Shown piece after piece: positions 1 through 64,000 of a DNA stretch of 64,000 bases. The notes below the pieces were generated by a model. The model searched no databases, was not told where the DNA came from, and saw nothing but the letters and a program-made list of their open reading frames with translations. Position numbers and translations under genes: made by a program. This stretch comes from Eublepharis macularius. Taxonomy: Eukaryota; Chordata; Lepidosauria; Squamata; Eublepharidae. Location: positions 18,300,001 through 18,364,000 of the forward strand of contig NC_072805.1 in assembly GCF_028583425.1 (NCBI RefSeq), given 5' to 3'. Position 1 is the stretch's first letter. Every line of letters begins with the position of its first letter.

Positions 1-120
1 ACCATTTTTGCTGAGGGCGATTTAAACTTTAAAAAACTCCCCCCTTGTTCCAGCTGACCCAAAGTGATGTCATTGTGCAGTCTGAGTTCCACCACCTCTT
101 TTCCCAGAAAAAAAGCCCTG
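1..120. mobile_element. hAT MITE family A, 3' part cut by the window edge
   Basis: The segment ends GAAAAAAAGCCCTG at 120. It matches the right half of the 26532-26847 copy, including the CTGACCCAAAGTGATGTCAT stretch. The left end is outside the window, so no target duplication can be checked. Confidence 0.8.
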
Positions 121-850
121 CATTTGACCCTTCCCCTCTGGCCATTTTTTCCCATTCAGAATGGCCCCACTTCAGCTGCTTTTCCAAAACTGAGCTCCCA
201 AACTAGGGTTGCTGGAGATTTGGAGGATGGAGTAGGGCTGCCCGGTCCTCTGGTTGGGGGCGGTGGATCCCCCCTCCCAACCTCTGCCCCCTGCCACCAC
301 TCACCTGGCTGATGAGGTCGGGAAAGGCCCAGGGGATGGGGACGGGAAACAACAAACCTTCCAGGCCAGCGCATTCCAGTCACCTGTGACAACATCACTG
401 TCCGGGGTCTGAGCCCCAGCCCCCAGACTTGACAAGAGGGAACAGCAGGGGACAAAAGGGTGGCAGCAACTCCACCCCCCAAGCCGGCAACCAGGGCCAG
501 AACCTACCTACTCCATGGGGAAGGGGAAAAAGGCCAGTACCTCAGAGGGGTGGAGGGGGCAAGGAGAAACCAGCCAGCCCCACCCTCCAGGGGGAAGAGA
601 GGGGGCTAAGCAGGCTGGAGGGAAAGGGACACAGCAGGGAGAAGGTGGGTCCAGCAGCAGCAGCAGCAACCCAAGCAGAGCCCTTACCTGGCAGGGAGAG
701 GACGCCGCCGCTGCAGCCCAGAGCCACACCATGGCTAGAAGACAGCAGCCTGGCTCAGGAGTTGCTAGAAGCCAAGCCTCTCCAGGGGGGGGCTGCCACA
801 GGCATTCTGGGGGAGGAGATGGGTAACCCCGCCCAGCATTGCTGAGCAGG
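121..850. other. GC- and purine-rich stretch, no gene recognised
   Basis: Contains a short CAG run (652-670) and open frames on both strands that look compositional; a G-run at about 784-790 would link one + strand frame to the minisatellite frame only by a frameshift. Confidence 0.5.
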
Positions 851-1110
851 CAGCGCAGAAGCTGGCTAAGGCAGCTCCTCGTGAGCAGGGCCAGGCAAGC
901 CCAATAGCACAGAGGCTGGCTGGGGCAGCTCCTCGTGAGCAAGGCCAGGCAAGCTCAGTAGCTCAGAGGCTGGCTGGGGCAGCTCCTCAGGAGCAAGGCC
1001 AGGCAAGCCCAATAGCACAGAGGCTGGCCGGGGCAGCTCCTCGTGAGCAAGGCCAGGCAAGCTCAATAGCACAAGGGCTGGCTGGGGCAGCTCCTCGTGA
1101 GCAAGGCCAA
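851..1110 (+). repeat. 54-bp minisatellite, about 4.8 units
   Basis: Units read GCTGGCTGGGGCAGCTCCTC then GTGAGCAAGGCCAGGCAAGC then a CAATAGCACAGAG-like tail. The period is 18 codons and an open frame runs through on both strands. It lies in a GC-rich region with a CAG run at 652-670. Confidence 0.9.
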
Positions 1111-1277
1111 GGAGCCCTCAGCTGGGGATGGCTCGCACTCAACCCCACCCTGCCAGCATGGCAAAAGGGCCCAGGAGGGATTAGTGGTTGGAGGGAAACA
1201 CCTGGAGGAATGCACAGCTGGGCCCAGTCAGGAGAGGGAACAAGCCTGGAAGGAGGGCGGGGTGGAGAAAGGAAACC

Positions 1278-1284
1278 CTATAAA
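1278..1284 (+). promoter_or_regulatory. TATA-like box in GC-rich DNA
   Basis: CCCTATAAAGGGTGG stands out in otherwise GC-rich sequence. No transcript or LTR boundary could be tied to it. Confidence 0.2.
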
Positions 1285-1654
1285 GGGTGGCTGGGAAGAG
1301 CTCTGCGGTGGTGGGTGTGAGTGAGGAGTGATGATGTGGAGTGAGAGCAGTAGGATGCAAGGGTGGAGGCTTGGAGGAGAGTTCTGGAAGGAGGAGATGG
1401 AGGACACAGAGGGTAAGCAGGCCAGGTTGAGCAGGCCAGCGAGTGGACTGAGAGGGAGTCTGGGTGAGGTATACCGCCCCTCCTTCCACAGAGCAGGGTC
1501 CTGCAGAGTCCCTGGCCCCCCTGTGATGTCAGGAGCAGACCGCCCAGTGCCACGCCCAGCGGCAGCTGCGGCAAGCCCTGACAATCACTTCCTTGAGTGA
1601 CATCATCCCGCCCAGCCAGGAACGTGTGCAATGCCAGGTCCTCCCCCTCCTGCT

Positions 1655-1850
1655 GGGAGGGTAAAGGGACTTGGCAACCTTGAGCTGGAGCCTGGGGAGG
1701 GCAGTGTTTAGGGAGGGGAGAGGAAGGAGCTCAGGGGGGTATAATGCTATAATAGAGTCCACCCTCCAAAGCAGCCATTTTCTCCTGGGGAACTGATCTC
1801 TGTAGTCTGAGATTACTTGTAATTCCAGGAGATCTCTAGGCTCCACTGGG
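1655..1850. mobile_element. hAT MITE family N, degenerate copy
   Basis: It contains the family blocks ACTTGGCAACC, GGTATAATGCTATAATAGAGTCCACC and CTGGGGAACTGATCTCTG. The ends are not clean. Confidence 0.65.
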
Positions 1851-1929
1851 AACTCAAAAACAAAGGGAACCCCCGGAGAGAGGAACAACACAAAATACAG
1901 AATCTGGGGAACAACAATAAATTACCAAT

Positions 1930-2465
1930 CAATTGAAAGTTAATTTTTATATATATATTTTTGCTTGTGTAAAGTGCTGAAGTGCAAATGCATATATATC
2001 AATTCAAAGTGCAGTTATGAACAATAATAATGAGGTAGTCTGTCAATCCAGAAGTAATACAATATATACAATCTCAACTGGTGGATAGAGAGTACACAAG
2101 GATGGGGAGAAACGTCCCGCTTGAGATGAAATTCAGACCATCAGTCCAAGGAACACTGCCGGCGGGCTTATGCGCAAATTTCCCTTTCCCGTTTCGTTCT
2201 TACTTCTTCTTGGGCATAATTCAATGGACTATGATGGAAGTTTTTATGCGATATTAATTAATACATTATTTCTTATAAAACATAGTGTCTTGTATAGTAA
2301 TTCATATGCATACTCACTGCTCACAGGTATCTCTCCTCACACCTCACTCTAAACAATAAAATCCATCTCTATTCCTTGGGAAAGCGACCCGACCTAAGTT
2401 TACTGAGAATCCAAGAAACGCTTCAATTCCCTGAAGAAGGCATTCACAAGTGACATGTGAGGAGA
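1930..2465. repeat. Dispersed repeat related to the centre of 28016-28638
   Basis: It shares TTCCCGTTTC...GGGCAT and CATACTCACTG-CTCACAG blocks in the same order with 28222-28360. Class unknown; possibly a retroelement terminus. Confidence 0.35.
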
Positions 2466-2469
2466 TATT

Positions 2470-3720
2470 TACTGGAGGGAAAAGTTGTGATTGCCTTCCC
2501 TTGGAGAGATCCTTAAAAGAAATCCTATGAGGAGGGTGAAACTGAGAGAAACCAAAGTAAACAGCATCCTTTGGCTGTCAAAGGCAAGGGAAGAAGAACT
2601 CGAAGAAGCCTGTTTGTTATTGCTGCCAGAAACTAATCCTTCTACCCCTCTGGCATTCAAAATGATAGTTTATGGGCCAGGGAGGATTGTGTGTGTGCAA
2701 AAGCAAATATTGAGATTAAATGCCTTGCTTTTAGGAGCTGTAAAAAGAAGGCGGGGCCCATTCTATGAAAGGCTAGTATTGTCAGAGACGGTGTGATAAG
2801 CATCTTTGGATGGATGGAAAGAATGGCCTGAAACTTTGCTGATCTTAGCTGAAGAAAGGCATCATTCCTGTTCAAAGAATAATTAAGAAGTGTGTCCACA
2901 GCAGTGTGAGCCTCAAAGCAAGTGTTATATGGGGGGAGGGGACTATGGGGCATGAAACAACCTATGAAAACAAACCCTGAAAGTCCAAATTGTTACAGGT
3001 GGCTGCATACCTTTTTGTGCTGTTAGTGGATCTGAAAGAGGGCCCAGATTTAGGAATCTGGCTGTTTGGAGATCTGCCTGTTGATCTGAAGGGGCCAAAT
3101 CTCTGGAATTAAGAGGAGGAAAAAAATCAGTTTGGAAGTCTCCTGAGAACTGAGCTTGTTTGCGAGAGATTGCTGGCGTAAGCATTTCACGCTGATCCCG
3201 GCTGGAATACTGTGAGAACAGCCAATTTCTCTCCTGCGGGTTTCAGAAGCTGGAAGCACCAGGGTCAAAGGAGGGCGGAAGAAAGATTTAGCGCTATAAA
3301 TGTCCAGCCAAAAAAACGTTGAGGGTAGGATTTTTTCCCCCTCCCGCTTCTGCTGTGGTTGGCCAACATCAGAGACAATCAAATGGAAGGAAAGATCCTC
3401 CAAATGGCTTCTATAATAACCTCTGGTTATTGTTGTCGTTATAATTATTGTTGCTATTAACAATATATTTTTGCTGCCTGGTCTTCTTGTATTCTGTTTT
3501 GAAATGCTTAGGGTTCCTACTGATTTCTACATTTTATGTCCATTTGCTGTTTGTTTTCACAAAGTTTGTTTTGCCTCTTTACTGTATTTCTGGTTTTGTT
3601 GTTGAGACCAGCAATTAGCTGAAAATAGAGGTTGTACATACCTATCATCAACCTGTTGATCATATAACATCCATTCCTTTCAATAGGCCTGCCAGGCACC
3701 AGCTGCTCAAATGCCACCCC
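2470..3720. other. No gene or clear repeat seen
   Basis: Unique-looking sequence with no recognisable coding motif, SINE box or terminal repeats. Confidence 0.4.
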
Positions 3721-3724
3721 TATG

Positions 3725-3790
3725 TAGGGTAAGGTTGCCAGCAGTGTCTTGGCAGATGCTGGGGGATCTTGAAGGTGGTGCCTGGGGAAG
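3725..3790. mobile_element. hAT MITE family N fragment
   Basis: Begins TAGGGTAAGGTTGCCAGC and contains GGTGGTGCCTGGGGAAG, matching the first part of the family; the remainder is not seen. Confidence 0.4.
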
Positions 3791-4092
3791 GTGGACCTTC
3801 TTGAGTGCTAGGACGAGAGGGCAGAGGCTGCAGAGAATGGTGGGGCATTTTTGAAGAGCGGAGGACCTTTATTTGAATTTCGTTCCTGGCAAAACGCCTG
3901 CACTGCTGAGAGTTTCATGTCTTACTCATCTTCCAGTGGTGGCTTTTTCAATGGGGGAGCCACATCACAGCCATCAGCCCTGGGGCCATATTGGGAAACA
4001 GTGTTCAGAAGAGCCACTGGTGGCATGTCAAAGTGCCACGTGTGGTATCCAAACAATTGGTTATCACTGCCCTGATCCAAAACTCTTACCAC

Positions 4093-4519
4093 CAGGGCAC
4101 ATTTCAAGGAGGAATGCACAGGAACGCAGTTCCGGCAGTTCCCCAAAGAGGTCACATGTCAGGTGGCCCCACCCACCTGACTCTTGGCCATTTGGGGCCC
4201 GTTTTGGGCTGGATTGGGGCCAAAACAGCCCAGATTGGGCCTCTGACGGGTGGTGGATCACTCTCCCACTCAGCAACGGCCTGATCCTGACCATTTTGGG
4301 CCACTTTTTGCCATTTTGGGCCCAATTTCGTCCCTGAATGGCCAGGATTGGGTCCAAAACAGCCAGGATAGGTGATGTCAGGAGGTGTGGCATATGCAAA
4401 TCAGTTATGCTAATGACACACTTCCGGTGATGTCAAGGGGTGTAACATATGCTAATGAGCTCTGCTACTGAGTTATGCTAATGAGTTCCTCCAGCTCTTT
4501 TTCTATGAAATGACCCCTA
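4093..4519 (-). mobile_element. hAT MITE family B, inverted copy
   Basis: Reverse-complement relative of the 7175-7612 element, sharing the CATATGCAAATCAGTTATGC, ACCTGACTCTTGGCC and AAATGACCCCT segments. Flanks CTTACCAC and CTTCCCCT agree at only 5 of 8, so the ends are decayed. Confidence 0.8.
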
Positions 4520-5681
4520 CTTCCCCTTTATTCCACACCGGCTCAAAGTGCCAAGGGGGTGGCAACGTATGACTTACCATTCGTGGCTGTCATACGGCTA
4601 AGTGTGTTGGGTTGGGGAAAGGAATGGTAAACTACCCTGTAAAAACTTCACTGCGAGAATCTGCAGATCTCTCCCAACGCGCTATAGGACAGTAAGGCCT
4701 GGAGGGGGACGATCTACGGAGTAGCCGAGGGTCGGACGCGACTGTGTGGCTTGGATCGGATCAGACCCCTACTTACCACTATACCAAACCAGCTTTCTGT
4801 GTTGAAGCAGCCTTGGTCTTGACATCACCTACCGTTAGGCAGAATCTACCAGGTTCGTGTGGCTATGTCATGATGACTAACAGCCAGGGGTAGACCTATC
4901 CTCCCATAAATTAGCCCAACCTCCTTTCCTAACAACATAGTGTTCAAGGACTCAGCATATTAAAAAGAATACAGCCAAGTACATGACAGATGGGGCTTGG
5001 AAGGAGGTTACAGTTCTATTCTAAGCAGAGTTACTCCCTTCTAAGTTTGTTAAAGTCACTGGGCTCAGAAAAGCATCTCTTTGCTTAGGGCTGCGTTGTC
5101 TCAGGCCAAGGGAGAGGATGAAGCGAGGGAACAGAATCGTCAAAGAGCGGTCCCAGCGTATGTCTTGCCCTTGTACAGAAGAAATGCAACCGAGCTTTTA
5201 TTGCATAGCTCAGCTGGTGTGCAGCTGGATGAATCTGCTTCTTTTCAGAACACCTAATTAATTAGATTTCAAATGGATGGACGGGCCCTGGTGAGAGAAT
5301 CAGGGTTACCAAATACCCTCCGGAGATCGAGCAGGAAATGCGAAGCAGAGATCGCTCTTGGGAATAACGTGACAAAAACTGAAGACGTGACAGCTTATCT
5401 CTTCAGGGACCGCCACAGTATTCAGGTGCTGACGGCACAGTTCATCATCTTTTGTCCACATGCACACTGTTAATGACACAGACTGCAGCAACGCAAGTCT
5501 CTGTGGATTCTAGCCTCACACAACCTTAACAATCACACAAGAGTAAGATTCAAACAATTCTACAACCCCACCCCCAACTCTCTTTCCTTGCAGCCAAATG
5601 GTAGTTGCAGGGAACGTCTTTCCCAAGCACCACAAGGCCTGGTTTGGATCAGGGCCACAGTGGGAGGGGAGAAGGCTTCAA

Positions 5682-6312
5682 GAGGGTTGCCAACTCTGAC
5701 TCGGGAAATTCCTGGAGATTTGCAGGTGGTGCCATGGAAGGGCAGAATGTGGGTGGGGAGGGAGCTCGGTGAGGATGTGATATCACTCTAGGTTGTCTGT
5801 GTACCATACTGTCCGCCCTCTGAAGCAGTCATTTCCGCCAGGGTCATAGATCCAGAGGAATTAGCCGTGTTAGTCTGTAGTCACAACATAGTAAAGAGTC
5901 CAGTAGCACCTTTAAGACTAACCAACTTTATTGTAGCATAAGCTTTCGAGAACCACAGCTCTCTTCGTCAGATGCATCTGATGATGCATCTGACGAAGAG
6001 AGCTGTGGTTCTTGAAAGCTTATGCTACAATAAAATTGCATCTGATAAAGAGAGCTGTGGTTCTCGGAAGCTTATGCTACAATAAAGTTGCATCTGACGA
6101 AGAGAGCTGTGGTTCTCAGAAGCTTATGCTACAATAAAGTTGCATCTGACGAAGAGAGCTGTGGCTCTCGGAAGCTTATGCTACAATAAAGTTGGTTAGT
6201 CTTAAAGGTGCTACTGGACTCTTTACTATTTCCTCCAGGGGAGCTGATCTCTGTAGCCTGGAATTCAGTTGTAATTCCAGAAGAACTCCATGTCCTACCT
6301 GGAAGTTGGTAA
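5682..6312. mobile_element. hAT MITE family N split by a Penelope-like insertion
   Basis: Left part 5682-5843 (GGGTTGCCAACTCTGACTC...) and right part 6228-6312 (CTCCAGGGGAGCTGATCTCTG...GTTGGTAAACCT) are the two sides of one family N copy. The 384 bp between them are a separate insertion with a 13-bp duplication. Confidence 0.75.
5844..6227. mobile_element. Penelope-like insertion with four 52-bp tandem units and hammerhead-like cores
   Basis: Outer inverted arms (GTCCAGTAGCACCTTTAAGAC / CTTAAAGGTGCTACTGGACT) enclose one - strand unit (about 5935-5977) and four + strand units starting at 5986, 6038, 6090 and 6142, exactly 52 bp apart. Flanks ATTTCCGCCAGGG (5831-5843) and ATTTCCTCCAGGG (6228-6240) are a 13-bp duplication with one mismatch. 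Unit 1 (CTGACGA at 5990, GAAA at 6014) and the - strand unit (GAAA at 5944-5947, CTGACGA at 5965-5971, read in reverse) keep both hammerhead core boxes around a stem; units 2-4 have lost one box. Assignment to Penelope-like elements rests on this architecture and is inference. Confidence 0.7.
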
Positions 6313-6457
6313 ACCTAGACTTCAGCCTTTCCTTTGCCATTTTCCCAACCTGAAATGGCCCCAGGAGGGCAGTATTTGCTCCACTGGAGGGGGGATACAT
6401 GTGCAATATTTAGCACACATCAGCAACTCCGACCCAATTTTTGTCCAAACATATTGT

Positions 6458-6560
6458 ATAGTTTGGACCTACATGACACCTTAAAGATAAACAGATTTAC
6501 AGTGGCATGAACTTCCATGGACAAGAGCTCGCTTTGCTGGATGCATCAAGAGCATTTCAG
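6458..6560 (-). mobile_element. Old Penelope-like fragment
   Basis: CTACATGACACCTTAAAGAT...AGATTTACAGTGGCATGAAC resembles the arm consensus of the same group, highly diverged. Confidence 0.35.
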
Positions 6561-6704
6561 TTGGCAACTATTTATTTCATTCATTTATTTAATGGTTAAA
6601 ATAATACCGTACAGTTAGACTAACAAAACTGAGATTATATCATTGGAAAGGAACCAGTTTTGCATAGTCTAAAATACTCTGGATGTCTGTTCCAATAATC
6701 AAGA

Positions 6705-6810
6705 AATTACAGGGTTGTTGTGAAGATAAAATGAAGGAAAGGAGAACAATGTGAGCTGCTTTAGATCCCCATTGGGAAGAAAAGCAGAGTATAATAAAGT
6801 AAATTTAAAA
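6705..6810 (+). mobile_element. tRNA-SINE 3' fragment
   Basis: ACAGGGTTGTTGTGAAGATAA through ATCCCCATTGGGAAG to a TAATAAAGTAAAT tail. Confidence 0.65.
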
Positions 6811-7174
6811 AATAACTAAAGTCCATGTTGATTGATAGAAGAGTGCCTTCCCATACTTAGAATGACATTTTTTCCTAAATGCACCCATCAACACAACGTC
6901 TAAAGCCATTCTTTGGTTGTTGACACAGATTAATCCTTTGAAGATTTTGCCCAATCTATTTTAGCAGCGAACAACGGATTTGTTTTTAATAGTTTATTGC
7001 TAAATTGAATATTTACATAGATACAATGCAGTAAAATCCCTCATGAATCAGATGGTAACCTGACCCAGTAATTGTTTGGATAACTGAACAAATAATTTGT
7101 GACCTACTTGTCTGTCTAGTTACACACACACACGTGTGCATACACTAGAACACAGAAAAATGGTTAATTGTAGG

Positions 7175-7612
7175 CAGGGGTCATTTCGTAGAAAAAGAAC
7201 TGGAAGAACTCATTAGCACAACTCATTAGCATACGTCATGCCCCTTGACATCACCGGAAGTGTATCATTAACATAACTGATTTGCATATGCCACACCCCC
7301 TGACATCAGCTAGCCTGGCTGTTTTGGGCCCAATCCCGGCCATTCAGGGCCAAAATTGGGCCCGAAATGGCAAAAGGGGGCTGAAAATGGCCAAAAAGGG
7401 GCCCCAAATGGTCAGGATCAGACCGCTGCCGAGCGAGAGAGTGATCCACCACCCATCAGAGGCCCAATCCAGGCCGTTTCAGCCCCAATCCAGACCAAAA
7501 TGGGCCAAAAATGGCCAAGAGTCAGGTGGGTGGGGCCACCTGACATGATGTGACCTCTTTGGGGAACTGCTGGAACTGCGTTCCTGCGCATTCCCCCTCA
7601 AAATGAGCCCTG
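7175..7612 (+). mobile_element. hAT MITE family B with perfect target duplication
   Basis: 438 bp starting CAGGGGTCATTT and ending AAAATGAGCCCTG, flanked by identical ATTGTAGG at 7167-7174 and 7613-7620. It has purine-rich GGGCCAAAA-type internal repeats and no transposase. Confidence 0.92.
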
Positions 7613-8444
7613 ATTGTAGGCTCATAGGACAATGAAATGTCTTTTTTGGTATCCATTGAGTTTTTGCAATTTGCAATCTGAATGTTGCATATGGAAATAG
7701 TGGGCTGAGCAAGTCCGAGTTAGGGATAAGTGAATGGTTCTGCATTCTGTTTGGGAGTTAACTATGCCGTGCTTTCCACTTGTATCGTCTGGTTTAACTC
7801 GGACAGGTTCCAAAATTAACTTTGGAACTGGTGCATGTGAGATTGGATGTAGACTTTCCCCCCCTTACGAGTTACTGATGTGCAAGAGAACACGAGCACC
7901 CGGATTAAACGAATCTTGACATGGGCTGCATGATTTAATTTATGCACGTTTATGCTCCTGAGCATTGATAATTTGGAAGGAGCAGACAGGAGTGGAGCTC
8001 TTCAGCAAACTGCATATTCACAGCGGGTTGTAAGAACAGCCGATTGCTAACTGATCACTGTTTCTCTGGAGGTCAGATCGAGGCATTCAGAAACCCCAAA
8101 TCCAAGGGAGAAATTCAGAGAAGGGGGATTTGATAAGCATCTCTGGTCTGACTGCACAAGCAGCTCCAAAGGGCCACTTGGGGTGGGGCAACATTTGAAG
8201 GGCAGCACACTGCCCTCAGGTGCCTTGCAGTATCCCAGGGCTGGTTACCTTTTTAACATTGTCTGTAACTTTTTACAGTGCTTTTACTTTGAGTGCTACT
8301 TTGCAAACTGAAAAGGTGACCTAGTTGACTTATGCATTTAACTAAGTAAAGAAATAAAGAAATAATACTATTTTATTGAAAGGGGGATGTTGTAAAGACT
8401 ACAGAGCAAATGCATGTGGGATGCTTTGAAAACTCAAAAACAGC

Positions 8445-8635
8445 AGTCCTCAGTGCGGTGCCTAAGGGCACCACAGCACTCATTGACGTGCTTCCCACTT
8501 GCTTCTTCCTCAAAGCATCCCTTTCATTTCACCACCTCACTGGAGTAGAAGATGCTTCAGAAAAGCCCTTAAGGCATTCCTTCTGTGTCTGCAGGGAGCA
8601 CCAATCAGCTGCCTCCATTATGGAATCTCCCAACA
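8445..8635 (+). repeat. Dispersed repeat, copy 1
   Basis: Shares TCCTCAGTG-GG-GC, AAGGGCACC, TTTCACCACCTCACTGGAG and AGCTGCCTCCAT in order with 18170-18440. Class unknown. Confidence 0.5.
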
Positions 8636-8649
8636 TTGTGTGATCAGAC

Positions 8650-8905
8650 ATAATAATAATGACATTCAATTTATATATCGCCCTTCAGAACAATTTAACG
8701 CCCGCTCAGAGCGGTTTACAAAGTGTGTTATTATTATCCTCGCGACAATCACTCTGCAAGGTGGGTGGGGCTGAGAGAGCTCCGGGAAGCTGTGACCGAC
8801 CCAAAGTCACCCAGCAGGCTTCAAGCAGAGGCGTGGGGAATCAAACCCTGTTTTCCAGATTAGAGTCCTGCTGCTCTTAACCACTGCACCAAACTGGTTC
8901 TCTTT
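8650..8905 (-). mobile_element. Sauria-like tRNA-derived SINE
   Basis: - strand: GAACCAGTTTGGTGCAGTGG head, B-box-like GGTTTGATTCC, CTCTCTCAGCCCCACCCACC body and a TATATAAATTGAATG(TCATTATTATTA) tail. Confidence 0.85.
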
Positions 8906-9394
8906 TGCTGTGCTGCCCACTATCTGGTCTCAAAATTCCAAAAGAACGGCCAATAGTTCAACAAAGTGCTACATAAAAAGGGCCATAATGGTGTACTGGT
9001 TAGATGAGTGGCTGATTCACGTGATACACAGTACAGTCCTAAACACAGTTACACTCGTCTAAATCTGTTCAAGTCAATGAGCCTAGAAAGGTATAACTCA
9101 GTTCAGGATGGCACTGCATAAGGACTTAGTATCAGATGTGCAATGGAAATTCCATGCCGTCCAAATGCATGCCGGTCTAATTCTGATCACAACCATGGCA
9201 CGTAGATAGAATCAGCTTCTGTCTTCTCCAACCCCACTCCGGTTTCTCATCCTAAAATGACCTCCAGGAACTTTTTCCATTACACCTAATTTACTCAGTA
9301 GAGCAAATAGCAGCTCCCTGGGGTATTTCAGGATGCAAAAAGAGCATCAGTGGCTACAGCGGGGAGTTTGTATTGTATGAATCAGCCTTAGGAT

Positions 9395-9505
9395 TGGGGA
9401 AAATCAATTTCAAATCCCCTTGCTACCATGGATGCTCACTGGGTAACCTTGGCCTAAACTACTTCACAGGTCTGTTGTGTGGAAGAGAGAATCATATATA
9501 CAACC
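9395..9505 (+). mobile_element. tRNA-SINE fragment
   Basis: ATTTCAAATCCCC...CCATGGATGCTCACTGGGTAACCTTGG is the B box plus body of the common lizard tRNA-SINE; both ends are missing. Confidence 0.55.
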
Positions 9506-9609
9506 TTATTTATTTATGTCATTTATCGTCTGCCTTTCTCACTGAGACTCGAGGCAGATTACATAGTGTGAGATTAGTACAATCAGTATCAAGGATATTT
9601 CCATACAGT

Positions 9610-9758
9610 GGTTGCTTCCACACGCATTGGATAATGCACTTTCAATGCTCTTTAATGATTATTCAGAAATGGGTTTTCATGTGTGGAACACAAAATCCAC
9701 TTCTAAAGGACTTCTAAAGTGCATTGAAAGTGCATTATTCAACGTGTGTGGAAATGGC
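9610..9758. mobile_element. Palindromic MITE, TTCCACAC-type ends
   Basis: Inverted arms GTTGCTTCCACACGCATTGG / ...GTGTGTGGAAATGGCC with internal AATGCACTTTCAATGC / GCATTGAAAGTGCATT pairs. The interior has no coding capacity. Confidence 0.75.
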
Positions 9759-10934
9759 CAGTATCAGGGACAGTTCCATAAACAATGCCATAGGGTAAAT
9801 AAATACAAGTCTACAAAGACATAGCTTTAGCAAGGATCCAATACAGAATTGAAGAACTGCTGAAACAGAACATAATCCTAGGACTGACACACACATATAT
9901 ATCCATGCATGTTCTTGAATTAGCGGGTGGGGCGGGGGAGGTTAGGTCACTGGGCTGGCCAGAAATAGCAGTGGCAATTCTATCCTAAGCATCCTTGCTG
10001 CTTGATTTCTTTTTCCAGAGGAGGGGTGAATAGGTGAAGTTGTCATGCTGCCACATCCCCATGTACCCCAGAACTGGAGCCCACCTGTACCTGGTTGTTC
10101 CTGAAGGAATCTTGTGGAGAGACCCCATCATTCCTGTGCTGGTACAAACTGTTCTACCTCTTCTTATCCTGTTTGCATTTGTCTAGGCAGAGCAGAGAAT
10201 GATCAGTTGCAATAAGGACTCTTGTCTGTTTAATGCCTAAGTCAGGCAGGATCATTAACCTTGGGGAAGGGCAGGGATTAAAAAAAAATGATAGCTAGAT
10301 GAATGCTTGATATTACTGTCTCATACTCACATGCACAAAAAGTAACTTATGGCTTCCAACAAAAGGGGGTGTAAAGGCTGGTCTGGTTTAAATTCCACAG
10401 CTGCATGAACAAGCTCTTTGTTCCCCAAATCCTGCCACGTTTATTGGGAAACATTAAAACAGCCGTGACACCTTTATAATCGCACAGAACCTAAATATTA
10501 AACCTACCCGTGGTCAGCCATAGGTTTGCTTGTCCCCAAAACACACATCATTACACAATAGAGCCATTTGTGCAAGAACAGTCATCAATGGGAATTTATT
10601 GGCTCAGTAATAGGGAGAGTCAAAGCTGGTTAAGGCGCTGTCACTTATTCCCGAGTTTTATGAATGTTGCATTAAGTTATTATTACTTTGTCTCTTATGC
10701 TTGCATTAGATCAGAGGTTTTAATAAACACATTGTATGGGAAACACAGGCTATGGACACACCAATGTATTTGGTATAAGAGGACCCAGTTTGCTTTTGGT
10801 AGCTGTAGCATTCACCCTATCCAACATCAGCCGCATGATAACTGTACAGTTGTTTATTTTACTTCATGTAAAAAAAACCCTTTTCACCTCACTGGGGACT
10901 CAAAGTAGCTTTCAACATGCTATCCTTCTCCATG

Positions 10935-11150
10935 GTCACAGATCCAGAGAAGTTAGCCATGTTAGTCTATAGTTGCAAAACAGTAAAAAGTCCAGTAGCA
11001 CCTTTAAGACTAACCAACTTTATTAAGGCATAAGCTTTCGAGAACCACAGCTCTCTTCGTCAGATGCTTCTGACAAAGAGGGCTGTGGTTCTCGAAAGCT
11101 TATGCCTCGATAAAGTTGGTTAGTCTTAAAGGTGCTACTGGACTTTTGAC
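10935..11150. mobile_element. Penelope-like head-to-head insertion
   Basis: Same family as 5844-6227: inverted arms meet near 11068. Flanks CCTTCTCCATG (10924-10934) and CCTTCTCCGTG (11151-11161), 10 of 11 identical. The - strand arm keeps CTGACGA (11057-11063) and GAAA (11036-11039); the + arm reads CTGACAA. Confidence 0.7.
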
Positions 11151-11161
11151 CCTTCTCCGTG

Positions 11162-11330
11162 TCATCCTCCGAACAACCTTGTAAGGAGGGTTAGACTAAA
11201 GAGGGTTAGGCTAAGAAGGTGGGACTGGCCCAGGTCACCAAGCCAGTTTCCATGGCAGAGTGAAGATTCGAACCTGGGTTTTTCAAGTCCTAGTCCAACA
11301 CCGTAACCAGTATACCACAAGGGGGATGGA
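11162..11330 (-). mobile_element. tRNA-derived SINE, 3' incomplete
   Basis: - strand: GTGGTATACTGGTTACGGTG head, GGTTCGAATCTTCACTC B box and a CTTGGTGACCTGGGCC body. Confidence 0.78.
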
Positions 11331-12239
11331 GAGGTGAACCTTACTGCAATGAGGCATGGGCTTTTTTCCCTCCACTCTCTCACTTGCCGGCTCCACCCCA
11401 CCCTGAACCCCTAGACAATTCAGAGGAGATGAGAAATTGATTGGATCCAGCTCAAGGACTTCCTCGTGTAGTCAATTTCATCCCCAGAGAAACTTCACAC
11501 TTCTTGTATTTGTTGACTGCAGATATAGGTTTGATGGCATCCTTTTATATGTAAAAAAAATTACCACACATACACACTGAAAGCAGTGTGTTTCCTGGTT
11601 ACCATTCTTGTGGTTTTATTGCAGTGACGTGGCTCTAGGCCCCTCAGTCCCTGTCCACCACAGCTGCCCAGTCCTTCCTCCACATCTATATCAGCCAGCT
11701 GCATGATGGTGCCAACAGATGACATCATTTCTGGGTCATGGCAGAACCAGGCAGAGCCACTGGCCAGAAATCATTATTGGTCAAGGAGGAGGTAAGCAGG
11801 TGACATGTAGCGATTTACGGAAGCCAGATTACTACCTACGCCTGGATCTGATATCCTCCTGCGGGCTGCTTCCACTAGTGTTTTTATGGGGACTGGAATT
11901 TCTTTTTATGGAATTCCCTTTATTAGAATACAGCCATTGGTCCCTCTTATTTCCTTTTTTTCTCTTTCAAAAGAATTTCTCTTTAATTTCTCTTTGTCGC
12001 TCCCTCTTACACCTTTATGCACCACCCTGGCCTTTTCCGCACACCAAGTGTACCCCCAATTTTCCACAGTGTTGTCTGGCAAGGTTCCAAATTGGCATGG
12101 CTGCAGTCATTCCACATCATTGCCGGAAGAGAGGAAACTTTGGGAAGACGTTGCCTGCTTCTAAGCATCTGCAGAATGATATTCTGAAATTTTGTAGGAC
12201 CTCGCTTCCTGTCCCTCCTCTCTTCAAATTTTGCTCAAA

Positions 12240-12445
12240 AGAGGCCGTAGCTCAGTGGCAGAGCATCTGTTTGGCATGCAGAAGGTCCTTGGTTCAATCC
12301 CCGGCATCTCCAGTTAAAAATATCAGTTAATGCGAAAGGTGTTTTTCTGAGGCTCTGGAAAGCCACTATCAGTCTGAGTGGACGATGCTGACCTTGATGG
12401 TCCAATGGTCTGATTCGACATAAGGCAGATTAATATGTCCGTGTG
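12240..12445 (+). mobile_element. tRNA-derived SINE (GCCGTAGCTCAGTGG type)
   Basis: A box TAGCTCAGTGGCAGAGC and B box GGTTCAATCC are at tRNA spacing, followed by a tRNA-unrelated body ending TGATTCGACATAAGGCAG. Not a tRNA gene: there is no 3' acceptor half. Confidence 0.85.
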
Positions 12446-12575
12446 ATTCAACAGATGCCAAATTCCTTAAAAGAGGAAAAGAAAGAGATTTTCGGATTTC
12501 AGGGAGAAACTGGGTAAAGAGGAATTAGGAGAATGTCTCTTTAACAATGCTAGCTTCCAACCCATGAGTTCTTTC

Positions 12576-12791
12576 TAGGCTTGCCAACCTCCAGGTGAGG
12601 CCAGGAGATCTCCCAAAATCACAACTGATCTCCAAAAGACAGAGATCGCTTCCTCTGAAAAAATTGCTGCTTTGGAGGGTGGACTCTATGGCATTATACC
12701 CCACTGGGGTCCCTCTCTCCCTAAAATCCCACCTTTCCCAGATTCCACCCCAAACCTCCAGGAATTCCCCAACCCAAAGTTGGCAGTTCTA
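12576..12791. mobile_element. hAT MITE family N with target duplication
   Basis: Ends TAGGCTTGCCA and TTGGCAGTTCTA. Flanks GTTCTTTC (12568-12575) and GTTCCTTC (12792-12799), 7 of 8 identical. The internal CACCTTTCCC / CATTATACCCCACTG blocks are shared by all copies. Confidence 0.82.
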
Positions 12792-12904
12792 GTTCCTTCT
12801 TTTCCGGTTGCAGTCAGAGAGGCATTTGTCACAGGAACAAAGAGTTTCCTTGAGTCAGTTGCCTGTTGCTAATATCCCCATCAATGGGTGGACTTTTTAA
12901 AAAA

Positions 12905-12949
12905 ATGGTAATTGACATCTTGCTATTAGAGTGGTGCGTCAATTACCAT
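12905..12949. repeat. Perfect 12-bp inverted repeat in an A/T-bounded segment
   Basis: ATGGTAATTGAC (12905-12916) and GTCAATTACCAT (12938-12949). A related GGTAATTGACAGATC segment lies at 22673. Confidence 0.7.
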
Positions 12950-13080
12950 GTTTTTTTTAAATCCCTCAGACCCCGCTGGTGGTGTGAGGGTGAGTGGCTG
13001 CAAAACTGCTCACCTTCCCTCCTGTGGGAGTTCAAACGGAGTTTGACTGCAATACTTCCGAAAAGATCGCATCAAAGTGG

Positions 13081-13293
13081 GGCCATTTCCACACGTCTTA
13101 ACTGCCTGCGGAACATCGCACAGAAGATCCAGAAGACAGCATCTTCTCGTGCGAAATCGCGCCAAGAAGACGCAATTTTGTGCAAAACTCCTGGAAAACA
13201 GCGTCTTCCTGGCATGATTTCGCACGAGAAGATGCTGTCTTCTGGGTCTTTTGTGCGATGTTCCACAGGCAGTTAAGACGTGTGGAAACAGCC
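13081..13293. mobile_element. 213-bp palindromic MITE with ~78-bp arms
   Basis: Left arm 13081-13158 (GGCCATTTCCACACGTC...) pairs with right arm 13216-13293 (...GACGTGTGGAAACAGCC) with few mismatches; a second smaller inverted pair (CGCCAAGAAGACG / GCGTCTTCCTGGC) fills the loop. Confidence 0.85.
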
Positions 13294-14168
13294 TGGGTTT
13301 GGGAAATATCGCAGCCAAGCCAGGGGAAACTGAAGGAGGACAGAAAGAGGATGACTCCATGTAGATGCCCTCCAAATTAGCAGTAAGGTGGTGCAAAACA
13401 TCCATGTGAAAGCTACCTGGCAGACCCTTCTATCCAATGAATAAACATCATTCTTCCACTAGCTTATACCTTATGTACTTCCAGTCTAGATGCTTTTCCA
13501 TTCAGCACAAACTGAAAAGACCATGAGATGCTAATTCATCAGTTCAAGGAATCAATTTTATTGGCCGAGACGAAATCGCTTTCTATGGCGAGCAAACTAA
13601 AGTAATAGATAACAACAATAAAAGAAATTTGTATCTCTTTGTTTTTGCTTCTGTTACTCTGGAAACTGAATAAAGTTGCCATCAATTTATGTTTGTTGCC
13701 ATGGCTATTAATGCCTTGAAACAAAGCAAGGGAATACTATTTCTCTTATTTCTACTATAGAAGGTAAGACTGAACGTGTCACAGTGACATTTCTCACAAG
13801 GGTAGCCAATGACACGAAACGGCTTCTTAATAGCTAGGAATCAATAAGATTTAGGCACACAGAGTTGTGCATGCTGACAAACCATAGCCCTTTTCAGGCT
13901 TTACGTTTCTGGCACTCCTGTCTCTCATGCCAGGAGAGCAGGCTACGTGCAATTCTTCCAGTATGCATGACTGCCATTTTGCATGAAACAGGCAGCGCAT
14001 GCATTTTTCAGCCATGGGTACGTGATACCCGAAATTCAGATTTTTCAGGGGTAAACATTTGCATGTACTAAATCTGCAATAAGTGCCTTTTGCCTGTTTC
14101 ATGCAAAATGACTATTGTGTCATTGAAGAGAATCAGAGGTAGCCCACTGTCTTGGTACACAAGATAGA
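13294..14168. other. No gene seen; AT-rich segment 13560-13740
   Basis: No recognisable repeat or exon. The AT-rich part could be noncoding-conserved, but that needs a cross-species alignment. Confidence 0.35.
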
Positions 14169-14917
14169 TGTCATGGGGCTCAGTGATAGTGAGGACTCCT
14201 CAGGAGGAGAAGAGCCTTGTGTAGCCAGCTGGGACTCCTCAGGAGGAGAGGAGCCTTGTGTAGCCAGCCCTGACTCCTCAGGAGGAGAGGAGCCTCATGT
14301 AGCAAGGAGAGGAGCCTCATGTAGTCAGCCCTGACTCCTCAGGAGGAGAGGAGCCTCATGTAGCCAGCCCTGACTCCTCAGGAGGAGAGGAGCCTCATGT
14401 AGTGAGGAGAGGAGCCTCATGTAGCCAGCCCTGACTCAGCAGAGCACAGGGATCAGGAAGAACAGCTGCTGGCTGATCAGCCTCCACAACCAGCAGCTGA
14501 ACCAGAAGCACGGACACCTTCTAGACCCAACACCACTGGTGAAGCGCAGTCAAGGACGTCCAAACCCCCAGCTTCACCCAGAGAGCGCTGCAGACAAAGG
14601 CAACGTGTGGAGCTGTCGAGTTGCAGGAAAGACGGCAAAGCGCACGCCTCCTGGCCAGACGCCAGCTGCTTGTGGCAAGTGATGAGGAGTGACCACGGGA
14701 TAGTGCCCAAGCAGCTGGCTGCAAGCCCAGCCTCACTATAAAACACAGCCACAGAAGACCAGGCGTGGAAGCAAGCGTCAGAATCCTGCTTAGGGCTAGG
14801 ACTGCGCCATTGGACTCTGCCTTTGCACCTTGTTGATAACTGATCTTTGGACTGCCTGACCTTGCTATTTGGACTCTGGAATGGACTCTGACCATGCTAC
14901 TGAACCAGTGCATGACA
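14169..14917 (+). mobile_element. Probable solo LTR (749 bp)
   Basis: It begins TGTCATG and ends CATGACA (TG...CA with a 7-bp inverted terminus). A TATAAAA box is at 14737-14743 and a 39-bp tandem array occupies the U3-like part. Flanks ATAGA and GTAGG could be a decayed 5-bp duplication. No internal coding region is next to it. Confidence 0.55.
14194..14437 (+). repeat. 39-bp tandem repeat array
   Basis: Units begin GACTCCTCAGGAGGAGAGG and end GTAGCCAGCCCT, with two inserted partial units (GAGGAGAGGAGCCTCATGTA). The period is 13 codons, giving a DSSGGEEPCVAS-like read in one frame. Confidence 0.88.
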
Positions 14918-15224
14918 GTAGGAATGTCAGAAACGTAATGCATGAATGGGGGATGTGACCGGCAGGCTAGCTGCAGAAGGCAGGTATGGTTCTAGGTTGG
15001 GGGGGGGGGTGAGCAGAAAGTACCCAGTGCCCGCCCTCCCCTCCCTTTTGTGCCATGGAATAGGGCATGGGCAGGCAGCAGAGGCAGTACACTGGTTAAT
15101 GAGGGTGGGCTCTGCCAGAAGCCCTCGGACCCTGCAGCTGCCGCACCCCTGAGTATGCTGATACTGGCCCTGCCAGAAAAAAACCCTTTCATAGCAAATA
15201 ACTCAGGTCATTCTACTCAATGGT

Positions 15225-15450
15225 GGTGGTGGTAAAGAGTGCCCTCAAGTCAGAGTTGACTTATGGCGACCTCTGGTGGGGTATTCATGGCAAAAGACTA
15301 ACAGAGGCGATTTGCCATCGCCCATGTCTGCAACCCTGGTCTTCGTTGGAGGTCTCCCATCCAATTACTAACCAAGACTGACTCTGCTTAGCTTCTGAGA
15401 TCCGACAAGATCAGGCTCACCTGGGCTATCCAGGTCAGGGCACTCAACAC
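15225..15450 (-). mobile_element. 5S-rRNA-derived SINE
   Basis: - strand carries a 5S-like segment (CTCAGAAGCTAAGCAGAG, GGTTAGTAATTGGATGGGAG) including the internal promoter region, then the unrelated body (GCAGACATGGGCGATGGCAA, CATAAGTCAACTCTGACTTG). Confidence 0.85.
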
Positions 15451-15989
15451 GGGATCCAGTGAAAAATCCCTATGCCCAGTATGTCATCAGTCTAATGTCA
15501 GCAGGTTGGCTCCAGCCCATTCAATCTCACCTTTCTAAAGCCGCCGCACAACATAGCTTTTGTCCATGCCAGTCACAGCTTTTCCTTTTTCACTAGCTGG
15601 GAAACTCGTTGGATCCAACCCCACATGGAGCGGATCAAACCAAAAAAAGAACCCCAAACAAAAATGTACGCACAAAAATGCATGAAGAAACTACAGCTAT
15701 GCTATCTGGAGAGATCATATCGGCTATCTGGAGAGTTTCTTGTCCGGCTCTTCACACAGGAATAACTGGTTGTTTGAAGAGATTGCTCACACCATAATTG
15801 ATGCATATTATCCCAACCTTCTGTTTATCCATCCGTCTATCTGTCCTCTACCACATTTTTATCTGCCCTTCCTGCAAAGATCTCAGGGTGTCCATTTAGT
15901 GACTGCCCCAAAGACACCCACGAATTTCATGGCAAAGCTTATCCTTCTCTAAACAAACATCATGCAAAAATTGGTCAGTTTGTATACCT

Positions 15990-16212
15990 GATGTAGGGGC
16001 TGACCTGGAAGGCCCAGGCTAGCCCAATCTCAGCAAATCTCGGATGCTAAGTAGGGTTGGCCCTGGTTAGTGCTTGGATGGGAGACCACCAAGGAAGTCC
16101 AGGCTACAGAGAGGCAGGCAATGGCAACCCATGTCTATTTATCTCTTGAAAACCCCAGCAGGGGTCGCTGTAAGTCAACCATGACTTGATGGTGCTTTAT
16201 AAACACACATAC
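15990..16212 (+). mobile_element. 5S-rRNA-derived SINE
   Basis: 5S-like GGATGCTAAGTAGGGTTGG and GGTTAGTGCTTGGATGGGAG, then AATGGCAACCCATGTCT and a TAAGTCAACCATGACTTGAT tail with CACACATAC. Confidence 0.87.
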
Positions 16213-16253
16213 TTGATGTATACATTCTCTGCCACCTTTCTATCAGATGTATG

Positions 16254-16922
16254 CAGGGCCGGTTCCAGGGTTTGGGGGGCCCTGAGCTGAGAGTGTTGAG
16301 GGCCCCCTTATGCCCACTACTAGGCTCTCCTTCTTGCCCTCCCACCCACCTGCCCCACCTGCCTCTGCATCTTCCCTTCGCCCCCTTGCAAGCTCACCCA
16401 CCACCTGCAGTCCCACCTGTCTACTAGGGTTGCCAGGTCCATGTTGGAAAATTCCTGGAGATTTAGGAGGTGGAGCCTGGAAAGGGCAGGGTTCGGGGAG
16501 GGGAGGAACCTCAGCTGGGTATAATGTCGTATAGTCCACCTTCCAAGTCAGGCATTTTCTCCAGGGGAACTGATTGTTGTTGCCTGGAGATCAGTTGTAA
16601 TTCTGGGAGATGTCCAGCCACCACCAGGAGACTGGCAACTCTACTGCCTACAAGCCCTTTCCCTGATGTTGCTGGGCGATGGGTTCAGCTAGGAGCGCCC
16701 CTGCCATGGCCACCAGGAATGCTGATGCTTTGTGCACCACCCACACGCCCTTGTCCATCAGCACCAGGCAGCATATGCAGCTGGGAGCAGAGGTCACAAA
16801 GCACTTACAAGCAGGCAGTGGAGGGGTGTGAGTGCAGGCATAGGAGAAGGGAGTGAGCAGTGGTGGGCCCCACCAGAAGCCACAGGCCCAGGCAGCTGCC
16901 CACCTCGCTCATGCTGGCCCTA
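16254..16922. mobile_element. hAT element family C hosting a nested MITE
   Basis: It runs from CAGGGCCGG to CTGGCCCTA. The flanks are GATGTATG (16246-16253) and GATGTACA (16923-16930), 6 of 8 identical. It is GC-rich, and a family N MITE (16425-16643) sits inside it with its own duplication, so family C is older here. Confidence 0.78.
16425..16643. mobile_element. hAT MITE family N nested in family C
   Basis: TAGGGTTGCCAGG...CTGGCAACTCTA, flanked by CTGTCTAC (16417-16424) and CTGCCTAC (16644-16651), 7 of 8 identical. Confidence 0.85.
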
Positions 16923-16949
16923 GATGTACATTCCCCACTTCCCAGGCAA

Positions 16950-17170
16950 GAAAGGGACCAGTGGAGGAGTGGGGTTTGATTCCCCACTCCTCCACTTGAA
17001 GCCAGCTGGGTGACCTTGGGCTAGTCACAGCTCTCTCAGAGCTCTCTCAGCCCCACCCACCTCACAGGGTGTTTTGTTGTGGGGATAATAATGACATACT
17101 TTGTAAACCGCTCTGAGTGGGCATTAAGTTGTCCTGAAGGGCAGCATATAAATCGAACATTGTTATTATT
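16950..17170 (+). mobile_element. Sauria-like SINE, 5' incomplete
   Basis: It begins near the B box (GGTTTGATTCCCCACTCC) and runs to AAGGGCAGCATATAAATCG with an ATT repeat tail. Confidence 0.82.
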
Positions 17171-17743
17171 ATTCAGATGGGGATTATTATTCAGATTCAG
17201 TGTTTTTCTGACATGAAGCAGTCCCAGGGAGTGCTATACCACCCCACATCAGGGAGTGCTGCTCTGTCAAAGAAACACGGCTTTGTTACTTGTAGGGAAG
17301 GAAGGGAGAAGGTCTTTGATAAGACAATGAAACTGGTCAGGAATCGAACTTTGAGGAGAAGGCGAGGGGACAGAGCAGCCTAAAGAACACAGAAGGGAGG
17401 TTGGCTTTATCTAGATTCATGAAACCAGCAATGTGACGTGCCTCTCCCGCCTTGTTCTTTCAGTTTCTGTAGTTTTGTTTCTTTTAGCTTGTCAGGGCAA
17501 GAGCAGAGTTATCTGCTTATCTTTATGTCTGGAAAACACCTTTCTGGCTGAGAGGACTGTTAGGTTCCAAGAATAGTATTCATACCCAGAGACTGAAGAT
17601 TCCATTCCAGGGTTTCGCTCAATTTTATGGATTTAATTGACTAGATCTTTCTGCATAGCTGGGAGTAGGCATCTTGAGATGGGGGGGGGGCCCTCCTCCC
17701 AACCAGCTTAGTCAATGAGAACCATGGGCTGCTGCTGCTTCAC

Positions 17744-18131
17744 CAGGGCTTTTTTTTCAGCGGGAACGTGGTGGAACGGAGTTCCGGAACCCCTTGAAAA
17801 TGGTCACATGGCTGGTGGCCCCGCCCCCTGATCTCCAGACAGAGGGGAGTTGAGATTGCCCTCCGTGAGGGCAATCTAAACTCCCCTCTGTCTGGAGTCA
17901 CGGGGCGGGGCCACCAGCCATGTGACCATTTTCACCGAAGGCGATTTAAACTTTTAAAAACTCCCCCCCCCTTGTTCCAGCTGACCCAAAGTGATGTCAT
18001 TGGCCCTGGGAGCATGCGTGCACTTTGTGCGCCCACATGTGGTACCAGGGGCACCACCTCCTGCCAAGAGTTGCCCCCTGTGCTGGCAACCCACTGAGTT
18101 CCACCACCTCTTTTCCCAGAAAAAAGCCCTG
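17744..18131. mobile_element. hAT MITE family A, longest copy
   Basis: Ends are CAGGGC...GCCCTG. Long inverted arms meet near 17870, where GGGGAGTTGAGATTGCC is answered by GGCAATCTAAACTCCCC. About 100 bp (near 18000-18100) are extra relative to the other copies. Flanks TGCTTCAC and CGCCCCAC agree at 5 of 8 positions, all differences being C/T. Confidence 0.8.
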
Positions 18132-18169
18132 CGCCCCACAATATAAATAATACAGCACCACGGTCTATG

Positions 18170-18440
18170 GCAGTGATCCTCAATGTGGCACTCAAGGGCA
18201 CCCCAGTGCCTGCCAGTATATTGCCTGGAATCCACATGCTTTCCCCCCAAAGTATCTCACTCCCAAACAAAAGAACCAATCCTGTCTTTCCATCACCTCA
18301 TTGGAGCAGGAGGCATTACCTTTCTGCCTTTGGGGAGCACCTATTCAGAAACAGCTGCCTCCATCATAGGAGGAGGCTTGCCTTGGAAAATTTAAATGTT
18401 TTTGTGGTTGGCCCCAGCCACTGCTGCAGCTCCATTGTAG
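18170..18440 (+). repeat. Dispersed repeat, copy 2
   Basis: The partner of 8445-8635, with TCCATCACCTCATTGGAGC and ACAGCTGCCTCCATCATAGG. It starts next to the family A MITE ending at 18131. Confidence 0.5.
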
Positions 18441-19907
18441 TTGCCTGGGTTCTCCCTTTATCCTAGGAGCCATTTCTGTCCAGCTCACAGACTCAACAAG
18501 ATTGGGTAGCCCTACTCCACAATAAGAAGTCTGGCCTCCAGAAGAAAAGGGTACTTATGGAATTGAAAAGGGGCAAAACAAGTAAAAAGAGAGGATGGAA
18601 GGACAACCACAACCAGACCTGTATTGGAATAGTCTGTTAATCCAATCTCAAGACACTGTTACCCTTATATCTCTGCAATGAAAAGAGCTACAGATGTGCA
18701 TTTTTAGTGGAAACTGGGGAAGAGGAACTAATATATCATGGCACTAGATTCTTATAGTATTATAGCTCAGTTGCAATTACTGTGTGTTTTTTAATTCCCT
18801 CTACTGGTATGTTGGAGGGGAATACAAAGGGAATGGCACAGGACAGCACAACATATGCACAAAATTCCCATGTGGCTGCTCCATTGCCAGTGTGAAATGC
18901 CTCTGCATTTGCAGCAGCAGTGACAAGGAAACAATCTTCACCCTTTGGATGGAGCCTGATGACTCCAGATATCAATACAGAACATGTTGAGTGGCTCTAC
19001 CCATGACTTTGTGTAATGCCTCAGCTCATATATAATTATGTATGAACTTTTACTGTTACACAATAGTGGCTTAGTCAGTAAAGGGTCCACTTATGCAACA
19101 AAATGAAAGTACCTGTCTCCCCCACCCCAACCCTGAATCTATTGGCTGTTCCTGAACGACACAACTGCATTTCATTGAAGCTGAGATGGAAATGGTAGCA
19201 TAGCTTTCTACAAGTCCCACAGTGTGGAAGAGCCCATAGACAGTGGTTCAGAAGGGACGGGCCGTCTTCTTTTGCACCCAAAGACTGTCCTTGCAGCTGC
19301 TCCCTCAGAGAGTCTGTTTTAGTTTAGGCTCACGAACATGTACATGCATGTGCAAAGATCTCAAAACACGATGACCTTTTTGAGTCAATCCAGCCGGCAT
19401 GTCAACAGCCATGCTGGCGTGGGAGTCAGAAGATGTGGTTGAAGATACTTTGGTGTAGGAGGAAATTAATGAGGCTGCGCTGTTTCCTTGCCCATCAAGA
19501 GGAAAACCTCATGGTTCTGTGTTTTTGTTCAGCAATGATATCCTCAGGGTTGTGCAGAGGGGCCTGCTGCTTAAAGGGACAGATGGCACAAAAAGACATC
19601 TCTTGGCTGCTTGTTTTGTGTTCCAGCAGGGATGGTGCAGGGAGTGGGATAGATGTTGGAAACCCAGTTTCATATTTCAGCCAGGAAGCTGTCGACAAAA
19701 CTGTGTCTTGTGCTGATTCTCTCATACCTTTCTGCTTCTGATCATCCTGCCCTCCTGCCTCCTGTGCTTGTGTCAGCCAGTAAAATGACAGGTACATTAG
19801 GATCAGCAATTGATAGTTCTTGAGCCAGACCTAGCCCTCTGAGCAATGCTGTGTAGCCTCTCCATTGCCAACCCCCACCAGAAAAAAGTGGCATTGATGA
19901 GTAGCAA

Positions 19908-20160
19908 GACCTCATGTTGTAGTAGTCAGAATGTAAGTCTGGTGCCTGGGAGATCTGGGTTCGAATTCCCACTCTACCCTGAAAATTTGAGGGCGGTCTT
20001 GGGCGTTTCACTCTCCCTCACAACCTAACACACCTCACTGGGTTGTTTTGAGGATCAAATGAAAGAGGGGAGAACCCCCTGTCAGGAAACTCAGTGAACG
20101 ACCTTGGGCCAACCACACTGTCTCAGCCTAACCCGCCTCTCAGGGTAGTTGTGAGCATAA
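19908..20160 (+). mobile_element. tRNA-derived SINE, two partial copies
   Basis: Head with GGGTTCGAATTCCCACTC B box to about 20075, then a second body fragment GACCTTGGGCCAACCACAC leading into the CR1 remnant. Confidence 0.7.
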
Positions 20161-20164
20161 CATG

Positions 20165-20835
20165 AGGAAGCGAGAAATTCTGGTCACCACACCACAAAAA
20201 GATATTATAGCACTGGAGAAAGTGCAGAAAAGGGCAACTAGAATGATTAAAGGGATGGAACGCTTCCCCTATGAAGAAAGGTTAAAGTGCTTGGGGCTCT
20301 TTAGCTTGGAGAAATGACGACTGAGGAGTGACATGATAGAGGTTTGCAAGATTATGCATGGGATAGAGAAGGTAGAGAAAGAAGTATTTTTCTCCCTTTC
20401 TCACAATACAAGAACTCGTGGGCACTCAATGAAATTGCTGAGCAGTCGGGTTAGAACGGATAAAAGGAAGTACTTCTTCACCCAAAGGGTGATTAACACA
20501 TGGAATTCACTGTCTCAGGAGGTGGTGGCAGCTTCAAGCATAGACAGCTTCAAGAGGGGATTGGATAAACATATGGAGCAGAGGTCCATCAGTGGCTGTT
20601 AGCCACAAGGTATAGATGGAACTCTCTGTCTAGGGCAGTGATGCTCTGTATTCTTGGTGTTTGGGGGGGCAATCAATGGGAGGGCTTCTAGTGCCCCTTC
20701 CCCACTGGCAGACCTCCTGAGGACACCTGGGTTTTGGCCACTGTGTGACACAGAGTGTTGGACTGGATGGGCCATTGGCCTGATCCAACATGGCTTCTCT
20801 TATGTTCTAATGAGAACCCAGGATGCTGTTCTGAT
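20165..20835 (+). mobile_element. CR1-like LINE 3' end
   Basis: The translation at 20333-20602 (RTRGHSMKLLSSRVRTDKRK then YFFTQRVINTWNSLSQEVV) is the CR1 ORF2 C-terminal signature, followed by a 3' UTR with GGACTGGATGGGCCATTGG and an ATGTTCTAATG end. Confidence 0.88.
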
Positions 20836-20949
20836 CTTGCTGGGATAAAAATATACCCAATAGACTATTTTTATGACTATTGTTTCATTTAATGGTTGGA
20901 ATATTTTAGCAATTGTTCAACATTCAATATTCATCTCAACTTGTTTACA

Positions 20950-21835
20950 ATTGAAATGGTTCAAGGTTTTCTATTCCTTGGCTCAATCATCAACCAAAAG
21001 GGAGACTGCAATGAAGAAATCAGAAGAAGATTGAGATTTGGAAAAGTAGCTGTGATGGAGTAAGAGAAGATCTTTAAAGATAAAGTTGTCTCTCTGGGAA
21101 CCAAGATCAAGATAATCCAACCTATGATGTATTGTCGAAGGCTTTCACGGCCGGAGAACGATGGTTGTTGTGGGTTTTCCGGGCTGTATTGCCGTGGTCT
21201 TGGCATTGTAGTTCCTGACGTTTTGCCAGCAGCTGTGGCTGGCATCTTCAGAGGTGTAGCACCAAAAGACAGAGATCTCTGTCTTTTGGTGCTACACCTC
21301 TGAAGATGCCAGCCACAGCTGCTGGCGAAACGTCAGGAACTACAATGCCAAGACCACGGCAATACAGCCCGGAAAACCCACAACAACCACCCAACCTATG
21401 ATATTTCCCATTACTATGTATGGATGTGAAAGTTGGACAGTGAAGAAAGCCGACAGGAAGAAAATTGATTCATTTGAAATGTGGTGCTGGAGGAGAGTTT
21501 TGTGGGTACCATGGACAGCCCAAAAGACAAATAAGTGGGTACTAGATCAAATCAAGCCTGAATTCTCCCTAGAAGCTAAAATGACAAAACTGAGGCTATC
21601 GTACTCACATTGTGAGAAGACAAGATTCTCTGGACAAGTCAATAATGCTAGGAAAAGTGGAAGGCAGAAGGAAAAGAGGAAGACCTAAAATGAGATGGCT
21701 TGTTTCAATAAAAGAAGCCGCGTCCTCCAGTTTGCAGAATCCAAGCAAGTCTGTTAATGATAGAATATTTTGGAGGTCTTTCATTCATAGGTTGGAGGTG
21801 ACTTGATGGCACATCATACACACACACAATATTTT
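20950..21835 (+). mobile_element. Bov-B (RTE) LINE 3' part, split by a Penelope-like insertion
   Basis: Segments 20950-21128 (LGSIINQKGDCNEEIRRRLR) and 21391-21835 (MYGCESWTVKKADRKKID, then WRRVLWVPWTAQ) form one reading of the RTE ORF2 C terminus, with an in-frame stop at about 21060 and a frameshift near 21610. The 3' end is GACTTGATGGCACATCATAC followed by CA repeats. Confidence 0.88.
21129..21390. mobile_element. Penelope-like head-to-head insertion in Bov-B, perfect 12-bp duplication
   Basis: Two inverted copies of one ~130-bp terminal unit meet at about 21275. Identical CCAACCTATGAT lies at 21117-21128 and 21391-21402. The + arm has CTGAAGA (21300-21306), stem GCCAGC/GCTGGC (21308-21313, 21321-21326) and GAAA (21327-21330). 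The - arm has the first box but AAAA in place of GAAA. Confidence 0.75.
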
Positions 21836-21884
21836 ATCGTTGAATTGGTGACATCTGCAGGCATATGTGTACAATGGTAATGGA

Positions 21885-21970
21885 AGCATCTGACGAAGAG
21901 AACTGTGGTCCTCAAAAGCTTATGCTACAGTAAAGTTGGTTAGTCTTAAAGGTGCTCCTGGACTCGTTTC
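21885..21970 (+). mobile_element. Penelope-like single-arm fragment
   Basis: GCATCTGACGAAGAGAACTG... through GGTGCTCCTGGACTC matches one + arm of the 5844-6227 family; the second core box reads CAAA. Confidence 0.6.
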
Positions 21971-21999
21971 TATATCATTAGCAGAGGTCCTGTTTTTTG

Positions 22000-24025
22000 T
22001 TTGTTTGTTTGTAATCCGCCTTTCTTGCTGAGGTTCAAGGTGGACTGCACAGTGCAGGTCAATACAATTAATAGTTAGGACCTTCAATGAGCAATACAGT
22101 GGGGTGTAGGCTGCAGAAATTTGAAGAGTATAAATTCGAAAACAAGCATAAATTTGAATGCAGAGGTGAAACATTGCTGGAAGAAAGAATAAGTGTGCCC
22201 AAATTACCAGGTGGTGCAGACGGCTACCAGGGGCCTTTCCTGACTCTGGAACTTTTCCCACCCAGTTCTCCGTTCGGTGCCTGATCTGTTAAGCTTTTGG
22301 TGCCAGGTAAAAATGCTTTGTTCTACTCAAGGCTTTGCGAATTATTTGTTGAGGTTTTCTCTCTTTCTCCTGAGTTAGGTGGGTCAATTCTATGGCTTTG
22401 CCTGGTTTTATTCCTGGTTTTCAAATGTTCTGATGATGTGAATCTACTGACCTGTTGATACATTATCTGCTTTGTTTAATTTCAGGCTCTTTACTTTTGA
22501 TATTTTTGTTTTGGTTATGGTTTTCTCTTTAAATCAAAGATTTAAAAGGCATCTTAGGGGGCTTTTTTAAAAAAATTAGTAATCGTTGTATTGCTATAGC
22601 ATTAAACTACCCAGATCTGTCTATTACCAGCGTTAAGTTATCCAGATATGTCAATTAACAAATACTTAAAAGTGGTAATTGACAGATCATCTTCATTTAC
22701 AGCTTTAGTGATATGTCAATTATGAATTTTTAAGCCTGCCCCCCCAAGCCATCTTTTAGCATAGGTTGTGTAAAATGGCATCTGCAGAGAGATTGGGAGA
22801 GGAAACTATAATACTCACCTTCCGTGACTGCCGCAAATACTTGAGCAGTCAAGATGCAATAGAAGGGACATGGAAAAACATTATACATTTAACATAGCAA
22901 ACATCAGCTTGTGCATAATGCATATAAGCATAGAAATTGTGCTGGCCACATATTTTAGCAAATGCTACCCACTGCCTCGGTTGTGCAACATCAACAGAAT
23001 TGTACCGGTACAAGCCAAAGTACCAAAATAGAAGCTATACAACAACCCTCAAAAGGACTGTGAATCCACAGCAGATGTAAACTGTGTGGGTGAGTGGTTC
23101 TCATTTTCCTCTTCCTCTAGATTATGGATGGAGACTTTAACACCTAGAATAGGACGGGGAAAGAGAAACAGCCTCAAAGAGATAAACGGGCCAGGCATGC
23201 AAAGGAGCTGGGTTTTGTTGATGTAAACAGGATGAGGTTAGCTTTCTACTTGATGGCAACACAGCAGGGCTTTCTGGCACAGCACCCTTTCATCTCAACT
23301 TGCTTACGAGTAATTTGGTTTGGTTTCGCCTCTGTGGAGGCGAGGGGCAAGGATGAAATATTCTACTGATACGCACACACACATGCACAGAGATGTGTCA
23401 TTTTTGCTTCTGGTTTGGCTCTGTTACATTTCAGTCACAAATGCGAGTGTGATGAGCAAAAGATGGTAATCGCTGCCTCCACCCACAATTCTACTGTCTT
23501 TGATCAATCCATGAAGCCAGGAGTCTGGGCTTTTATCAGTTGACCACAAGGAGAACCAGTCAACCAACCACGCCGCCTCACGGCACTGCTGCACATAGCT
23601 TCTTGGAAGCTGAGCGAAGCAGGGAAGGCCAGGCAAACAGGGACTGTTTGCGAAGATGAAAGTCAAGGAGATGCTGAATCAGAACAATGGGGACGGGTCT
23701 CTAATAGAGACAGTTTCAGAATTGCGAATATTTGCAACTCCAAGACTTCGACGCCAACGCCTGGGTTTAGTCTTCCAAGTTTGAGGCTTCCTTCATTACG
23801 CTGGTTGGTTTTGGATTGTGTTATGCAGAACGGCGGGTTCCTTGAAGATATATCTGAACAGCAATGACACTTCTCTGAAAGAGGACAGTTTGACCCCCAA
23901 GTCTTGATCCTCTTCCATAAAGTGCAACTACGAGAGAGTTTGGAGTGTGTTCAAGGTTTCTCAGTTTCAGCAGGAAGGCACCAAGACACAACAGCTTCAC
24001 ATTACCCAAGGGTATGAGTACCACA
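22000..24025. other. No gene recognised
   Basis: 22000-22085 resembles a fragment also seen at 9507-9605 (CCGCCTTTC-TGAG-CAAGGTGGA type). The rest shows no exon-like or repeat-end signals. Confidence 0.35.
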
Positions 24026-24027
24026 AT

Positions 24028-24370
24028 TGTATAGTGGTGAGAGTAACAGACTAGGATCTGGAAGGCTCACATTCAAAACCTAGCTCAGCCATGGAAGCTC
24101 ACTGAGTGACCTTGGGTCAGCCACACACTCTCAGCCTAGCCTACTTCATAAGTATATTGTCAAAGGTTTTCACAGCCAGAGAACGATGGTTGTTGTGGAT
24201 TTTCCGGGCTGTATAGCCAAGACCACGGCTATACAGCCCGGAAAATCCGCAACAACCTACTTCATAGGGTTTGTTGTGGGGATAAAATGGAGGGGAGGAG
24301 AATGATGATAGCTGTTTTGGGTCCCCATTGTGGAGGAAATGGAGATGTAAAGGAAGTAAATAAAATAAAG
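24028..24370 (+). mobile_element. tRNA-derived SINE split by a Penelope-like insertion
   Basis: Head GTATAGTGGTGAGAGTAACAG and body to 24150, resumed at 24267 with GGGTTTGTTGTGGGGATAAA through GGGTCCCCATTGTGGAGG to an AAGTAAATA tail. Confidence 0.82.
24151..24255. mobile_element. Short Penelope-like insertion nested in a SINE, 11-bp duplication
   Basis: 105 bp of inverted sequence (TTTTCCGGGCTGTATAGCC / GGCTATACAGCCCGGAAAA) matching the ends of the 21129-21390 element, without the hammerhead-like core. CCTACTTCATA flanks it at 24140-24150 and 24256-24266. Confidence 0.78.
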
Positions 24371-24670
24371 TAAAATACTAGACCACTGGCCAATTTCCAG
24401 TGAATCATCTGGGGTCCGAGGGACCTTCCTGGACAACATGCAGCCAGCAAGGCACTGCTGATGGGAAAAGATGATGCGGTGCAGCAGCATGTGCTGTGAT
24501 CCAGGAAGTCCCCTCAGCATTCTGTGCCACCTCGGCCAGGCTAAGCCTCATTAGCACTTTTGAGTCAGCCCCCTATCTTTTTTTCTAATGTTCTAAATCC
24601 TTTTATTTCCTGCAGTCTTGGGGAATCCTGAGAGTATGCAGAAATTCCCTGACCCTGTCACTGTCCTCAA

Positions 24671-24915
24671 GAACCAGTTTGGTGTAGGGGTTAAGAGCGG
24701 CAGGACTCTAATCTGGAGAGCCGGGTTTAATTCCCCACTCCTCCACTTGAAGCTAGCTGGGTGACCTTGGGTCAGTCACAGCTCTCTCAGAGCTCTCTCA
24801 GCTCCACGCATCTCACAGGGTGATTGTTGTGGGGATAATAATAACTGCTCTGAGTGGGCATTAAGTTGTCCTGAAGGGCAGTATATAAACAAAATGTTAT
24901 TATGTTATTGTTGTT
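24671..24915 (+). mobile_element. Sauria-like SINE, full length
   Basis: AACCAGTTTGGTGTAGGGGTTAAG head, GTTTAATTCCCC B box, body, and TCCTGAAGGGCAGTATATAA with an ATTATTGTTG tail. Confidence 0.87.
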
Positions 24916-25804
24916 AAGAGGCACTTGCTCTTCAAGTTCCCTTTTAGAAAAGGGGCTCTTCTCATTGCAGAAGATGGGACTGAACCTAATAATGTCAGGA
25001 CCACCCTAGCAGGATATTGCCACATTTCGGAAAGAGGAAGATGTTTGAAAGAACTTCACCTATATTTATCTCAGTAATCCTCAAGACACTGTAAGGTAGG
25101 ACCAGTATTACCATTCCTATATGGGGGTGAGGAGAGAACAGTAATTTGTCTACATCTAGTGATTTTGTTGCAAAAGTGAAATCTGAACTGGGCTCAGAGT
25201 GGAAACACATGAGAAATTTCATATGAAGAGCACTTGATGGGTCCCACAAGCTTTCCTGGGAATGGCAGTCTTACTTACCCACCCCCTCTCTAAGCAACTA
25301 GAGGAAAATCGAACAAAGTGGATTTTCTTGCAAAGAACAGCCGCTCAGGTGGAGAGATTCTCTTTCAAAGAGATTCTAGACTGGAGAGATTGATTCTCTC
25401 TCAAAAATCCAATCAGCTGCTTTCCCTTCAAGAGCTGAAAGATGGCGGGGGGGGGGGAACCCTGCCAGGAGACGAAGAATGGGAGGGACTGGGTTTCTCT
25501 CTTGCTCGCAAAACACCTTGGCTTTTTTCCTATCTCTTGTTACATGATTTCCACACACACACCCCGCCCACATCCCAAGCTCTCAGAGGATTTTTGAAAG
25601 AGAGAAAGTGTGTGTGTGAAAGTCCCTCCAGTTGTGATTCTCCCCAGCTGAGAATCACATAGAGCGGGTGGTTTTTTAAAAACTACAATTCCCAGGAATC
25701 CTTGCAGGATCTGACACTCGCCCGTGCGCCTCGTGTTGCCTGTCTGCTACCACAGCACATGACCATCCATTTGAATTAAAATTTACATATTCATCATTAT
25801 AGGT

Positions 25805-25965
25805 TCAAGTGAGTAACTGTGTGGGTCTGTAGCAGAAGAGCAGGAATCAGGTCCAGTAGCACCTTAAAGACCTAACTAGATTTCCAAGCTATGAACTTTC
25901 AAGAATTTTGACTCTCAAAAGCTCATATCCTGGAAATCTAGTTGGTCTTTAAAGTGATACTAATA
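25805..25965. mobile_element. Degenerate Penelope-like head-to-head fragment
   Basis: It has GTCCAGTAGCACCTTAAAGAC on the left, a degraded inverted centre, and CTAGTTGGTCTTTAAAGTG on the right. The core boxes are no longer recognisable. Confidence 0.5.
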
Positions 25966-26531
25966 ATTATTGTTTACAAAAGCTGGTAACATGCTTGGCA
26001 TACAAGCTTCAAATATCCTTGCACGGAGGGAAGTATTCAGAAATTCAGCATTATGGGACCGTTGCTAACTGTGGCACTTCAGACAGCAAGTGAAGGAGTG
26101 CGTGTCTGAATGGCACCCCGCATTTTTAAAAAAAACAAAAGAGAGCAAATCAGGCTGAAAAGCTGCAACTTTGCCTTCTTTCCTGCACTCTTTTGTTTTA
26201 TGTGGGGAACATTCAAACATACAACACAGGCCTTGTTCAGCTATTACAGTTTTGGCATTTCAGCCATGCCTAAGAGAGGAAATGGTGCAACCTGAGATCC
26301 TCTGGATATGTGCTGACACCAGTTTGTGAGAACAGGGCAACACATATATTTTCCAGCTTTAGTACACACGAGCAAAAACCCAGATTTGCCAAGGTATGTA
26401 TCTGATCGTACCATAAAAGTAGAAAATATGGGTCCTGGTCATACACAATGGTGACCAAGCATATCAGACATCAGTAAAGTCCTCTCCTAAGGTTGGAGTG
26501 CCAAAATCACAATGGCTGAACGGGGTAGGGC

Positions 26532-26847
26532 CAGGGCTTTTTTTCAGCAGGAACACAGAGTTCTGGCACCTCTTGAAAATGGTCACATGGCCAGTGGCCC
26601 CACCCCCTGATCTCCCGACAGAGAGGAGTTTAGATTGCCCTTCGCACTGTGTGGAGGGCAATCTAAACTCCCCTCTGTCTGGAGATCAGGGGGCGGGGGC
26701 CACTGGCCATGTGACCATCTTCGCCAAGGGTGATTGAAACTTTAAAAAACTCCCCCCTTGTTCCAGCTGACCCAAAGTGACATCATTGTGCGGTCCTGAG
26801 TTCCACCACTGAGTTCCACCACCTCTTTTCCCAGAAAAAAAGCCCTG
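26532..26847. mobile_element. hAT MITE family A with target duplication
   Basis: Terminal inverted repeats CAGGGCTTTTTTTC / GAAAAAAAGCCCTG, a palindromic interior, and flanks GGTAGGGC (26524-26531) and GGTAGGAC (26848-26855), 7 of 8 identical. The 8-bp duplication and CAGGG ends are hAT superfamily features. Confidence 0.88.
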
Positions 26848-26859
26848 GGTAGGACACAC

Positions 26860-27740
26860 CCTAGCAGCCTGAAGTGGCGCAGCCCTCGGAGGTTGTAGTA
26901 TACTGTATTTTTGGATGCTCTTGGTATTACTGGGGTTATAAAGATACTTGGGGATGTACCTTTTGGGAGAAGGAACATCTCTATCAGAGAACCAAATCCC
27001 ATTCTCATTTCTCCAGGCCTCTGGAAACACACTCTTTCCAGAAGCCGGTAGGTACATAAAGAGGAGCTGATAGATCCCTATCATACCCTGAGCTTGGGAG
27101 AATCCACAATGCCCCATTTCTGCCCTTGGCTTTAACGGCATCTATGGCCATGCTAGATAACAAGCGTGTTGATTTGGCGAACAGGGGAAACATGATGTTT
27201 CCTCTTCTTTTCTTGGAGAGTTGATTGCTCTGTTTAACTGCCTTCACATCGGTTTCCTGAACCCAACAGTCTTGCTGTGTGAGGCTGGTGGGATCTTCCA
27301 AACAAGATTTTCCAACGAAGATAGCCAAAGGCAGTATGTTGAATCTGGCCAGCTATAGTGCCCTTCTTTGATGGGGATCAGAGAGCAAAAATAGGCGGCT
27401 AACTGACCGGGTGACAAAGATAGTCCCAGGTAAATTGGGGAGCAGGTTTTCCCAGCTGCCTCAATCAGGCACTGAAACTGAATGTCTAGGAGCCTCCGTT
27501 TAATTGTCTGACATGCTGTTGAAGTAGATGCAAGGTAAAGTGATTCTAAAGGTATACCCATACACCTGATTTTTTTTGTGGATTAGTTCCAACCAATTGA
27601 ATTCATAGAAATCTGAAAGCATTAAAAAAGTAAAGGAGTTTGAATCAGAATTGAATAAAAGGCGAAGCCAAAATTTGATTGTTAGGAGCCATTTTCCAAA
27701 CGAGTCCTTTTGGTCTATCCCTCCAGAATTGGGTTCAGAA
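26860..27740 (-). other. Possible old retroelement remnant, unclassified
   Basis: Three overlapping open - strand frames (about 27005-27328, 27244-27561, 27500-27745) have ordinary amino-acid composition but no motif I recognise. Could be a decayed LINE or LTR element. Confidence 0.25.
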
Positions 27741-27744
27741 GCCA

Positions 27745-27850
27745 AGCAATTGGACGGTGCCTGCTTTGGGGGGGGGGCCTCTCTGCAATACTGACCTTGA
27801 TAGACCAGTTGTCTGACTCAGTATAACGCAACTTCATGTATTTACGTGTA
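27745..27850 (+). mobile_element. 3' fragment of the GCCGTAGCTCAGTGG-type SINE
   Basis: TACTGACCTTGATAGACCAG...GACTCAGTATAACGC matches the body end of the 12240-12445 SINE; the tRNA head is missing. Confidence 0.65.
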
Positions 27851-27905
27851 TTCATGTGAAGGTGCTCGTTTCCATACTCCAGTAGCAACAGAGCTTAGCT
27901 GCAGC

Positions 27906-28014
27906 CAGGGCTTTTTTTCAGCTGGAACGCAGTGGAACGGAGTTCCGGAACCTCTCGAAAATGGTCACATGGCTGGTGGCCCCGCCCCCTGATCTCCAGA
28001 CAGAGGGGAGTTGA
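27906..28014 (+). mobile_element. hAT MITE family A, truncated left end
   Basis: It begins CAGGGCTTTTTTTCAGCTGG and follows the family A left half through the CAGACAGAGGGGAGTT arm, then stops where the 28016-28638 inverted repeat begins. The right half is missing. Confidence 0.78.
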
Positions 28015-28015
28015 G

Positions 28016-28638
28016 AAAAAACAATTCATGCAATATATCAATGACCATAGATAGTTACAATGACCATAAATAGTCCATATCAATTCCAGACAGTCCAACT
28101 GGTACAAGTTTCAATGAAAAAGTTATTTTCGTTGTATGTGTAGACCATCCTCCAAATTGAAGGGAACTGCGAGTCGTCCTTCCAAAGCAGCCTATGGGTC
28201 TACGCCAGCTGTTTGTCAATTCCCGTTTCACGAAAAATGTTTCCTCATGGGCATGATGTTATGACTACAATAAAGACATATATTCAATATTCTAGTCTAC
28301 ACTGATTTTTAGAGCATTAAACAAATATAATTCCCATACTCACTGGTCTCACAGTGCTCAATCACTCCAACCAGTTGATGCAGTCCGACGGGACAATGCC
28401 ATACCGCCTACTAATTAACACGAACTTTTATACCCTGGAATTGCATATAGATTGTACATTGGGATACTGTACCTTTAATTCAACTGGGTATAAAAGTTCG
28501 AGGATGGTCTACACATACAACAAAAATAACAACTTATTCACTGAAACTTGTACCAGTTGGACTGTCTGGAATTGATACGGATTATTTATGGTCATTGTAA
28601 CTATCTACGGTCATTGATATATTGCATGAATTGTTTTT
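28016..28638. repeat. 623-bp inverted repeat with 136-139-bp arms
   Basis: Left arm 28016-28151 and right arm 28500-28638 are inverted copies (ends AAAAACAATTCATGCAATAT and its complement). An inner perfect 15-bp pair CGAACTTTTATACCC / GGGTATAAAAGTTCG lies at 28421-28435 and 28486-28500. The central part resembles 2180-2345, so this is probably a dispersed element of unknown class. Confidence 0.75.
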
Positions 28639-28923
28639 AATTGTATCAGATTTGTATGTTCACTATGCACTTCGCACCTTATATACTTGAGATATAAATC
28701 ACATAATATTTTGATACAATTTAGCTTTATATTGTATTACCTTCCCATTTGGTTGTTGTAGCATCTCAAAAGAGAGGGCAAGTGCCGGTGCTTCATAGTG
28801 CTGGATCAGGAACCAATCGCAGGCCTTTGTGAAGTCTGGGCAACCGCTTGACGACGCTGACCCTTCATAACAGTGTAGTATCAGAAAATGCCTCCTTACT
28901 ACAAAATCTGACAAGCAGCGGTG

Positions 28924-29155
28924 GAGAGCTGCTGTAGCATAGTGGTTAAGTGGTTGGGCTGTGAATCAGCACTCTGCTGGTTCGAATCCCACCATAGCCA
29001 TGAGCTCAGCAGGTGGCCTTGGGTAAGCCACTCCCCTCAGCCCCAGCTCTCCAGCTGTATTGTGGGGAAAAGAAGAACGCTGACCTTGTTTACTGCTCTG
29101 AGTGGGACACTAATCTGTCTAGAAGAGTAGTATATAAACGTAGTTATTATTGTTG
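28924..29155 (+). mobile_element. tRNA-derived SINE variant
   Basis: CTGCTGTAGCATAGTGGTTAAG head, GGTTCGAATCCC B box and a TAGTATATAAACGTAG tail with TTATTATTG. Confidence 0.83.
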
Positions 29156-29246
29156 GTCAGTGCAACAAAACAGCTAACCGGAATTAGGCATTTTTTGACA
29201 GGAGGGTTGTTTCTGTTGTTTTGATTACCAGCATCCAAGAGACGAA

Positions 29247-29880
29247 GGCTGTTTCCGCATGTCCTTAAAAAGATGGCCCACTCACTGAACGCTGGAGGCT
29301 TTTCTCCTTCACTCTCCATGTCTCTGATTTCAAAGTGGTAGCAGGCTGTTGGGCTTCCTTTTCTTTTCTTTTTTAAAAAATATTTTTATTAACATTTTAA
29401 AATCAGTGAACAGAGTTAACAAAGAACAACAAAGTAATAGTTAACTATATACAATTACGTACAGGAATACTTAATCGCGATTGGTTATAGCTTTGAACAA
29501 GAAACAAGGATAACAGATAATAGTCAATAAGTCAGCTTTGTTAAGGTTCATATAACTAGATCTTCTTTGGAAGCTATTACTTCAATCTTGAGTAACAAAA
29601 AGTAAATGTTTGGGAGGATGCTGATCTGTGATAGAAATAAATTCAATAAATGGTTGCCATTTTGCCATAAAATCAGTTTCCCTTGGGTAAGGGCTTCCTT
29701 TTCGACGTCTTTTCGGGGACGCAGGAAAGTGCGGGAAATTGCGTTCTCATAAAAGGCGCCGAAAAAGCAGAAGCCGAACAGCCTGCTACCACTTTGAAAT
29801 CAGAAATGTGTGGAATGAAGGAGAAAAGCCGCCAGCGTTCAGTGAGTGGGCCGTCCCTTTAAGGACGTGCGGAAACTGCC
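29247..29880. mobile_element. Palindromic MITE split by an L1 insertion
   Basis: Left arm 29247-29350 (GGCTGTTTCCGCATGTCC...) and right arm about 29770-29880 (...GGACGTGCGGAAACTGCC) are inverted repeats with a shared GCAGGCTGTT / AACAGCCTGC end of arm. Removing the L1 leaves an almost pure hairpin of roughly 300 bp. Confidence 0.8.
29364..29690 (-). mobile_element. 5'-truncated L1 3' end with 13-bp target duplication
   Basis: Read on the - strand it ends with L1 ORF2-like C-terminal sequence, an AATAAA and an A-rich tail (at 29364-29390 on +). GGGCTTCCTTTTC flanks it at 29351-29363 and 29691-29703, identical in all 13 bases. It sits inside a palindromic MITE. Confidence 0.88.
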
Positions 29881-30584
29881 AAAACCTGACAAGAGGCTTA
29901 ATCTGACATTACGCTGTAGGGCACAAGGAAAAACTCTCCACATTTATACCAGGCCAATTGAAAGACAAGTTACAAGGACCCATATTAAATCTCCAACTAG
30001 CGAATTTGATTGCTGCTATCTTGTATATAAACTGTTTTATACTTACACTTATAGTGTACTGTTCTGATACTGTTGTTTTAAATTGTTTTTAGGGTATAAA
30101 TTATATGGACTGTTTTTATTTAATGTAATCCGCCCTGGGCCTGCTTTGCAGGGAGGGGAGAATAAAAATCTAAAGTAAACAATAAACAAAACAAACACTG
30201 CTATTCTTTTCTGGACCCAAAGAGTGCTCTAAGTGCCCACTGAATTACACCCTGTCCTCTGCCTACGAGGTTTGGGGTCCTAGCCAAAGTAGCCGGAATG
30301 AATGTCAAAATCATTTGGAACAAGTTGGCAGTCTCTATTCAAAGGGAGAGCAGCACAAGGACCTGGGAAGAACCTCTTCTGGGGAAGGAGGAAGTTTCCT
30401 TAAATGGCCCAGCCACCAGTCCACTCCCATGGATTCTACTTGTCATCCCTAGGGAACTAAACAGCTGTATGGAAAATGCATTTGTGCACATTTTTTAGAA
30501 ATACAGTTCAGGCTCAGGATCGGGTGTTTTATAGATATCTGTACACAGAACCCCAGGCATCCTGCAAATATCACTCTTTGAACC

Positions 30585-30847
30585 CAGGGCTTTTTTCCAG
30601 CAGGAATGCGGGGGAACAGAGTTCCGGAACCTCTTGAAAATGGTCACATGGCTGGTGGCCCCGCCCCCTGATCTCCAGACAGAGGGGAGTTGAGATTGCC
30701 TTCTGCGCTGTTGGAGCGGCGCGGAGGGCAATCTAAACTCCCCTCTGTCTGGAGATCAGGGGGTGGGGCCACCCTGCCATGTGACCATTTTCTCCAAGGG
30801 CAACCCACTGAGTTCCACCACCTCTTTTCCTAGAAAAAAAAGCCCTG
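30585..30847. mobile_element. hAT MITE family A with perfect target duplication
   Basis: 263 bp from CAGGGC to GCCCTG, flanked by identical TTTGAACC at 30577-30584 and 30848-30855. The palindrome centre is near 30715. No coding capacity. Confidence 0.92.
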
Positions 30848-31452
30848 TTTGAACCAATTTCATGGCTGCATTTCGTCATAAGGGTGGGTAGCAAGAAAGC
30901 AAGAGTCCTTTACTGCAGCATCAAGGAAGCCTTGGTGGGAAAGAGTTCAGTGAAGGGCATTTGCATGTAGAGCCAAAAGATTAGAGTAATCCAAGCTAGA
31001 GCTGGATTAAGTGCAGCAGAAGATCTGTCCCGGTCTGTCAAATCGTCTCAAGATCACCTACCTCCACCTTCACTTCTCTAATTGCTCTGAAGAGCCCTTG
31101 GGACTCCCGCTTGGGACTCCAGAAACATCAGCAAACCAACCATTACTGAACGTGGCTCCATCTCCCAGGGATGCACAGAAACCCCAGCCGGAGAGGCTCA
31201 AACTGTTTGTGTAATTCATTATCAGCAAATAAACAGACGAGCACTGAGGTGTAGCTTTAACTCTTTAAGCCGTCCACCAGATTTTGCAAACGGCCAAACT
31301 GGCAAGGCAGCAAAAGGCTCCTGCAGAAATCCAAGCACTTGGATTCCGTTTACTGTTTCTGCAGATGGAAGGATTCCGTCCGTGGAAATGCAACTCCCGC
31401 CCCCCTCCCCAGCAGCCATTTGAAATGCTGCTCCTGGGGAACACCAGGAAAG

Positions 31453-31863
31453 AGGTCCAAGCTATAAGTGATGAATGACACATGCCTGGCAAGTGAACAG
31501 ACTCGCGTGTATTCCTCCCTGTTCACTTGCCCTCTGCTTACATGATCAAGTGGAGGGCAAGTGAACAGGGAGGAATACACGTGTGGGCCAAACTACAAGT
31601 GACGCCTGACACTAGCTGGACACTTGTCAGCTTCCCTCAAGTTTTGATGGGAAATGTCCTGGACTTGCAGCTTGGCTCTCCGACTGCTGTCCAATGGACG
31701 TTTCAACTGTCACTTGTCCAACATTCCGCCAAGCTGCCTACATTTCCCATCAAACCTTGAAGGAAGCTGACAAGTGTCCAACCTGTGTCATTCATCATGT
31801 GTAGCTTGGCCCTAAGTCTGTTCACTTGCCAGGCAAGTGTCATTTGTCACTTGTAGCTTGGCT
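31453..31863. mobile_element. Compound palindromic MITE, same family as 43501
   Basis: Outer ends GTCCAAGCTATAAGTGATG and CACTTGTAGCTTGGCTC enclose a second copy (GGGCCAAACTACAAGTGACG at about 31585 to GTAGCTTGGCCC at about 31812) and a perfect 28-bp hairpin (31507-31534 with 31553-31580). Confidence 0.75.
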
Positions 31864-31864
31864 C

Positions 31865-31868
<4 letters not shown>

Positions 31869-31925
<57 letters not shown>
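31869..31925. repeat. (TC)n microsatellite
   Basis: 57 uninterrupted bases of TC dinucleotide directly next to the compound MITE end. The Ser-Leu frame across it is not a gene. Confidence 0.97.
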
Positions 31926-31928
<3 letters not shown>

Positions 31929-32320
31929 CAAGACATCTGGGATGCTCAAGTGAAAGATCTTACACTTGTTCTCTCATTGTGGGTACACATGCACTGCTAG
32001 GAAGACAGAATACACTTGAATATAAGACCACACTTGAGCGTCCCCGTGTATAATGTCTTATGTAGAGTTAAATGGGAATCAGAGTTCTGCCACAAGAGAG
32101 GGTATTAGCGCACACATACACATCACCCTTACATGTGCAGAAATTTTAGACAGAGTCCAACCCCAGATCTCTGCCAAACACCTGGAAAAAAACCAGAAGG
32201 AAGACAGTCCCACATTTATAATGCTGGTTCTGGAGTTTTGTGCTTCCCAGGTGTCCACAGACTCAGTTTGAACTGGGACCACTCTAGGATATCCATTTCT
32301 CCTAAACTCTGTGGAATACC

Positions 32321-32980
32321 CAGGGCTGGCGCGCCCATTGAGGCCAGGTAGGCACTGGCCTCAGGCGCGAAGGCACTGGGGGGGGCACGCAGGAGGGGGT
32401 GTCGGGGGCAGAGGAGCGCGCAGTGCTTCCGCCGCCACACACCCCAGCCAGGCGCAGCCTCCGCGCACTGTCCCAGCAGCGGCTCGCAGCTTCTGCGCCC
32501 GGCTGGGGTGCGTGGCGGCAGCAGTGGAAGCATGGGGCTGCAGCCAGCCATGCCAGCTCCACTGCGCGCTCCTCCACCCCAGCCAGGCGCAGAAGCCGTG
32601 AGCTGCTGCTGGGGCGGCGCACGGAGCAGCCTCCGCGCGCTGCCCCAGCAGCAGCTCGCAGCTTCTGCGCTTGGCTGGGGCATGTGGCAGTGGTGGCACA
32701 GGGCTGGCTGGCTGCAGCTGCTGCTGCAGCCAGCCACACCAGCTCCGCTGTGCACTCCTCCGTCCTAGCCGAGCGCAGAAGCTGCTGGGGCGGCACACGG
32801 AGCAGCCTCCATGCACCGCTCCAGCAGCTTCTGCGCTCGGCGCTCTTCCATGTGCCGCCCAGCCCCCCTGCGGTGTGTGATGATGTCTGCGATGATGTCA
32901 TCACACAGTACGTGGCGTGCGCACGTGCAGAGCGCATGTGCACGCCGCCGCAGGCACCAGAACCTCTGGCACCAGCCCTG
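32321..32980. mobile_element. GC-rich 660-bp hAT element family C, perfect target duplication
   Basis: It starts CAGGGCTGGCGC and ends TGGCACCAGCCCTG, flanked by identical GGAATACC at 32313-32320 and 32981-32988. The interior is very GC-rich with imperfect internal repeats of GCAGC, GCTTCTGCGC and CCCAGCC blocks. Long open frames across it on both strands are a base-composition effect; no transposase motif is seen. Confidence 0.9.
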
Positions 32981-32988
32981 GGAATACC

Positions 32989-34190
32989 ATACTGTATGAT
33001 ATACCATAGAGTCTGCCCTCTGAGGCTGCTATTGGGATCACAGCACAAAGGGAGATGGTGCTTGAAGCCTTCCCTCTTGCACTGTTTTCTCTAAAACACC
33101 TCTGGGGAGCTGCTATTTGGCCCCTAAAACTTAGATGTATTGATGGATACAAAAGTGTAACTTTCCCTGGTGGGACAAGTAGCAGCCTGGAGCTTTGGAG
33201 AACCATGGCAGCAATACACACACACAAACCCCTGTGGATAATTTTGCCCCTGGGTCTTGGCACCACGGGGGAGACAATTGCAGTGCTTTGTGCTGTTGTC
33301 TGATGACTCGGGTGTAATGCCAGCTTTCAAACCTTTATTGCCTAAATCATACAGGCAAGAAGAAAGTGGGTTTGCTGTAGATTCAGACAATTGCCTTCCT
33401 TTGTCTGTGTTAAATGCAAAATAATGAAGGTTTTAATAACCGTCTTTCATTAATTGAAGGTTAAGCGTAAATGTTCAGCAAAAGACTCTGGACTTAGAAT
33501 CCAGTGTCAAAGAAGTGGTGAGGGCGTAAGCGGCAGATCTGTTGCCAAGGACCCCCTCCTCTTCCTATGAGGCCTGCCATGAACTGTGTCAGCTTCCTGT
33601 GTTGCTGTTTAAAGATCTACCAAAGACTCTGTTTTAAGGCAGCATTGCCCGTGCCTATTTCCTGTTCTCCTTGCTGCAATGGACTCTGCCATCCATGTCT
33701 GTCTCCTGCCTCCATGGGCACCTATCTCACCTGGGCCCAGAGCCATGCTGCCAGCAGCACAGTGCCAGCTGGAGGGAGTCTCCACGAGCCTGTCCAGGCA
33801 CCCCCTGGTCAGTTCCCGCGGAGAGCCCCTTGCAGGCCGGTCACTGAGTCTGCCCTCGCCACTGGGCAGCCTGCTAGCAAGCCCAAGCCGTGCCAAGGAA
33901 GAAGCCATGTTCCCAAGCAGTAAAGAGCCAGCCTGAACAGTTTACCTCGGCTGCCATTTCGTGAAAGTGAGCCGGTCACGTCCGCAGCCGCCGACCTCGC
34001 CCCGCTCTGCATATCTCAGAAGCCGCCCGGGAATGGGAGCTAAGTGCCGACTGTCCAGAACAGCTAATGGACACATCTCAATGCAGCCACCGCATTCCAG
34101 AGCTGATGCCGTCAAGACAACGCCAGCTTCCTGGCCGATCCAATCAACCTGCCCGGCACTCCCTTCCCCTCCTTTGTCCCCTCTTCCCGA
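32989..34190. other. No gene recognised; GC-rich 33540-34190
   Basis: 33400-33480 is AT-rich and unique-looking. 33540-34190 is GC-rich with Pro/Ser/Ala-rich frames and might be internal to the possible LTR element that follows. Confidence 0.3.
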
Positions 34191-34192
34191 GG

Positions 34193-34744
34193 TGTCACAA
34201 TCCTACAATCAGACACTAAAGTGGCCCATCTAGGGTAGTTGTAGAGCCATTAAGCCTTTGTTCCCCTTTTGAGAACCACAGGGAAAGGCACCTGCCCCAG
34301 GGTACGTTTTGGGGTATTTAAGCCGGCCTCCCCCGCCATGAGGTGCACGTGCCATTCCTATCCTGAACCTCCGCTGCCTCTCTCTACGGGTCTAGTGCAG
34401 GCATTAAATACCATCACGCTTCGCTGCTGCATCTTTCTTCCACGCTGTGACCAGGGGAGTATATCCAGTTCCATCGTTCTCAAGTGGGCTCTCCTGCAAA
34501 TGCAACCGGCTCTGTTTTTCCTACTCTTTATTTCTTAGTCTCTTGTGTGTACCTTGGTTGTGTGTGCTAGCTTGGGCATACGCAACATTATTAGTAAAAA
34601 CACGTTTATCTTTATTAGTCTCTCTTTAGTCTCTCGCACAAGTGTTCTGAAAGAAGGACTCTGGTATAGCTGGTCAAGATCCCGCACTAATTTAAATCCA
34701 GACTGCAAGCTAATTCCCCCATTAAAAGAGCAGTTCTGGTAACA
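34193..34744 (+). mobile_element. Possible LTR
   Basis: TGTCACAATCC...GGTAACA with a GGTATTTAAG TATA-like box at about 34313. No target duplication was found, and a GC-rich unassigned segment lies upstream. Low confidence. Confidence 0.3.
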
Positions 34745-35785
34745 GATCAGACGGGGAAAAGCGTCTCACCTTCCAATTGCCAGTTCACACATTACTGTGT
34801 CAGATGTTACTGTCAGACATGAGTCGCGAGTTCTCAATTCCCATGTGTGCCGTGCTTCATTCCGATCACGGCACACTTCAATTCCCCTCCCTTTGCGATT
34901 TTCCCAACTGGAAAGGGTCCAAGGAGGCACAGTTCGACCCACGGGGGAAAATGAAGATAGAAGGACACGATCTTTCTTATGCAGGACCAGATCCCAAAGA
35001 TTAAAATATGGTCAGGCAACACCTTTAAAGATCATCTGGAGAAACTCTTCCTTTTTCCTAAATATAAACAGTGTCCCAGGAATTCAGATATTGCACTGGA
35101 AAATCACGTACGTGCAGCCCGGCTACAGGGATTTGAGATCAAACGTTCACTGAAGTTTTGAGACCAGTACATATCCAAGCTTGCTTTTCATTTTCTCACA
35201 TAGCCGCTTGTTAAGATTGACCCTGAACAGCAGAAGCAGAGAAACAAATCCAGTCAGCAAAGCAGGCCACAAAATCTCTCGCACTGTATATCTTTTTGTG
35301 AAATGCCAGATTCTAGCAGCAGATGTCTTTTAAGGAAGCAAGAGATCATAAAAACTGCAAGGAGAACAATCCTCGTAATTTAAATAGATATTAACAGAGT
35401 CATCCTAGCCCTGGGGACATTGCTGTGTTAACAAGTTACTAAAGTGAATATCATTAATAGGCAAATCAGATGCATATTTTACTTCAGTTCCAAGCAATTT
35501 TCCTAAAAGAGCATCTTCCTAAAGATTTCAGTTGGATCCTGACATACTCAGAACTGTTAAAATATAAACATTCTAACAGGGTCCTGAATTTTGTTGAAGC
35601 TGTGGGCTCTTCAGGAATTTTCAGAACAGTTAGTGGGTGCCACTACAAAATTGCTGCCATGTGAGGATGGGACTGTGGAGAAATGCCCTCCACCCAAGAA
35701 TCCACCCAAATGTTTCAGTTATTGTGACTCTACTCTGCCCATGAGCAGGAACCCAGCTGCAAACTCATAGCTGGCAGAAAGGACA
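34745..35785. other. No gene recognised
   Basis: Contains a perfect 10-bp hairpin GTGTGCCGTG / CACGGCACAC near 34845-34880; nothing else is recognised. Confidence 0.35.
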
Positions 35786-35789
35786 AAGT

Positions 35790-36050
35790 TGGTGGCAGCA
35801 GGGGTCGATGGGACCCAGTTTGTTTTGGCAGCCCCAAGGAGTGAGGAAAAGGGGCAATGTCGCCGAATTGGTCCTGAGTGGAGTGCAGGAGTACTCGCAC
35901 GGCCAGCGTGGTGACATCACTTCTGGAAGTGATGTCATCATGCTGGCTCCAGGGCGCACACGCATGAAAGAGGACCTCATGCAGTGCACAAGGTAAGTGC
36001 CAGAGACATCACCCTGCTGACGGGAGGTGAAGGGTACCTGGCAACCCTAA
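35790..36050. mobile_element. Possible TAGGGTTGCC-ended hAT-like element
   Basis: It ends ACCTGGCAACCCTAA and contains a perfect 12-bp palindrome TGACATCACTTC/GAAGTGATGTCA at 35912-35937. The left end is unclear. Confidence 0.4.
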
Positions 36051-36146
36051 GTTGTGCCATCAGATATTGCTGATCTGATAAGACACCCAGTATTTAGGGC
36101 ATTGGGTCAGGTCAGCAGTAGCACTACTGTCTCCACAAAATGAGAG

Positions 36147-36394
36147 GTAGTTTGATGTAGTGGTTAAGAGCATCAGGACTCTAATCTGGAGAGCCAGGTT
36201 TGATTCCCCACTCCTCTGCTTGAAGCCAGCTAGGTGATCTTGTATCAGTCACAGCTTCTAGGAGCTCTCTCAGCCCCACCCACCTCACAGGGTGATTATT
36301 GTTTTGGGGATAATAACAACATACTTTGTCAACTGCTCTGAATGGGCATCAAGTTGTCCTGAAGGGCGGTATATAAATTGAAATTATTATTGTT
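36147..36394 (+). mobile_element. Sauria-like SINE, full length
   Basis: GAGGTAGTTTGATGTAGTGG head, GTTTGATTCCCC B box, CCTGAAGGGCGGTATATAAA and ATTATTATTG tail. Confidence 0.87.
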
Positions 36395-36448
36395 ATGACT
36401 CCTGATTCTGATATTATCACTCCTAGTAAAGCTGGAATCAGGAGTCAT
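36395..36448. repeat. Perfect 14-bp inverted repeat
   Basis: ATGACTCCTGATTC (36395-36408) and GAATCAGGAGTCAT (36435-36448) with a 26-base loop, directly after a Sauria-like SINE tail. Confidence 0.85.
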
Positions 36449-38030
36449 GTAGGGCAGACATCAACAGCCAGGGAGCAGGCAGTGCTCCCCAGCTAAAATG
36501 GGCCTCAGCTCTTTAAAATTTAAAAGGCTATTATTTTATATATGGATAGACCTGGCCTCCAGACTGGGGAGGCTAAGTCTACTACTCCCATAGAAAACAA
36601 TGGCCCAGCTTTCTGCTGTAAGGTACTGAAATAGTGGGCCCATTATTTCATATAAACAGTAGACCAGGCCTCTGTAGTCTGGAGACCTGGTCTACTGATA
36701 ACCTGCAATAAAAAGGGGGCCAGAAATCAGCCTCATGAGATTTGAGGAGCCCATCAGCCAGCTATTTCTCCCCTGGTGGACGGGGGTCTGTGCCATCTCT
36801 GATACTCAAAGGGGAGGAATGGGAATCAGATTAGATGTAACCAGATTGGGAACCATGAATGTAACCCTCATAGACCCTGGTGCTTGCCAGACCATAATCA
36901 CTGCTTCAGTTTGGGCCAGGATGCCTTCTCTGTGTCCCAGTTCTTACACCCCCTCCCTGACCACCTGCTTTCCTGTGGCAACTCTGAGCTGTCACAACTG
37001 AAGTGGTGACAAACTGCTTTTATGAATGAGGACTCTTTTTACAAAGCAGCACCTGTTTTCACCCCCCCTCAAGCTTTTTTTTTTTTTTTTTTTAAAAACC
37101 CACCACAGCATTTTTGAAGTCTGAACGCGAGAGCAGCTGATCCGCCATGCGGCTGTGTTGGCCGCCTTGTCAACGGCCTGAAAATGCACCGCCGGAGAAT
37201 GCCGGCATTTTGCTATTCAAGCTGAGCCTGGGCCCATAGCTCAGCCCTAAATTCCAGATCGGGGCTTGGCTTGAAGCCTGGGACATTCCAAAAAACCCTC
37301 CACCAACATCTCCTCAGGAGAAGGGAGTCCCCAGACTCCAGCCCAGGAGTATCAAAGGCCAGAGAGCTCAGAAGTATCACTTCAGCTGCTCATTGCCAAT
37401 GAACAGTATGTATAGAGGTAGGAAGGGGTTAGATGCTCTCTCTATGTCCATTTTGGAGGGCCTCATGATTTTTTTTTATAGTGTGTCCCTTCCGAAAGGC
37501 TCAAGATAGACAATTATTTAAATATTTACTCCCATATTTTCTCCCCAGTGGGAACTCAGTGGATTATTCAACATCATTCATTTTAACCTATTTTATCCTT
37601 TATCCTGTGAGTTAGGGCAGGCTATGAGAGAGGGGCCGAATCCACATTACCTCCGTGCGTCCTGGTGTTGCACTAAATGTTCGCTAAACACTCGGAAGTA
37701 TAGCATCTTTCTAGCGTGATTCAGAATTTCTTCCACATGCACACGCACAAAGCTAACAAAGCAGCAGAAATTCCCATATAGACACACCTTTTTAAAACTT
37801 GAAGCTAAAAGCTTGCTGGGAAAAAATGGATCCTCAAAGTTGCACTGGCATAGATATGGAAAAAAAACATAACAGAGATTGACAAGTAGTGTACACTTCA
37901 TATTTCTAAGGCAACCCATTCGGCCCCCAGCGCAGAGGTGACTTAGCTTAGCTAATGGCAAAGTGTCATTCTGAAGCATGAAGAGCGTCTCTTCCTCTTC
38001 CAAAGGCCAGAGCCACCTTTTCCTGTTTTC
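36449..38030. other. No gene recognised
   Basis: Contains a T run at about 37075-37093 and, at 37633, GGGGCCGAATCCACATTACC, which resembles one end of the TTCCACAC-type MITEs without a partner. Confidence 0.3.
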
Positions 38031-38651
38031 TTAAAATAGGGGACTCAAGGCAGCCAGCAGTGTTCCTCCAGCTGCCCCTGCAACATTGGTAACCACGGAC
38101 ACCAGGGCTTTTTTTCTGGGAAAAGAGGTGGTGGAACTCAGTGGTGGAACTCAGGACTGCACAATGACATCACTTTGGGTCAGCTGGAACAAGGGGGGAG
38201 TTTTTTAAAGTTTAAATTGCTCTCGGCGAAAATGGTCACATGGCCGGTGGCCCCGCCACCTGGTCTCCAGACAGAGGGGAGTTTAGATTGCCCTCTGCAC
38301 CAGCAGCGCAGGGGGCAATCTAAACTCCTCTCTGTCGGGAGATCAAGGGGCAGGGCCATTGGCCATGTGACCATTTTTAAGAGGTGCCGGAACTCCGTTC
38401 CACCACGTTCCCGCTGAAAAAAAGCCGACTGACACTCTTGCAGCACCAACTGATTGCAATGTAGCAACGAGGCTTCCAGCAGCCGCTCCTCCACCATTAG
38501 CAATAGCAGATGCTGACATCATACTTGCAGCTGTAGATCCAGCTGTAATTCCAGCTCCAGTAAAACCCAGTACTCCAGCAACTGCTGGGAAAGCAGCTGT
38601 GGCCACAGCGCCAGCTATAACCCCAGCAGCAACAGTGACAATGTCAGCCAT
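38031..38651 (-). pseudogene. IFI27/ISG12-like single-exon locus interrupted by a hAT MITE
   Basis: Reading leftward from ATG at 38651, the product [16 protein letters not shown]... carries the ISG12 family signature [11 protein letters not shown] followed by [12 protein letters not shown] and [12 protein letters not shown]: small, Gly/Ala-rich and hydrophobic, a family of interferon-inducible, membrane- and mitochondria-associated proteins in vertebrates. After [13 protein letters not shown] the frame enters a MITE (38103-38427) and stops at 38343. On the far side (38102-38031) the sequence continues in the same frame, across the duplicated 8-bp target, with a family-like Gly/Ala/Leu C terminus ending in TAA. 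Without the insert and one target copy the frame would be about 95 codons. The absence of introns suggests a retrocopy (inference). A tRNA-like SINE head lies just upstream of the ATG on the same strand. Whether any form is expressed is unknown. Confidence 0.75.
38103..38427. mobile_element. hAT MITE family A, inserted in the IFI27-like locus
   Basis: It starts CAGGGCTTTTTTTC and ends GAAAAAAAGCC with a decayed last few bases. The 8-bp target copies are ACGGACAC (38095-38102) and ACTGACAC (38428-38435), 7 of 8 identical. The interior is a near-palindrome around CTCCTCTCTGTC-type arms shared with the other family A copies. Confidence 0.85.
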
Positions 38652-38696
38652 TCGGAGATTTTGACTTCTCTTCACCTTGTGCAGGAAACACTGGTG

Positions 38697-38792
38697 CAAG
38701 CCTTTCCAGAGTAGATTTGAACCTGGAACTCCCAAATCGTGGTCTGACACTCTACCCACTACATCAAGCTGTGCCCCCACCAACAGTCCAAA
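38697..38792 (-). mobile_element. tRNA-like SINE head upstream of the IFI27-like ATG
   Basis: - strand: AGCTTGATGTAGTGGGTAGAG A-box part and GGTTCAAATC B-box part, ending ~45 bp before the ATG at 38651. Confidence 0.7.
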
Positions 38793-39784
38793 AACCTGAG
38801 TAAGGTATAATCTCAAATCAATTGTATTTTCCTTCTTTTGAGACTGAAAATGAAGTCTTTCGGCACTTTAAGGAAGTGCTCAGATCTGAACACTGAAAAG
38901 ACTGCAAAGAGAGAGTTTTATAATGTCGGTGTGTGGAGATGACTACAAACACCCTTCTTTGAGCCCTTGCTGACTTAATCAGATGGCATATGGCATCATT
39001 TCAGCAACGCTAAGACATCAATGGGCTGTCTTTTCCACACAGGAAATATCCAGTTGTGAAAGATTGCTAAAGCACCATATTCAGCAATGTGCCAATACAG
39101 AGGGTAACCTCAGCAAAGATTGGAATGGAACACAAATGAATGAAAATAAAACTCGGGAAACAAATCCATGTTCTGTGTCAAGAAAATGCCAGTATCGCTC
39201 AAGGCAAAGCTCACATTAAATCAAATCAATCAAAGAGTACCTAAAATATGGATGCTGCCTTCATGTTCATTGGAGTTTTTGCAATGCTGGGTTGTTTGGG
39301 TTGCCAATGGGAGTGTGATAAAACAGCACATCAGCACGAGAGGTATAGTAGCACATAGCTGACCTTAACAGACAACCCATGTTTGGGTCCACACTGCCAT
39401 CTAGTGTAAACAAGGAGTACAACATTAGATATTGCACCTAATGTAGATATTGCTACATTAGATATTGTAGGTTGGAAGTCACCATTCTGGGTACAGATGA
39501 GGTAGACACTTCCTACCACTGCGAAGATTTTATATTTTTTGAATGACTCCCTGGGATAATATGGCCCCCTGAGACCCTACCAATTCCTGCTGGTCATATG
39601 ATGTGGTGGAAGAGATCAACAGCTGCACGTATCGTAATAGGCTGTGTGTAGCTTTTTCAGTTGTAATCGTGAAGATCCAACCACGAACAGGGTTACTAGG
39701 TGTCCAGATTCATCCAGACAGTATTTTGGGGGACTGTCTGGGGAGAACGTTCCCCAAATATCACACACCGGGCAGATTTCATTA

Positions 39785-40665
39785 AGATGCAATTTAACAT
39801 GGATAAGCGCCAGGTACTCCACCTGGGTAACAAAAATGCAAAGCATGCATACTGGATGAGGGATACACTTATGGGTAGCAGTGTGTGTGAACAAGATCTT
39901 GGGATATGGGTAGATGTGAAGCTAAATATGAGCAGTCAGTGTGATGCAGCAGCAAAAAAAGGCAAACACAATCTTGGGGTGTTTTAACAAAGGCATAACA
40001 TCCAAATCACAAGATGTCATTATTGCACTATATACCATGTTAGTCAGGTCCCACTTGGAGTATTGTGTGCAGTCTGGAAGCCTCACTTCAAAAAGAATGT
40101 GGACAAATTGGAAAGCCAGCCAGTCCCACACTGCTGCCCCTGCCGCACGCCTCCGGCCAAGCACAGCAGCCCGCGGGCCAGGCACGGCAGACGGCTGGGG
40201 CAGCATGCGGAGTGTGGGCAGCCTCCGCACCCCACCCCAGCCACCCGCCAGCCAATGGGCCCGGCTTTGCCATGTGATGAAGTTGCAATGACATCATCAT
40301 GCAGTCCAGGGTGCGCACGCGCACTGCTTGTGCGTGCATGTGGAGCTGGCCGGAGGCACCAGAAACCCTGGCGCTGGCGGTGGGTGCTGTTCCTGTTGGC
40401 AACAGAGAATAGGACTTGCAATAATGGGTTTAAACTATAGGAGGGAAGGTACCAGCTGGATGCTAGGAAAAACTTCTTCACATTCAGAGTAATCCAACAG
40501 TGGAACCAGCTGTCTAGGGATGTGATGGTTCCTCCTCATTAACAGTTTTCAAGAAGTGGCTGGACCAATACTTGTCCAGGATGCTTTAGGTTGTCCCTGC
40601 ACTGAGCAGGAGGATGGACTAGATGGTCTGTAAGACCCCTTCCAACTATATGATTCTAATATGTT
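39785..40665 (+). mobile_element. CR1-like LINE 3' remnant, interrupted
   Basis: Left block 39785-40114 (KRQVLHLGNKNAKHAYW; ...LVRSHLEYCVQ) and right block 40440-40665 (RKNFFTFRV-like, then GGATGGACTAGATGGTCTG and CCAACTATATGATTCT) are CR1 ORF2 and 3' UTR; a family C-like fragment lies between. Confidence 0.85.
40115..40400. mobile_element. Family C-like GC-rich fragment inside a CR1 remnant
   Basis: It shares the GCAATGACATCATCA and AGGCACCAGAAACC... ending seen in the 32321-32980 element and interrupts CR1-like sequence (39790-40114 and 40400-40665). Exact ends and duplication are not clear. Confidence 0.55.
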
Positions 40666-40807
40666 TTATTGTGCGATTTCAAAAGTGACTACACTGTATT
40701 GTTTATAATACCTTACAATCAAAATATAGTTTTTTCAAAAGAGTCACACCTCAGCTCCAAGAATGTCACTTAATCAATCAAAAGCCTTAGAAACTAATAT
40801 TTTCAGC

Positions 40808-41240
40808 TAGGGTTACCAAGCCCCCCGAAGCCAAACGGGGATGGAAAGGTTGGGGGGTGCAATTGTTATCAATTTAGTCCTGCGCAGGAGACTTCATTTT
40901 CTTGTCTTGCCGGGAATGACGTCATTCCTGGAATGACAAGGAAGTACTCTGGAGTGTTTAGGAATACACTGCACAGCTCTTAGGCTTATTCTCCACACCT
41001 TCCCCACCCCGCACCCCCCACCCACACTGACCAGGTGAGAGGTGGCAGGGGGTGGAGGCTAGGAGCAGGGGATCCCCTGCCTCCTCTGGGGGAATGGGAT
41101 CCCTACTGAAGCAGCATAGATGGAGGACGGGGTTCCTACCTTCCCACTCATAACTCCCCAAGAAGGTGGGGGGAGAAGGAGCCCCTCTTCCACCCATGCC
41201 CCCCCCCTAGTCAACTTCTCAGCCTTTTAAAGTAACATTC
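40808..41240. mobile_element. Possible TAGGGTTACC-ended repeat
   Basis: It starts TAGGGTTACCAAGCC and has an internal inverted pair around GAATGACGTCATTCC (40915-40930). No matching right end was found; the right limit is approximate. Confidence 0.3.
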
Positions 41241-41704
41241 CTGGAGCTGATCTGTGACTCTGGTCAAAGCGGTGAACCCAGAGACTACTCATAAACAAGC
41301 ATATTGTGTATTTTTGCCCTAAGCGTCACTCCGGGAGGTGGAGGGTCAAATGTATTATCCCATGAGGCAACTCAGGCCCAGCTTCAGCAGCTGAGGAGGC
41401 AGGGGTTGTTGCCTTCAAGCCTCCATTTTGTTGGCCTTTCTCCTCCCGTCTTGGTGCCAGCTTTTCTCTGCCAGCCACTTGAGGCCCAGAAAACAATTTT
41501 CAAGCAGAGACAGGCAGAAAGCCAACAGAAAAGAGACAGGAACTGGTGAAATTTGATATAATCACACTAACTGGAAACAAAGGCCGCCTCAAAACAAAAC
41601 AAGCCACTCCGTTTGCCTAGCCCCAGGACATGAATTGGGCCCTCTCAATACTTGATCAAAAAAAATTATCTGTTTGAGTTTTGAATTACTACAGTTTTTA
41701 AGAC

Positions 41705-41942
41705 TGCATTTTTGGGTGGGGGAACCTTATTTACATGGTACATTTTCCCCTACCCTTTCTCCAAGAAGCTCAAAGCATTGTGCATGACTCTCTCCCTCCA
41801 TTTATCCTCACAACCACCCTGTGAGGTAGGTTAAGCTGAGAGAGAATTACTTGCCCAAGGCCACCCAGTGAAGGGATTTCAACCTGCATCTCCCTGTTCA
41901 TCACTCAACAACATTCTAAGCACTACACCACTCTGCTCTCAT
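41705..41942 (-). mobile_element. tRNA-derived SINE
   Basis: - strand: GAGCAGAGTGGTGTAGTGC head, GCAGGTTGAAATCCC, TAACCTACCTCACAGGGTGG body and an AAGGTTCCCCC end. Confidence 0.78.
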
Positions 41943-42472
41943 TTCCTTAGGTGAGGCCAAGCAGTGTGCTCTCCGGCTCCACCCTGCCTGCCACTGTGCA
42001 CGTACCCTTGCCTGTTTGTAAAAGAAATGGGCTATTAAAACAACCATAAATCTAACACCGTAAGTCCAACACCCGTAAGTCCCAGCATTCCTCAGGGAGG
42101 GACTTCTCCCATATCACTTGTGTTTAGAAGAAGGCCTTGTCCAGAGAGGCAGCAGACTGAGGTGGTCGAGTGGGTAGCCTCAACCACAGTGCTCCTTTAG
42201 GTGCCAAAACAGAGAGAGAAGTCCACACTCCAACATTCTGCAAGCAGAAAAGAGAACATATGGAAGGTCTAGCTACACACTACATTTTCCCCAGGTATGT
42301 CTCCAGCTCAGGTCACAGACACATTGTGGTAGAGCCACGTATCCCTAGTGTGGGTGGTCTGAATCGGATCAAGACCCCAGCATGTAGTGAGACGGGTCTT
42401 GTCCTTTCCCCTTACTCTGCTTTCTTAATTTGAAACAGCTCCAGGGAGACACTGTTTGCTCATTGCTGAAAC

Positions 42473-42668
42473 TAGGTTGCCAATCTCCAGGTGGCAGCTG
42501 GAGATATTCCAGAATTCCAACTGGTCTCCGGGTGACAAAAATCACTTCCCCTGGAGAAAATGGTTGACTTAGAAGGGGGATTATATGGCATTATATCGGC
42601 TGAGGTCCCTCCCCAGGCTCCACCCGCCATATTTCCAGGAATTTCCCAACATGAACCTGGCAACCCTA
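42473..42668. mobile_element. hAT MITE family N
   Basis: TAGGTTGCCAATCTCC...CCTGGCAACCCTA with the family interior (CCTGGAGAAAATGG, GGCATTATATC). Flanking 8-mers do not match well. Confidence 0.75.
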
Positions 42669-43109
42669 CCTGCCATGCAGCTATACCAGTACATGCACAG
42701 CTGCTAATAGGACAGTGACTCCCCAAGATAATTTCAGTTAAGGAAAATGGGGGGTGAGGTCCGAGCCCCTTCTCCACCACCATCGTGGACCTGATATATA
42801 CTCGGCCTTTGTGCACCTGGAAAGCATGGATCTGCCAGTACATGTCTATGACTCAATCTGATAAGGATGCACCCTGAAAAACATGCAGTTAGGCCCCATT
42901 GAGGCTCTACCCTTTTCCCCTGAGGTGCTAGCTTTCTTCTTGTGGAAAGCTTTTTCTGCACCAGTGGGGGCGGGGGCTATTAAAAACTGCATGTCTCAAC
43001 GGCAGCCTAAAGTGGTACAGTCCACTCTACAACTTCAAGAGTCTAGCACCTTGTACCACTTACATTTATGTGAACCTCCGGGGGGGGTGGAGTTCTCTCA
43101 GAATTATAA

Positions 43110-43284
43110 CCGACCACAAGGATACTGAGATCTGTTCCCCTGGAGAAAATGACAGCTTTGGCAGGCAGGCAGGCTCTATGGCATCTCATCCTCACTAAGC
43201 TCCTCCCACTCCCCAAATGTTGCACTCCTCTAAGCACTGCCTGCAAACTTCCAGGGATTTCTCCAGTCAGAGTGGGCAGCCCTA
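43110..43284. mobile_element. hAT MITE family N, 5'-incomplete
   Basis: Begins inside the family at GAGATCTGTTCCCCTGGAG and runs to GGGCAGCCCTAG; the left end is replaced by a G-run. Confidence 0.6.
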
Positions 43285-44629
43285 GCAGCACTGCATGTGT
43301 AAACCAGGCTTAAGGAAGCTGTAACAGTGGACTATACACAATTCTGGGTCCCCTGAGGCAGGCAACGTACCACTGGGGAACAATAGCAGAGTCCCTGTGT
43401 AATGATTTCAAGTAAATGTGTGCATGTATCTTTAAATGCTTGGTGTGAGATAGGTGAAGAGTGGGGATGAAAGAGAGGGATATGATTGGTTGATGACTGA
43501 GAGCCAAGCTACAAGTGACGCCTGACACAGGTTGGACACTTGTCAGCTTCCCTCAAGTTTTGATGGGAAATGTAGGCATCCTGGTTTTACAGCTTGGCTC
43601 TCCATTACAACTGCAAGACCAGGATGCCTACATTTCCCATCAAAACGTGAGGGAAGCTGGGACTTCTGGTTTGGTTAATGGCAATCTGACGTGGTTCGGG
43701 GAGCTGGACTATCAAGAGTGACTGTTTTGGGCAGGCCAGGTGCTTGGATCGCCTGCTGCCACCCCTCTACAGGTAGAAGAGGGGCTAGAATGCTACAAGA
43801 CCCTGAGAGTGAGTGATCTCAGTGGCGGGGGGGCGGTTCTGAATAAAGGATTTCCCTCACCACCTTGAGGTCCCCTTGGAGAAGGGCGAGCTAAAATCTC
43901 TGCAGTGCTCTTTTGAGGTTTTTTTTGGCATAAGGTCGCCAGAACCCAAGCTTCAGTACCAGATTTGACCAAATTGAAATGAAAGAAACAGCACGAACAA
44001 CCCAAATGGAACAAATGAAGGTAAAGATTATTATCTTGTTTTTGGACTTAAAATCAGAAGAGAGACCTAATTAAAAATAAATATATTGGACTGAGTTGGA
44101 GAGGAAGAAAGGAGGAAGGCATATGGAGGGAAGTAGTGGAATTTGATAGACTTTAAAGCATTAAAGAAGAGGAATTAATTTTTGTTTATGCATACCTGCG
44201 GTTTTGGTTGAGATAACCGGCACTGAGAAAGGGGAGGGAGACTGAGAAGCTGCGGAGCAAGTATCACGAGAGCAGAGGGTGCATTGAGAACAGTGATTGA
44301 TTCTGCCTAGAGAGGCCCAATCTGTGGAGGAAGAAGGAAGCGAAAACAACAGAGAAGACCACGGAAGGAAAAGAAGGGAAATATCATGGGACGAACCAAT
44401 GAGAAGTCAAAAGGAAGTGAATACCAGCCATTTCGAGAAGGGAAAGGGACAAAGGAAACTACCATAGAGAAATTGCGCCCGAGATTTTGGTGAGGTCAAA
44501 TTTGAACGAACTTTAAAAATTATAGTAAATAGACGATTTGAAACGAAATAAAAACAAAGTGGGAATACAAAAACGGAGCTTAGAAAGAGAGCAGACACTT
44601 GGGGCGGTGCGAAAGCGAGCCCAGGCACG

Positions 44630-45434
44630 ATGAAGAAAGCGGATAAGGAATGGCAGGTAGCCATAGAAACAGCTATTGAAACACTGGAAAAAAAAGTACT
44701 AGAGGGTAATAAAGAATTGGGCCAACCTATACAGAGAATGGAAGTTTGATTAAGAATATAAAGGAATCAATAAAAGCAGAAGTAACAGAGTTGTCAAAAA
44801 ATATAGAGGAGGTAAAGAAAGAGTTACAATCAACAAATCAGACAGTTCAAGAGATGGAGCAAAAAACCAACGATTTGACTTCTAGTTTGAAAGCGGAAAA
44901 TCAAATACTGCAGGAGCGTGTGGCAGTAATGGAGTGCAGGGTCTCAGAAAACCAGCTGAGATTTAGGGGGGTGCCAGAGAGTACAACGCAGAGTGCGCAA
45001 GAACAAGTGATTGAAATTTTGGCAGAATTTTTAAATAAGCAGCCAGAAGAAATAACAGTAAACTTGGATTTAGTATATAGAGTCAACTCCAGCTATGCAC
45101 AACAGAAGAATTTGCCAAGAGATATTATTGTTCAACTGATAACTAAAAGAATGAAAGAGGAAATTCTGAAAAGGCATTTTGAAAGCCCCTTGACATTGGA
45201 TGGAAACAGAGTGAGAATTATGAAAGAGCTCCCCAGGAGGATCTTGCAAGAAAGAAAGAAGTATAGATAATTAACACAAAAGTTGAGAGATAAGAGCATA
45301 AGGTATAGATGGGAATTACCAGAAGGATTGAGTTTCCATTTCCAAGCTACAAGAGTCACCATCAAATCTAAACACGAGACGGATTTGTTTTTGTTGGACA
45401 ATGAGACGGACTTTCCCAGAACAGATAGAAAATA
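44630..45434 (+). pseudogene. L1 ORF1 (RNA-binding protein) remnant
   Basis: ATG at 44630 opens a frame that is lost by a small frameshift near 44743; the next frame gives a Lys/Glu-rich coiled coil, an RRM-like stretch (ENQLRFRGVPE) and the C-terminal domain signature LPRDIIVQLITKRMKEEIL. A premature TAA at 45268-45270 interrupts it; the same frame then continues in L1-like sequence to TAA at 45432-45434. In L1 this protein trimerises and coats the element RNA. Confidence 0.85.
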
Positions 45435-45439
45435 ATACT

Positions 45440-48400
45440 ATGGAGTACAAATTAATATCTTGGAATGTTAATGGACTGAATTCACCCCAAAAACGTAAAG
45501 TTGTTTTTCACTGGCTAAAGAAGCAAAATTGCAATATAATATGCCTCCAGGAAACGCATCTAAAGGAGCAAGATTCAAAATTTTGAAAAAATGGACAATT
45601 AGAGAAAGAATTTTGGGCTTCTATAAAACAAAAGGGGAGTTGTGATATATGTAAAAGAAGAGTTGGACCCAAAGTTTTGAAGACTTTGATTTTAGGAATC
45701 TATGCACCTAATGAAGTGAAAGATGAGTTTTATAAGGAGTTAATTCAAAACTTGGACCAATATTCATATGATCAAATGATAATGGCTGGAGACTTTAATG
45801 GAGTTGTGGACTTGCATTTGTACAGGAAAGTAAACTTGGCCAAACAAAAATCGGGGAAGCTACCAAAATCTTTTCTTGAATTGACAGGCCAAGAAAAGGT
45901 GGAAGACATATGGAGAAATTGGAATCCTAAAAGTAAAGAATATACATTTTACTCTGCAAGACACCAATCTTTTTCGAGAATTGATATGATTTGGACAACT
46001 AAAGAGTTAAATTTGCTACCAAGAAAATAGAGATGATGCCAAGAGTGAGTTCAGACCATAATCCAATTTTGTGGAAAGCTTCGATGGGGCAAAGAAAATT
46101 AAGATGGAGATTAAACGAAGATCTTCTTCAAAACTAAGCAAATGTGGAATTTATTCAAGGGGAATCGAAATGCTTTTTCCAATATAATATGGATCAGGAA
46201 GTCCCAATGCATACAGTTTGGGACGCTTATAAAGCAGTGATGAGAGGGATACTGATTACATTGAACAACAGGGAAAGAAGAAAAAGAGAGGAAAAATTTC
46301 AAGAGAAAATCTCTAAGAAAGAACAAGAATTAAGGAAAAAAACAGGGAAGAAAACAATAATCCAAGAAATTAAGATACTGCAGGAGCAGCTAGGGGCCTA
46401 TGCAAATAAAGAACTGGAATGGAAATTGAGGATGTTACAGCAAAAATCGTTTGAAGGGGCAAATAAGCCAGGGAGATATTTAGCCTGGCAATTGAAAAGG
46501 AAGAGAGAGAGAAAAGCAATCGGTAAAATAATAGAGGAAGGGAAAGAGTTAATGGAACACCATTCTATAAAGAGAGCATTTTATAAGTATTACGCCAAGT
46601 TATTCCAAAGAAGGGCAATAGATCCAGGAAAAATAGATAGTTATCTACAAAAAGCAAATCTACCTAAGATTTCAAGCAAGATGAAAGAGAAATTAAATGC
46701 TCAAGTTACGGAAGAAGAAATTTTAGATGCCATAGAATCAACGAAGGTGGGGTAAGCACCGGGCCCAGATGGAATATCAGCAAAATTTTATAAAATAATG
46801 AAAAAGGACCTAGTGCTGGCCCTACAAAGGGTGATGAATGAGACTATGAAAGGAAAAGGTTTACCAGATACATGGAATGAAGCAAATATCTTATTGATTC
46901 CAAAGGAGTTACAAGATTTATCAGATATAAAGAACTACAGGCCAATATCTTTATTAAATAATGACTATAAAATCTTTGCAAGAATCTTAGGAGAAAGACT
47001 TAAAAAATTGTTAATGGACTGTGGGGGAGAAGAGCAAGCTGGGTTTTTACCCAATAGACAAATTAGAGACAATTTGAGAGTAGTGATGGATGCCATAGAA
47101 TATTATGACAAGCACCCTGACAGAGATAGGCTTTTTCCCCCGCAGATGCAGAGAAAGCCTTTGACAACTTAAATTGGGACTTTATGTTTGCAACAATGGA
47201 AAGGATAGACCTAGGGAAAGACTTTATAGAGGCAGTGAAAGCTGTTTGCAAAGATCGAAGAGCGGCGATATGCATTAACAGTGACTTGACAGAAAAATTC
47301 AAGGTAAGAAAAGGTACAAGGCAAGGATGTCCACTTTCACCTCTGCTGTTCGTTATGGTGCTGGAAGTATTATTAAGGCAGATAAGAGAAGATGACAACA
47401 TCAAAGGGATAAGGCTCAAAGGCAATTCGTGTAAGTTTAGAGCGTTTGCGGACGATGTAATGTTTATAGTAGAAGATCCAATCCAGACATTACCGATTTT
47501 GTTAGGCAAAATTAAAGAATTTGGAGATCTGGCAGGGTTCTACATTAACAAAATAAAGTCGAAACTGCTCTGTAAAAATATGACAAAAAGGAAACAGCAG
47601 GAGCTAGTAAGTGTAACAAACTGTGAAGTGGTTCAAAAAACAAAATACCTGGGAATAGAACTGACAGTTAAAAATATAGACTTGTTTAAGAATAACTATG
47701 AAAAGCATTTCAACTATGTTGAAATGGAACAAATTGAACTTGTCATTGTTGGGCCGTATTTCAGTGGTTAAAATGAATGTGCTACCTAGAATGATGTTCT
47801 TGTTGCAAACAATCCCAATAGTAAAAGATAAAAAACATTTTGACAAATGGCAGAGAAAAATATCAGAATTTGTGTGGGCAGGGAAGAAGCCGAGGGTTAA
47901 GATGAAGGTGTTATGCGATGCAAAGGAAGGGGGTGGTTTGCAATTACCGAACTTGAGATTGTGCCATGAGGCAATATGTTTAACATGGTTGAGAGAATGG
48001 GTGAAATTATCTAATCATTAGTTGTTGTCTTTGGAAGGTCACAACAAGTTGTTTGGCTGGCATGCATATCTTTGGTATGATAAGCATAAAATGGATGCCA
48101 TGTTTCAACACCATTATGAAAGAAGAAATCTTTTCTGGTTTGGCAAAAATATAAAACGTTTTTTGGGGGGGAAGAGAGACCTTTGTGGATTGTACCACAG
48201 AAGTTGTAAACCCGAGTATGGAATACAAAGGAGAAGAATGGATAACCTATAAAGAACTATTAAGGTTGGACAGAGACCCTCTTAAGATTAAGGACAATGA
48301 GGAACTACCATTTAAATATGGATGGTTGCAATATCGACAAATTAAAGATTTATTTGAAGCAGACAAAAGAAAACTAGGTTTTAGAGGTAAAAACTCAGAA

Positions 48401-49111
48401 TCAGAAGAACTTTTACTGTGAGAGGGAGCAAAAGTGATTTCTAAGATATATAAACTTTTGTTGAAATGGTACACAGAGGATGAGATGGTTAAAGTTCAAA
48501 TGGTGAAATGGGCAATAAATTTTAATAAAGAGATTACAATGGAGGCATGGGAATATTTATGGAAAAATACATTGAAAATATCAACATGTACCAGTTTAAA
48601 AGAGAATGGATATAAGATGATGCATAGGTGGTACTTAACACTGAAAAAGTTGGCAAATGTTAATAGTCAAATGTCAAACAAATGTTGGAAATGTAAAAAA
48701 CATGAAGGTTCTCTGTACCATATGTGGTGGACGTGTGAAAAGGCCAAGCTATTTTGGTCTAAGATCTTTGCGGAAATGTCGCTAATTCTGAAAAGTAATG
48801 TGATAAAGAGCCCTGAATTGCAACTACTAGGATTAAATATGGAGAAAGTGAATGTTAAGGACAGGACACTGTTATATTATATGACGGTAGCAGCAAGAAT
48901 ATTATATGCACAGTATTGGAAACAAGAAGAACTACCAGAAGTCGAAGACTGGATACAAAAACTGTTGTACATGGCAGAAATGGACAAATTGGCAAGAAAG
49001 TTAAGAGAACAAAATCCAAGTGAATTTTTTACAGACTGGGGGAAACTTAAAAATTATTTGGAAAGGAAATGGGATGTGAAAGGACAATTGTGGTCTCTTG
49101 ACAATTATTAA
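45440..49111 (+). pseudogene. L1 ORF2 (endonuclease-reverse transcriptase) remnant
   Basis: The start reads MEYKLISWNVNGLNSPQKRK, the AP-endonuclease N terminus, with CLQETH, GDFNG and SDHNP endonuclease motifs following. Reverse transcriptase landmarks are APGPDGI, a NYRPISLL segment, an EEQAGFLPNRQ segment and FADD at 47445-47456. A Cys-His motif (CWKC...HMWWTC) lies near 48700, and the stop is at 49109-49111. Stops at about 45584 and 46753, another after 47170 and several frameshifts break the frame. Retrotransposition activity is excluded for this copy. Confidence 0.9.
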
Positions 49112-49439
49112 GAAGTAATAACGAAGAATAGGCTAGAGCCTTACCTTTAACAATAGGGACAAATGTAATGTAGAATAAACGATAAGAAATAAAGGGGTTA
49201 TAGTGCTGTTGGGAGTCAATACAGAAAAGGGGGGAGGGGTGGGATACATATAGCAATACAATGGGATGATATATAAGATGTTTTATGGAATGTATGTTAA
49301 CCCATGCAATAAAAAACTTTTATTAAAAAAAAAACTTGAGGGAAGCTGACAAGTGTCTAACCTGTGTCAGGTGTCACTTGTAGCTTGGCTCTGAGAGTGT
49401 GGGCGAAGTGAAGGCAGTTTAGACTGGGCGTAGAGAAAA

Positions 49440-49800
49440 AAAGTTTCAGTCAGAAGAAAGCAGGCTGGCTGTGTGCTGCCTGAGTATGTTGAAGTATTTA
49501 TGAGAGAAATATAACCTGTGTGGAATCTGAACTGAGCATGTTTGTGAAAGGACACTCAGTCAGGGAAAGAGAGGCCAGCTGTGTGCTGTCTGAGGAGTTT
49601 TAAGCATTTCTGTGAGAGAAATATTGAGTCAAGAGAAAGCAGGCAAGCTGTTTGCAGCCTGAGCAGTTTTAAGCGTTTCTGTGAAATATTGAATCAGAAG
49701 AAAGCGGGCAAGCTGTGCGCTGCCTGAGTAACTTTAAGCATGTCTGTGAGAAATATTGAGTTAGAGAAAGAGGCTAGCTGTGTGAAGCCTTAGAAGAGAT
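49440..49800 (+). repeat. Degenerate ~65-75-bp tandem repeat upstream of the SDR gene
   Basis: Five diverged units with AGAAAGCAGGC-AGCTGTGTGCTGCCTGAG and TTTCTGTGAGAGAAATATTGAG elements. Before the MITE and L1 inserted, it adjoined 43400-43500. Confidence 0.65.
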
Positions 49801-50485
49801 CTGTGTGAATGAGTTTAAATGAAGTAACTTTAAGAACCAAGAACTACTTTTATGAAACCGATACGCTTCTTGACAAAATAGTTGGTTTTGTTTTGTTATA
49901 TCCCAGAATAGCTGTCATTGCTATATCCCATTCCTATCCTCAGCACCACATAGGAGCCTGACGCTTAAGCATGTTACCAAAGGGAAAATTTAAAGAAAAT
50001 ATCTTGAAATATAATATTCCTGGTGACAGCAATCTACCCAGAGGGTGTTAAGGGAAAGATTAAAGGCAAAATCTACCCAAGAGAAAGTAAGGGCCGTAAC
50101 ACCCTGTTTTAATGAAACATTTTTGTGTATTATGAATATGGGCAGGAGAAGAGAGAGAATCTTTGCCTGGAAGCTTGTGATGGTTCTCAGCCACCCTATC
50201 GAGGCACGGAGTGTACTGTACTATGCTACAGGGCTTTCTCGACCCAGGGATTGCAAGACGCTTTTGTTTATCCAAAGCAGATTTCCTCCGTGAGTCATTT
50301 CACTGCTCCCAACATGAAATCCCATCTCCTTTAATAACAAACACAAAGAGCCAATCTCCATCCGCCCCTAGCACTGCTCAGCAAATAGGTGGGGACTGGC
50401 AAGAAGGAAAAAAAAAACTCCAGACCAAGCGCAAAGGCACACAAGAGAAGAATTGCCAGTCTAGGAAGGTCCCATCTGCATTAAG

Positions 50486-50632
50486 ATGACCAGGGGGAAT
50501 TTCTGCAGCGTTCTGGTGACTGGAGCCAATCGAGGTATCGGTTTTGAACTGGTGAAGCAGCTCCTAGGACTGCCAAAACCCCCACAATGGATTTTTGCCA
50601 CGTGCCGGGATCCTCGGGATGCAAGAGCGCAG
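50486..50632 (+). CDS. SDR gene coding exon 1
   Basis: 49 codons from the ATG, phase 0 at the 3' end. It encodes the first beta strand and the glycine-rich cofactor loop (TGANRGIG), then a segment ending FATCRDPRDARAQ. The donor is GTGAGA. The 5' UTR and promoter are not identifiable upstream. Confidence 0.95.
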
Positions 50633-53600
50633 GTGAGAGCAAGACATTTCTGAGAGTCTCTCTACACAAGACGCGATGGCATGTGTTCGTCAAGTATAGG
50701 GATACGCAACATTAGCCGGGAAGCGTAGTTTTAAAAGGCAGGAGCTGGCAGAGATCGTTCCTCAGAGGGTTTGTTAATTTCATCTTCGCCTTCCCAAAGG
50801 CTCTGTCAATTATACCTCCCGGGTCTAAAACTGTGTGGGATGGCAACCAGAGGGCAGCCAGGAATGGGAATGGGCTGGAGCTGCCTTCCAGACCTGGCTT
50901 GAACCTGGAGAGGTTCTAACGGGCTGAAGTTTCCCTTTTGGCATTTGTCAGTCCCTTCACACAGCTCCAGTGTATAGCAAAGACTTTGCCCTTCCACTGG
51001 CTCTGTCTAAAAAACTACCCTTCCTGGCTACCATTGCATCTCCCGACACATGTCCTTCACGTGTCAGATGTCTCATGTAGAGAGACTCTCAGTGAACAGT
51101 CCTTTTAGGAAGGGCTGGTTTTAGTCTGCAGGTAAATGGAGCTATAATGGTCACAGTACTAGTTTGCAAAAGAAGAAGAGTTGGCATTCTATCTGTATGG
51201 AGTCATATAGCAAACCTTTGCAACCCAAATATAGTTATTACTTTGGCCCTTAGGGTACTGATGTGGCCTATTGAGAAGTGGGTGTAAATTTGTCAGGGTT
51301 GGGAGGTTCTCATGTACAAGCTTTACTGAAAACCTGGCCTAAGGCTAGGAAGAATTGGCTGCAGAGCGTTAAGTATTGCAATTCTGTGGGAGACTGGGGC
51401 AGGGAAAGTATGTGTGTGGGAGGCCCACCACATGGGCCGTTTTCACACTGCTTACTGGCCACAGAATATCGTGCCAAGCTCCTGGAACGACAGCATCTTC
51501 CTGGTGCCTGGAAGACGCTGTCATTCCGGGAGCTTGGCACGATGTTCTGTGGCCGGTAAGCAGTGTGAAAATGGCCATGGATGCTCCATAACTGAGGCAA
51601 ATGTTTCTGTGTTTGTAGCAGCACCGCAAGCCCTGTCACTATGTAGCAGCAGCCTTGGTGATGCTATTGTAACTTTCCTTTGTAGGGGTTTGATGGGGCT
51701 TAGGAAGCAAACTTTCACACAATTGTAAGTTAAGGGAAAAAAATTAAAACCGTTTAACAATAAATACAATGCAACTTTTTTTTTTTGCAACCAAAGAGAA
51801 AATTTCAGCCAACAATGTGTTTGAAAAGGTAAACAGTTCAGCTTGTCAGATCCCACCAGGTGAGAAAGTCCTTCTTCACAGTCTTTTTGATTTAAAGCAA
51901 CTGTAGCCCAGGCTTCTGTCCTCTTCTTGGGGAATTACAGCTCTGCAAAAATAATACAATCCCAGTAATAACACCAACCAAACACAATACACAAATACCA
52001 CTTTTAGTCATATTGTTCGCATACAACATCTCTGATTACTTTATTCAAGGTGATAAGAGCATATTAATTATTATTAAGCTCCCCAGCAACCAGCAACCTT
52101 CTTCCTCAGCTGCCTGGTTCCAGCTACCAACTCGCAATTTAGTTCCTTAACTCATCGTGGTTTGAATGTTTTTTTAAGTCAAGTTGCTGGTCGTTAGGAC
52201 GTGTAAGTTCACGGGCAATTCCTGCAGAAATCTCAAAAGCTAGGAGCAGAGTATCAGATCTGGTTGGGTATGATCTTTTGGGAAAGATTGCAGTCAAAGC
52301 GCCTTTGCATGCTGAGTGGAGGGAGAGGTTGCATGTTTGCAGATCTCACTTGCATAAGTACCATTGTCCTAGCCCAGCTTCCCAGGGGTGTAATCCCCAT
52401 ATCCCCAGGGCCATCAGAAGATTTTTTTTTTAAAGAATCACAAAGTCAATTATAGATTTTAAGCTATAGTAGTATGTCAGTGAACAAAAGGACTGTATTG
52501 CCTAGGGGTGTCCCACTAAAGCAATATGTAAATTACATTTTTTTAAAGAGCTCTGGTGATGCATAGCAGAGAGAAACTATGACCTCAGGGGCAGGAAGGC
52601 ATAGGTTTGGTATAATGGTTAAGAGCTGCAGACTCTAATCCGGAGAACTGGGTTTGATTCCCCACTCCTCCACTTGAAGCAAGCAGATTCTTCCTTGGTG
52701 GTCGCCCGTCCAAGTACCGACCCTGCTTAGCTTCTAAGATCTGATGAGACTGTGCTATACAGTTGAGTTTTATTATTACGATTCACCAATGGAGAACCTT
52801 TCCCACTACCTACTTTATTGTCCATTATATAGTGTACCCAGAGCTAAATTTTTGGCTAGAATCCTATCAGTGACAAACACATACTCTGAAATCGAGAAGA
52901 TTGTGTTTTTGTTATCTGACACTGATAATCATGTGTCCTATAGAGTCTCTCAGTTTGCACTCGCAGCCAAAAAGGTAAGATCTAAGGTGGTACTGAATGA
53001 GGCTGCTTCGTGATCCGTGGGATAGTTTGGCATACTGTATTGTCTTAATTAATGTTAGTAACCTATATAAACTGTGATAAGGGACTTGTTTATTAGTCAG
53101 TGTTTGGTGAATTGTGACGGCCTATGGCAATAGACAATAAACTCTTTCGACTATTACGATCCAAAATCAAAATTTAGATCAGCATGTACAGTAATATATA
53201 ACAAGTACATTAATTACAAATTACACATATCTAAGGATTAAATGGCAACTATGTACTAAAATGAATAAAATCATTAAAATATAATTAAGAATTCTTAAAA
53301 GAAGTTAAAATATTCTGTCTGATTAAGCTAGCCAGGGCACAGAATCTTGCTACCTTGACAATAAATTCATTGCAGCAGTCAGCTAAAAGGAGAGCAGAAT
53401 AAAATTGATTAGATCTGCCTGGGCAGGTGGCAATAATTGGTAAAATTGATGTGGTTCGAATCTCCTGATAGTACTGACAGTATAAAAGAACGTGCTTTAT
53501 TGTCTCTACCAGTCCGGATGATCATGCTATACCATGCCACCTTCCCTCCCTGAACTGGATAATAGCAAAGCACAAATAACAGATCTAGTTTTTCTAGGAA

Positions 53601-56600
53601 GGGCCAAAAGGGGACACACCCGCTTTTTGTGGTATAACATATGCCCTTTTCTGATTCCAGGAGCTGAAAACACTGGCTTCCAAACATCCCAACTTAGTGA
53701 TATTACAACTTGGTATGTTCGCTGCATTCTTTCTCTGCTTTGTTCCTCTATTATCAGTTCTTTATCCATGCTGCTAGTGGGGCAAAGAGTACCAGGGGTC
53801 CACATGTATATTCTTTTGAACAGAAGTAGGCTCCAAAGGAATCTTTCTGGGAGGTCTTTGGTGGCTCTCTGGGTTTAAGACCAGCAACAACAGTGAGAGA
53901 AAGTACTGTGCCAACCACTCTGCCAGGGCATTTCTTTAGCAATTCCTATCTTTGCTCTTGCTGTAGAGAAACCTGCATGCCTTCTGGCTTCATTCATGGA
54001 AAGGACGGGCATTCATGAGCTAAGTGCATCTGTCATCACTTGGCACGTCCTCCGGGCAAACTTTTTGTTCTTGTTAGTTCTGTTCTTTAGAAAAATTGGG
54101 GTTTTTTTCTTAAGTCCATCTGCAGACGGTAGAGAGTCAAGGGAAATCTCTAACTAGTCAAGGCCTGCGTAGACATTATTCAGTGGCTGAGATTGTAGCT
54201 GGAAAAAAACCCCTTTCTTCCTGCCAGTTATTTATGTATTTATTTATGTCATTCAGTGTCCTGTTTTTCTCTGTGACAGGAATGCAAAGCAGCACAGAAC
54301 CACCCGCTTGAAATAAACAGCAATATAAGAAAGCAAAATACAAGAAACAAAGGGGGGGGGAATCCTGCACAGTTTTTAAATCTGGGGATCAGCTCACTCA
54401 ATGGTCCCACGGTGAAGGCCGAGAGTCATTTGGCTTCCACAAAGGAAGGAGACAGAAACACAGAGTCTCTCTACATGAGACATCTGACACGTGAAGAACA
54501 CGTGTCGGGAGATGCAATATTAGCCGGGGAGGGTAGTTTAAAAAGACAGAGCCGGCAGCAGGGCAAAGGCTTTGCTAGACACTGGAGGTGTGTGAAGGGG
54601 CTGTGAAGTGCCAGAAGGGAAACTTCAGCTTATTATAACCTCTCCAGGTCCAAGCCTGGCTCTGGAAGGCAGCTCCACCCCATTTCCATTCCTAGCTGCC
54701 CTCTGGCTGTGATTCCACACAGTTTTAGACTGGAGAGGTAAAACTGACAGAGCCTTCGAGGAGGTGATGAAATTAACAAACCCTCTGAGGAGCAATCTCT
54801 GCCAGCTCTGCTTTTTAAAACTACGCTTCCCAGCTAACATTCCATCTCAGTGCACGTGACAAACATGCGCCCGAGGCATCTCATGTAGAGAGACAGATGT
54901 TCCTTAACACTTCCTCTCCCATTGCCCCAGTTAAGCCATTCAGGGGGTGGTAACACCGTACAAGCAGGAGTGACCTTCATACATTACTCCCCATCATGTG
55001 GGTTCATCTCACCTGGAAGGGTATTTTGGTAGCAGGAGAGTGATATGCTTTCCTTTGGAGAAGCATTCATGCAAGCCTTGTCATAAAATCTTTGGCAGTG
55101 TAGATTCACCAGCAATGTCTGTCTGTGGTGGTGGAAATTGCTGTCAAGTTGCAGGCTACTTACGACAACCCTGTAGGGTTTTCCAGGCAAGAGACGTTCA
55201 GAGGCGGTGTGCCATTGCCTGTGTCTGCAAGACCCTGGCCTTCCTTGATGGTCTCCCATCCAAGTAGTAACCAAGTAGTAACTAAGTAGTAACTAAGTAG
55301 TAACCCTGCTTAGTTTCTAAGATCTGATGATATTGGACTAGCCTGGGCCATCCAGGTTAGGGCACTGTCCCTCTATAATCCTCTGAAAACCACCAAGGTC
55401 CCCTAGCACAGCACCTCACAACGGCTTCCCCAGTTTGGCTTATTATGACAAAACATTTTCAACCCTTACTCTTGCAGGTGGGGCAATAGCTGAGTGGCTC
55501 ATCAGGGGCATTAATGGTGGCCATCTAGAACTCAAAGTGAAGAGCCATTAAAATGTCACTTCCTGCAGTCATTTGAGAATACATTAGGGTTACTAGCTCA
55601 TTACTGCAAAGCTGGAAGTGTCATCACCGCATAGGTGTGACACTCTAAGAACCTCCCAGAACTCTATGGTTTTACCATAGATTATCGGGTGAATCCTACA
55701 GCATCTCACTGATGTGGTGATGTCACTTTCGAAAGTGCACCGGAATAGTGACGTGGCACTGTTGTTGCAACAATGTTTTCCCCACCCATTTTTCCCCACG
55801 ACCCTGCTGAGTGGTGGCGGAGACAGCAACAGATAGCAGGTCATCTTCCACCACAGCAGGAGACCCAGTAAGGCTAGGAATATGGCTTCTGAAAGTTATA
55901 TCTATCTGAGCACATGAAAACATGAATCAAATTGTTAATCCATCAAGGTTAGTCTTGTCTACTCAGACGAGCAGTGGTTCTCCAGCGTGTCCAGTCTTCT
56001 TAATCAACTCTTACCTGGTCCTTTTAGAGGGACCCCCTGCATATCGAGCTGTGCTGCTGAGAGACAGCCCCTCCAGGCACAGGAAGATGTTAGGCCGTCA
56101 ATCCATCTGACCCTCTCCTTTTTAGGCTGACATGAAAATCCTCCACGGCCCCTGGCTGAGACAAGCCATTTCCCAGCCCTGTTACTGGAGACCTTAACGG
56201 CTCAGGCATGCGTCTTGAAAAGGATTATCAACTTTGTGCAAATAGCAGAACAGCCCAGATTAACTGAGCAGTTTCTAGGCAAAAGGAACAAAGACAGAAA
56301 CAAAATGGAACAAACTAAGAATGCCCTTGAGCCAGCACACCTTCTGTCAATCGGTCCTCAGTGTTCTACTTTTTAATGTATTGCTTGCCCTTCCTGCCCA
56401 CAACAGCATCTCTCTGGGAGTTCCATTAACTTTGCATGTTACATCCTGACTCCAGCAGAGATTTAGTTCCTCCACCCATAAGAAAAGCTTTGGGCTTTTT
56501 TTTTCTTTTAAAAAAAGAATTATCATCCACAATTTATATAACTGCCTTGTGCACGGTCAGAACCTCCACCCTTCTAGCTTACTCCAGTGAGAGCCAGTGT

Positions 56601-59600
56601 GGTATAATGGCTAGAGTCTCAGACTAGGAACTGAGAGACCCAGGTACGAATCTTCACTCTGCCATGGAAATTCACTGGGTAACTTTGGTCCAGCCATGCA
56701 CGCTCAGCCTAAGCTACCTCACAGAGTTCCAGTGAGGATAAAATAGAGAAAAGGAGAAAGACGTAAGCTGCTTCGGATCCTCACCGGGGAGAAAGGCAGG
56801 ATGTTAATTAATAAACTAATATTCCAAGTGACAGTTTTCCAGGGTCCTGCCCAACTCTGCTAAGATACAAAGCTGGGAAAGGGCAGGAGCTTTCGGGGTC
56901 AGTCACCGCTCTTTCAGAGCTCTCTCAGCCCCACCCACCTCACAAGGTGTTTTGTTGTGGGGATAATAATGACATACTTTGTAAACCACTCTGAGTGGAT
57001 GTTAAGTCATCCTGAAGGGCATATATAAATCAAATATTATTATTATTATTATATGCAAACATGGGTTTTATCTAGGGTTGCCAGCTGCCAGCTGGAGATC
57101 TCCTGGAATTACAACTGATCTCCAGGCCACAGAGATCAGTTCCCCTGGAGAAAATGGCTGCTTTAGAGGGTGGATTCTATGGAATTATATCACGCTGAGG
57201 TCCTTTCCCTCTCCAATCCCTGCCTTCTCCAGGTTTCACCTCCCAAATCTCCAGGAATTTCCCAGCTTGGAGCTGGCAACCCTAGTTTTATCACTAAGCC
57301 CCTAAAACAAGCCATGTTTGCTTTAAAAGTAAAACATCCAAAAATGTGATTTATATGTTGAATGAGTCCCACTGAGTTCAACAAGCATTGTTTCCTGGTA
57401 AGCTTGCAGAGGAGAGCAGTTTTCCGCTATATGCCGGAGATTTCTGACAAGAGTTTAAAGCATTTCTTTAAATATACATCTGGAAGCTGTTTCTGCCCCA
57501 GCCTGGAAGCTGTGGTCAAGGGACTGAAGGAGTAAGTATGCTGGGAACTTTGCAGCAAACACGCTCACCAGGCAACCAGAGCTTGTTTGAACTCCCTTGA
57601 TTACCAGCAAGGTGAGCTCCTGGTAGGATTACTTCAACACTTCCTGATCGCTTCAATGCTTCACATTAGTAAAATTCAGGCCTGCTGCCAGTTGGCAGCG
57701 GACTTAAAAAAAACTTCACAGTATGACTGCAGAGGGAAAAAATCGGGGATACAGCGGCCAGGAGCGGGTCCGCGTCCCACGTCTGCCTTGAAAGTGGGAA
57801 AACCTTGCAAACATTGGACACGGAACAGGTACAAACACATTCTAAAAACCGAGTGCAAAAAGTACCAGCGTTTGTCTCGAGCACCATATTGTGCTGAGCA
57901 GTTTTGCACCTACAGAGCAGCCCCTTGGCCGTTGCAGCTTGTGGCTCTGTTAACCCCCATCATCATGTTTGTTTGAGAAGAGACACCCCCTGAGGTCATG
58001 GCCACTCAAGTAATTAAACTGACTTACATATAATATATAGAACTGCTTGCTCTTTGCGCTTGCGCAATCAAATGCATTCTTCAAATGATCAGCATTGGAT
58101 AGATCAAGATGAGTAGCTGTGTTAGTCTGTCTGTAGCAGTAGAAAAGAGCAAGAGTCCAGTAGCACCTGTAAGACTAATAAAATTTGTCGTAGGGTATGA
58201 GCTTTCGTGAGTCACAACTCACTTCTTCAGATACCTTTATCTGAAGTGAGCTGTGACTCACGAAAGCTCATACCCTGCCACAAACGTTGGTAGTCTTACA
58301 GGTGCTACTGGACTCTTGCTCTTTTCTACTGCATCATTGGATAGAATACATTGGTAGCTTTTTCTGCTGCACAACTAGGCAGTAGCTCCTAGTTAGAAAG
58401 TAATTGCAAAAGTAGCCGGGTTCACTGACAGATACTGAGACACTAATTAGTCAGACTCAACTCAAAAACCCAAAAGTGCTTTTTTTAAAAAAAATGGATT
58501 GTGTGCTCTTTTAAAAATTGGAGGCAGCAGCAGATGAGTGTGTGGCAGCAGAGAGAGAGTCCCGTCATGTAAGAAAGCAGTGTAATCGTGCAGACGCATC
58601 CAAATTCATTTGGCTGCGTCTGAACAACTCGCAGAATAGGAGCTGAACTGACAAATATTCAAACATGCCTAAAGAGAACAAGTAACATTCTGGAAGTAAG
58701 TGTGCTAACTCCTTTGGACGGAGCAAGCCTTTCTCTCTCTTTGATTTGGTTAAGAGCTCCGAGATGCTTCTTGATCCAGTTAGAGATGCAGCTTAGTTCA
58801 GTTACATCAGGGCCAAAAATGGAAACTGACCTCTGCTCCAGAATCAATTGATCAAGCTTTGCTGATTCCCACTAGTGTAACCTCCAGAGTCGACTACTGA
58901 ACAGTGCAGGGCTGCCCTTAAAGGTAGCCCAGAAACCGCAAGTGGTGCAAAATGTACCATCTCGAATGTCTAACTGGTGCTGATTAACACCTACCCTGGA
59001 ATATATTTCCTAGCTCCCTATTACTTTTTTCCAAGGTGCTGGTTCTTACTTTTGAAGTCTTTTCCCGCCTGGAGCCCATAAACAATCTATTCCTTTATCA
59101 AGCTGTGTGGCCTCTTTTTTTTACTTTATTCGTACAGCACCTTTCTCCGCAGTGGGGACTCAAAGCAGCTTATATCATTTTCCTCTCCTCCGTTTGTTCC
59201 TCACAACAAACCCTGCGAGGTAGGTTTGGCTGAGAGTTTATAACTGGCCAGAGGTCACCCAGAGAGCTTCTGGGGCAGAGCAGGGACTTGAACCTCAATC
59301 ACCCAGATCCTAATCTGTTACTCTAGCCACTGCACAACACTGCTCTCTGCTTTTCAGTGTGATGTAGTGGTTACAATGCTAGACTAGGGAGACTCGAGTT
59401 CAATTCCCCACTCTGCCACATCTGTTTTCTGCATAACCTTGGGCCAGTCATTCACTCCCTCAGCCCAGCCTACCTCACAGGGTGGTTGTTGTGAAGACAA
59501 AATGTGAAAGCTGCCTTAAGCTGCTTTGGGGAGAAAAGTAGGGTATACATATCTAAATAAATAAATGTAGCAGTTCCTGCTAACAGTGCCAGCATACAGG

Positions 59601-62600
59601 TTGGTGAGACCCGGCTCAGGCTGCCTGTGGGCTTTCTCAATAGCGACTTCTCTCCTCTGGAATGGCTTTCTCCATTGGCCTTGAGAGTCTCTCAAGGCAC
59701 AGCTTTTTATGCAGGCCTTGAGTAAGGGCAAGAGATAGCATGATGGATTACTTGGCTCTTCTACAATGTTTATGACAACACTGGTTTTGATAGAGGTTTT
59801 TGATTTTATGGTGTCTTCCTGTTTCTTACTTGATGTATTTTTGTAAGCTACTACAACGCTTTCAGTGAAGGAGAAACCATATTTCAATGAAGACCAAAAA
59901 GGTGGGATTATGCCAAACCACCCAAACACATACCAAACAGCACCAGGAATGGACTTGAGCCATATCCCGGACTAATTCCCCTCCATCCTTGTTCTAGAGG
60001 CCACCGACGAAGTGACCATCAAGGCTGCTGCAAAGGAAGCCGAGGCCCACTTGGCTGGAAAGGGAATCAACCTCTTGATCAACAATGCCGGCGTCATGCC
60101 TCCGAGCACCCTGGAGTCAGTGACCCAGGAAGACATGCTGAGTGTGTACAGAATCAACGTAGTTGGGCCGATGCTGGTAACCAAGGTAGACCTTTGCATC
60201 ATGCCACGTATTAGGGCACAACTTCTCCAGGGAAGGAAGAGACTACGGGGTAAAGATAGCAGTAAGTGGGATCAAAGCCCATCCTTCAGTTGCAACGTAA
60301 GTCTGGCTTTCAGTAGTTGCTGAAACAACAGGCGGACATCTAATACCCAATTCTGAACTTGGTTCCTGCAGTACGAATGTGAAAACTCACAATGGGGCCA
60401 AGTACAGAAAAAGGGAACGTTGCTACCTGGAGTGGGGTGGAGGATGTCCAGGTTTGCAAGAAAATTGCAAAATGTTTTTTTTAATTGGAGTGGTTTAGCC
60501 CCTCCCCCAAAATGATGAATGCCAACCAAGATCTCAGGAAACCTTGTGAGATCACGGATGGCCATCTGGGATTGCTTAGCAACTCCAGCAGGAAGAAGGG
60601 AGAGTAAGCGGTGGTGGTGAGGTGGGGCAAGGGAAAGAAGGTAGCAACAGGGAGGCTAGAGAAAGTGAGGGAGTGGATGGGATTTCTCTCCCCTGGAAGT
60701 CTCATGGGCCTCCACTTACGACAGCAATTCAGGTGTCGGTTCAGTTGTTGCGGTCATAAGCTGTACATTCATTTAAGTCAATTCGCTACATTTAAAAAAA
60801 CTCCACAAATGAAGGAAAGACAGGTGCAGAAAAGTGGCTCAGGTTGTTTTTCTCTACAGGCATTCTTGCCCTTGTTGAAAGCAGCTGCCAAGCAGAGCAA
60901 GGAGAAGGGATGGTGCTGCAGCAAGGCAGCTGTTATAAACACTTCCACAATTGGCAGCTCCATCGGGAACCCACCCAGCATGAATACCTTCCCCGTGATC
61001 TCTTACCGCTGCGCTAAGGTAATCTGGCAGGCAGTAAAATCGACTCCAATCTTCCAGCTTTTGAGCAGATAAGTGGAAAGGCACTCAGATAGCTAAAAGT
61101 CCTCTGGGTGTCTATAGTACCTTTTAAAAGAAACTGCTCTGAAATTTCATAATTTCCTGCTGTTGTTGTTGGGGTTCAGTTTCCAGGCCGGTTGCATTTT
61201 TGTTTCGCAGAATGGATAGAGAGCAAAGGGTAGTGTAATTGTTAGACCAGGATCTGGAAGACCCAGGTTCGAATTCCCACTCTGCCACGGAAGCAGAGTT
61301 TGAGCCAGCCACACATTCTCAGCTTGACCTACCTCACAGGATGATTGTTGTGAGAATATAAGGAAGGAGAATGATGGAACCTGCTTGGGGGAAAAAAAAA
61401 ACATGGAAGAGAAAGGAGGAAGAAAAATACAATATGCAAATGGACAGAGAAGTGTCTGTCCAACTTTGTCCTTTGAGGACATTGATACCTGTACATTGAT
61501 AAACAATGCATGCAAAGTACAACCACTTTCCACCTAGTTTCATTCTTTAACCCAAAAAAGCACCTTGGGGACAAAAGAAATCCCAAAGTCTACTTTTGTG
61601 TGTGTTTGAAGTGCCTTTAAAAAAAAAATCCCATAAATTGTATTTAGGGTATTTAAAACATCTCCATGAGTTTCCCAGAAAATAATATTACAGGCAGGGC
61701 TTTTTTCCAGCTGGAACGCGGTGGAACGGAGTTCCGGAACCTCTTGAAAATGGTCACATGGCTGGTGGCCCCGCCCCCTGATCTCCAGACAGAGGGGAGT
61801 TTAGATTGCCCTCCCCTCTGTCTGGAGATCAGGGGGCGGGGCTACCAACCATGTGATCATTTTCTCCGAGGGCAACCCACTGAGTTCCACCACCTCTTTT
61901 ACCAGAAAAAAAGCCCTGATTACAGGGATGCATTTTAAGTGCTCTGGAACAATACAGCCCCTCCAGATCACCTGGAGAATATCTATCTACCTCACGACTG
62001 AGAGAGAGATTTGCAACTATTAATGCATTTCTTCCACCTCTGTCTGGGTATTGTGAAACAACAGCGTCTTTTGGCATCTCCTTTCTTTTTCTTGTGTGGG
62101 ACATCTACCCCAAGATAAATTTAGCTTGGAGTGCAAATACAGTCCAGGGAACAATATGTGAAAGCTTATTCAGAATACAAGTGCAAGGTTAAATAACCAT
62201 ATTATTTCTAGAAAGCTTTTTTGTCCTTTTCCTTATAATGCCCCCCTCCCGTGCAACATACCCTGAGCTGCTGCAAACATTTCTGACAACAGGCCTGTGC
62301 CTGATATGCAAGTTAGCCTGATATGGTGGGACAAAGGAAACACAGGAAATGCTTCCAAAACACACTGGCCATAAATGCATAAAATAATCTTGCAGCTGTT
62401 ATGCATCAGGGTTTGTTAAGTAACCTCCACTGTTCTTCCTGCTATCTCCAGACTGCGCTGAATATGCTTACACGGTGCCAGGCGCTAGAATACAAGGAAG
62501 ATGGAATCCTGTGTGCTGCAATCCACCCAGGCTGGGTGAAAACTGATATGGGAACAGAAAAGGTACCATCAACAAAAGCTCGGCTGTTAGAGCAGGGGGG

Positions 62601-63422
62601 TTCCCAGTTGTCTCACCCTGTTGAACCTGTGGGCCCTTTGGGAATGTTGAGATCAGGAAGCAGGAACCAATACAAAATGGCTGCCATGAGGTGGGTGGGG
62701 CCAATCATTAAATGTCAGGAGGTTGCAAGAAAAGCTTCTTCCTATCACGAAGATAGCTATTTCCTAATTGCTCTCTACAGGCACACAGGGGACACCTCCT
62801 AAGCATTTCTGAAGCCCCTCCTGCTTCAAGGAGAAAAGCCATTGGGTGAAGCCAGCATTTAGCCTCTTGCTTTGGCAAAGAAACAAATGGCACCACAGCA
62901 TCTGTGGGTGCCACACTGGGGATGTCTGCGCTGAACCAACATGTGGCCAACGACAAGAAAGAGAAACAAAACTGAGATTGCTTACCACAGAGTAGAAGTC
63001 TGGAAGCATAGTTTGAACCTACATATCAAACTGTCTTCCTCACTTCCCCATGGCCTTTCCCCCATTCTTGAGCCTGGGGCATCTCTTGTACATCCATCAG
63101 AGACCTCAAAATGCCTGGCTCCCTTACGCATCCTTCCTAGGAACATAAAAAGCGTTTCCCAGCCTGAGCCCCAGAATCTCTTAGGCCTCTAGAGCTGTCC
63201 CTTGAGGCGAGACTACTACGTTTGGCAACCAATTGTTATACTATCCAGCTCCCAAGGGCCCAAACAGAAACTCAAACTTTTTTTTTTGCACTGTTTTAAC
63301 AAATGCAGGCAGAGCTGGAGGTGGAAGAAAGCGTTCGTGGAATCCTCAACGTGCTCTCCAACCTCTCCGAAGAACAAAGTGGGAGAGTGGTGGATTGGCA
63401 GGGGAAGCTGATGGCATGGTAA
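50486..63422 (+). CDS. C-factor-like / sniffer-like short-chain dehydrogenase/reductase, six coding exons
   Basis: A classical NAD(P)(H)-dependent SDR, probably a soluble cytosolic carbonyl reductase of the C-factor-like (Drosophila sniffer-related) group; the substrate cannot be read from sequence. The CDS joins 50486-50632, 53661-53712, 59998-60185, 60860-61018, 62452-62562 and 63309-63422, giving 256 residues, a normal length for the group. The Rossmann cofactor motif TGANRGIG is at residues 12-19, NNAG at 95-98, the active-site YRCAK (YxxxK) at 178-182 and HPGWVKTDMG at 207-216. All five introns start GT and end AG, and the frame is open throughout. The start was chosen because this ATG sits just before the beta-1 strand, as in the family. 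The usual catalytic-serine segment reads NTSTIGSS (156-163), so the exact catalytic residue is unclear. No AATAAA is visible in the 578 bases after the stop. Introns are loaded with MITEs and SINEs. Family assignment is firm; orthology is inference. Confidence 0.93.
50650..51092. mobile_element. ~440-bp MITE in SDR intron 1
   Basis: Terminal inverted repeat CTGAGAGTCTCTCTACA / TGTAGAGAGACTCTCAG. It contains the GGGAAGCGTAGTTTTAAAA and AACTACCCTTCCTGG inverted sub-ends. It begins 17 bp after the exon-1 donor. Confidence 0.82.
51435..51576. mobile_element. 142-bp near-perfect palindromic MITE in SDR intron 1
   Basis: GGCCGTTTTCACACTGC... and ...GCAGTGTGAAAATGGCC form ~67-bp arms around an 8-base loop near 51505. 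Possible ATG flank duplication. Confidence 0.85.
52605..52690 (+). mobile_element. Sauria-like SINE 5' head
   Basis: GGTTTGGTATAATGGTTAAG...GGTTTGATTCCCCACTCC is the tRNA-like head; it joins a 5S-like fragment directly at about 52690. Confidence 0.7.
52690..52772 (-). mobile_element. 5S-like SINE fragment
   Basis: + strand GTCCAAGTACCGACCCTGC and TTAGCTTCTAAGATCTGATG are the complement of the 5S-like head; the body is missing. Confidence 0.7.
52740..53160 (+). mobile_element. Non-L1 LINE C-terminal fragment
   Basis: The frame 52744-53013 (ENLSHYLLYCPLY...RVSQFALAAKK) has the H-x4-C end motif and tail of a LINE ORF; the 3' UTR ends with AATAAACTCTTTCGACTATT repeats. Clade not determined. Confidence 0.6.
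53165..53530 (-). mobile_element. LINE-derived fragment just upstream of SDR exon 2
   Basis: On the - strand the end of a frame (LSGDSNHINFTNYCHLPRQI) is followed by an AT-rich tail, resembling the C terminus and 3' UTR of a non-L1 LINE. It stops about 130 bp before exon 2. Confidence 0.45.
53661..53712 (+). CDS. SDR gene coding exon 2 (52 bp)
   Basis: A short exon between a TTCCAG acceptor and a GTATGT donor. It encodes ELKTLASKHPNLVILQL plus the first base of the next codon, the conserved alpha-B/beta-3 region of C-factor-like SDRs. The frame is open to the exon-3 junction. Confidence 0.9.
54462..54893. mobile_element. ~430-bp MITE in SDR intron 2, same family as 50650 in opposite orientation
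   Basis: AGAGTCTCTCTACATGAGAC ... CATCTCATGTAGAGAGAC. Its left end matches the inverted right end of the 50650-51092 copy (CATCTGACACGTG), so the two copies point in opposite directions. Confidence 0.8.
55118..55372 (-). mobile_element. 5S-rRNA-derived SINE with internal tandem expansion
   Basis: The 5S-like head (complement of CTGCTTAGTTTCTAAGATC) and body are as in the other copies, but the segment AAGTAGTAAC(C/T) is repeated four times at 55263-55307 (11-bp period). Confidence 0.85.
55588..55900. mobile_element. Possible TAGGGTTAC-ended repeat in SDR intron 2
   Basis: It begins TAGGGTTACTAGC and carries a GATGTCACTTTCGAAAGTG-like internal palindrome near 55720. It resembles the 35790 and 40808 segments in layout; the right end is uncertain. 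Confidence 0.3.
56588..56820 (+). mobile_element. tRNA-derived SINE in SDR intron 2
   Basis: GAGCCAGTGTGGTATAATGG head, CAGGTACGAATCTTC B box, body, and GAGAAAGGCAGGATG with a TTAATTAATAAA tail. Confidence 0.87.
56888..57058 (+). mobile_element. Sauria-like SINE 3' part
   Basis: CTCTCTCAGCCCCACCCACC, GGGATAATAATGACATAC and GGGCATATATAAATC with an ATTATT tail; it lies right before the family N MITE at 57073. Confidence 0.78.
57073..57284. mobile_element. hAT MITE family N in SDR intron 2, perfect target duplication
   Basis: TAGGGTTGCCAGC...GCTGGCAACCCTA, flanked by identical GTTTTATC at 57065-57072 and 57285-57292. This copy best defines the family ends and its 8-bp duplication. Confidence 0.92.
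58103..58334. mobile_element. Penelope-like head-to-head insertion in SDR intron 2
   Basis: Inverted arms (GAGTCCAGTAGCACCTGTAAG / CTTACAGGTGCTACTGGACTC) meet near 58235. CATTGGATAG flanks it at 58093-58102 and 58335-58344. The - arm keeps CTGAAGA (58224-58230), a 6-bp stem GTGAGT/ACTCAC and GAAA (58203-58206); the + arm has a 3-bp shortening of the first box region. Confidence 0.75.
59100..59348 (-). mobile_element. tRNA-derived SINE in SDR intron 2
   Basis: - strand: GAGAGCAGTGTTGTGCAGTG head, GAGGTTCAAGTCCC B box, ACCTCGCAGGG body, and a GGAGAAAGGTGC end. Confidence 0.82.
59356..59575 (+). mobile_element. tRNA-derived SINE next to an inverted neighbour
   Basis: AGTGTGATGTAGTGGTTAC head, GAGTTCAATTCCCC B box, body and AAATAAATAAATG tail. 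With 59100-59348 it forms a head-to-head inverted SINE pair separated by only a few bases. Confidence 0.85.
59998..60185 (+). CDS. SDR gene coding exon 3
   Basis: 188 bp after a TTCTAG acceptor, ending at a GTAGAC donor. It begins by completing a Glu codon and contains the INNAG structural motif and the alpha-E segment (MLSVYRINVVGPMLVTK). It is preceded by the 6.3-kb intron 2. Confidence 0.94.
60860..61018 (+). CDS. SDR gene coding exon 4 (active site)
   Basis: 53 codons, phase 0 at both ends. It contains the NTSTIGSS segment and the catalytic YRCAK; the intron falls right after the catalytic lysine. The acceptor is CTACAG and the donor GTAATC. Confidence 0.94.
61218..61400 (+). mobile_element. 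tRNA-derived SINE in SDR intron 4
   Basis: AAAGGGTAGTGTAATTGTTAG head, GGTTCGAATTCCCACTCTGC B box, body, ending in an A run at 61391-61400. Confidence 0.82.
61695..61918. mobile_element. hAT MITE family A in SDR intron 4, perfect target duplication
   Basis: 224 bp, CAGGGC...GCCCTG, flanked by identical ATTACAGG at 61687-61694 and 61919-61926. It has the shortest palindrome centre of the family copies here. Confidence 0.92.
62452..62562 (+). CDS. SDR gene coding exon 5
   Basis: 37 codons, phase 0 at both ends. It encodes the helix after the active site (TALNMLTRCQALEYKEDG) and the conserved HPGWVKTDMG substrate/cofactor loop. The acceptor is CTCCAG and the donor GTACCA. Confidence 0.94.
63309..63422 (+). 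CDS. SDR gene terminal coding exon 6
   Basis: 37 codons plus TAA. It encodes an acidic helix (AELEVEESVRGILNVLSNLS) and a C-terminal tail ending DWQGKLMAW, typical of the group. The acceptor is AATGCAG. A 3' UTR must follow, but no canonical polyadenylation signal is seen before 64000. Confidence 0.92.
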   Translation, partial: AELEVEESVRGILNVLSNLSEEQSGRVVDWQGKLMAW

Positions 63423-64000
63423 AAGGAAGCCACGTGGAAGCACAATATGGAACCCACTGGTAGATGGGACCAATTCAGAAAAAACTGCTCGAAAGAACAA
63501 TTGGGTCTCCTTTTCGCCCACAGCATATTTTAACAATCAGACAAAAAAAAAACCCATTTGTGCACAGCAATCCCATGACCCCCAGCTAAGTCACTGCGGG
63601 CACACCTAGCCCGAATCTTCCTGGTCCCAGCAGGGACTTTTTTGCATCTCGACGTGGCCCTTACACACTTTGCAGCCTACACAGATCTTCCATCAGTCAG
63701 CTGTATGTATAGGCAGGGCTGGAGGAGGTAGCGGGGGAACAGCACGGCCTGAAACACCCTGCTTGGCACAGCTGTAATGGCAGGAAGCACAAGAGCAACG
63801 TTTCCAGTCCTTGGAACAAAAGTTCCCTCCAATTTCTTCACAGGCCAACAATAAGTGAGTCATCTTTTAATAGGAATTCCCCACAGAATGATCTCTTTCG
63901 CATGGGGAAGTTTACATCGGGCTTATTCAGCCCATGAGGATTGGATCAGCTTCATACATCAGTTCTGGCCCCATACTGCTTTGATTCTTTAATCCCGCAC

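Follow-up and report, generated by a model that had tools for sequence, protein, structure and literature searches.

The locus considered here raises two questions: what is the compact run of 52-bp hammerhead-ribozyme-like units at positions 5844-6227 of a 64,000-nucleotide stretch of Eublepharis macularius DNA (the window, on contig C16 of a 2.24-Gb genome in 72 contigs), and how did it come to be there? This stretch, insertion A, is a head-to-head non-autonomous Penelope-like (PLE) insertion carrying a minimal PLE hammerhead, 384 bp in size and flanked by a 13-bp target duplication, and its parts are as follows:

5831-5843, no strand: left copy of the target site duplication, 13 bp, 12/13 against 6228-6240
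5844-5887, minus strand: PLE tail (..TATGTTGTGACTACAGACTAACACGGCTAATTCCTCTGGATCTATGA), at the left end only, with 53 nt beyond the GGACT landmark, compared with 7 nt at the right end
5888-5979, minus strand: tail-bearing arm with one hammerhead unit and an intact core; 97% inverted repeat of 6138-6229, full motif match
5979-5982, no strand: centre where the two arms meet, with GATGCATC palindromes on its flanks; inverted-repeat arms 5923-5978 and 5983-6038, 4 nt between them
5985-6036, plus strand: unit 1, intact core; CTGACGA at 5990, GAAA at 6014-6017, expected cut between 6021 and 6022
6037-6088, plus strand: unit 2, core changed by G8A and A13G; type III three-way junction fold with the unit 1 cut site
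6089-6140, plus strand: unit 3, core changed by G12A and A13G (sequence and fold)
6141-6192, plus strand: unit 4, core changed by A13G (sequence and fold)
6193-6227, plus strand: short end of the second arm (..GGTTAGTCTTAAAGGTGCTACTGGACTCTTTACT), 7 nt after GGACT
6228-6240, no strand: right copy of the target site duplication, 12/13 against the left copy

TRF gives the array a period of 52 bp with 4.0 copies (5985-6194, 93% matches), and the self-match within it is 148/158 at a lag of 52, while lags of 50, 51, 53 and 54 reach only 31-43 of 156-160. The inverted arm is complementary at 89/92 positions to the last unit and its 3' flank (6138-6229), and the duplication reads ATTTCC[G/T]CCAGGG. 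The left end of the insertion is 46 nt longer than the right, and this tail is likened, by position and not by sequence comparison, to the one lying between two reverse transcriptase (RT) start sites in the relevant passages of PMC11167929. These observations bear out the preliminary description as to the exact spacing of the four tandem units, the inverted unit ahead of them and the duplication; its further statement that the array arrived as one insertion is supported by the duplication as far as the insert is concerned, while an array already whole at arrival is possible, block duplications at other loci and a derived change in units 2-4 having to be set beside it. That an opposing unit should be unusual did not hold, since head-to-head is the usual PLE arrangement in the parts of PMC3846280 that describe it.

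Insertion A is accompanied in the window by related insertions:

10935-11150, minus strand: insertion B, same family, head-to-head, single units, one tail, 11-bp duplication (10/11), sense core intact
21129-21390, minus strand: insertion D, a distinct PLE-like family, one longer end, 12-bp duplication, arms 112/113 identical
21883-21973, plus strand: E, a single-arm copy of family A with a G12A core, no clear duplication
24151-24255, no strand: G, a short head-to-head copy of the D family without ribozyme, 11-bp duplication
25805-25961, minus strand: F, a decayed head-to-head copy that has lost the ribozyme, no clear duplication
58104-58334, minus strand: insertion C, related family, head-to-head, one tail, 11-bp duplication

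The marks of a PLE insertion, namely head-to-head pLTR pieces, a tail at one end and a short target duplication, are present in insertions A-D.

Taken by itself, CTGANGA...GAAA occurs in the 64-kb window at about the frequency expected by chance (9 found, 6.0 expected, with 14/100 shuffles reaching 9). A full motif, defined as the core, a stem II of at least 4 bp, a self-complementary tetranucleotide stem III, H at the cut and a stem I of at least 3 bp, occurs five times in the window and in none of 200 dinucleotide shuffles. The five are unit 1, the inverted unit and one unit in each of the independent insertions B (11063, minus), C (58230, minus) and D (21300, plus); all five have the CUGANGA...GAA core with stem II, which units 2-4 lack, and in insertions B, C and D the core on the opposite arm is decayed. 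Stem II is GAGAGC/GUUCUC in A and B, GUGAGU/ACUCAC in C and GCCAGC/GCUGGC in D, and stem I is AUGC/GCAU, AUACC/GGUAU and AGG/CCU, respectively, so that both stems differ on both sides between A/B, C and D, that is, they covary; pairing was compared by hand, a MAFFT alignment having misplaced stem II of D. Stem III is AGCU or, as in D, ACGU, each self-complementary. Stems I and III surround the cut site, which in A and B is an NUH site between CUU and AUGC; in D it falls between GUC and AGG on the plus-strand arm (CGTCAGG type). The array, C and D units carry one extra nucleotide between A9 and stem II.

Together with the duplication and the head-to-head, one-tail arms, the stems, the NUH site and the two-sided changes support the hammerhead identity and Penelope origin proposed in the preliminary description, and the family consensus contains CTGANGA and GAAA. 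Covariance searching, the check envisaged there, did not recover them: with Rfam models, neither the array nor insertions C and D yielded a hammerhead at E<=10, and insertion B was covered only by the whole-window scan at gathering score, which likewise returned none. This failure says little, since the intact cores of insertions C and D went unmatched as well. What Rfam did return at E<=10 was 16 sub-threshold matches, mostly microRNA models fitted to the long hairpin that the whole insert forms when folded as one RNA (-212.7 kcal/mol, z -22), the rest including plastid 3'UTR, Anti-Q and snoRNA models. A chance likeness, or a hairpin of another kind such as a microRNA-like precursor, would account for such matches; however, none of them reaches the gathering score, the full motif is missing from all 200 shuffles and the stems change on both sides across families, and we regard this explanation as extremely improbable. 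The title of Lunse et al. 2017 names a dimer mode of PLE hammerheads. The self-complementary stem III fits that mode, as well as the PLE hammerheads without helix III mentioned in passages of PMC6155905 and PMC7761336.

Within the window array the ribozyme core is intact in only some of the units. Unit 1 and the inverted unit (core CTGACGA at 5971-5965, GAAA at 5947-5944, expected cut between 5940 and 5939) keep both boxes, the 6-bp stem and the TGTG loop, as had been described. The invariant core had been attributed to each unit; it is intact in one of the four tandem units and in two of the five overall, the boxes of the others reading CTGATAA...GGAA (unit 2), CTGACGA...AGAA (unit 3) and CTGACGA...GGAA (unit 4). 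Units 2-4 all carry A13G, which neither unit 1 nor the inverted unit shows, and insertions B and E lack it too. All three tandem junctions (6018-6074, 6070-6126 and 6122-6178) have as their minimum free energy structure a type III three-way junction, with stem III drawn from adjacent units, a stem I hairpin and a stem II hairpin, although their stability is not unusual (z-scores -0.09 to -0.86). Core changes such as these abolish cleavage of hammerheads. Because the cores of units 2-4 are all altered and no sense cut site precedes unit 1 in cis, the window array contains no complete junction. It looks like a decayed member of the family and appears, judging by its sequence, to be inactive; cleavage was abolished by other changes, at G8 and C3, in the experiments reported in part of PMC11167929.

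The array is not a lone curiosity, a reading that we dropped when the junction between units, AATAAAGTTGCATCTGANGAAGAG, was searched in the whole genome and gave 1,678 exact matches (1066+612) against 0 for the reversed control; for the same reason, the suggestion that so compact an array is unusual did not stand. The pattern TTGCATCTGANGA...CTCGAAAG with an intact core, which does not require a tandem arrangement, matched 528+446 times (control 0), and a complete consensus unit flanked by two junctions was found 140 times (76+64, control 0). A set of 59 arrays, consisting of the window array and 58 grouped by hand on C1-C4 from the first 100 of the 1,678 places, and therefore a non-random sample, holds 326 units; 178 of these lie exactly 52 bp from the preceding unit, and 68 of the 178 have an intact core. 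At least one complete tandem hammerhead junction is present in 28/59 arrays, among which the window array is not included. Core losses are mainly G12A (63) and G8A (32) and, as both sit in CpGs of the unit, most are explicable by ordinary decay. Six more arrays were chosen for their many perfect units (among them L093, with 20/20 units intact, and L092, with 9/10), which brings the loci to 65, L090 and L091 being left out of all counts; in these 65 loci there are 68 runs with 313 units, 124/245 downstream units are intact, and runs reach up to 28 units at the exact 52-bp period. A spacing of 90 bp, read as higher-order units of 52+38 bp, occurs at two separate loci (L033 and C2 7142418/7142508), and the 38-bp junction looks like a joining at ATGC beside the cleavage site. 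A match from a pattern scan of IMG/VR (L001) was set aside as chance, being a GC-rich stretch in which no hammerhead stem II could be seen by eye. Among the papers listed by literature searches, none dealt with 52-bp hammerhead arrays, which is not proof of their absence.

Tandem repeats with complete hammerheads, a hallmark of retrozymes, are thus found across the genome (28/59 arrays) and not in the window array, and the unit, at 52 bp, lies outside the approximately 150-450 bp of retrozyme units. One explanation of the arrays would take them for retrozymes all the same: tandem transcripts would self-cleave to 52-nt monomers, a host ligase would circularise these and the PLE RT would copy them round and round, so that complete 52-nt type III hammerheads would constitute an extremely small retrozyme near vertebrate chromosome ends. 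The 140 exact complete units between two junctions, the intact units of L093 and L092 (both selected for perfect units) and the three-way junction fold of the tandem junctions would be in keeping with it, as would the metazoan retrozymes of approximately 170-400 nt expressed as linear and circular RNAs in the account given in part of PMC7229834. However, the retrozymes of that account are far larger than 52 nt, arrays of core-changed units also occur, and in the window A13G is carried by units 2-4 including the one adjacent to the body, which is not the pattern to be expected had a circle supplied internal units only. We consider this explanation unlikely.

Of the 65 loci, 38 were called two-armed and 27 had one recognised arm (11 tailed, 16 untailed); the calls are automatic and made per locus, L032 having a second copy nearby and L034 and L074 perhaps joining neighbouring insertions. 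Exactly one tail is present in 34/38 two-armed loci, two tails in two and none in two, and at least 34/38 would be expected with p = 3e-7 were the ends independent. A duplication (score of at least 8) was called in 28/37 two-armed loci tested, compared with 4/300 random flank pairs, and 25 of the 28 are clean, the word being partly element sequence in L041 and L089 and an A run in L032. The unit counts of the two strands are unequal in 29 of the 34 one-tail loci; in 26/29 one strand has exactly one unit. The side with more units is the tailed one in 13 loci and the short one in 16.

The second arm could in principle be copied from the first by self-primed fold-back, as has been suggested for antisense-template self-priming in A. 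vaga, and the GATGCATC palindromes at the centre, like the palindromes at inverted junctions in A. vaga described in part of PMC3846280, speak for such a step. A copied arm would not be expected to differ from its template at the outer end, yet the outer ends differ in tail at 34/38 two-armed loci, and we hold fold-back to be very unlikely. The one-tail pattern suggests that the two strands may use different start sites, maybe with both RTs on one RNA, unlike PAc (Poseidon_Ac, an Anolis PLE), for which the in vitro data in the consulted part of PMC11167929 give no start-site difference between strands.

We favour, as the probable though by no means certain origin of these loci, a PLE insertion from paired start sites in which the arms are joined at the RNA 5' end and arrays come from renewed RT engagement or from array-bearing RNA, followed by decay and growth. 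The PLE endonuclease/reverse transcriptase would act on both target strands. The element RNA would offer two start sites side by side; the cDNA begun at the outer one would acquire the tail, and the cDNA begun at the inner one would form the short end. Both cDNAs would reach the RNA 5' end, which would lie immediately before the hammerhead core (approximately GAUGCAUC-CUGANGA). Joined there, they would form a head-to-head insert whose target duplication measures roughly 8-15 bp; from breakpoints only, we infer that the GATGCATC meeting point of the arms corresponds to this RNA end. At some insertions one cDNA would carry the 5'-most 52 nt several times, either because the RT re-engaged at ...AAAGUU(G) or because it copied an RNA already holding an array, the two sources to which the shared junction and the partner arm with its single unit point. 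Arrays would then decay, chiefly at the two core CpGs, and some would grow by block duplication. In a tandem, the cut site and the core of the next unit would lie in one RNA, so that stem III AGCU/AGCU could form in cis and each tandem junction would be a potential unimolecular type III hammerhead; a single unit, having no closable stem III, would need to act as a dimer.

Growth at the DNA level is visible at several loci and brings in the main alternative to insertion from paired start sites, namely that a 52-bp duplication, inherited or made once, was expanded as a minisatellite by slippage or unequal crossing over near chromosome ends, with no involvement of the ribozyme. In L044 a four-unit block is repeated (1.5 mismatches at lag 4 against 4.9-5.0 at lags 1-3) and in L084 a two-unit block (1.7 at lag 2 against 3.5), and L067 has six G12A units; these blocks and units show growth without intact cores, and the A13G common to window units 2-4 is of the same kind. 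Only two units make up 32/68 runs. In the 25 testable runs, each of at least 4 units and with some non-CpG change, pairwise change divided by the summed changes from the consensus has a median of 0.81 and is below 0.75 in 8/25, among them the window array (0.5). Derived changes are thus often common to several units, and star-like variation, as in young arrays, is a weak sign. On the other side, the shared junction, with its microhomology of approximately 2 nt, needs one inherited event or a fixed acceptor, and growth alone leaves the seed unexplained. Some arrays of 10-20 units are almost without non-CpG change relative to the family consensus (one change each in L092, L094 and L095, none in L097); however, L092-L097 were selected for perfection and so cannot decide the mode of formation.

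Chromosomal position bears on the same alternative. Exact tail-pattern copies, 100 of which were listed out of 106, lie near chromosome ends (77 places on C1-C12, median relative distance 0.106 against 0.25, p = 7e-15), and perfect tandem loci, merged by hand from the 100 places listed out of 140, lie nearer still (54 on C1-C12, median 0.04, p = 5e-24), these and the following p values being optimistic given the dependence among clustered loci. On C1-C12 tandem loci lie closer to the ends than tail copies do (p = 0.0015), while an earlier comparison on the smaller set of C1-C7, C11 and C12 gave p = 0.33; for all tandem loci on C1-C3 the median is 0.019 (p = 0.056). GIY-YIG matches lie further inward (median 0.315, 63 of 78, nine contigs). 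The terminal bias of tandem loci favours local growth and, with the recount of star-likeness, this retest led us to lower the weight given to insertion from paired start sites and to raise that of minisatellite growth, which we now regard tentatively as a serious possibility.

An autonomous partner was sought through the GIY-YIG domain, which matched 78 times among 150 scored of 3593 candidates. There was no family-A match in 20 GIY-YIG loci with 1.5-kb flanks, nor in the upstream stretches of three, and for the remaining loci a 5' pLTR could lie beyond the stretch examined. L015, considered as a link between the ribozyme and a PLE ORF, was dropped because the nearby insertion is a D-type head-to-head one. 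At L003, L005 and L098 (C6 43.23 Mb) two GIY-YIG matches on opposite strands lie approximately 3.3 kb apart, possibly a head-to-head PLE of another type, and motif scans of these loci gave no hammerhead.

Elsewhere in the window, L1-like LINE remnants at 44713-49111 (plus; Transposase_22 E 1.8e-5, RVT_1 E 9e-22) coincide with a region of pronounced purine skew (44-50 kb), where a 65-bp tandem repeat also occupies 49572-49784, and an open frame at 38346-38867 (minus) has an interferon-induced 6-16 (IFI6/IFI27-like) domain (PF06140, E 9e-20). A 54-bp tandem repeat of 4.8 copies (852-1109) is in frame inside the open frame 769-1320, which has no Pfam match; a complex tandem array with periods of 39, 22, 61 and 100 bp occupies 14193-14437; and a tRNA-like sequence at 12241-12309 (plus) is above the Rfam gathering score, with 41.9 bits.

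PLE hammerheads are widespread and their role is called unknown in the reviews consulted. The 1,678 exact junctions, many of them complete, offer a way to test whether a ribozyme that works only as a dimer can act as a single molecule once its units stand in tandem, and the one-tail pattern predicts that PLE integration uses different start sites on the two strands.

An experimental counterpart is PAc which, in the portions of PMC11167929 available, acts on both strands by cleavage and extension, with a pair of neighbouring internal start sites that match its tail. Its hammerhead is protein-assisted and lies at the start of the ORF region, with the start codon at stem II and the cut 26 bp past it; hammerhead mutants left insertion in vitro unchanged, and no read had its start or end at the cleavage site. 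Counted from A9, the cut in our units falls 26 nt away, as far as it lies from the start codon in PAc, whereas our inserts have no ORF and show one-tail pairing, and PAc is presented in those portions as pLTR-ORF tandems and not as 52-bp arrays. Copies of Penelope in A. vaga, as depicted in part of PMC3846280, have head-to-head pLTRs with a tail on one of them; that part describes no tandem 52-bp units and mentions hammerheads 0 times, while the head-to-head pLTRs, the junction palindrome, the single tail and the target site duplications of 8-10 bp in its examples resemble what we see. Metazoan non-LTR retrozymes (PMC7229834, in part) and the satellite hammerheads of newt and axolotl are likewise tandem, the vertebrate ones working better as dimers. 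Their units, as far as those accounts go, are of approximately 150-450 bp, whereas the units here are of 52 bp and lie in PLE head-to-head inserts with tails. Minimal type I hammerheads of Penelope-like elements, reportedly the subject of Cervera & de la Pena 2014 and of Lunse, Weinberg & Breaker 2017, have the same core and stem II, no closable helix III and a stem III suited to dimers. Similar minimal hammerheads occur in tandem in PLEs according to a passage of a review (PMC7761336). Compared with these, as they appear from titles and review statements, the arrays described here, which are found at many loci, keep an exact 52-bp period over as many as 28 units, in what would be a unimolecular type III arrangement.
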